A stretch of 39,571 nt of DNA from Candidatus Omnitrophota bacterium (GTDB lineage: Bacteria; Omnitrophota; Gorgyraeia; Zapsychrales; Fredricksoniimonadaceae): contig JAKFXC010000098.1 in assembly GCA_021731625.1 (NCBI GenBank), forward strand, positions 1 to 39,571, read 5' to 3'. Of this stretch, positions 1 to 39,571 are shown in pieces. Numbering within the stretch: the stretch's first letter is position 1; each line of letters begins with the position of its first letter. The notes under the pieces were generated by a model, which made no database searches, was not told where the DNA came from, and saw only the letters and a program-made list of their open reading frames with translations. Both the position numbers and the translations under genes were made by a program.

Positions 1-147
1 TGAAAATAAACTCAAGAAAATTTTCAGATTGGCTAACAAACCATACAAGGATGGGTAACATTACTTTTGAGGCATGGCTCCCACAAATTCGCCCCACAGG
101 GTAACATTTACTTATGAGTCAACTGTCAAAGCCTTTTAGAGACTTAG

Positions 148-176
148 TTGCAAAAATGGCGTCGATCAGGTAGACT
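148..176 (+). promoter_or_regulatory. Putative sigma70-like promoter TTGCAA-N17-TAGACT, ending 6 nt before the ATG at 183
   Basis: Hexamer spacing read directly from sequence. Confidence 0.5.
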
Positions 177-182
177 TTCCTC

Positions 183-3100
183 ATGATCAAAAGCAGTATT
201 TCAGCCGTGATTTTATTGGCTTTCGTGACAAACACAATGCCTCTGGGCCATGCCCAGGGCATCTCGGATCTACCGGTTCCAGGGGCCATGGTCAACTTAA
301 GCCCTGCCTATGAACCGGTGCTGATCAAGGGATTAAAGGTCGACCTGCAGGACCCCTTTAACTTTGATTTTATTGTCGACACCGGCCACACCGGCTTAAG
401 CCCCGCCGACCCCTTATTAAAGGAAGAGTCCCGTAAATTAATCAAATACTTTTTGGCGGCCATCACCCTGCCGGAGAAGGATTTATGGGTCAACCTTTCT
501 CCCTATGAAAAAGACCGCATGATCCCCGAGAATCTGGGGCAGACCGAAATGGGCCGCGACTTGCTGGCTCAGGACTACATTTTGAAACAATTGACCGCTT
601 CGCTGATTTATCCAGAAAAAGAGCTGGGCAAAGCATTTTGGGACCGGGTCTACGGCAAGGCCCGGCAGGTCTACGGCAGTGCCGAGGTCCCGGTCAATAC
701 CTTTCATAAAGTCTGGATTGTGGCGGAACGGGCGGATGTGTTTGAAAAAGCGGGGGCCGCGTATGTGACTGGGGCGCATTTGAAAGTCATGATGGACGAG
801 GACTATCTGGCACTGACTAGGAACGCCACCGGCGCAATCCCCTTAAGCGCTACGGCTGCCTCCCAAGTCATGCGCCAAATTGTCCTCCCGGAAATCGAAA
901 AGGAAGTCAACTTTGGCAAGAATTTTGCGCCTTTGCGGCAGATGTTTTATGCCATGATTCTATCCAGCTGGTACAAAATGGCGCTCAAAGACAGTATCCT
1001 CAGCCAAATTTACGGCAATCAGTCCAAAGTCAAAGCCGGTGTCAACGCCCCCAATCCTGTGGAGACCGCCCAAATTTTTGAACGGTATCTTGCGGCCTAT
1101 AAAAAAGGGGTGTTTAACTATATCAAAGAAGACCTGGACAAAACTCGCCATACGCCGGTGCCTAGAAAATATTTTTCCGGCGGGGCCAATCTGGCCATGC
1201 TGGCCAAGACCCAGGTCCTGCGGCGCCAGCGGGCGGCGGGGGTGTTTCCGCAAAGCGGGCGTTTGATTTCTATCAATACGAAATTACTTTTGGCCAATGA
1301 CCTGGCCATGGCCAAGGGCTCGGATGATTTGAGCAGACTGCTGGACGACGTCCAGGCTAAGATCGCGGCCCCGCAACAAGACGAGTTAGTCACCCTGCTT
1401 GCGGATTTGAGGCAGGCCTTGGCTGCCAAGTACCCAGGCGCGGCCCGCCGGATCAACGGTTATATGGACCAAATTTATACCCTCATCGGGGAGGAGTTTG
1501 CACCATTGGTGCAGGATTTGAGGAAAAAGCTAAGGCAAGAGGGCAGTGATGCGATCGAAGAGGAATTTGATTATCTGTTTTTAGCGCAATTGGATTTTTT
1601 GCAGAACATAATAGAAAATCAAGACGCTAAGGACGTAGTGGGGATATTTCACCAAATCGCCGTGGCCATCAAGCAGGGGGTTTTTCGTGGCCGGGAATAT
1701 GATTGGGCAGATTTTTTTGACAATTTTATTGTTAATGCCCCTATGGCCCTGCTTGTTTTGTTGAATTTTGAAAGAGAAATTCCGGCAAAACAGCGTTTTT
1801 CCGGCAAAGTGGTCATGGCATTGTTGGAGGGTTCGCAAAATGAGCTTGCGTTTCGGACCCGATTAGAGAGTTACCACAGGATCCGCTTAGCACACCGGGA
1901 CTTTTCTCCAGACAACATCCTGAAGCGGGTCAATGAGATGAGCGGCCGCGAATTAAGCCGCAAGGACTACCGTCCCGTTAGTAAAATGAGAGAGCATGCG
2001 ATGATCGCCGCACCTGTGAAGGACAACCGCCATGCCGATAGCCCCACTACGAAGGGCTATTCTAGGAAGGGATCCTCGGAGGCTGGTGAAGGACCGGATG
2101 CTGACTTTGACGATGCCATGACCACGGAAGGTTTATCGAAGGAAAAAATCAAATGGCTCGAGATAGGCCAAGAATATTATCCGTCGGTGGATGTTAAGCA
2201 TGTTCTCAAGCAGGTCAATAAGGCAACCACGAATCCAGGCATTATTAATATGGAAACAGGTAGTGTTCGTGGGGGTGTGATCCCCGTGCTGGCTGTGGCG
2301 CCGGCGGCCCTTACAGAGTATGAACGCGAGATATTGACCGCGCTCGTAGAACACAGGCTGTTTCCCAAGGGACTTGACGGGTTAGTCGAAGGGTTAGTAC
2401 CGGATTTTTTTAAATTGCATATTGTCTCAACCACTCAGGGGTCTTTTTGGGTCATGTCATTTAAGAGGAGCCCTCTTTCTGAAGCTGAAGCAAGGTTATT
2501 GGAACGTAAATTTGCGGTGGTCAAGGAACGCTACCAGAAGTTGTTCCGTGCTCTTCCAGACCCGGCTATGGCGTCAGAACTCCCAGGACCCGCCGACATT
2601 CAAGCGGCGGCTTGGAAAAGGTCCATAGGGGGTTTCAGACCGTGGGCCTGGAAAAAATTCACTCAACCAGATTTTCTCGAGGCCTATATAAAAATGGTCA
2701 ATTCCAAAGCTGCGGAACTGGGGGACATCGGCAGAATTAGGCAATTAATTCATAAGATTGCTAACGATGACAACTATGGTAAATTTGGTGGCCCGGGCCG
2801 TACGCACAATTGGACGGCCTTTATGACAAAATTTAACCGACCGAGAGACTTAGAAGACGTGCTGGAAGCCATTGTCACATTTGAAACAAACCAGACGGGG
2901 CATCAGTATAGCATTGACTTTCCCGAGGTTGAGCGTATTGTCATGGACGCCGAAAATGTCACGCAAGCCATGGCCCGTCTGGCTTTGCTGAACGCTGATC
3001 TTATGGGCAATTCTCGCCAAAGGTACAGCTACGAAGCGTTCATGGACAAACACCACTTCACAGCTTCGACCGGCCGCGAACCGGCCATGATTGCCGGTGA

Positions 3101-3290
3101 ATTTGACCCCGGCGGTATTGATTTAAACCGCGCCCGCATGCAGCTTAATGTGCAGAAGCAAGGCGCCGGGGTGCCCCGCCCATTTGACCCCATCATGCTG
3201 GAAAACATGCGCAAAGACCTCAAAGGCATGGATTTCGAGATCCGCAGCATGGCTCCCGTGGTTGATTTGCCCATGTTCATGGGTGTGTGA
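183..3290 (+). CDS. Secreted lineage-specific large protein of unknown function (Omnitrophota-type), paralog of 33515-36263
   Basis: 1035-aa ORF; N-terminal hydrophobic signal peptide (MIKSSISAVILLAFVTNTMPLGHAQG); block LSPAYEPVLIKGLKVDLQDPFNFDFIVDTGHTGL...KLIKYFLAAITLPEKDLWVNLSPYEKDR..GQTEMGRDLLAQDYILKQLTASLIYPE; C-terminal EFDPGGIDLNRARMQLNVQ motif; aligns by eye with the second copy in the window. Confidence 0.85.
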   Translation: MIKSSISAVILLAFVTNTMPLGHAQGISDLPVPGAMVNLSPAYEPVLIKGLKVDLQDPFNFDFIVDTGHTGLSPADPLLKEESRKLIKYFLAAITLPEKDLWVNLSPYEKDRMIPENLGQTEMGRDLLAQDYILKQLTASLIYPEKELGKAFWDRVYGKARQVYGSAEVPVNTFHKVWIVAERADVFEKAGAAYVTGAHLKVMMDEDYLALTRNATGAIPLSATAASQVMRQIVLPEIEKEVNFGKNFAPLRQMFYAMILSSWYKMALKDSILSQIYGNQSKVKAGVNAPNPVETAQIFERYLAAYKKGVFNYIKEDLDKTRHTPVPRKYFSGGANLAMLAKTQVLRRQRAAGVFPQSGRLISINTKLLLANDLAMAKGSDDLSRLLDDVQAKIAAPQQDELVTLLADLRQALAAKYPGAARRINGYMDQIYTLIGEEFAPLVQDLRKKLRQEGSDAIEEEFDYLFLAQLDFLQNIIENQDAKDVVGIFHQIAVAIKQGVFRGREYDWADFFDNFIVNAPMALLVLLNFEREIPAKQRFSGKVVMALLEGSQNELAFRTRLESYHRIRLAHRDFSPDNILKRVNEMSGRELSRKDYRPVSKMREHAMIAAPVKDNRHADSPTTKGYSRKGSSEAGEGPDADFDDAMTTEGLSKEKIKWLEIGQEYYPSVDVKHVLKQVNKATTNPGIINMETGSVRGGVIPVLAVAPAALTEYEREILTALVEHRLFPKGLDGLVEGLVPDFFKLHIVSTTQGSFWVMSFKRSPLSEAEARLLERKFAVVKERYQKLFRALPDPAMASELPGPADIQAAAWKRSIGGFRPWAWKKFTQPDFLEAYIKMVNSKAAELGDIGRIRQLIHKIANDDNYGKFGGPGRTHNWTAFMTKFNRPRDLEDVLEAIVTFETNQTGHQYSIDFPEVERIVMDAENVTQAMARLALLNADLMGNSRQRYSYEAFMDKHHFTASTGREPAMIAGEFDPGGIDLNRARMQLNVQKQGAGVPRPFDPIMLENMRKDLKGMDFEIRSMAPVVDLPMFMGV

Positions 3291-3307
3291 TCTAGCCAAT
3301 TCATTGC

Positions 3308-3336
3308 TTGATATCGCGGCTTAATAAATATATAAT
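3308..3336 (+). promoter_or_regulatory. Putative promoter TTGATA-N17-TATAAT upstream of the trxA-panD-def-lipA run
   Basis: Near-consensus -35, exact -10, 17-nt spacer. Confidence 0.65.
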
Positions 3337-3346
3337 TACTTAAAAG

Positions 3347-3368
3347 TCCCACGGTCGATGCCGTGGGA
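3347..3368 (+). terminator. Perfect 8-bp hairpin TCCCACGG-TCGATG-CCGTGGGA followed by a T-rich tract (terminator or 5'UTR stem-loop/attenuator)
   Basis: Perfect inverted repeat followed by TTGTGTTTTGTTT. Confidence 0.65.
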
Positions 3369-3395
3369 TTGTGTTTTGTTTAGAAAGGAAACCCT

Positions 3396-3719
3396 ATGGG
3401 CGCCTTAAAGTTAGACGCAGCCAATTTTGAGCAGGAAGTATTAAAATCACCCACGCCGGTGTTGGTGGATTTCTGGGCGGAGTGGTGCGGGCCTTGCCGG
3501 GCCATTTCTGGGATCATCGATGAGCTTTCGACTGAAATGCAGGGAAAATTAAAGGTGGCTAAGCTCAACGTGGATGACCTGCCGGAATTGGCTGGAGAGT
3601 ACAATGTGATGTCCATTCCCACCATGTTGGTCTTTAAAGGCGGCAAACCGGTGGACCAGATCATCGGCGCCATGCCCAAGGAAAAATTGCTGGCCAAACT
3701 TAAAGTCCACGTAAGCTGA
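3396..3719 (+). CDS. trxA: Thioredoxin
   Basis: WAEWCGPCRAISGIIDELS active site and IPTMLVFKGGKPVDQIIGA; upstream AAAGGAA SD. Confidence 0.95.
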   Translation: MGALKLDAANFEQEVLKSPTPVLVDFWAEWCGPCRAISGIIDELSTEMQGKLKVAKLNVDDLPELAGEYNVMSIPTMLVFKGGKPVDQIIGAMPKEKLLAKLKVHVS

Positions 3720-3729
3720 AAGGGTATTG

Positions 3730-4086
3730 ATGCTTATTGAAGTTTTGAAATCCAAGATCGGACATGCCTCGGTCACCCAGGCAGAGTTGCATTACGAAGG
3801 CAGCATCACCATTGATGCCAACTTAATTAAGGCCGTGGGCATCATTCCGGGCGAAAAGGTGCAGGTGCTCAATGAAAATACCGGCTCCCGCCTGGAAACC
3901 TACGTGATTGCCGGCAACCCGGGCTCCGGAGAGATTTGTTTAAACGGCCCGGCAGCCCGCCATGGCTATATCGGCGATCGGTTGATTATTTTAAGCTACG
4001 CGCAGTGCGAGCCGCAAGAGGCCAGGCGTCTTCAGCCCCAAATCATTTATCTGGACAAAAGTAATAAAATAAAAAAAAGTAAATAG
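3730..4086 (+). CDS. panD: Aspartate 1-decarboxylase
   Basis: MLIEVLKSKIGHASVTQAELHYEGSITID...NGPAARHGYIGDRLIILSYA pattern with GSI processing site; start 3727 or 3730. Confidence 0.93.
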   Translation: MLIEVLKSKIGHASVTQAELHYEGSITIDANLIKAVGIIPGEKVQVLNENTGSRLETYVIAGNPGSGEICLNGPAARHGYIGDRLIILSYAQCEPQEARRLQPQIIYLDKSNKIKKSK

Positions 4087-4089
4087 GGT

Positions 4090-4623
4090 ATGTTAGGTTC
4101 CTTAAAAGTCAGACTGCTTGGCGATGCCTGCCTGCGGGCCAAATCCAAACCGGTCAAATCGGTTGGAGCGGTGGAGCGGATGCTGATTGCCTCCCTGTTT
4201 GAGACCCTGCAATCGCAGAAAGGCATTGGACTGGCGGCGCCGCAAGTGGGCATCAATGAGCAAATTTTTATCGTCGATACCGGCAAGGACACCTTTGCGG
4301 TCATTAACCCTAAAATTCTAAAGAGCATCGGCAGCGAGGTCATGGAAGAAGGGTGTTTAAGCATCCCGAACCTGCAGCTTAACATCAAACGGGCCAAGTC
4401 CATCGAAGTGAGTTTTATCGACGAAAGCAATCATCCGGTGCGGGCCCACTTAACCGGGCTGGCGGCGCGGGTGTTTCAACACGAATATGACCACGTGCAG
4501 GGCAAGTTGATCATCGATTATTTGCCGGCGGCAGAACAGAAAAAAATCCTGAAACTGATTAAAGACGGCGTGTACATCGGAAAGACCAAGGAGCATGCGC
4601 AAGTTAGCGCCGGAAAAATTTGA
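4090..4623 (+). CDS. def: Peptide deformylase
   Basis: GIGLAAPQVG, EEGCLSIP and QHEYDHVQGKL motifs. Confidence 0.95.
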   Translation: MLGSLKVRLLGDACLRAKSKPVKSVGAVERMLIASLFETLQSQKGIGLAAPQVGINEQIFIVDTGKDTFAVINPKILKSIGSEVMEEGCLSIPNLQLNIKRAKSIEVSFIDESNHPVRAHLTGLAARVFQHEYDHVQGKLIIDYLPAAEQKKILKLIKDGVYIGKTKEHAQVSAGKI

Positions 4624-5497
4624 AAGCGGGTTAGTCAAGCTGCCAGCCTGGTTTCACCAGGACTTGCCGGACATGCCCAAGATCAAGGCCATGAAAGAGG
4701 CCCTGCGCGGGGCGCATCTGCACACCGTTTGCGAAAGTGCGCATTGCCCGAACATGGGGCAGTGCTGGGGGCAGGGGGTGGCCACATTTATGATTTTAGG
4801 CGGCACCTGCACGCGGGCCTGCCGTTTTTGCGCGGTGCCGGCCGGCCATGCCGAGGCCGTTGATCCACACGAGCCGCAGCAGGTGGCGCAGGCGGTTGCC
4901 CGTCTGGGACTCAGCTATGTGGTGGTGACATCCGTCGCCCGTGATGATCTTCCTGATGAGGGGGCTGGACATTTTGTGGCGACTATCCAGGCGATCCGGG
5001 CCTTGCAGCGCAATGTGAAGGTTGAGACGCTCATCCCGGATTTTTCGGCTAAAGAAGAGTCGTTGATGGCGCTTAGCGCGGCAGCACCGGAGGTGCTCAG
5101 CCATAATATCGAATGCGTGCGCCGCATATCACCGGCCATCCGGCCCCAGGCCGCCCATGACCGGTCGTTGCACGTGTTGCGCCGTTTTCGCGCATTGACC
5201 AGCGGGGTTTTTATCAAATCGTCCTTCATGGTGGGTTTGGGGGAGAGCGAGCTGGAAGTCATGGGGCTGATGCGCGAGCTTAAAAGTGCCGGCTGCCAGA
5301 TTTTGACCATCGGCCAGTATTTGGCCCCCAGTCAAAAGAGGCGGCATGTGCCCGTCGAGCGGTTTGTGACGCCGGAAGAATTTGAACGCTGGCGCACGAT
5401 CGGCCTGGACATGGGTTTTAATTATGTGGAGAGCGGCCCCTTGGTCAGGAGTTCTTTTATCGCCGAGAAAGGCTATCGGGAGGCCCTCAAATCATGA
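4595..5497 (+). CDS. lipA: Lipoyl synthase
   Basis: CESAHCPNMGQCW auxiliary-cluster motif, CTRACRFC radical-SAM motif, C-terminal RSSF. Confidence 0.95.
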   Translation: MRKLAPEKFESGLVKLPAWFHQDLPDMPKIKAMKEALRGAHLHTVCESAHCPNMGQCWGQGVATFMILGGTCTRACRFCAVPAGHAEAVDPHEPQQVAQAVARLGLSYVVVTSVARDDLPDEGAGHFVATIQAIRALQRNVKVETLIPDFSAKEESLMALSAAAPEVLSHNIECVRRISPAIRPQAAHDRSLHVLRRFRALTSGVFIKSSFMVGLGESELEVMGLMRELKSAGCQILTIGQYLAPSQKRRHVPVERFVTPEEFERWRTIGLDMGFNYVESGPLVRSSFIAEKGYREALKS

Positions 5498-6489
5498 AGG
5501 AGCACCTGAAAAATTTTTATTCCTTTTTTTTGCGGTTCGGCATCAGCGGCATTCTTTTGGTGTGGATTTTCACCCACCTTGATTTTCAAGAGATCTGGAT
5601 GGTCATCAAAGGGGCGGACGCCAATTACATCATTGCCGCCGGCCTGGTTTTTTTCGCGATCAACTTCTTGATTTTATGGCGGTGGATGATTGTCATGAAG
5701 GCCCTGGATTTGAAATTCCATTGGAAGAGCGCCTTTCGCTGGTTTTTCTTTGGCCTGTTTTGGAATTTATGCCTACCCACCTCTGTCGGGGGAGATGTGA
5801 TCAAAGGCTTAGGCCTGTCCAAGGAGACCAAGCACAAGCCCAAGGTGTTCGCTTCCATTGTGCTGGATCGCCTTTCCGGTTTTAGTGGGATCGTGATCAT
5901 GTCCGGCTTGGCATTTGTGGGCGGACGGAGCGTCATCGAGAATCCCTGGATCATTGCCTCCATCGCTGCCATGGCCGCAGTTTCCTTGGTCCTGGTGATT
6001 GTGCTGTTTAACCACCGCGTGTTTTCCTGGGTCACCAAGGTGTTTTCGTTATGGCCGAAGGTCACGACGGCATTGATGAGCCTGCATTACGACATTGTGT
6101 TGATGAAAGGCAGGCAGAAAGAAACCGTATATATCATTTTGATATCCATCGCCGCGCAGGTCATGTTGGCCTTCGTCTTTTATTTGACCGCCAAAGGACT
6201 GCATCAAGACTTGCCTTTTAAATATTTTATTATTTTTTCTCCCCTGGTATGTGTGGCAACGGCCTTGCCTTCGATTGGCGGCCTGGGGATACGAGAGTAC
6301 AGCTGGGCCCATTTGTTGTTTGCCGTCGGAGTGGCCAAAGAAATAGGGGTGGGGTTGGCCATCATCAACTCTGGGTTTATGTACATGGTGGGCATCTTGA
6401 TGGGCGGGCTCCTTTATGTCATTGCATTATCTTCTGGACGGGTACAATATCGTCAAGCAAGCGCCCCGCACCTCCGGCCTCACCCTTGA
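5494..6489 (+). CDS. UPF0104 / lysylphosphatidylglycerol synthase TM-domain family membrane protein
   Basis: Multi-TM protein; PTSVGGDVIKGLGLS and LPSIGGLGIREYSW motifs. Confidence 0.85.
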   Translation: MKEHLKNFYSFFLRFGISGILLVWIFTHLDFQEIWMVIKGADANYIIAAGLVFFAINFLILWRWMIVMKALDLKFHWKSAFRWFFFGLFWNLCLPTSVGGDVIKGLGLSKETKHKPKVFASIVLDRLSGFSGIVIMSGLAFVGGRSVIENPWIIASIAAMAAVSLVLVIVLFNHRVFSWVTKVFSLWPKVTTALMSLHYDIVLMKGRQKETVYIILISIAAQVMLAFVFYLTAKGLHQDLPFKYFIIFSPLVCVATALPSIGGLGIREYSWAHLLFAVGVAKEIGVGLAIINSGFMYMVGILMGGLLYVIALSSGRVQYRQASAPHLRPHP

Positions 6490-6922
6490 AGAGGGGCGGC
6501 AGCGGTTGCTCTCCTGGATCGACCAGTGTCGGCCGCAGGGCAGTGCACGCAACACTGTTACCGTGGTCTTCGACGGTGACAAAGGCCTGGGCACACATGC
6601 CGGGACTGCAGGCCCCCAAGCGTCGCTCGCCAGCGGACGGGTCATTTTTACCCACGGAGAAAGCGCCGACGACTACATTAAAGCGGAGGTGGAAAAAGCT
6701 GGCAATAAGAAAAGATGTGTGGTGGTCAGCGATGATAAAGATGTGCGGCTGTACACGCGGGCGCTGGGGGCCCAGGTGGTGCGGGTCAAAGAATTTGCGG
6801 GGGATTTATTCGGGAAGCCAAAGGTCCCGGGAAAATCAGGCGTCACTCCCGACGGTAAACACGTTTCTCTGAGCCAGGCGCACAAAATCAACAAAGAACT
6901 GGAAAAGATCTGGCTTAAATGA
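6416..6922 (+). CDS. NYN-domain (YacP-like) RNase-fold protein
   Basis: Start HYLLDGYNIV, VVFDGDKG, SADDYIK, VVVSDDKDVR; overlaps the upstream gene by 74 nt. Confidence 0.88.
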   Translation: MSLHYLLDGYNIVKQAPRTSGLTLEEGRQRLLSWIDQCRPQGSARNTVTVVFDGDKGLGTHAGTAGPQASLASGRVIFTHGESADDYIKAEVEKAGNKKRCVVVSDDKDVRLYTRALGAQVVRVKEFAGDLFGKPKVPGKSGVTPDGKHVSLSQAHKINKELEKIWLK

Positions 6923-7689
6923 TTAAAATCATTAAAAATATGGGCGAGCGTGCGGCCTTCATCGGCGAAGCCATATTTTTTCTGGGCAGTATCGTTAAAG
7001 AAATTTTTCGGGGCCGCATCCGTTGGAATGAAGTGCTGGTGCAGATGTACGACCAGGGCGTGCGGTCGATTTTGATTGTGGTGTTGACGTCGCTGGCCTC
7101 CGGGATGGTTTTAGGTTTGCAAGGGTACATCACCCTGCAGCGGTTTGGGGCCAAGGAATTCATTGCCCGGTTGGTGGTGTTGTCGCTCGTCAGGGAGCTG
7201 AGTCCGGTGTTTACCGCGCTCATTTTTTCCGGTAAAGCCGGTGCCGGCATGACCGCCGCTTTAGGTACCATGAACACCAACGACCAGATCCAGGCCACCC
7301 GGGCCATGGGGGTCAACCCCATCGAATTCTTGGTGGTCCCGCGCTTTTTGGCCTGTGTGCTGGTGATGCCGGTGCTGGTCGTCATCTCTGAGATCGTTGG
7401 TATTCTCGGTGGGTATTTGATCGCGGTGAACGAAGCGAATTTGCCCGGCGTGTTTTATATCCGGGAAACCATCCAGTCGGTCACGTTCATCGATTTTTTA
7501 AGCGGGTACATCAAAGTCTTTTTTTTCTCGATCATTGTGGCCTGGATCTGCTGCTACCAGGGTTTTTATACCACCGGTGGTTCGCAGGGGGTGGGGCGGT
7601 TCACCACCAATGCCGTGGCGTATTCTTACATCAGCATCATTGTGTCCAACGTGGTGTTAACGAAAATTATTTTAACCTTATGGGGTTAA
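6919..7689 (+). CDS. mlaE: MlaE-family ABC lipid-transport permease
   Basis: GTMNTNDQIQATRAMGVNPIEFLVVPRFLA and YQGFYTTGGSQGVGRFTTNAVAYS motifs. Confidence 0.93.
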   Translation: MIKIIKNMGERAAFIGEAIFFLGSIVKEIFRGRIRWNEVLVQMYDQGVRSILIVVLTSLASGMVLGLQGYITLQRFGAKEFIARLVVLSLVRELSPVFTALIFSGKAGAGMTAALGTMNTNDQIQATRAMGVNPIEFLVVPRFLACVLVMPVLVVISEIVGILGGYLIAVNEANLPGVFYIRETIQSVTFIDFLSGYIKVFFFSIIVAWICCYQGFYTTGGSQGVGRFTTNAVAYSYISIIVSNVVLTKIILTLWG

Positions 7690-7690
7690 C

Positions 7691-8047
7691 ATGATCAAAT
7701 GTGCAGACGGACGATTCTTGGCGTGCGCAGCGGCAGGGCTCATTTTGACCCTGGGCGGATGCGCGGGTTCCACCCGCGGTAACAGCGGCCAATTGCAAAG
7801 CTATCCGGCCCCGCTCATTGAAGCAGGGTGGATCCGCAACGGCGAGCCCATCATTTATGAGGGGAAAGAATGGTACCCGGCCCGCGACGTGGAAAACCTC
7901 CTGGACAATGAAGTTTTTCAGATCGGGGAATACCGCGGCGTGCAGATCTTTGTGGACAAAATCGACATCAAGCCCTACGAACGGTTGTACACCAAGTTTG
8001 CCAAGGGCAAATACCGCTACTTTCAAAGGCGTCCGGTCCATGATTAA
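7691..8047 (+). CDS. Small putative lipoprotein located between mlaE and mlaF
   Basis: Signal peptide with lipobox-like LTLGGC; 118 aa; no family recognised. Confidence 0.75.
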   Translation: MIKCADGRFLACAAAGLILTLGGCAGSTRGNSGQLQSYPAPLIEAGWIRNGEPIIYEGKEWYPARDVENLLDNEVFQIGEYRGVQIFVDKIDIKPYERLYTKFAKGKYRYFQRRPVHD

Positions 8048-8759
8048 GATGGAAGATGTTTATAAAAAGTTAGGGCAACAGCAGGTGTTGGCGGGCATCA
8101 GCCTGACCATTGCCGAGGGGGAAATTGTGGTCGTGATGGGCCCCAGCGGCACCGGTAAGACCGTGTTGCTCAAACATTTAAACGGCCTGCTGCATCCGGA
8201 CCGCGGCAGGGTGTTTATTGATGGGGTTGACATCAGCCGTTTGAATGACGAAGACCTGCTGGAAGTGCGCAAGCGCATGGGCTATTTGTTTCAGGAAGGT
8301 GCTTTGTACGATTTTATGGACGTGTTTGACAACGTGGCGTTCCCGTTGCGGGAGCACACCGATTGGTCGGAAGAAAAAATCGCCGATCGCGTGCATGAAG
8401 TTTTGGAGATGGTGGACTTGCATGAGGTGGACCGCAAGCTTCCGTCGGAACTTAGCGGCGGCATGAAAAAAAGGGTGGGCCTGGCCCGCGCCATCGTGCT
8501 GGGCGCGAAAATCCTTTTGTGCGATGAGCCCACCACGGGACTCGACTCCATCCACAGCCGGGACATTTCCAAATTGATCCGGGCTGTGGCCCGCAAAATC
8601 AAGGCCACCACGGTCATTACTTCCCACGACATCGCCAATTCCTTCCGGATTGCCGACCGCCTGGTGCTCATCAATGACGGGCACATCTCGGCCATGGGAA
8701 CCAAAGAAGACATGGATTCTAACCCAGACCCATTTGTGCGGGAGTTTATGCATGCCTAA
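8040..8759 (+). CDS. mlaF: MlaF-family ABC transporter ATP-binding protein
   Basis: Walker A GPSGTGKT, signature LSGGMKKRVGLARAI, Walker B ILLCDEPTTGLD; start re-called from ORF start 7818 to MIKMEDVYKK. Confidence 0.93.
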   Translation: MIKMEDVYKKLGQQQVLAGISLTIAEGEIVVVMGPSGTGKTVLLKHLNGLLHPDRGRVFIDGVDISRLNDEDLLEVRKRMGYLFQEGALYDFMDVFDNVAFPLREHTDWSEEKIADRVHEVLEMVDLHEVDRKLPSELSGGMKKRVGLARAIVLGAKILLCDEPTTGLDSIHSRDISKLIRAVARKIKATTVITSHDIANSFRIADRLVLINDGHISAMGTKEDMDSNPDPFVREFMHA

Positions 8760-9366
8760 GGACAATGAACGCCCCATGAACAACCATTACCTGAGGAACA
8801 CCGTCGCCGGCTTGTTTTTCGTCATCGGGCTGGTGTTGATTGCCACCATCGTGTTTTGGATCGGGCTGGAGCGCGGCATGACTCAGCCCAAGTTCCAGGT
8901 CATTGCTCTTTTTAACCAGGTCAGCGGCCTGGTCGAGGGGGCGCCCATCCGCATTTCGGGCATCAATGTGGGGGTCGTCGGCGGGATCAATTTCCTGGAT
9001 GAACCCATTGAGGGGCGCAGTTTAAAAGTCACCATGAATATTTTTAAGAAGTACGAGGTTCAGTTCCGCAAATGCGCGCGCCTGAGCATCAAAACCGAAG
9101 GGGTGCTGGGCCAGAAATTGGTGGAAATCAGCGAAGACCATTCCCGGAAATTTTTTGATGTGACCAAACCGATCATCGGCGAAGACCCCTTAGACGTCGA
9201 GAACATGGCGGCCGTGATTACCCGCACCGCTCTGTCTTTGAAAACGACCAGCGACAATGCGGACAGCGTCATGCTGGACCTTAAAGAGGCGGCCCGCAAG
9301 ACCAAACGCCTCATCAACCGCATTGAGGAGCAGATCATCGCGGGGGATTTGTTTAAGATTTTTTAG
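8752..9366 (+). CDS. mlaD: MlaD-family (MCE domain) protein
   Basis: N-terminal TM, VIALFNQVSGLVEGAPIRISGINVGVVGGI MCE motif; start re-called at 8752 overlapping mlaF. Confidence 0.9.
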   Translation: MPKDNERPMNNHYLRNTVAGLFFVIGLVLIATIVFWIGLERGMTQPKFQVIALFNQVSGLVEGAPIRISGINVGVVGGINFLDEPIEGRSLKVTMNIFKKYEVQFRKCARLSIKTEGVLGQKLVEISEDHSRKFFDVTKPIIGEDPLDVENMAAVITRTALSLKTTSDNADSVMLDLKEAARKTKRLINRIEEQIIAGDLFKIF

Positions 9367-9395
9367 CAACGCACCGGCTCATTGAGGGAGGGTCT

Positions 9396-9689
9396 ATGTT
9401 TGTCCTGGGCAATTTTTTCAGCGCCGCTGCCTATTTGCTGGATATTTTCCTGATGGTCATGAGTTGGCTCATCTTGATCCGGGTGATTATCAGCTGGGTG
9501 AACGCCGATCCGTTTAATCCGCTCGTGCAGTTTTTGCACCGGACCACGGAACCGGTGCTGGAACCCATCCGGCGATTTATGCCGCCGATGGGATTTGATT
9601 TATCACCGCTGATTGTGCTGTTGGTGATTATCTTTTTAAGGAAATTTTTGGTGGCAACTTTATTGGATTTGTCCGTGCGGCTCCAATAA
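9396..9689 (+). CDS. YggT family membrane protein
   Basis: LIRVIISWVNADPFNPLVQFLHRTTEPVLEPIRRFMPPMGFDLSPLIVLLVI. Confidence 0.9.
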   Translation: MFVLGNFFSAAAYLLDIFLMVMSWLILIRVIISWVNADPFNPLVQFLHRTTEPVLEPIRRFMPPMGFDLSPLIVLLVIIFLRKFLVATLLDLSVRLQ

Positions 9690-9706
9690 AGAGCCCAACC
9701 TTATGC

Positions 9707-9735
9707 TTGCCAAAATGGCCGGATTAAGGTATAAG
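9707..9735 (+). promoter_or_regulatory. Putative promoter TTGCCA-N17-TATAAG upstream of the YbaB-like gene
   Basis: Hexamers and 17-nt spacing read directly; 10-bp palindrome ACGCTAGCGT at 9738-9747 overlaps the expected start site. Confidence 0.5.
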
Positions 9736-9760
9736 AAACGCTAGCGTACTTGGAGGGACT

Positions 9761-10054
9761 ATGTTCGACAAAGTTAAAGAAATGCTGGAGCTCAAGAAAA
9801 AGGCCGACCATCTCAAAAAAGAGCTGGAAGCCACCATCATTGAGATTAATGAAGCCCGCGGGATCAAGCTGACCATGAACGGGGCCCAGATCGTGCAGAA
9901 AATCGACATCGATGAAGGGTTGCTCACCGCTGCCAATAAGAACCGCATTCAAATGGATTTACTTAAAAGTTTCAACAATGGCGTGAAAAAGTCGCAGCAG
10001 GCTGCGGCCCATAAAATGAGGAACATCCCGGGGCTCAACCTTCCGGGAATGTAA
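9761..10054 (+). CDS. YbaB/EbfC-family nucleoid-associated protein (likely)
   Basis: 97 aa; coiled N-terminus, VQKIDIDEGLL, C-terminal AAHKMRNIPGLNLPGM typical of YbaB; SD GGAGGG. Confidence 0.7.
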   Translation: MFDKVKEMLELKKKADHLKKELEATIIEINEARGIKLTMNGAQIVQKIDIDEGLLTAANKNRIQMDLLKSFNNGVKKSQQAAAHKMRNIPGLNLPGM

Positions 10055-10071
10055 AAACAGGAGGAGACACA

Positions 10072-10302
10072 ATGCCTTACGATGCCGCTTTAGATGTGGC
10101 CACATTCAAGGAAGTGATCGATTTTGAAAACACCCGCGTCACCGTCGGGATTTTTTCTTACAACGGGGCCCCCAAAAAACTGCAGATCACCCGCGAGAAC
10201 ATGATTGACGGGGCGTGGAATTTCACCAAGCTGGGACGTTTGAGCAAAGAGGAAGCCCAGGCCGCGGTGCCCATCATCATGAAAGCCATTGCGACGATGT
10301 AA
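10072..10302 (+). CDS. Small conserved-looking protein of unknown function (76 aa)
   Basis: ORF with SD GGAGG between the ybaB-like gene and greA. Confidence 0.7.
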   Translation: MPYDAALDVATFKEVIDFENTRVTVGIFSYNGAPKKLQITRENMIDGAWNFTKLGRLSKEEAQAAVPIIMKAIATM

Positions 10303-10310
10303 GGAGAACC

Positions 10311-10790
10311 ATGGCCGGCGAAGTGTATTTGACCAGAGAAGGTTTCCATAAGTTGCAGGCGCAGCTGGAGGCGTTTAAGAGCACCGAACGCAAAAAAATT
10401 GCCAAGGCCATTGCCGAAGCCCGCGCTCAAGGCGATATTTCGGAGAATGCCGAGTATGATGCGGCCAAAGAAGCACAGGCGCACAACGAGGCCAAGATCG
10501 CGGAACTAGAGACCAAGCTTTCGAATGTGCGCATCATTGAGAACGAAAACATCCCGTCTGACAAGGTGTTTATCGGTGCCATCGTCACCCTGCAGGACTT
10601 GGACAATGATGAAGAATTGACCTACATGCTGGTTTCGCCCGAAGAAGCCAGCTACGAGGAAAACAAAATCTCCGTATTTTCCCCCATCGGCAAAGGCTTG
10701 CTGGGCCACAAGGCGGGCGAGACGCTGGAAATCAAGGTCCCCGCTGGGATGCTTAAGTACAAAATCAAGAAAATCAAACGCCCTTCGTAA
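10311..10790 (+). CDS. greA: Transcription elongation factor GreA
   Basis: LTREGFHKLQAQLEAF, ARAQGDISENAEYDAAKEAQ, SPIGKGLLGHKAGETLEIKVPAG; start re-called at 10311. Confidence 0.95.
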   Translation: MAGEVYLTREGFHKLQAQLEAFKSTERKKIAKAIAEARAQGDISENAEYDAAKEAQAHNEAKIAELETKLSNVRIIENENIPSDKVFIGAIVTLQDLDNDEELTYMLVSPEEASYEENKISVFSPIGKGLLGHKAGETLEIKVPAGMLKYKIKKIKRPS

Positions 10791-12030
10791 CGCTTAATCC
10801 CAGCCATAGGCCCATCGATGGAAGCAGGGCAAAAATCACCCGGCTGAGCGTGTTGTCCAGCCACCAGCTGATTTCAAAGAAGGTGTTGATCTGATAGTAA
10901 GCCAACAGCACGACGAAGAATGAAACAAAGAACGCCACAAACGTTTTGACCTTTCCCTCCAGAACCGTATTTCGAAAGGCCACAATTCCAGCCAGCCACA
11001 ATAGCAGCAGGCCATTCCATTTAAAATTGATCACTTCCTTGTAGAGAAAAGTCAGGATGGTGGTCAGACGGCCAAGATCCGATGGTTTTTTCGCCGAGGT
11101 CAAGCCGTTGATAAAGGCCTCGTTGGGCGGGGCCATAAAAAGTGTAAACCATAGCGTGGGGATGCCTGCCACTGTGAGGGCGGCACCAAATCGCCGGAGC
11201 CAGACGCAATTGGTTCTATAGCGCCACATCATGAGCCCAGCCAGGATGAGGGCAGCAACCATGCCTTCGGTCTTGGTAAAACTTAAGAAACCTAAAAATA
11301 CCCCCATGAGCACCGGCTCATCGGCCCATAAGCAGATAAACGCGCACAAGAGATAAAGGCCGACGAGGATATCGCTGTATTGGCTGGCGCCCAGGGTGAT
11401 GTTAAAAGGCAGCAGGAAGGTTGCCGCGGTCAAAATCAAAGCCGGCAGCCAGTGCGTGCCAAAATGTCTAAGCCCGAACAATAAAAGTCCGGCGGTCAAA
11501 ATATAAAATGCCCCGGCCAGAAACAAGGGGCCGCCGGGATGCCCCCCGGTCAAGTCCCAAAACCACACATTGATGCACGGCAGCAGCAGAGGATATTGCG
11601 TGTTGCTCCGCCACAGAATCGGATCAAAGATATCCTTCCAGCGTTCCTGGCCTAGATAAATAAATTTCGCTTTCAAGTTCCAGCACGACCAGGCATCCCA
11701 GCCGCCCAAAGGGTAATGCCCGGCCTCGAGATAAATAAAAATTCCAATGAGGGCCAGAAGCGCAAAGCCCTGCCATTCAAAAATATGTTTTAGTTTTAAG
11801 GTCCGACGATTCAGCCACAGCCCGACGCCCAAAAAAAGACAGCTGATGGCAACCGGCACCCAAGGGATCACGCATCCCAGCACCAGGCGGGCAAAGAAAA
11901 CAATGGCGCCATTGATGCCGAGGCCTAAGGCCGCGCCTAGAAAAAATGCTAAAATGCCCCAATTGCGGTTGGTTAGCAGCCGCAAGCTGTAGATCCCCAG
12001 GAGAGTTGTTGCTAGCAAACCTAAGATCAT
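10774..12030 (-). CDS. Polytopic membrane glycosyltransferase-like protein (GT39/ArnT-like superfamily, tentative)
   Basis: 418 aa, about ten hydrophobic segments; LGGWDAWSCWNLKAKFIYL with acidic residue in first loop; converges with greA, 17-nt overlap. Confidence 0.65.
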   Translation of the reverse strand: MILGLLATTLLGIYSLRLLTNRNWGILAFFLGAALGLGINGAIVFFARLVLGCVIPWVPVAISCLFLGVGLWLNRRTLKLKHIFEWQGFALLALIGIFIYLEAGHYPLGGWDAWSCWNLKAKFIYLGQERWKDIFDPILWRSNTQYPLLLPCINVWFWDLTGGHPGGPLFLAGAFYILTAGLLLFGLRHFGTHWLPALILTAATFLLPFNITLGASQYSDILVGLYLLCAFICLWADEPVLMGVFLGFLSFTKTEGMVAALILAGLMMWRYRTNCVWLRRFGAALTVAGIPTLWFTLFMAPPNEAFINGLTSAKKPSDLGRLTTILTFLYKEVINFKWNGLLLLWLAGIVAFRNTVLEGKVKTFVAFFVSFFVVLLAYYQINTFFEISWWLDNTLSRVIFALLPSMGLWLGLSVTKGV

Positions 12031-12449
12031 AGGCGTTCGCCTTTGGGATTTTCCGCCAGAATAATGCCGGTGTTGCTGGCGGACAAGGGCACCAGCCCAA
12101 GCTCCTTGATTTTAGCGACGGCTGTTTCTGGAGTGGTGCAATCGAAAATCACCAAGGGAAGCGAGGTGTTATTAAGCTCTAAGACGGTGGGGGCCAGCAT
12201 GTATTGGGCCTGCTCGAATTGGGCAATGGACAACGGCAATGCCATGTCTTTGTCGGTGTAATACCCGGCCCGGGGGATATGGGCAAATAACGGTTGCAGG
12301 CCAGCAAATTGGGCCGCTAAATCATGCAATTGCATGCGGTGGGGTTGGGTCAATTGGGTGTACGTGCGGATGCTGAGTTGCAGCAAGCTCAAGCCGGCGG
12401 AAAGAGCCAATAACGTCAGAAAGACGGTTCGCAAAGAGAAGGAAGGCAC
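12027..12449 (-). CDS. Hypothetical membrane-anchored protein, GTG start, operonic with 10774-12030
   Basis: 140 aa with one N-terminal TM; 4-nt overlap with next gene. Confidence 0.65.
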   Translation of the reverse strand: MPSFSLRTVFLTLLALSAGLSLLQLSIRTYTQLTQPHRMQLHDLAAQFAGLQPLFAHIPRAGYYTDKDMALPLSIAQFEQAQYMLAPTVLELNNTSLPLVIFDCTTPETAVAKIKELGLVPLSASNTGIILAENPKGERL

Positions 12450-12550
12450 AAAGCAGATTCTACACGTAATTCCAAAACCAGACTAATACAAAATTAATTA
12501 TGGCGCCCCCAAATTTCCTTGTATAATTATCGCCACAGTATCCATTTAAA

Positions 12551-13579
12551 GTGAGGCATTCTCTTGTGGTTTCCATTGGTGTGATCGGCTGCGGGCATTG
12601 GGGCCCCAACCATATCCGTATTTTTTCCCAGTCCAATTCTTCGAAAGTTTTGATGTGCGCCGACTTAGACGAGGGCCGTTTAGCGGCCGTGCGCAGTTTG
12701 TATCCGGCGATTGAGACCACCAAGGACTTGAGCGCCATTTTCAAAAACCCGGCCATTGACGCGGTGGTTATCGCGGTGCCGACCAATCTCCATTTTGACT
12801 TGTCCAAAGCGGCCCTGGATGCGGGCAAGCATGTGTTGTGTGAGAAACCATTGTCTCTGGACCCGCAGGAATGTTTGGTGCTGGAAGAGCTGGCTCGTCG
12901 GCAGAAAAAAGTCCTCATGGTGGGCCATGTGTTTGTGTTTAACCAAGGCGTGGTGCAGATGCGCAAATATATGCAGTCCGGCGAATTGGGCAGCATCCAC
13001 TATGCGCATTCCGAGCGCACCAACCTGGGGCCGTTCCGATATGATGTCAACGCGTTGTGGGATTTGGCCCCGCACGACATTGCCATTTTCAATTACCTTT
13101 TTGACAGCAGCCCGGTGGGTGTATCCGCCCGCGGGCATAAATGTTTGGGGGGCAACCTGGAGGACCTGGCGTTCGCCACCCTGGATTATCCCGACAATGT
13201 GATGGTCAATGTGCATGTGAGCTGGGTGGACCCTAAAAAAGCCCGCCAGATCACCGTGGTGGGCGATAAGAAAATGCTGGTGTGGGACGACTTGGACACC
13301 AACGGGCCGATCAAGCTCTACGATAAGCATGTGGAAAAAACCAATGTGTATTACGAGACGTACGGGGAGTTTCAGCTATTGTCCCGCGAGGGCAGCATCA
13401 CCATCCCCAATGTTGCCAGCTCTGAACCCCTCAAGGCCCAAGCCCAGTATTTTATCGATTGTATCCACAACCATGCTGACCCGGTGCTGGCCAATGCCCG
13501 ACGGGCGCATGATGTGGTGCGCACCCTCTGCGCCATTTCAGAATCGATCAGCCGCAAAGGAGAATTGGTCAAGGTATGA
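12551..13579 (+). CDS. Gfo/Idh/MocA-family oxidoreductase (WlbA/WbpB-like sugar-nucleotide dehydrogenase)
   Basis: IGVIGCGHWGPNHIRIF Rossmann, HVLCEKPLSLDPQE; followed by WbpD/WlbB-like acetyltransferase. Confidence 0.88.
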   Translation: MRHSLVVSIGVIGCGHWGPNHIRIFSQSNSSKVLMCADLDEGRLAAVRSLYPAIETTKDLSAIFKNPAIDAVVIAVPTNLHFDLSKAALDAGKHVLCEKPLSLDPQECLVLEELARRQKKVLMVGHVFVFNQGVVQMRKYMQSGELGSIHYAHSERTNLGPFRYDVNALWDLAPHDIAIFNYLFDSSPVGVSARGHKCLGGNLEDLAFATLDYPDNVMVNVHVSWVDPKKARQITVVGDKKMLVWDDLDTNGPIKLYDKHVEKTNVYYETYGEFQLLSREGSITIPNVASSEPLKAQAQYFIDCIHNHADPVLANARRAHDVVRTLCAISESISRKGELVKV

Positions 13580-14139
13580 CACCGAGCAAATTTTTTAAGC
13601 ACGAGAAAGCATTGGTGGCGCCGGAAGCAGAGATCGGCGAAGGCACCCGGGTGTGGGCGTTTGCCAATGTCCTTGGGGGGGCCAAGATCGGCAGCCACTG
13701 CAACATTGCCGACGGCTGTTTCGTCGAGGGGGGCGCCGTCATCGGCAACCACGTCACCTTAAAAAATCAGGTGGCGGTGTGGGATGGGGTCAGTTTGGCC
13801 GACGACGTCTTTGTGGGCGCCGGCGTGACGTTTATCAATGACCGTTATCCCCGCAGCCACCGCAGTGACGCCTGGACGCTGGAAAAGACCACCGTGCACA
13901 AAGGGGCCACCATCGGCGCCAATGCCACGGTCCTGTGCGGATTGAGCATCGGCACCTATGCGGTGGTGGGGGCCGGAAGCGTGGTGACCAAAGATGTGAA
14001 GCCCCACACCATTGTGGCCGGAAACCCGGCCCGGTTCGCCGGCCATGCCTGCCGTTGCGGACGCAAATTAAATGACGCCCTGCACTGTCCCTGCGGGTCG
14101 AAATATCGCCTGGCAGATAACTCCCTGGTCCCGCAATAA
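13576..14139 (+). CDS. Left-handed beta-helix acyltransferase (WbpD/WlbB-like), Cys-rich C-terminal tail
   Basis: Hexapeptide repeats; GVTFINDRYPRS; tail CRCGRKLNDALHCPCGSKY. Confidence 0.88.
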   Translation: MTPSKFFKHEKALVAPEAEIGEGTRVWAFANVLGGAKIGSHCNIADGCFVEGGAVIGNHVTLKNQVAVWDGVSLADDVFVGAGVTFINDRYPRSHRSDAWTLEKTTVHKGATIGANATVLCGLSIGTYAVVGAGSVVTKDVKPHTIVAGNPARFAGHACRCGRKLNDALHCPCGSKYRLADNSLVPQ

Positions 14140-14140
14140 T

Positions 14141-14881
14141 ATGAATCCCCGTATCTTAGTCAGCCCGGTGGCGTACAATGAGAAGATCAAATTAAAAAAC
14201 GTCATCGAACGTTTTTTAAAAAGCACCTTGGCCGGCCGCGTCGATTATTTAATCGTAGACGATGGATCCACCGATGGGACAACCGAGATGATTGCCTCCT
14301 ACGGCGCGGCAGGGGTCAAAACCATCAAGCATCCGGTGCGCAGCGGCGTGGGGGTGGCCATCCGCACCGCCATCCATTATGCGCGCGCTCAGGGGTATGA
14401 GATCCTTGTGATCATGGCCGGGAATGATAAGGACAATCCTAACGAAATCCCGTTTTTGTTGGCCCCGCTGACGGAGGAAGGCTTTGACCTGGTGCAGGGG
14501 TCGCGGTATTTGAACAAGGCCGGCGGTTTCGGGGGGGACATGCCGTTGTACCGCAAATTTGCCACTCGCCTGCATCCCTTGATGTTTTCTCTGCTGACCG
14601 GCCATCGGATGACCGACACCACCAACGGCTTCCGGGCCATGCGCCTGTCCATGTTTAACAACGAGCAAATCCACTTGGACCAGGAGTGGCTAAGCACGTA
14701 TGAGCTGGAACCGTATATCCTGTGGAAGACGGTGAGTTTAGGCTATAAAATCAAAGAAGTGTGTGTGACGAAAATTTATCCGCCGCGGCATTTGGGCGGT
14801 TACACCAAGATGACCCCGCTGATTAGCTGGTGGAGCATATTAAAACCTTTGTTTTATTTGAAATTGGGGATTAAGAAATGA
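14141..14881 (+). CDS. Family 2 glycosyltransferase
   Basis: YLIVDDGSTDGT, VIMAGNDKDNP, NGFRAMRLS; start re-called from 14072 to 14141. Confidence 0.9.
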   Translation: MNPRILVSPVAYNEKIKLKNVIERFLKSTLAGRVDYLIVDDGSTDGTTEMIASYGAAGVKTIKHPVRSGVGVAIRTAIHYARAQGYEILVIMAGNDKDNPNEIPFLLAPLTEEGFDLVQGSRYLNKAGGFGGDMPLYRKFATRLHPLMFSLLTGHRMTDTTNGFRAMRLSMFNNEQIHLDQEWLSTYELEPYILWKTVSLGYKIKEVCVTKIYPPRHLGGYTKMTPLISWWSILKPLFYLKLGIKK

Positions 14882-15594
14882 AACTCTATGGCAAGAATCC
14901 CGTCTTAGAACGTTTGAAATCCAATCCATCGACCATACGGCGCATTTTGATCGAAGACGGGCATGCCGAATCCGCCTATATTTTTACCAAGGCCAAGCAG
15001 CATCGAATCCCGGTGTCCAGGGTGCCCTACAGCCAGATCCAGAAATTGGCCCGCAATGTCAACACCCAGGGAATCATGGCCGATGTGGATGAGTTTGCGT
15101 ATGCGGATTTTTTTGAACTTTTGGAAACCGCCCGGGAAAAAAAACTGGTCGTGATTTTTTTGGACAATTTGACGGATCCGCAAAACCTGGGGGGGATCAT
15201 CCGCACCGCTGGGGCCCTGGGGAATTTTGCCATCGTTCTGCCCACCCATGATTCCGTGGAGGTGACGGAAGCGGTGCTTCGGGTTGCCTGCGGCGGAGAA
15301 AATAATTTGTCCATTGCCATCGTCAGCAATCTGGCCAATGCCATCACCAAGGCCAAAGAAAACGGGTTCTGGATCGCCGGCACGGTCACCAAAGCTGGTG
15401 CGCCGCTGACCGGCGTGCGGTTCCAATTTCCCATGGGCCTGGTTTTGGGTTCCGAAGACAAAGGGGTCCGTGAAGTTGTGCGTAAAAAGTTGGATTGCGA
15501 AGTCATGATCCCTATGAAATACGAAAGGATGTCGCTCAATGTCGCGCACGCCGCGTCGATCCTCTGCTGGGAAATCACACGTCAACGCCCTTAA
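14878..15594 (+). CDS. rlmB: 23S rRNA (guanosine-2'-O-)-methyltransferase RlmB / SpoU family
   Basis: YGKNPVLERL, DNLTDPQNLGGIIRTAGALG, VLGSEDKGVREVV, IPMKYERMSLNVAHAASI. Confidence 0.9.
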   Translation: MKLYGKNPVLERLKSNPSTIRRILIEDGHAESAYIFTKAKQHRIPVSRVPYSQIQKLARNVNTQGIMADVDEFAYADFFELLETAREKKLVVIFLDNLTDPQNLGGIIRTAGALGNFAIVLPTHDSVEVTEAVLRVACGGENNLSIAIVSNLANAITKAKENGFWIAGTVTKAGAPLTGVRFQFPMGLVLGSEDKGVREVVRKKLDCEVMIPMKYERMSLNVAHAASILCWEITRQRP

Positions 15595-16147
15595 TTTTTT
15601 TGCCGAGGCCGGCCTGCTCAAACGCGTCAAGCGCAGTGGCTGGTGGGTGGCGGGCATTGAAAATCCCGAGACCGTGGCCGAGCATTGTTTTCGGTGCGCG
15701 GTGATTGCTTTTTATGTGGCCCACCACGAAGGGGTGGACCCGTACAAGGCCGCGGTCATGGCCCTCTTTAACGACATCCACGAAGCCCGCATCAATGACC
15801 TGCACAAGATGGGGCATTACTACATTGAGTTCCGCCTCGCCGAGCAAAAGGTGTTTTTCGACCAGATGGTCCGGCTGGATAAAAAAGTTGCCGCCGACCT
15901 TAAGCACCTGCGGGATGACTACGATGGCCAGAAATCGCAGCTTAGCCGGGTGGTGCGCGACGCCGACATCTTAGAATGTCTGGTGCAAGCCAAAGAATAT
16001 GTGGACAATGGGTACCCGATGGCGCGGACATTTTTTAACCGCGCCCCGGCGCATTTAAAAACACCGACGGCCAAGCAATTGTGGGCGCAGGCCCGCCGAT
16101 GGGACAGCCATGCCTGGTGGCAGAATGTGGTCAAGTTTGAACGCTAA
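15539..16147 (+). CDS. HD-domain hydrolase (YfbR/HDDC2-like)
   Basis: ENPETVAEHCFRCAVIAFY, FNDIHEARINDLHKMGHYY, VRDADILECLVQAKEY. Confidence 0.88.
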   Translation: MSRTPRRSSAGKSHVNALNFFAEAGLLKRVKRSGWWVAGIENPETVAEHCFRCAVIAFYVAHHEGVDPYKAAVMALFNDIHEARINDLHKMGHYYIEFRLAEQKVFFDQMVRLDKKVAADLKHLRDDYDGQKSQLSRVVRDADILECLVQAKEYVDNGYPMARTFFNRAPAHLKTPTAKQLWAQARRWDSHAWWQNVVKFER

Positions 16148-16898
16148 ATGGATGCTCACATGCGGGCTGCTGTTGGTGGCCGCCGGCTGCGCCACGTATA
16201 ACTCCGCTACCGGGCGCAATGAAGTGATTTTTATTTCCACGTCCCAGGAAGTGTCGGCGGGGCATCAAATCCACGGGGAACTCTCCAAAAAACATAAAAT
16301 CCTCAAAGGCACGGACGAAGCCGCCCGCCTGGAGCGCATCGGCCAAAAGGTGGCGCGGGTGTCCGACCGCCAGGATATCGAGTACCAATTTAACCTGATC
16401 GAAAGCGATGAGATCAATGCCTTCACGGTGCCCGGCGGGCACATTTATTTTTACACCGGCCTGTTCCGCCAGTTAAATACCGACGATCAAATCGCCGCGG
16501 TCCTAGGCCATGAGATTGGCCACAGCGCCGCCAAGCATGTGGTCAAGAAATTTCAGGCCGCCCTAGGATATAACGTGGCCAGGAATGTGGTTGTCAACCT
16601 ATTGGCCCTCAAGGCCCCTGGGCTGGGAAACGTGGCTGGCATGGGCGCGGACGGGTTGATGACGTTGGCCTCCTCGTCGTACGGACGGCAGGATGAATAC
16701 GAGGCCGACCGTTTAGGAATTAAATATCTCCATTTGTCGGGCTATGATGTCAATGGTATGATACAAATATTGACGCTGCTGCAGGCGCAAGACAAGGGGG
16801 GCAAAGGGGGGCTGGTGTTTTTACGCACCCACCCGTTTGCTAAAGACCGCGTCGTGGCGGCGCAGAAAACCATCGACGAGGTCAAAAAGAAGTACTAA
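16125..16898 (+). CDS. M48-family metalloprotease lipoprotein
   Basis: Lipobox VAAGC; HEIGHSAAKHV zinc motif; EYEADRLGIKYL; exact start uncertain (16110-16152). Confidence 0.92.
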   Translation: MWSSLNAKWMLTCGLLLVAAGCATYNSATGRNEVIFISTSQEVSAGHQIHGELSKKHKILKGTDEAARLERIGQKVARVSDRQDIEYQFNLIESDEINAFTVPGGHIYFYTGLFRQLNTDDQIAAVLGHEIGHSAAKHVVKKFQAALGYNVARNVVVNLLALKAPGLGNVAGMGADGLMTLASSSYGRQDEYEADRLGIKYLHLSGYDVNGMIQILTLLQAQDKGGKGGLVFLRTHPFAKDRVVAAQKTIDEVKKKY

Positions 16899-16904
16899 TT
16901 TGTT

Positions 16905-17204
16905 ATGGAGCGCATCGGTTTAGCCGCCAGTAAAATGGCCCAGGGCAATTTGCTCAAATACAACCTGTTCGTGGTCGGGATTTCCTGCCTGTTTGCCATA
17001 TTCTTGTTTGTCATTTCCGGCTTCTCCGTCCTGGCTGCCCTGTTCCTCATTTCCCTCATCCTGCGCAGTCTGCTGCCGCCGGAATTTTCCAGCAATTGGG
17101 TGCAGGTGGTCAAAATGTCTCTGATTTCTCTGGCCGTGGTCATCGGCATTCTAAACGTGCTGGCTATCATCAAGAATATTAAACTGGGCAAAAGGGGGCT
17201 ATGA
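16905..17204 (+). CDS. Small 2-3 TM membrane protein
   Basis: 99 aa hydrophobic ORF overlapping the histidine kinase start (ATGA-type). Confidence 0.65.
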   Translation: MERIGLAASKMAQGNLLKYNLFVVGISCLFAIFLFVISGFSVLAALFLISLILRSLLPPEFSSNWVQVVKMSLISLAVVIGILNVLAIIKNIKLGKRGL

Positions 17205-18790
17205 GCAACGACCAGTCATACCTACAGCAGGCGCTGGTTGAGTCCAAGGAAATTTTCCGCATTATCTTTGAGCATTCCCCCGAGGCCATCACCGTCACCG
17301 ACAAAGAAGAGCGGATCATGGCCTGGAACCCCATGGCTGAGAAACTTTTAGGCATGGACAAAACAGACTTGTTCAACAAACCGGTCCACGAGTTATACCC
17401 CATCAAAGAGTGGGAGCGCATGCGCGCCCTCAATATCCGCAAGACCGGTTGGCTGTCCGACTTAGACACCAAAGTCGTCCGCAAGGACGGCCGGCTGCTG
17501 GATGTCAATGCCTCCATCACCGTTCTTAAAGACAATAAGGGCCACATCATGGGGGCGATTGCCATTTTGCGGGACCTGTCCCGCCAAAAACTAGTCGAGG
17601 AACAGCTGGTGCAGGCCAAACTGGCCGCTGAAGAAGCCAATACCTCCAAAAGTGTTTTTCTGGCCAAAATGTCCCACGAAGTCCGCACCCCGATGAATGC
17701 GGTGATCGGGATGTTGGAGCTGACCCTTGACACCGAACTGACCGACGAGCAGCGGGACAATCTGAAAGTGGCCAAAGATGCGGCTGACAATTTACTCAGT
17801 TTGATCAACGATATCCTTGATCTGTCCCGGGCCCAGGCCGGCAAGGTGGTCATCGAGGAAGTGGAAATCAATGTGGCGGACATTGTCAAGAACGTGTGCA
17901 AGGCCCTGATGGTGATCGCCCGCCACAAAAATATCGACGTGGTTTGGGAGATTGACCCGAAAATCCCGCGCCTGATGATCGGCGACCCGGTGCGGCTGCG
18001 GCAGGTGCTTATTAACATCATCAATAATGCCGTCAAGTTCACGCACAAAGGTCAGGTGCAGGTGAAAGTCAAGGTCGAATCGTTTACCGCCAAGGACTGC
18101 ATCATCAAATTTGATGTGGTCGATCAGGGCATCGGCATTCCGCCCAAGAATTTGGCCACCATTTTTGACGTATTCACCGAGGCCCACAACACCACGGCCC
18201 GCCGGTTTGGCGGCACCGGCTTGGGGCTTGCCATTTGCAAAAAATTGGTGGAAATGATGAAGGGCACACTCTCAGTCACCAGTGTCGACGGACAGGGCAG
18301 CACGTTTTCGTTTTCGATCATTTTCGGCGTGGATGGCGAGCTGCTTAAAAAACATGCCGGCCAAAGCAGCCACGAGGGGGGGGTCGGCGCCCTTCCCGCT
18401 GCCATCAAGCATTTGCGCATTTTGCTGGCGGAAGACAACATGGTCAATCAGCGCATCGCCTTAAAGACCTTGGAAAAATTCGGCTGGACCGTGCACGCGG
18501 TGGCCAATGGCAAAGAAGTTTTGGATGCGCTCACTAAGCAAAGTTTCGATGTGGTGCTCATGGACGATCAGATGCCGGAATTGACCGGCATTGAGGCCAC
18601 GCAGGCCATTCGCCGGGAAGAAAAGCAGACCGGCATGCACATGCCGATCATTGCCATGACCGCCAATGCCATGACCGGCGACCGGGAGAAGTACTTGGCC
18701 GCCGGGATGGACGGATACGTGTCCAAACCCATCAACCGCAGCGCGCTGTTTGAAGAAATCGTCGGGCTGGTGAAGAAGCAATTGGAATAA
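17201..18790 (+). CDS. PAS-HisKA-HATPase-REC hybrid sensor histidine kinase
   Basis: PAS FEHSPEAITVTDKEERIMAWN; H-box AKMSHEVRTPMN; N-box INIINNAVKFT; receiver VVLMDDQMPELTG. Confidence 0.95.
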   Translation: MSNDQSYLQQALVESKEIFRIIFEHSPEAITVTDKEERIMAWNPMAEKLLGMDKTDLFNKPVHELYPIKEWERMRALNIRKTGWLSDLDTKVVRKDGRLLDVNASITVLKDNKGHIMGAIAILRDLSRQKLVEEQLVQAKLAAEEANTSKSVFLAKMSHEVRTPMNAVIGMLELTLDTELTDEQRDNLKVAKDAADNLLSLINDILDLSRAQAGKVVIEEVEINVADIVKNVCKALMVIARHKNIDVVWEIDPKIPRLMIGDPVRLRQVLINIINNAVKFTHKGQVQVKVKVESFTAKDCIIKFDVVDQGIGIPPKNLATIFDVFTEAHNTTARRFGGTGLGLAICKKLVEMMKGTLSVTSVDGQGSTFSFSIIFGVDGELLKKHAGQSSHEGGVGALPAAIKHLRILLAEDNMVNQRIALKTLEKFGWTVHAVANGKEVLDALTKQSFDVVLMDDQMPELTGIEATQAIRREEKQTGMHMPIIAMTANAMTGDREKYLAAGMDGYVSKPINRSALFEEIVGLVKKQLE

Positions 18791-18802
18791 GTAGGGACAA
18801 CC

Positions 18803-18827
18803 AAAATAGGGGCCAGCCCCCTATTTT
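18803..18827. repeat. REP-like palindrome AAAATAGGGG-CCAGC-CCCCTATTTT, copy 1
   Basis: Perfect 10-bp stem with 5-nt loop; same motif recurs at 25443-25466 and 25485-25508. Confidence 0.85.
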
Positions 18828-18838
18828 AAGGAGATAAA

Positions 18839-19195
18839 ATGGATGAATCAGTCATAGATTTGCCCGACGCCATGGAGCGGGTCCAGGACGACAAAGAGCT
18901 GTTCCTGGAATTGCTGCAAATTTTCGAAGACGATTTTGTCAAAAAACGACAGGCCTTGGCCGGGGCAATCTCCGCCGGGGACATCACCAAAATCAAGGAA
19001 TTGGCCCACTCCATCAAAGGGGCGTCGGGGAATATCTCCGCCAAAGTCATGCATGCGGCTTGCCTGCAATTGGAACAACTGGCAAAGTCCAATTCCACGT
19101 CGGGAATGCCGGACGTCTTAAAGTCCATCGATGCCGAGTTTGAGAAAATCAAGGCCTACCTGGTTCAAAAGAAAAAGGAGTGGGAACGCGGATGA
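18839..19195 (+). CDS. Stand-alone HPt (histidine phosphotransfer) domain protein
   Basis: KELAHSIKGASGNISAKVMHAACLQLE; SD AAGGAG immediately 3' of the palindrome. Confidence 0.93.
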   Translation: MDESVIDLPDAMERVQDDKELFLELLQIFEDDFVKKRQALAGAISAGDITKIKELAHSIKGASGNISAKVMHAACLQLEQLAKSNSTSGMPDVLKSIDAEFEKIKAYLVQKKKEWERG

Positions 19196-20778
19196 TCGTG
19201 AGGATTGCCGCGTTTCTTTTCCTTTCCGTTCTCATCTATGCCAGTACCCTCAACCACCCGTTTGTCCACGATGACATCGTATTCATCCAGCTAAATCCCA
19301 ACATTAGCCGTTTGGATGATTGGGGCCAAATTTTTGGTGGCGGGGCGGTGTCCTCGGCGAGCGGTATCAATGCCTACTACCGTCCGATATTGGAACTGGT
19401 GTACCGTCTGGAGTACCGCCTTTTCGGCTTCGACCCTCGGGGCTGGCATTTGGTCAACATTCTGCTGCACGGCCTCAATGGCATTTTATTGTGGCGGTTT
19501 TTGGGGCTCATAGGATTTAGTGCATTTTTATCCTGGGCAGCGGCGGTGTTGTTTATCGTTCACCCCGTCCAGGTGGAAGCGGTGGCCTGCGTTGCGGGCA
19601 TTTCCAATTTACTCATGGCCACATTTGGCTTGGCGACCCTGGTTGCCTATTTGCGTGGCCACATCGCCTTGAGTCTTGGTCTTTTTATTTTGGCCTTGCT
19701 CACCAAGGAACAGGCAGTGCTGTTGCTGCCGCTCATTGTGCTGATCGATCGTCACCGCAAAATACCGGCCTGGGGAAGTTGGTTTTGGTTTTTCTTGCTC
19801 ATGTTTGATTTTTTGATGCTGCGTTCGCTGGTGACGGGAGGAAGCTCCCTCACCGCCGGGATTTTTGCCTCCATTCCCGAACTCCTGTTGCGATTATGGT
19901 CCATTGCCAAGACTTTGTTTTCCTATCTATGGGTCTTGTGCGTCCCAGTGGACCTGCATTATTACCGGTCCGCCGACATGTTGGCCATTCAGGGGTGGTG
20001 GTGGCTGGGCGTGGCCGGGCTGGGGATCCTGGTGGCGCGTTCTGGTGAAATCGTGCGGTTTGGGGCCTGCTGGTTTCTTTTGGCTTTGCTGCCGGTGCTC
20101 AATGTGGTGCCGCTGGTTAACGAGTACTCCTTCATTCTGACGGCCGAGCATTTTTTGTATCTGCCCATGGCGGGGATCATGATCATCCTGGTAAGCTTTC
20201 TTGAACGCGTGTTTAAACACAAGGCCGTGTTGGTGTTCGCCCTGGCCACCGGCCTCTGCGCGTTCCTCGCCTATGGACAAACCAAATTTTGGCGCAATGA
20301 GGTGGTGCTGTTTGAGAGGATGCTGACCTTTGAGCCGAATTTCGGACGGGGGCATTTGTTGCTGGCCAAGGCCTATTATTTTCAAAAAGAATATTCTAAG
20401 GCAGATGCTCATTTTGCGAGGGCCTATGACATCATGGACAGCTATTTGCGCAGGGCACGTGGCAGCCGGCCGCGGCATTTTTACAATGGTTTCAAGAAGG
20501 GCATTCTCTTTGATTGGGCCCATAGTTTGGAGGATACCGGCAATCTGCAGGGCGCCATTGACAAATACCGGCTGGCGCTTGGCATTGACCCCGCTGATTC
20601 CGTGATTTGGAACAACCTGGGCGTGGCATTTTTAAAAAGCGGGGACGTGGCAACCGCAAGGTCATGTTTCCAAACGGCGGTGCAGCTGGCCCCGAATTTC
20701 GGCCCAGCGCAACAGAACCTGCGAAGCGTGCAGCATGTGCAGAGCGCGCAAAGCCGACAAAATTTGGGCGGGAGATAA
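19192..20778 (+). CDS. Membrane protein with C-terminal TPR repeats (TMTC/PMT-like glycosyltransferase fold, tentative)
   Basis: FVHDDIVFIQLNPNI, YYRPILELVYRLEYRLFG, WHLVNILLHGLNGILL; TPR AIDKYRLALGIDPADSVIWNNLG; start re-called at 19192. Confidence 0.8.
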   Translation: MIVRIAAFLFLSVLIYASTLNHPFVHDDIVFIQLNPNISRLDDWGQIFGGGAVSSASGINAYYRPILELVYRLEYRLFGFDPRGWHLVNILLHGLNGILLWRFLGLIGFSAFLSWAAAVLFIVHPVQVEAVACVAGISNLLMATFGLATLVAYLRGHIALSLGLFILALLTKEQAVLLLPLIVLIDRHRKIPAWGSWFWFFLLMFDFLMLRSLVTGGSSLTAGIFASIPELLLRLWSIAKTLFSYLWVLCVPVDLHYYRSADMLAIQGWWWLGVAGLGILVARSGEIVRFGACWFLLALLPVLNVVPLVNEYSFILTAEHFLYLPMAGIMIILVSFLERVFKHKAVLVFALATGLCAFLAYGQTKFWRNEVVLFERMLTFEPNFGRGHLLLAKAYYFQKEYSKADAHFARAYDIMDSYLRRARGSRPRHFYNGFKKGILFDWAHSLEDTGNLQGAIDKYRLALGIDPADSVIWNNLGVAFLKSGDVATARSCFQTAVQLAPNFGPAQQNLRSVQHVQSAQSRQNLGGR

Positions 20779-20782
20779 TTGT

Positions 20783-21445
20783 ATGTTTTGGATCATTCTA
20801 GCTTGCCTGGGCGTCATCTTAGCCGTAGCCTACATGATTTATTCGTTACCGGAGGAGTCCCACAAGAAAAAGAAGCGCCGCGAACAAGGCCGTTTGGCGG
20901 CGGAAGCTCCGGTATCGCCGGAGAAAAATTGGGAGGAGATTGCCCGGCGATGGGAAAAGCACAACCAAGCCCTTTTGGCGGACCTGGAGAAAGTGAAAGT
21001 CGAGGAACGGAAAATCATCCAGGATCTGCAGGCCAAGCAGGCGGAGAACAAAGACTTGCTGGAGCGGCTGGCCTTGGAAAAAAGCTGGCGGGAAAAAGAA
21101 CAGGTCAACCTTGATAAAGCCAAGACGCATGAAAGAGATTTCAAGGAGCAGATCGTGCGCACCGAGAAAGACCTGGAGGTAGAGCACTCGGGCCGGCTGC
21201 GCACCGAGCGTGACCTGCAGGAACTAAAAATCAAGTATGAGGCCCAGATGGAGGAAAAGCGGGTGACCCTCACCCAGGCGAAGAGTCTGGAAGCCACACT
21301 CAAGCAAATGACCAATGATTTGGCAGAACTGCGCCGCAACAATGAGGAGCTCAAAAAAAAGCGCGAAGACATCCAATGGGTGGCCAAAAGCGCGTACGAC
21401 GAGTTGCTGGCGAAATACAATCAAAGCAAACCTTCCCCGCCGTAG
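20783..21445 (+). CDS. Membrane-anchored coiled-coil protein
   Basis: N-terminal TM then long Glu/Lys-rich heptad-like region; start re-called at 20783. Confidence 0.7.
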   Translation: MFWIILACLGVILAVAYMIYSLPEESHKKKKRREQGRLAAEAPVSPEKNWEEIARRWEKHNQALLADLEKVKVEERKIIQDLQAKQAENKDLLERLALEKSWREKEQVNLDKAKTHERDFKEQIVRTEKDLEVEHSGRLRTERDLQELKIKYEAQMEEKRVTLTQAKSLEATLKQMTNDLAELRRNNEELKKKREDIQWVAKSAYDELLAKYNQSKPSPP

Positions 21446-22594
21446 ATGCCCATGTCGTTTTCTCGACGCACCAATTGGAACCAAGAACCCAATGCCCTCA
21501 CCCGCGCCATCGAGGATTTAAAATCACGCGGCACACCGATCGTCGATGTGACAGAATCCAACCCCATGCGCTGCGGGTTTGAGTATCCGGGCGCCATCCT
21601 GCAAACACTCTCTGACCCCAAAAATTTGGATTACCTGCCTGACCCTAACGGGATGGCCTCGGCGCGACAGGCCGTGGCCCGGTTTTGTGGGATCCCGACG
21701 GACCGTATGGTGCTCACCTCCAGCACCTCGGAGGCCTACACTTTTTTGTTTCGGCTGTTGCTCAACCCCGGAGAAAAAGTCTTGCTTCCCCGCCCTTGTT
21801 ATCCCTTATTTCAATTTTTATTGGAACTGAGCGACGCAACTTATGGATATTATCCGCTGCGCTACAGCGGCGATCAATGGGCCATTGATGTTGAAGCCTT
21901 GGCATCCTTAATCGATTCAAATACCCGGGCCATTATATTGGTTAACCCGAATAATCCTACCGGCTCCTATGTTAAAAAACACGAATTGCAGCAGTTAAAC
22001 CGTTTATGCGCCAAGCATCGCCTGTCGATCATATCCGACGAGGTGTTTTGGGATTATGCTTTACCGGTGCAGGGAGTGGTCGATGCTGCGAGCTTAAAAA
22101 ACAATGCCGAAGTGCTGACCTTTGTTTTGGGGGGATTGTCCAAAAGCGCAGGTCTGCCGCAAATGAAATTGGGATGGATATTGGCCAGCGGCCCGCCGAT
22201 GCTTGTTCAGGAAGCATTGGGACGACTGGAAATCATTGCCGACACTTTTTTATCCGTCAACATTCCGGCCCAGAATGCGTTGCCCGCATGGTTGGCCCTG
22301 GCACCTGCCATCAACGCTCAGCTCCTGGAACGGGTGCGGGGGAATTTGCAGTTGCTTAGGCAAGGGCCGGTCAAGGTGCTCACGGTGGAAGGCGGCTGGT
22401 ACGCGGTGCTCTGCCTGCCCGGCATCGATGAAGACCAATATGTCTTGGAGCTTTTGACACAGCACCACCTCCTGATCCATCCCGGCTATTTTTTTGATTT
22501 TCTCGAGGAAGGCCATTTGGTGGCAAGCCTGTTGCCGAAGCGAGAATGTTTTGCTAAGATGATGGGTATTTTAACGGAGGACAACAGTGCATAA
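21446..22594 (+). CDS. PLP-dependent aminotransferase class I/II
   Basis: NPNNPTGSYV, SDEVFWDYAL, GGLSKSAGLPQMKLGW. Confidence 0.92.
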   Translation: MPMSFSRRTNWNQEPNALTRAIEDLKSRGTPIVDVTESNPMRCGFEYPGAILQTLSDPKNLDYLPDPNGMASARQAVARFCGIPTDRMVLTSSTSEAYTFLFRLLLNPGEKVLLPRPCYPLFQFLLELSDATYGYYPLRYSGDQWAIDVEALASLIDSNTRAIILVNPNNPTGSYVKKHELQQLNRLCAKHRLSIISDEVFWDYALPVQGVVDAASLKNNAEVLTFVLGGLSKSAGLPQMKLGWILASGPPMLVQEALGRLEIIADTFLSVNIPAQNALPAWLALAPAINAQLLERVRGNLQLLRQGPVKVLTVEGGWYAVLCLPGIDEDQYVLELLTQHHLLIHPGYFFDFLEEGHLVASLLPKRECFAKMMGILTEDNSA

Positions 22595-23060
22595 ACGGCC
22601 GGATTGGGACGAATATTTTTTGAAATTGGCGATGCTGGCTTCCGAGCGGGCGACCTGCCCGCGCCTGCATTGCGGATGTGTTTTGGTCAACACCAAAAAT
22701 GTCATCGCCACCGGCTACAATGGGTCCATCCCTGGTGACGACCATTGCGACGAGGCCGGTTGCCTCATTGTGGACAACCATTGCGTGCGCACCGTGCATG
22801 CCGAAATGAACGCCCTCATCCAGGCAGCCCGCCGGGGACATGCGGTGGAAGGCGCAACGGCGTACATCACCAATATGCCGTGCACCACCTGTTCCAAGGC
22901 CTTGATCACCGCCGGAGTCCAGCGGGTGGTGATTTTTTCCGATTTTCATGACACCATGGCTGAGGAATTTTTTGCCAAGGGCGGGGTGGTGATTGACCGC
23001 ATCCCGATGCCCGGCCTGGAAATCCGTTACCAGATCAAAAATTATTCCTCCGCCCGATAA
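22587..23060 (+). CDS. dCMP/cytidine deaminase family protein
   Basis: HAEMNALIQAA and TNMPCTTCSKALI zinc motifs. Confidence 0.93.
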   Translation: MHKRPDWDEYFLKLAMLASERATCPRLHCGCVLVNTKNVIATGYNGSIPGDDHCDEAGCLIVDNHCVRTVHAEMNALIQAARRGHAVEGATAYITNMPCTTCSKALITAGVQRVVIFSDFHDTMAEEFFAKGGVVIDRIPMPGLEIRYQIKNYSSAR

Positions 23061-23069
23061 GGACACGCC

Positions 23070-23459
23070 GTGGCCATCAAGGTTCTGTTAGCTGATGACG
23101 AGCAAAGCATTTTAGAAATCATGGCCAAGCAAATTGCCACCGCAGGATATTCTGTCATCACCGCCTGCGACGGACAAGAGGCGTGGGACAAAATCAATGC
23201 CCAGGAGCCCGACGTCATTGTGTTGGACGTCACTATGCCCAAAATGGATGGGTGGGAGGTGCTCAAACAATTGCGCACACACCCGCCGTCCAAGAAATGG
23301 CAGCCGGTCATCATTGTGTCCGCCCTGGGGGAGATGGAAAACATCAACAAAGGCCTCCGTCTGGAAGCCGACCATTATTTGACCAAGCCCTGCCGTATGG
23401 AAGATGTGATCAAAGCAATCCGCTTGATGGTTTCCCTCATTCCGATGCGACAGCATTGA
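23070..23459 (+). CDS. Single-domain response regulator (receiver only)
   Basis: VLLADDEQSILEI, DVIVLDVTMPKMDGWEVL, LTKPCRMEDVI; no output domain. Confidence 0.93.
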   Translation: MAIKVLLADDEQSILEIMAKQIATAGYSVITACDGQEAWDKINAQEPDVIVLDVTMPKMDGWEVLKQLRTHPPSKKWQPVIIVSALGEMENINKGLRLEADHYLTKPCRMEDVIKAIRLMVSLIPMRQH

Positions 23460-23461
23460 CT

Positions 23462-24277
23462 ATGCGTCCCATGATCGTTTTTGCCCTGCTTATTATTTGT
23501 GCGGCCATTGGCCTGGTAATTCTGGTGCGGTATCTGGAAGCCACCGGTGTATTCTTTCCCAACAAAGAAATCAACATCACCCCCGCCCAGATGCGCCTGC
23601 CGTATGAGGACCTGTATGTGACCACCTCCGATGGGATAAAGATCAATGCTTGGCTTTTGAAAAACCCCGGAGCCAAATTCACCCTCATTTATGCGCATGG
23701 CAATGCCGGCAACATGGGGGACCGGCTCCTGAAAGTAAAATTTTTTCGCGATTTGGGTTTAAACGTTTTGATTTTTGATTACCGCGGATACGGCAACAGC
23801 CACGGCCATCCCAGCGAACCAGGCGTGTATTTGGATGCCCAGGCCGTGTATGACTATTTAAAAACCCGGACCGACATTGATGCGCATCGCGTCATCGCTT
23901 ACGGGACGTCCTTAGGGGGGGTCGTGGCGGTGGATCTCGCCGCTCATCGGCCATTGGCAGGCCTGATCATTGATTCTTCCATCACGTCCGCCCGCGAAGC
24001 CGCCCGGCATTTTTACCCCTATCTGCCGTCGTTTATTTTACATCTTAGGTTTGATTCGCTAAGCAAAGTGAGGGATTTGACAATTCCCAAACTCATCATC
24101 CACAGCCCCGAGGACCAGACCATCCCGTATGTCATGGGGCAGCGTTTGTTCGAAGCTGCGGCGGAGCCGAAGGAGTTCTTGACCTCCAGCGGCGGGCATA
24201 ATGAGATCCAGATTTTAAACGATCCTAAAACTGCGGCCGGCGTAAAGCAATTCCTGGTTGCCCATCATTTATTATGA
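23462..24277 (+). CDS. Alpha/beta hydrolase, membrane-anchored
   Basis: LIYAHGNAGNMGDR, YRGYGNSHGHPSE, IAYGTSLGGVVA, SSGGHNEI; start re-called at 23462. Confidence 0.9.
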   Translation: MRPMIVFALLIICAAIGLVILVRYLEATGVFFPNKEINITPAQMRLPYEDLYVTTSDGIKINAWLLKNPGAKFTLIYAHGNAGNMGDRLLKVKFFRDLGLNVLIFDYRGYGNSHGHPSEPGVYLDAQAVYDYLKTRTDIDAHRVIAYGTSLGGVVAVDLAAHRPLAGLIIDSSITSAREAARHFYPYLPSFILHLRFDSLSKVRDLTIPKLIIHSPEDQTIPYVMGQRLFEAAAEPKEFLTSSGGHNEIQILNDPKTAAGVKQFLVAHHLL

Positions 24278-25449
24278 CCACGACTTTCTTAAGGACACAG
24301 GGCGGCAACATTGTCGACGGTAAGAATAAAGCCGTGCGCCTGCGGGGCGTCAATTTCGGCGGCTGGTTGATGATGGAGGCGTACTTCATGCATGCCCCTA
24401 ATCGGCCAGAGCAGTTGATGAAGAGTGAGTTCGCTAAGACTTTAGGGAAGACAGCTCTAGCCGCATTGGAACGTTCTTTTCGGGGTAATTTTATCCAGGC
24501 ATCCGACATGCGGCAGGTGGCGCAGTGGGGGTTTAATTGTGTGCGATTGCCTTTTCATTATCGAGTAGCGCAAGGCCATGCCGAATACCTTGATCAAGCT
24601 ATACGCTGGGCGAAAAGCTGCGGTGTGTACGTCATTCTGGATTTGCATGCAGCGCCGGGGGCCCAGAACAATGATTGGCATTCGGACAGTTTGGGAGAAG
24701 CTGCCTTGTGGACCAAAATGAGCAATCGTCGACGGGTTTATGAGCTATGGGAATTTTTGGCGGACCGGTATAAAGACGAACCGACAGTGGCAGGATACGA
24801 TGTGCTCAATGAGCCGGTGTTGGATGACACCGCTGTTTTAAATCAATTTTACCGGCAAACTATCAAAGCCATACGCAACAGCGATAAAAAGCATATGTTA
24901 TTTATCGAGGGCAACCGCTGGGCTCAGGACATTGCCCCATTGGATGAATTCAAGGATGACAATTGGGTTTACAGCATGCATTTTTACGAGCCTTTGGAAT
25001 ACACGTTTAATTTTGTGCCTCATCTGCGTTATCCGCTGCGATCAAAGGCGGGGACATGGGGAAAGACGGCTATGCGCGGGCGCCTGCAGGGGTATTATGA
25101 TTTGGCCAAAGAGCGTGAGCGCCCTGTGCACGTTGGTGAGTTCGGGGTCAATTTTCGGAAAGGGCACGGCCACGAGGATATTTATTTAAGGGATCTGGTC
25201 GCGTGTTTTGATGACTTTGGCTTTCATTGGAATTACTGGACCTACAAGGCCATCAAGCATTTTATGTTTCCCGATGGGATTTATAGCTATTACCCGAACC
25301 CTCCTTGGGTCAACCGCCCAGGCCCGGTCACCGGCTGGAACCGCTGGAAAGATTTTTGGCCTAAACATAAAAAGGAAATGACTCGCTCATGGCAGACTCA
25401 AGCATTCACTTTGAATGCGCCGGTACTGAAGGAATTAAGGGAAAAATAG
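24274..25449 (+). CDS. Glycoside hydrolase family 5-like protein without obvious signal peptide
   Basis: VRLRGVNFGGWLMMEAYF, GFNCVRLPFHY, YDVLNEPVLDD acid/base, HVGEFGVN nucleophile region. Confidence 0.9.
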   Translation: MTTTFLRTQGGNIVDGKNKAVRLRGVNFGGWLMMEAYFMHAPNRPEQLMKSEFAKTLGKTALAALERSFRGNFIQASDMRQVAQWGFNCVRLPFHYRVAQGHAEYLDQAIRWAKSCGVYVILDLHAAPGAQNNDWHSDSLGEAALWTKMSNRRRVYELWEFLADRYKDEPTVAGYDVLNEPVLDDTAVLNQFYRQTIKAIRNSDKKHMLFIEGNRWAQDIAPLDEFKDDNWVYSMHFYEPLEYTFNFVPHLRYPLRSKAGTWGKTAMRGRLQGYYDLAKERERPVHVGEFGVNFRKGHGHEDIYLRDLVACFDDFGFHWNYWTYKAIKHFMFPDGIYSYYPNPPWVNRPGPVTGWNRWKDFWPKHKKEMTRSWQTQAFTLNAPVLKELREK

Positions 25450-25508
25450 GGCCAGCCCCCTATTTTTTGTAGATATGCTATAGAAAAATAGGGGGCTGGC
25501 CCCATTTT
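25443..25508. repeat. REP-like palindrome copies 2 and 3 in inverted (BIME-like) arrangement
   Basis: AAAATAGGG-CCAGC-CCCCTATTTT (25443-25466) and AAAATAGGGG-GCTGG-CCCCATTTT (25485-25508); together form a long imperfect inverted repeat. Confidence 0.85.
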
Positions 25509-25514
25509 TCCACT

Positions 25515-26291
25515 ATGAAAATCACTAGTATTCAAAACTCCATGATCAAGGCCGCCGTAGCTTTGCGTGATCCTAAGGCCCGCAGGATTACAGGGCTGAC
25601 TCTTATCGATGGCGAACGGCAGGTGCGCCGGGCCCTGGATGCCGGGGTAGAGCTTGAATACATATTTTATCGAGAGCTGCCGATCTCCAAGGGCCTGTTT
25701 CATCGTGGGGCCAAAGCGATTGAGGTCACCGCGGCCGTACTGGCAAAATTAGCCTATGGCCAAAACGAGGAAGGATTAGTCGCTGTGGCCCGGGTCAAAG
25801 TCAAAAGCCCGGAAGAATTGAAATTTCGATCCAATCCTCTCGTGGTGGTGCTCGAGTCCCTGGAAAAACCCGGCAACCTGGGCGCGATCTTGCGCACCTG
25901 CGATGCCGCCGGCGTGGATGCCTTGCTCATTGGCGATCCCAAAACGGATGTGTATAACCCCAATGTCATTCGTGCTAGCACCGGCGCGGTCTTTACCGTC
26001 CCCATTGGGGTGGGCACCAATGCGTCGATCGCCGCATTCTTAAGGACAAAGAAGATCACAAGGGTGGGAACTTTTCCAGAAGCGATTGATGCCTATACTC
26101 AGGCGAACCTCAAAGGCCCTATCGCGCTTGTTTTGGGCACGGAAGACAAGGGCTTAAGCGATTTTTGGCAACAGCGTTGTGACCTGAAAGTCAAAATCCC
26201 CATGAAAGGCAGCGCCGATTCTTTGAACGTTTCGGTCACGGCCGCCATCGTCATTTACGAAACCCTGCGCCAAAGGGCCACCCACCCGTAA
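25515..26291 (+). CDS. TrmH/SpoU-family RNA methyltransferase
   Basis: LESLEKPGNLGAILRTCDAAGVDALLI, LVLGTEDKGLSDFW, IPMKGSADSLNVSVTAAIVIYE. Confidence 0.93.
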   Translation: MKITSIQNSMIKAAVALRDPKARRITGLTLIDGERQVRRALDAGVELEYIFYRELPISKGLFHRGAKAIEVTAAVLAKLAYGQNEEGLVAVARVKVKSPEELKFRSNPLVVVLESLEKPGNLGAILRTCDAAGVDALLIGDPKTDVYNPNVIRASTGAVFTVPIGVGTNASIAAFLRTKKITRVGTFPEAIDAYTQANLKGPIALVLGTEDKGLSDFWQQRCDLKVKIPMKGSADSLNVSVTAAIVIYETLRQRATHP

Positions 26292-26292
26292 T

Positions 26293-26976
26293 ATGCGTCT
26301 CCAGGTGTTCTTATCCCATAATGGAGTATCTTCCCGTCGCGAAGCGATGGACATTATCAAGGCCGGCCGTGTTAAAGTCAACGGCTGCGTGGTGCGGGAG
26401 CCATCCACCGATGTCATCGGCACCGAGCACGTCACCGTCGACAATTGCCCGGTGGAAACCAAACAATACACGTATCTGATGCTGCACAAACCGGCCGGAT
26501 ACACCACCACCAAGGATGACCCGCATGCCGAAAAAACGGTCATGGAATTATTGCCCAAAAATTTGCATCACCTCTCGCCGGTGGGGCGGCTGGACCGCGA
26601 GACCGAGGGGCTACTGCTTTTTACCAATGACGGGACCTGGGCCCAGGAAATCATGCATCCCAAATTTCATCTGGATAAAACATACCTGGCGCGCATGGAA
26701 GGGCAGTTAAAAGATGCGGAAGAAAAAAAGCTGGAGGCGGGGATTGCCTTAAGAGGAGAACAAACCCTCCCTTGCCGAATCTTTGATGTGCATTATAATG
26801 GAACAGAAACCCAGGCCACCATCACCATCCAGGAAGGCCGCAAACGGCAGGTGCGCATGATGTTTCAGTCCGTCGGCCACCGGGTGGTGTATTTAAAACG
26901 GCTGGCCGTCGGAAAATTGCAGTTAGGGGATTTAAAATTAGGCCAATGGCGGGAACTTAAAAAGACAGACGTATGA
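26293..26976 (+). CDS. Pseudouridine synthase (RsuA/RluB family) with S4 domain
   Basis: RLQVFLSHNGVSSRREA, MLHKPAGYTTT, PVGRLDRETEGLLLFTNDG, EGRKRQVRMMF. Confidence 0.95.
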   Translation: MRLQVFLSHNGVSSRREAMDIIKAGRVKVNGCVVREPSTDVIGTEHVTVDNCPVETKQYTYLMLHKPAGYTTTKDDPHAEKTVMELLPKNLHHLSPVGRLDRETEGLLLFTNDGTWAQEIMHPKFHLDKTYLARMEGQLKDAEEKKLEAGIALRGEQTLPCRIFDVHYNGTETQATITIQEGRKRQVRMMFQSVGHRVVYLKRLAVGKLQLGDLKLGQWRELKKTDV

Positions 26977-28910
26977 TCACGGTGTCCAATCTTTCCAAAA
27001 ACTTCGACCAGCGCATGCTGCTAGACAATGTGTCGCTGAGCATTTTTCCAGGCGAGCGCATCGGTTTGACCGGCCCCAACGGGGCCGGCAAGACCACCTT
27101 GTTCCAAATCATTTTGGGCCAAATGGAACCCACCTCCGGCAGTGTCAACATCCAAAAGGGTCTCAATATCGGCCACATGGCCCAGGAAGCCAGCTATGCC
27201 AGTGACCGCACCGTCATGGAAGAAATCACCTCCGGCGACACTGAAATCAAAGCCCTGCTCGCTGAGAAACACGCGCTGGAGGAGGAACACAAAGCCGACA
27301 GCCCTAGGTATGGCGATGTGTTGGAACTGCTCGAGCAAAAAGGGATTTATGAACTGGAACACAAGGCCGAAAAAATCCTCTCCGGTTTGGGATTTAAAGA
27401 GGCAGAGTTTCATAAACCCGTCGCCCAACTCTCCGGCGGATGGCAGATGCGCACCCAGCTGGCCAAACTCTTGACCTACCAATATGACTTGCTCCTCTTG
27501 GACGAGCCCACCAATTACCTGGACCTGGAAGCGACCATTTGGCTGAAAAATTATCTCTCCGGCTATCGAGGGACCTTCATCATCATTTCGCATGACAAGA
27601 TTTTTCTAAATGATGTGACCAATTACACCATCATTCTGGAAGACGCTAGGATGACCAAGGTCAAAGGCAATTACGAGGCGTATCAAGAGGCCAAAGACAT
27701 TCGTTTTCGGACTTTGGAAAAACAGCAAAAGGTGGTCGATGCCAAGCGCCAGCAGTTGGAGCGTTTTACGGAACGTTTCCATGCCCAGCCCAACCGCGCC
27801 TCTGCCGTGCGCAACAAACGCAAAATGCTGGAAAAGCTGGACGAAATAGTTCTGCCGCAAGAAAAGCATTCCATCCGCGATTTCGAATTCCCGCCGACCA
27901 TCGAAAGCGGGTATACCGTTTTGACGCTCAGCAAAGTCAATAAATCATATCCGGACAAACAAGTGTACAAAGACCTGGATTTCGAAATCATCAAGGGCCA
28001 AAAACTCTGCCTGGTGGGTCCCAATGGCGCCGGTAAATCCACTTTGCTCAAAATGATCGCCGGGGTTTTGCCGTTTGATTCCGGGGTCCGCAAAGTGGGG
28101 CATCAGGTCACTTTGGGATATTTTTCTCAGACCCGCCTGGATGTGCTTAACCCGACCAAGACGGCGTTTGAAGAATTGCTTTCCGCCACCGACCGCAGTG
28201 TGCCGCAGGCCCAGGCCCGCACGTTGCTGGGGGTCTTTAACTTTCGCGGCGACGATGTGTTTAAACCGGTGCGGGTGCTCTCCGGCGGCGAGAAAAGCCG
28301 CTTGATCCTGGCCAAGCTGCTGATCAATCCCCCCAATTTCATTTGCCTGGACGAGCCCACCACCCATTTGGACATCGACGGGGTGGAGGCCTTGACCAGC
28401 TGTTTTCAAAACTACCGCGGCACGTTGTGTTTTATCAGCCATGACTTGTTTTTTGTGAAAGAAATTGCCAACCATCTGGTGGAAGTGACTCCCGGCCAAG
28501 TCAAACATTTCCATGGTGGCCTGGAGTACTATATGGACAAGAAGGCCGGCATTGAAACAGAGCAGAAGAAGGACATGGCAAAAGCAGCGATGGCCCAGGG
28601 CGGAGGAAACGGGGCCAAACGTAAGGCCGACGAGGTCCCATCGCATGTGCAGGAGGCCCAACGCAAGCATAAAGAGGCGGTGGCGCGGCTGGAAGCGGTC
28701 AAGAAGGAAATCAAGGCCCTGGAAAAAGAACAACAGGACCTGGAGACCGAAAGTTACGTGAAGTCGCGTTTTTTAAGCGAGGCCTTTGGCCGCGAGCCGG
28801 AGATGCTCAAGGACTATGGCGTGCGTTTGAAAGAAATCCAGCGACGCCAGCGCGAAATTGCGGTAACATTGGATAAACTGCAGGAAGAAAAATTAAGGAT
28901 CAATAAATAG
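26973..28910 (+). CDS. ABC-F family ATP-binding protein
   Basis: Two ABC domains (GPNGAGKTTLF, GPNGAGKSTLL), LLLDEPTNYLD, linker, C-terminal coiled coil. Confidence 0.95.
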   Translation: MITVSNLSKNFDQRMLLDNVSLSIFPGERIGLTGPNGAGKTTLFQIILGQMEPTSGSVNIQKGLNIGHMAQEASYASDRTVMEEITSGDTEIKALLAEKHALEEEHKADSPRYGDVLELLEQKGIYELEHKAEKILSGLGFKEAEFHKPVAQLSGGWQMRTQLAKLLTYQYDLLLLDEPTNYLDLEATIWLKNYLSGYRGTFIIISHDKIFLNDVTNYTIILEDARMTKVKGNYEAYQEAKDIRFRTLEKQQKVVDAKRQQLERFTERFHAQPNRASAVRNKRKMLEKLDEIVLPQEKHSIRDFEFPPTIESGYTVLTLSKVNKSYPDKQVYKDLDFEIIKGQKLCLVGPNGAGKSTLLKMIAGVLPFDSGVRKVGHQVTLGYFSQTRLDVLNPTKTAFEELLSATDRSVPQAQARTLLGVFNFRGDDVFKPVRVLSGGEKSRLILAKLLINPPNFICLDEPTTHLDIDGVEALTSCFQNYRGTLCFISHDLFFVKEIANHLVEVTPGQVKHFHGGLEYYMDKKAGIETEQKKDMAKAAMAQGGGNGAKRKADEVPSHVQEAQRKHKEAVARLEAVKKEIKALEKEQQDLETESYVKSRFLSEAFGREPEMLKDYGVRLKEIQRRQREIAVTLDKLQEEKLRINK

Positions 28911-28914
28911 GGAC

Positions 28915-29307
28915 ATGGCCCGCACCATACTTCTCTTGATCTTGAGTCTTTCCGCCAGTGGCTGCATGCAAATGAAGATGCTGCCGCACCTGGACCAGGC
29001 CTTGGTATTGAAGGATTTCGGGGACGACAAAGATGCCCAGCATAAGTATGTGGCATCGGTCGACGGCAAATTCGATGAACTTTTGGTTGCCATTAAATCC
29101 GGGGGCATTTCCAAATACAAAACTGAGAAAGATGTGGTCGAAAAATTCGGGCCGCCGGTATTTTGTACAACCGCTGAATCCGAAGGGAAAACTGTGAAGC
29201 AATGCCTATACCGCTACGCCATCCAATCCAAAAGCCCGCAACGGGTGTATTTATTTTACGACCAAAATGGCGGTTTGGTCCGTTTTGCGGCGCCTTCCCT
29301 TGGTTAG
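28915..29307 (+). CDS. Putative lipoprotein of unknown function
   Basis: Lipobox LSASGC; 130 aa. Confidence 0.75.
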   Translation: MARTILLLILSLSASGCMQMKMLPHLDQALVLKDFGDDKDAQHKYVASVDGKFDELLVAIKSGGISKYKTEKDVVEKFGPPVFCTTAESEGKTVKQCLYRYAIQSKSPQRVYLFYDQNGGLVRFAAPSLG

Positions 29308-29348
29308 CGCTCAAGCGGTTTCAAGGCTGCGCTGACCCCCGGCGTCGC

Positions 29349-29376
29349 TTGCATAAAATAATTCATCTTGTATAAT
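29349..29376 (+). promoter_or_regulatory. Putative promoter TTGCAT-N16-TATAAT, -10 ends 9 nt before the rmuC ATG
   Basis: Exact TATAAT and -35-like hexamer. Confidence 0.6.
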
Positions 29377-29385
29377 GTCCCTATT

Positions 29386-30477
29386 ATGATCTGGATAGCC
29401 CTGGGAATTGTGGTGTTCTGCGCCCTGTTTATGGTGGCGTTCTTTAAAATGCTGCAGTACATGCAGACGGAGATCCTACGCACCGCCCGCCAGCAATTCG
29501 AAACCAATCAAGTCCAAGCCATCAATGAACTGGAAATGCGCAAGCAGGCAGTGGAGAGCACCGTCGACGGCCTTAAAGAGCAGCTGGACAAATACCAGCA
29601 GCTCTTGCGGCAGATGGAGGAAGACCGCAACCGCACGTATGGCAATTTGGAGAATGAACTCAAGAACGCCTCCGGTGCCACCGTTAAACTCCAGGAAACC
29701 ACCAATCGTTTAAACAATATTCTAGGCAACGTGAAATTGCGCGGTCAGTGGGGCGAGCGCATGGCCGAGGACATCATCCAATATGCCGGCTTGATCGAAA
29801 ACATCAACTACCTCAAGCAGGACACCAATATTTCCCTGACCAAGCCCGACTACACATTTTTGCTGCCCAACGGCCACAAAATCAACATGGACGTCAAATT
29901 CCCGCTGGACAATTACCTGCAGATGGTCAATGCCGAGATCGTCGAGCAAAAGGAGTTTTTCCAAAAAGAATTTATCCGCAACGTCAAAGAGCGCATCAAA
30001 GAGATCCAAAACCGGGACTACATCAACCCCTCTGACAATACTTTGGACTTTGTGATGTTGTTTATCCCCAACGAGCAGGTGTTTTGCCTGATTCAGGAGA
30101 AAATGCCGGACTTAATGGACGTGGCGCTCAAACAAAAAGTGGTGTTGTGCTCGCCGTTTACGCTCTATGCCATGCTCAGCGTCGTGCGCCAGGCCTATGA
30201 GAATTTCCGTTATGAGAAAGATTTAAAGCAAATTATCGGCTTGATCGACCAATTTGCCAAACTCTACGGCACCTTTAAAATTCGTTTCGAGGGCATGGGG
30301 GAGGCGTTGGCCAAAATGAACCAAATGTATCAGGACATCCAGGAGAAAAATTTTAAACAGCTCGACATCAAGATCCGACACATCGAAGATTATAAAAAAG
30401 GCCATTTGTCTGCGGATTTGCCTACCGGTCACAGCGGTGCCTCTAAGCAGGGCACGGTCATTGATGTTCCCTCCTGA
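29386..30477 (+). CDS. rmuC: DNA recombination protein RmuC
   Basis: LRGQWGERMAEDIIQYAGL, VDVKFPLDNYLQM-type motif (MDVKFPLDNYLQM), LPNGHKINMD; start re-called at 29386. Confidence 0.93.
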   Translation: MIWIALGIVVFCALFMVAFFKMLQYMQTEILRTARQQFETNQVQAINELEMRKQAVESTVDGLKEQLDKYQQLLRQMEEDRNRTYGNLENELKNASGATVKLQETTNRLNNILGNVKLRGQWGERMAEDIIQYAGLIENINYLKQDTNISLTKPDYTFLLPNGHKINMDVKFPLDNYLQMVNAEIVEQKEFFQKEFIRNVKERIKEIQNRDYINPSDNTLDFVMLFIPNEQVFCLIQEKMPDLMDVALKQKVVLCSPFTLYAMLSVVRQAYENFRYEKDLKQIIGLIDQFAKLYGTFKIRFEGMGEALAKMNQMYQDIQEKNFKQLDIKIRHIEDYKKGHLSADLPTGHSGASKQGTVIDVPS

Positions 30478-31147
30478 TCAAGTCCTGGCCGTGACCAGCG
30501 ACGACGGTGTAGATTTTACACCGCAGGATTTTGAGGTCCCCTTAACCCAAGCCCAGCAGGCCTATCTCCAAACTAAGACTGGCCGTGACATCCCGCAGGT
30601 GTTTTGGCGGGCCCAAGTCCACGGGGACACCGTGGTGTCGGCCCAGGGTGCACCGTCCGATTGCAGCACCGCCCCCGAAGCTGACGCCTTTATCACTAAT
30701 CAGCCCAATCTTCCCATTGCCATCCGTACCGCCGATTGCCTGCCGGTGTTTATTTTTGACCCGTTAAAGAAAGCCATTGGCCTGGTCCACGCCGGATGGA
30801 AGGGCACCCAACGTCAAATTACCGCCAAAACCCTCAAAACAATGCACGACAAATTTGGCAGCCAGTGTTATAATCTACACATATTTTTAGGGCCCGCGAT
30901 TGGGGCCTGCTGTTACGAAGTCGGCCCCGAATTTAGGGCCTATTTCTCTGAAGATGTGAGCGAACGCGACGGGCATCTGTTTTTCGACGTGACGTCCGCT
31001 AACCGCAGACAATTGATCGCCGCGGGTGTGTTGCCAGAAAACATCGGCACCAGCGGCCAATGCACCTCCTGCGGCAAAGGGTATTTTTCCTACCGCCGGG
31101 ACGGCCCGAAGGCCGGGCGGATGATTTCGGTGATGATGCTCTTATGA
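30464..31147 (+). CDS. pgeF: Multicopper polyphenol oxidase / laccase-domain protein (PgeF/YfiH)
   Basis: TADCLPVFIFDP, LVHAGWKGTQRQI, GPAIGACCYEVGPE, QCTSCGKGYFSYRRDG; start re-called. Confidence 0.92.
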   Translation: MFPPDQVLAVTSDDGVDFTPQDFEVPLTQAQQAYLQTKTGRDIPQVFWRAQVHGDTVVSAQGAPSDCSTAPEADAFITNQPNLPIAIRTADCLPVFIFDPLKKAIGLVHAGWKGTQRQITAKTLKTMHDKFGSQCYNLHIFLGPAIGACCYEVGPEFRAYFSEDVSERDGHLFFDVTSANRRQLIAAGVLPENIGTSGQCTSCGKGYFSYRRDGPKAGRMISVMMLL

Positions 31148-31461
31148 CCAATGCCATTATTGTTTTAGTGACGTGCAAAGACAGAAAACAGGCGCAGGCC
31201 ATTGCCCAAGGCCTGCTTGAGAAAAAACTCATTGCCTGCGCCAACCTCATTGGCAGGGTGGAGTCCCGGTTTTGGTGGGAAGGAAAAATTGACCATGGCA
31301 AAGAGACGATGCTGGTCTTAAAGACCCAAAAGAATGTGCTTAGCCGCATCATCACCGTGGTCAAAACCCTGCACAGTTACGAAACCCCGGAAATTATCGC
31401 CTTGCCGATCATCGGCGGCAGTAAGGATTACTTAAAATGGATCAAGGAAAGTGTATGTTAA
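31144..31461 (+). CDS. cutA: Divalent-cation tolerance protein CutA
   Basis: VTCKDRKQAQAIAQGLLEKKLIACANL, ESRFWWEGKIDHGKETMLVLKT, YETPEIIALPI; start re-called at 31144. Confidence 0.93.
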   Translation: MTNAIIVLVTCKDRKQAQAIAQGLLEKKLIACANLIGRVESRFWWEGKIDHGKETMLVLKTQKNVLSRIITVVKTLHSYETPEIIALPIIGGSKDYLKWIKESVC

Positions 31462-31964
31462 AGGCGTGGACGCTCATAGTAGGTTTATGTTTAATCAACC
31501 CGGCCCTGGCATTGGCTTCTGCCCAGGTACCCACCAGGACCCAGGGCTTAATCGACAAACCAGCCCCGGACTTCACTTTAGACACGGTCTACAACGGAAT
31601 GAAGACATTGTCAGAGGCCCGGGCCGGCAAAAAAGCCATTCTGTTTTTTTGGGCCACCTGGTGCCCGCATTGCCACACGGCCTTGACCAGTTTAAACAAC
31701 AGCGTCGAGGCGCTCAAGCACGACGGAGTCTCGATCATTTTGGTCGACATGGGAGAATCCCGCAACGACGTCAAGGCCTACCTGGAATTCAATACCTTTA
31801 ATTTGGATTCGTTTCTGGATCCCAACGCCAGCCTGCAGGAAGACTACGCATTAATCGGCGTGCCCACACTGTATTTTGTCGACGAGCAGGGCATCATCCG
31901 CAGCGAAAAGCACGATTTCCCGGGGAATTTTGAGAAGTTCTTTAGGTCCAGCCAGAAGGATTAA
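31455..31964 (+). CDS. TlpA/ResA-like secreted thioredoxin-fold protein
   Basis: Signal peptide; PAPDFTLDTV; WATWCPHCHTALTSL; start re-called at 31455. Confidence 0.92.
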   Translation: MLKAWTLIVGLCLINPALALASAQVPTRTQGLIDKPAPDFTLDTVYNGMKTLSEARAGKKAILFFWATWCPHCHTALTSLNNSVEALKHDGVSIILVDMGESRNDVKAYLEFNTFNLDSFLDPNASLQEDYALIGVPTLYFVDEQGIIRSEKHDFPGNFEKFFRSSQKD

Positions 31965-33431
31965 CGGTAGCGGATTTTGTTCTTGAGGTCGGTCTTTAAC
32001 TTGGCTTCAAACTTGGTCTTGTTGACAAACGTGGAAATGGCCTGGTTGCGCCGCTGGGCGAGCATCATCTGTTCAAAATCTGTCTTGTCTTCTTCAAATT
32101 TCTTGTCGTCCACCACTTCCGTCGAGCTTAAATAGAGAATGACCGGTCCCTGAGACGTCGGCACCACGCCGCTCAAGGGGCGGGTTTGGTTGATGTTCAT
32201 GCTTTCTTGCTGAAACTCGGCAATGAGTCCCGGGGCATTGATGTACTCCCCTCGGCTAAAGGGCGTGGTCTCTTCCAATTTCAAACCCATGCCTTCGACC
32301 ACACTTTTAAAATCTTTGGTCTTCACCTGCTCCTGAATGGTTTTTTGCGCTTCTTCGGCCTTGGCCGTGGCGGCGTCAAATGCTTTTTGGGTGATCAGGG
32401 CAGCTTTGACTTTGGCTGTGATCTGCGCATAAGGAGGCACCAGGGCTTCCTTTTTTTCTTTGATCTTGATGATCTGCCAGCCGTCGGGGCTTTCCTGCGG
32501 GCTGCTGGTTTCACCCACTTTCATGGCGAAGATTTTATCCACAAATTCCGGCGACCAGGCAAAGGTGAGCAGGGGTTGCTCCTGGGTGAAGAACCCGCTG
32601 TCCTTGACGGTTTGATTGTGCTTTTGGGCCACCGCAGCGAAATCCGCCTTCGGCGTCAGCTCATGGGCAATGTCGATGGCGATCTTTTTGATGTCTTGTT
32701 TTTGTTTGTCGTCGGCTTTTTCGGGATTGAATAAATGCACGTACTGCACATTGACCATCGGCGGCTCCTGGAAACTGTCTTTACGGTCATTGTAGAATTT
32801 TTGGGCTTCTTCATCGGTGACGTTTAGGTCCTTCTTAAAATCTTCCGGCGAGAAGAGCACATAGTCTAACTTGATTTTTTCGTGGCGCAGGACATATTCT
32901 TTTTTGAGTTCTTCGGGGGTAATGGCAGTTTCGCCGGCGGCTTGGTCCAGGAGTTTTTTGACGATAAGATATCGGCGGGCCCCTTCTTCAAAATCCTTGG
33001 GCTTGCGGCCAAAAATGGAGGGGTTGCGCACAATGCCTTCATAAACCCGCTGGTCAAATTTGCCGGCCTGCTGGAAGAAGGGGATGGAGGCAATGTAATC
33101 GACAACTTCCTGGTCGGTGACGGTGATGTTCTGTTTCTTGGCCTCTTTAAGCATGATCAGGCGGGTCCAGGCCTCCCGTTCCAGGTCGAGCATCTGGCCC
33201 ATTTTGAAAAACCGATCGCCATAGGTGATGATGGCCTGGTCGTGGCTGTCCATGTAGGCCTTTTCGAAATCCCGCAGCGAGACGGAACGGCCGTAAATGC
33301 TGCCGGCGCTGTTGACCACATTGTCCATACGGTACGCGGTGCCGAACACCCCAAAAGAAAGGATGATGATGACGGCAACGCCCCATAGGATTTTGCGGGA
33401 CACACCTTTGTGGCGTAGAATATCGAGCATA
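31961..33431 (-). CDS. PpiD/SurA-like periplasmic peptidyl-prolyl isomerase with N-terminal membrane anchor
   Basis: MLDILRHKGVSRKILWGVAVIIILSFGVFG anchor; SurA_N-like region; FTQEQPLLTFAWSPEFVDKIFAMKVGETSSPQESPDGWQIIKIKEKK rotamase; start re-called at 33431. Confidence 0.88.
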
Positions 33432-33441
33432 GAAGGAGGGA

Positions 33442-33470
33442 TTATAATCGATAGCCGTAGATTTGACAAG
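33442..33470 (-). promoter_or_regulatory. Putative minus-strand promoter TTGTCA-N17-TATAAT, -10 ends 10 nt before the ppiD-like ATG
   Basis: Reverse complement reading of 33470 to 33442. Confidence 0.6.
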
Positions 33471-33491
33471 GGCTTGTTTTTATTCTACTTT
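33464..33491 (+). promoter_or_regulatory. Putative plus-strand promoter TTGACA-N16-TACTTT, -35 overlapping the divergent -35
   Basis: Consensus -35; an alternative -10 TACTTT lies at 33499-33504. Confidence 0.5.
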
Positions 33492-33514
33492 TAAGGCATA
33501 CTTTAGGTAAATTC

Positions 33515-36263
33515 ATGTTTAAACTCATCAAATTCCTGCTGGCGCTGGTTTTTCTATTTAACGGCCTACCCTGGTTTACGGCCCAGGCCCAAGGGATTGT
33601 GCTGCCCTCCCCAGGTGTTCGATTTGAATTAACCAAACCCTACATGCCGGTCATGGTCAAAGGCCTGATCGTTGATCCCAAAGAACCGCTCAAATTCGAA
33701 TTTTTGATCGATTCCGGCGACACGGGCCTGAAGGGCGAGGCCCTAAAACCCGAATCCATGAAATTGATGAAGTATTTCTTGGCGGCCATGACCATACCCG
33801 ACGAGGAGATGTGGGTCAATCTGTTGCCTTACGAAAAAGACCGCATCATTGCCAAAAGTTTCGGTGAAACGGAAATGGGCCGCGATTTGCTGGCCCAGGA
33901 TTATGTCCTCAAGCAATTGGTTGCTTCATTGACGTATCCGGAGGGGGAAATGGGTAAAAAATTTTGGGACCGGGTGGGCATGGTTCCCGTCAATACGTTT
34001 AATAAAGTTTGGATCGTACCGTCTAAAGCCGAGATTTTTGAAAATAGCAAGGGTGCTTTTGTGATGGACGCACACATGAAAGTGATGCTAGATGAAGATT
34101 ACCTGGCGTTTACTAACAACAACAAAACGTCCCCGAAGGGGACCACCAATACCAAGGCCCAACATACCACGGCCTCCGACATGGTACGCCAGCTGATTGT
34201 CCCGGCCATTGAAAAGGAAGTCAACGAAGGCGAACATTTTGCCAATTTACGGCAGATTTACCAGGCCATGATTTTGGCCACCTGGTATAAGATCCGATTA
34301 AAAGAAAGTATACTGGGAAAGTTTTATGTGGACCGTCATAAAACCAGAGGTGTGGCAGTCGCGGACAGTGGGGGGAATGAGCGGATTTATCAGCAGTATC
34401 TAGCAGCCTTCAAAAGAGGAGCTTATAACTATATTAGGGAAGAGGTCGATCCCTTGACCAACGCAATGATTCCTCGTAAATATATTTCCGGCGGTTTTGA
34501 TTCAGCCCTACTGGCCAAAGTTGTCAATGCAGGATTAAAAAAAGGAGACCCGGTCTTGACTCCGCATGGGGACCTGGCCATGGTGAAGGCGGAAGCCCGT
34601 GCCAATCACCCACATGAGGATGCGGTCAAGGCGCTTTATGAATCGGTCCGCACATATGAACGCAAACTTTTAAAACGGTGGAGAATGCATCAATTCGAAG
34701 TGTTTTATTATCCCGCCCTTGGAGTTTATGAAAAAAGATTAAGTGAACAACAGCTTTGGGTTTTAGAATCCGTTCGTTTAGCCCAGGCACGTTTAGACGG
34801 TTTGGTGGCGGATTTCGTGTTCTTTAAGGACGGCCATGAATGGGTAATGCTGCAGACAGCGGTGGAACCGCTTGACCGCGTGTTAAAGAAAGAGAAACAT
34901 GCCGCGGTCGTCGACGATCTCTTGGAACAAGTGCTTGAATTAAATACCCGCATGATCAGCCGCGGGGTCCTGCATTGGGACAATCGCATGAGCAATTATG
35001 GCGTCATCGATGGAGAAGACGGTAAGAGAAAAGTGGTTCTCCTGGATCTTGGTGGTTTATTTGACCTGCATGGGGACAATGCGCATTCGTCCTTGCGATG
35101 GGAGAGCATCACGTTTAAACGATTATTGGGGCATAGGGGTACGCCTTGGACTTAAAAAACAATTTAGAGACAAATCCGTTGCCCACGGGTTTGCCCATAC
35201 GTCATCGTATTTTTTATTTAAACGGCACCGCAGGGAAGTTATGGAGAAGACCGTTTTGCGTATTGTGAGCTTAGCAAGGGAAAATTATCAGCCGCTCAAT
35301 CCTCAAAAGTCTGCCGCGCACATCGCAGAACGGATCAAAGATTTTGGGCGTGGGCATGATTTGCGTGAACGCTTTGCCCAAAGCAGCGATGGGGCCATGT
35401 GGTCCGCAGAATGGAACCGGGTGCTATCAGGACCTCACCGTTTTTTTCTCTCTGATGTAGTGCGCGTGGAGCAAGGTTCAGCAGAGATGATAAAATTTGT
35501 GGAAAAATATGTCCACAATCCCTCGATGTTTTACGCATCGATCTATAGCTTACAGCCGGGCCAGCCGATGCCCAGGACGAAATTGTCTGAGGGTTTTTTT
35601 AAATTACTTAAGAAATACAAATTGGTTGACGACCACATGGTTTTATCGGAGCAAGCCAGGCATCTCATGCAAGCATTTATTCAAAAAAAGCAGACAACAT
35701 ACGCTTTTAGGCCGATTAGAGTGACGATAGCCGATGGGGTAAAAGTCAGCCCCTTGGTTCTGTTAAAAGCCATAAATAAATTCGGCCGGCTCACTGAGAT
35801 CGAATTGCAAATGCGGGTCTCTCAGATACGCGCTATTGAAAACCCCTTTCAATATAAACATGCGGAAAACAGAGGGCTGCAACGGTTTATTGAGGGGGAC
35901 TACAAGGCCTTTCAAGATTTTCAAAAAATTGTGGCAGTGACCATACGAGAAACATCCGAAGGAGGAGTGTCCTCCTATAAATTTGTTGAGCCAAAAATCA
36001 CTGTTGACGAGGACCTAGCGATGCAGCGGCTCATGGCGCGCGCCCCCGACAACACCGGCGGTATCGATTTAGACGCCGGCAACCTGGAGCTCCAGATCAA
36101 GCGGGACGGCCGGGGCATGCCTTTGCCTGCCAAGCATCAGGATCTGGCCCAGAGGAGCATTGACGCCCTTTACCCGACGATCTTGACGATTACCCCCATC
36201 ACGCACCCGGAGGATGTTTTAGGCCACAATAGCTCTTTACATTCCCCGGGCCGATCGTTATAA
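33515..36263 (+). pseudogene. Second secreted lineage-specific large protein; coding region split by a one-base frameshift near 35128-35150 (33515-35155 plus frame-3 continuation within 34998-36263)
   Basis: Signal peptide MFKLIKFLLALVFLFNGLPWFTAQAQG; N-terminal block matches 183-3290; C-terminal GGIDLDAGNLELQIKRDGRGMPLP in the shifted frame; removing one G from 35128-35131 gives continuous ...FKRLLGIGVRLGLKKQFRDK... May be an assembly error rather than a pseudogene. Confidence 0.75.
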
Positions 36264-36264
36264 T
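36236..36264 (+). promoter_or_regulatory. Putative promoter TTTACA-N17-TATAAT, -10 ends 8 nt before hisG ATG
   Basis: Exact -10 and good -35 with 17-nt spacer, lying partly in the end of the upstream ORF. Confidence 0.6.
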
Positions 36265-36272
36265 CCCCTGTT

Positions 36273-37148
36273 ATGAAAAAGCTAAAACTAGGTTTTCCTA
36301 AGGGAAGTCTACAGGAAGCCACTGTCGGCCTGTTTGCCAGGGCTGGCTTTAAGGTGACGATCTCCTCGCGTTCGTATTTCCCGCAAATTGACGACGATGA
36401 AATTGAACCGGTGCTCCTGCGGGCCCAGGAAATGTCCCGCTATGTCCAGGACAACACCTTAGACTGCGGCATCACCGGCAACGACTGGATCCTGGAAAAT
36501 TCTTCCGATGTGGTGCGCCTGGCCGAACTTTTATATGCCAAACAAACCGCCAGCAAAGTGCGCTGGGTGCTGGCCGCCCCTGAGGGCTCGACCATTAAGT
36601 CTGTCAAAGACCTGGAGGGCAAGAAAATAGCGACGGAACTCGTCAGCGTGACCCGGCAATATTTGGCCAAGCATAAAGTCAAAGCGGACGTGGAGTTTTC
36701 CTGGGGCGCCACGGAAGCCAAAGTGGCCACAGGTTTGGTGGACGCCATTGTCGAGTTGACCGAGACCGGATCGTCGCTGCGGGCCAATAAATTGCGCATC
36801 GTCGACACCTTGTGCGAGTCAACCACCCAGTTTATCGCCGGGAAAGCTGCTGCCAAAGACCCCTGGAAGAAGAAGAAAATGGAGCAGGTGATCTTGCTCC
36901 TGAAAGGTGCGCTCGCCGCCAATAATATGGTGGGCCTTAAGATGAACGTCAGCCGCAAGAACCTGGATAAGATCCTCAAGGTCCTCACCGCCTTGCGCAA
37001 CCCAACGATATCGCCGCTCTCGACCGACGGATGGGTGGCCCTGGAGACCGTCATCGACGAGGGCACGGTCCGGGTCATCATCCCGCAGCTTAAGGAAGCC
37101 GGGGCGGAAGGCATTATCGAGTATTCCCTCAATAAATTGATTTATTAG
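36273..37148 (+). CDS. hisG: ATP phosphoribosyltransferase (with C-terminal regulatory-type domain)
   Basis: [54 protein letters not shown]. Confidence 0.93.
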
Positions 37149-37161
37149 AAATTCTTCAGAT

Positions 37162-37184
37162 AGCCCGTGGATGGCCCGGGTTTT
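37162..37184 (+). terminator. Possible weak Rho-independent terminator after hisG
   Basis: AGCCCG/CGGGTT stem (one wobble) followed by a TTTT run. Confidence 0.4.
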
Positions 37185-37213
37185 GTATGTTACACTACTA
37201 AGTAAGGACATGT

Positions 37214-37315
37214 ATGCCCTGCGGACGAAAAAGAAAATTGCGCAAAATACGCACGCACAAACGCAAGAAATTGCGTAAAGCCTTGCGTCATTTGAAAAAA
37301 CGCGCCACTCGCTAG
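37214..37315 (+). CDS. 33-aa highly basic protein, AURKAIP1/COX24 (bL38)-like small ribosomal protein candidate
   Basis: MPCGRKRKLRKIRTHKRKKLRKALRHLKKRATR*; AAGGA SD at 37204-37208; not in the supplied ORF track because of its length. Confidence 0.75.
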   Translation: MPCGRKRKLRKIRTHKRKKLRKALRHLKKRATR

Positions 37316-37331
37316 TTCTAGGAGGAAATGT

Positions 37332-38315
37332 ATGTGGAAGTTGCTCATCGGCACCCTTGCTTTCGGTTATGCCTGCGCATCGGGTGTCTATGCCGGAGAT
37401 ACCGAAACGGAATTTAAGGCCAAGGCGTTGGCCCATTACATTATGGGAGTGACGTATGACCTCAATGGCCAGACCGACGAGGCCATCAGCGAATACGAGC
37501 AAAGCGCCCAGATGGACAACACTCAGCCGCTCCCGCATTTGCGCCTTGCCACCTATCATGCCCGCACCGGCGGGCTGGCAAAATCAATCCAGCAGTTAAA
37601 TATGGTGTTGGCCTTGGAGCCGCAGAACGCCCAGGCCCGGTACTTGCTGGCCCTCATTTATTCCGCCCAAAAAAAATACGACCAAGCCGCTTCCGAATAC
37701 GAAAGTATTTTAAAGAACGTCTCCCAGGACAATCCCGGCAATCTTGAAATTTATACCTACCTGGCCCAATTGTATTATTCGCAAGGCAAATACAAACAGG
37801 CCATCGAGCAATTCCAGCGCATTTTAAGTATTGACCCCGACAACATCTCGGCCAATTATTTATTGGGCACTGCCTGTTTGGAAACCCAGCAGCGCCCCAA
37901 GGCCATGCAGCTTTTTAAAGAAGTATTGCGCCTGCAGCCCGACAACGACGAGGCGCTTAACTCGCTCGCTTACATGTATGCGGAAGACGAGGTCAATCTC
38001 GACGAGGGTTTAAGAATGGCCCGCAAAGCCGTGGACCTCGACCCTTCCAATGGGGCTTATTTTGATACGCTGGGATGGCTGCTGTTTAAGAAGGGCATGA
38101 ATTCCGAGGCCCTGCTGTCTTTTCAAAAAGCGGAAATGTACGTCCACGATTCCGTTGTGTATGAACATATGGGCGATGTGTACTACGCCATTAAGGAATT
38201 TGTCCTGGCCCGCAAATACTGGCGCAAGTCGCTGGACCTGCAACCCCATCAGCCGCAAGTCAAGGCTAAACTCGAAGAGCTGGAGAAGCTCCAAGCATTT
38301 AGAAAACCAGACTAG
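37332..38315 (+). CDS. Secreted TPR-repeat protein
   Basis: Signal peptide; multiple TPRs (YDQAASEYESILKNV, YKQAIEQFQRILSIDPDNISANYLLG); strong SD AGGAGG. Confidence 0.92.
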   Translation: MWKLLIGTLAFGYACASGVYAGDTETEFKAKALAHYIMGVTYDLNGQTDEAISEYEQSAQMDNTQPLPHLRLATYHARTGGLAKSIQQLNMVLALEPQNAQARYLLALIYSAQKKYDQAASEYESILKNVSQDNPGNLEIYTYLAQLYYSQGKYKQAIEQFQRILSIDPDNISANYLLGTACLETQQRPKAMQLFKEVLRLQPDNDEALNSLAYMYAEDEVNLDEGLRMARKAVDLDPSNGAYFDTLGWLLFKKGMNSEALLSFQKAEMYVHDSVVYEHMGDVYYAIKEFVLARKYWRKSLDLQPHQPQVKAKLEELEKLQAFRKPD

Positions 38316-38323
38316 TTCCCTTC

Positions 38324-39181
38324 ATGAAAAAGCTTTGCCTGCGTTCCCCCGCGAAGTTAAATCTGGCTTTGGATGTTTTGGCCAAACGCAGTGATGGGTA
38401 TCATGAACTTAAGACTGTTTTTGAGCGCATTGACCTTTGCGACCGCATCACCCTGTGGCCCCGCGCCGATGGTTTGGTCAAGGTTATCTGCTCCCACCCG
38501 CAGGTGCCCAAAGGTCCGGCCAATTTGGCAGCCAAGGCAGCCATGTTGCTTAAGCAAGACCTAAATCTGGCCCAGGGCCTTAATATCCACATTGAGAAAA
38601 AGATTCCCGTGGCCGCCGGCTTGGCGGGGGGCTCCAGCAATGCCGCCACCGTTTTGCTGGGGCTTAACCGCTTGTGGAAATTGAGGCTATCGCAAAAACA
38701 ATTGCGCGATTACGCCGGCCGTTTGGGCTCGGATGTGACTTTTTTTATTTACGATGTTTCTTATGCTGTGGGGGAGGGCCGGGGGGAGAAAATCCGACCC
38801 TTGCCGATACCTACCAAATTGTGGCATCTGCTTGTTACTCCTAGGGTTAAGATGCTCACCAAAGACGTATTCGGCCGCTTGAATTTAGATTTGACAAATA
38901 AAATGGATAGTGTTAATATTTTGCTTCCTTATTTAAGGAAGAGTGTGCCTTCCGCCATCGGCCCCAAGTTGGCCAATGGTTTGGAGCCGGCAATTTTGTC
39001 TTTACGGCCGGATTTTGCGCGTTTAAAAAAGAAAATGTCCGACGCTGGCGCTTGCGGCGTGTGTTTTTCCGGCAGCGGGCCTTCCGTTTTTGCTTTAGCG
39101 CGTTCTAAGCAGCACGCCGGGCAAATGAAAGCGCGCCTTGATCGCCGCTTTGCGCAGGTAAAAATCGTTTCGACACTGTGA
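38324..39181 (+). CDS. ispE: 4-diphosphocytidyl-2-C-methyl-D-erythritol kinase
   Basis: SPAKLNLALDVLAKRSDGYHEL, PVAAGLAGGSSNAATVLLGLN, FSGSGPSVFAL. Confidence 0.95.
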   Translation: MKKLCLRSPAKLNLALDVLAKRSDGYHELKTVFERIDLCDRITLWPRADGLVKVICSHPQVPKGPANLAAKAAMLLKQDLNLAQGLNIHIEKKIPVAAGLAGGSSNAATVLLGLNRLWKLRLSQKQLRDYAGRLGSDVTFFIYDVSYAVGEGRGEKIRPLPIPTKLWHLLVTPRVKMLTKDVFGRLNLDLTNKMDSVNILLPYLRKSVPSAIGPKLANGLEPAILSLRPDFARLKKKMSDAGACGVCFSGSGPSVFALARSKQHAGQMKARLDRRFAQVKIVSTL

Positions 39182-39185
39182 CTTC

Positions 39186-39259
39186 TGCCCGGTGGTGTAA
39201 TGGTAGCACCCGAGAATTTGGATCTCGTTGTCAAGGTTCGAATCCTTGCTGGGCAACCA
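39186..39259 (+). tRNA. tRNA-Gln (anticodon TTG), CCA encoded
   Basis: Acceptor TGCCCGG/CTGGGCA, anticodon arm CGAGA-ATTTGGA-TCTCG, T arm CAAGG-TTCGAAT-CCTTG, 3' ACCA. Confidence 0.93.
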
Positions 39260-39267
39260 AGATACGA

Positions 39268-39289
39268 GGTTCATTTGATAAAATGAACC
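39268..39289 (+). other. Perfect 9-bp hairpin GGTTCATTT-GATA-AAATGAACC downstream of the tRNA
   Basis: Perfect inverted repeat. Confidence 0.75.
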
Positions 39290-39295
39290 GAGTTT

Positions 39296-39335
39296 TGGTA
39301 GTCCTTGAGCTACCACTTTTTTAGAAAGCTCAAGG
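39296..39335 (+). terminator. Terminator-like hairpin TGGTAG...CTACCA + T6, overlapped by an alternative hairpin CCTTGAGCT...AGCTCAAGG
   Basis: 6-bp stem 39296-39315 followed by T6 (39317-39322); competing perfect 9-bp stem 39303-39335. Confidence 0.65.
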
Positions 39336-39399
39336 GCAACATCTGTTTTCTATATTGCTTTTTATAGAGAAATCAGGGCAACCTCACGAATTTACAAAG

Positions 39400-39561
39400 A
39401 TGAAGAACAATTTTAAATTGTTGGGGATTGTCGTTTTCCTTATGTGTGGGCATGTGTCCTATGCCGGAGGGGGGGGCTTCAATGTGCGCCGGAATATGAA
39501 TGTTTGGCCACCGAAGCGAAATCGTCGGAATATGACAACAAAGATTTGGTTACTGCTTTGA
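39400..39561 (+). CDS. Short signal-peptide ORF with 8-G tract; likely 5' part of a longer secreted protein disrupted or switched at the tract
   Basis: MKNNFKLLGIVVFLMCGHVSYAGGGG; +1 phase after the G tract is open to the window end. Confidence 0.5.
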   Translation: MKNNFKLLGIVVFLMCGHVSYAGGGGFNVRRNMNVWPPKRNRRNMTTKIWLLL

Positions 39562-39571
39562 CCTCATTTAG

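Follow-up and report, generated by a model that had tools for sequence, protein, structure and literature searches.

The short open reading frame (ORF) that lies between hisG and a TPR-repeat gene in the window (the whole analysed stretch of 39,571 nucleotides, from a Candidatus Omnitrophota bacterium) very probably encodes bS22, a highly basic 33-residue helix of the small ribosomal subunit, whose place and role in the ribosome we assign by homology. The frame runs from ATG to TAG and translates as MPCGRKRKLRKIRTHKRKKLRKALRHLKKRATR, followed by the stop, with 18 Lys or Arg among its 33 residues. The first-pass annotation, made from the letters alone, had singled it out as an Arg/Lys-rich ORF with a good Shine-Dalgarno (SD) sequence in the hisG-TPR intergenic gap, and the locus bears this out: the ATG lies 65 nt past the hisG stop, 16 nt separate the end of the ORF from the TPR gene, AAGGA stands 5 nt upstream of the ATG, and the 16S rRNA of the same genome, for which one gene was detected, carries a normal anti-SD tail, GGATCACCTCCTTT (Table 1). 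A promoter scan found no sigma-70 promoter belonging to bS22 itself. In many relatives the hisG stop falls within about 20 nt of the bS22 start, which makes a single hisG-bS22-TPR transcript probable, and it is probably from this transcript that bS22 is translated.

Table 1. The bS22 gene and its surroundings in the window.
Feature	Position	Strand	Evidence
bS22 (mS38/AURKAIP1-COX24-like) ribosomal protein gene, 33 aa (very probable)	37214..37315	+	homology, selection, synteny, shuffle control
Shine-Dalgarno AAGGA of the bS22 gene	37204..37208	+	core of at least 4 SD bases at -18 to -4 in 59/69 loci
hisG (ATP phosphoribosyltransferase), conserved upstream neighbour	36273..37148	+	Pfam HisG 150.6 bits, also HisG_C; 61/62 loci
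TPR-repeat protein gene (signal-like segment at the N-terminus of the product), conserved downstream neighbour	37332..38315	+	Pfam TPR; 59/62 loci
GHMP kinase (ispE-like), next gene, same direction	38324..39181	+	Pfam GHMP_kinases N and C

The ORF is a real gene, under strong purifying selection and in conserved gene order. It was present in 49 of 56 relatives, the 49 clear matches being 73-100% identical and free of internal stops, and the protein measured 32-36 aa across 62 distinct copies from the same phylum. Among 69 loci the start codon was ATG in 68 and GTG in one, and the SD core was retained in 59. With the window copy as reference, the mean pS of 0.90 was saturated, against a mean pN of 0.12 that is low partly by construction, because the loci were retrieved by protein similarity; differences from the same copy at codon positions 1, 2 and 3 numbered 436, 140 and 976, respectively. 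The proteins of two relatives (L002 and L003) are identical to that of the window copy, their genes differing from it at 18 and 14 synonymous positions. The order hisG, ORF, TPR gene was likewise kept, in that hisG directly precedes the ORF at 61 of 62 loci and the TPR gene follows it at 59 of 62, the exceptions being mostly contig ends. Saturated third positions, fixed length and gene order are not something that retrieval through protein similarity could produce. The substitution pattern is that of coding and not of non-coding sequence, and the conservation of the ORF at its syntenic position, and of its start and SD, on which the first-pass annotation had made its proposal depend, is present. 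A frame of only 102 nt, with a biased composition that could mislead profile scores, might be suspected of having opened by chance, or of being an artefact of overlap where hisG and the TPR gene meet; yet the protein is nearly frozen while its synonymous sites are saturated, start, stop and SD are conserved, the ORF occurs across nearly the whole phylum and the shuffle control given below is beaten, all of which leaves such an origin practically no probability.

The identity of the protein is drawn from chains seen in solved ribosomes. Searching the PDB with phmmer returned three matches, all of the bS22 family: Borrelia burgdorferi bS22 (8fmw_V, E=1.9e-6), a Flavobacterium johnsoniae chain (7jil_5, E=7.4e-4) and 9i5v_10, named 'AURKAIP1/COX24 domain-containing protein' (E=0.043). 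Against a profile of these three solved chains, the window protein scored 41.2 bits, the best of 20,000 shuffled versions of it 15.2, and its identity to Borrelia bS22 was 21/28 against 15 for the best shuffle. The match thus goes beyond what a basic composition by itself would give, although such composition inflates similarity scores and the shuffle control limits rather than removes this effect. The residues M1, P2, G4, K6, R7, K8, K11, T14-K19 and R25 are invariant with respect to the copies of Spirochaetota, Neomarinimicrobiota and Bacteroidota. AlphaFold2 predicts a single helix over residues 5-32 (pLDDT 92.8). The features that characterize bS22 are found together here, namely homology to a chain of a solved ribosome, a length of about 30-33 aa with more than half Lys and Arg, a predicted single helix and a conserved coding gene.

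Concerning the name, the first-pass annotation had placed the protein in a bL38/AURKAIP1-COX24 family, from which the kinship with AURKAIP1, COX24 and mS38 stands and the name bL38 has to be given up, since the protein matches bS22. In the Borrelia ribosome, bS22 and bL38 are separate and previously unannotated proteins: the former belongs to the 30S subunit, in a pocket of 16S h2/h27/h44/h45 with a contact to 23S H68, and is analogous to mS38 and eL41, whereas the latter (bb0162, with beta strands) belongs to the 50S subunit next to the sarcin-ricin loop (PMC10618245). Small extra proteins revealed by cryo-EM of the same ribosomes, as is bL38 in both Flavobacterium and Borrelia, the two nevertheless differ in location and structure (PMC10618245). 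The PDB molecule names for the matching Flavobacterium sequence do include '50S ribosomal protein L38', and the presence of both names on that chain may explain the mix-up; however, the Borrelia bS22 matched here is distinct from bb0162 (PMC10618245), and the window protein is predicted to be all-helical, as a single helix, and not to form the beta strands of the 50S protein, so that its being bL38 is extremely unlikely. We consider it also improbable, if less so, that the ORF specifies a conserved basic peptide outside the ribosome, for example an arrest or leader peptide by which the TPR gene is controlled, or a free peptide with antimicrobial or nucleic-acid-binding activity. In favour of this are the fixed position just upstream of the TPR gene and the inhibition of bacterial growth and cell-free translation by added C. 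acnes bS22 peptide (PMC10085706). Against it stands the agreement, residue by residue, with bS22 chains of solved ribosomes; moreover, the loci in Spirochaetota, Bacteroidota and Neomarinimicrobiota have no adjacent HisG/TPR match, which means that the bS22 sequence also occurs independently of the TPR gene.

Existing profile models are a poor guide to this family. The match of the window protein to Pfam COX24_C (PF08213), which the first-pass annotation had pointed to, exists and is weak, spanning profile positions 6-31 (26 of 33 positions) with 10.8 bits, below the gathering cut-off of 23. The same Pfam model gave no hit over the whole of the own genome and none against the verified bS22 of Borrelia and Flavobacterium, and no NCBIfam model reaches either of these or the window protein. 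We therefore rejected Pfam and NCBIfam as a membership test, which is uninformative where ribosome-verified bS22 proteins fail it too; what the failed cut-off shows is that this branch lies outside the models' reach. The profile built here finds bS22 where Pfam and NCBIfam do not.

Within the phylum, bS22 is nearly universal. The single-sequence search was positive in 91 of 144 genomes and the seven-row profile A2 in 173 of 190 phylum members of at least 90% completeness. Eight of the 17 profile misses belong to one family (f38), in which a divergent bS22 comes just after hisG, e.g., MPWARKQRKKKMNKHKRKKKLRKHRHKKKDWS; in these copies (L164, L166-L174), directly following hisG, the N-terminus MPWA[RHK]KQR[KR][KR]KMNKHKRKKK replaces MPCGRKRK. 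Loss of bS22 was considered and rejected for this family, as the eight misses carry the divergent syntenic copy. It was likewise set aside for some other missing genomes, where a missing locus is likelier: in three profile misses (G012, G076 and G135) HisG and the IspE-like gene are absent too, so that the assembly probably lacks the whole region. The IspE-like match of G033 and of G119 starts at a contig edge, and G119 has fragments at contig edges. In G058 (L175) and G267 (L165) hisG is present, with no recognisable bS22 beside it; the gene may have been lost or relocated there, or may have diverged further. One genome (G064) holds two tandem copies, at C7:53625-53714 and 53864-53953, 239 bases apart.

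Outside Omnitrophota, 37 of 41 Neomarinimicrobiota genomes contained bS22, and a scan of named genomes had Spirochaetota, Bacteroidota, Neomarinimicrobiota and others among the matches listed. No viral contig carrying bS22 was found in IMG/VR. One sequence labelled as a SAR202 cluster bacterium (L105) has a bS22 matching a Flavobacterium sequence over 30 residues, and its contig is probably misbinned. The suggestion that a family member exists outside Bacteroidota has thus proved right, in the form of phylum-wide copies matching solved bS22 chains. That it was an overlooked component can be kept in part. Pfam and NCBIfam miss the window protein, so that 'overlooked in this lineage' is plausible; bS22 itself had been described before, in Bacteroidota, in Actinobacteria (PMC6133939, PMC10085706) and in the spirochaete Borrelia (PMC10618245). 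A literature search, with subscription papers mostly outside its range, found no report of bS22 in Omnitrophota. What is new here is the phylum-wide occurrence, not the protein.

The closest solved relative, Borrelia burgdorferi bS22 (8fmw chain V; bb0822), which was likewise unannotated at first (PMC10618245), is of the same length class and shares the N-terminus MPCGRKRKL.KI.THKRKK. The two ends diverge at the C-terminus, which reads ALRHLKKRATR in the window protein and KNRHKKKNK in a Borreliella copy (L070). The start codons differ as well, ATG here and GTG in Borrelia, and the Borrelia gene, unlike that of the window, does not adjoin hisG and the TPR gene. Among the spirochaete loci (L070, L074, L089-L091, L108, L109 and L131) several have GTG starts behind a strong SD, as reported for Borrelia. 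With Flavobacterium johnsoniae and relatives (7jil_5, 9i5v_10) identity is 18/30 around a common core MP.GKKRK..K..THKRKK, and position 3, Cys in the window protein, is occupied by Ser or Asn in the Bacteroidota chains of known structure. No obvious SD precedes the gene at the Flavobacteriia loci sampled, in contrast to this Omnitrophota lineage. Actinobacterial bS22 (M. smegmatis, C. acnes) is also a very basic helix of about 33 aa, described in the same 30S pocket (PMC10085706, PMC6133939), but is so divergent that profile A2 finds no actinobacterial PDB chain at E<=10. Mitochondrial mS38 (AURKAIP1/Cox24), the protein behind the weak Pfam match, holds an analogous position in the ribosome (PMC10618245, PMC6582356) and is longer.

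In the known structures, the basic bS22 helix lies buried below the decoding centre, where it contacts h44 and h45 and makes an additional contact with the large subunit (PMC10618245, PMC10085706; for the genetics of yeast mS38, PMC6582356). By homology, the protein described here would most likely lie below the decoding centre, in the 16S pocket that h2, h27, h44 and h45 make up, where it may touch 23S H67/H68, and so provide an extra bridge between the subunits, and may steady the top of h44. In the own-genome 16S, identity to E. coli is 11/12 and 8/9 in the h2 region, 25/28 in h27, and 19/22 and 22/25 at the top of h44, with h45 also close to E. coli. This conserved pocket would allow the binding of bS22, which we infer for the phylum, although pocket conservation is not specific evidence, as E. 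coli keeps the same pocket without bS22.

With this finding, the ribosomal inventory of an uncultured phylum gains one more protein. Taken with the 37 of 41 Neomarinimicrobiota genomes, the phylum-wide presence suggests that the few solved ribosomes give far too narrow a picture of where bS22 occurs. This wider range matters for the question of where mitochondrial mS38 came from and for models of how the decoding centre is kept stable. We tentatively propose, giving it slightly less than an even chance, that bS22 of the MPxGxKRK..THKRKK type is ancient and near-universal in several phyla (Omnitrophota, Neomarinimicrobiota, Spirochaetota, Bacteroidota), that it has been missed on account of its size and of the reach of the models, and that its tie to hisG in the present lineage possibly couples its supply to that operon. 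The idea has been raised that bS22 is linked to lineages that avoid SD initiation or have many leaderless mRNAs (PMC6582356). Given the normal anti-SD and the SD before bS22 in this genome, the protein does not seem to be restricted to such lineages.

Elsewhere in the window, two large, secreted-looking paralogues (183-3290 and 33515-35155, both on the + strand) share 50% identity over 346 aa, and neither has a Pfam match. We presume, as a lead and not as a result, that this family resembles proteins of Omnitrophota, and it may be typical of the lineage. An open frame of 421 aa (34998-36263, +) overlaps, in a different reading frame, the end of the second paralogue gene, and shows a weak resemblance to the C-terminal portion of the first paralogue. 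This points to a frameshift, either in the second copy itself or in the assembly.
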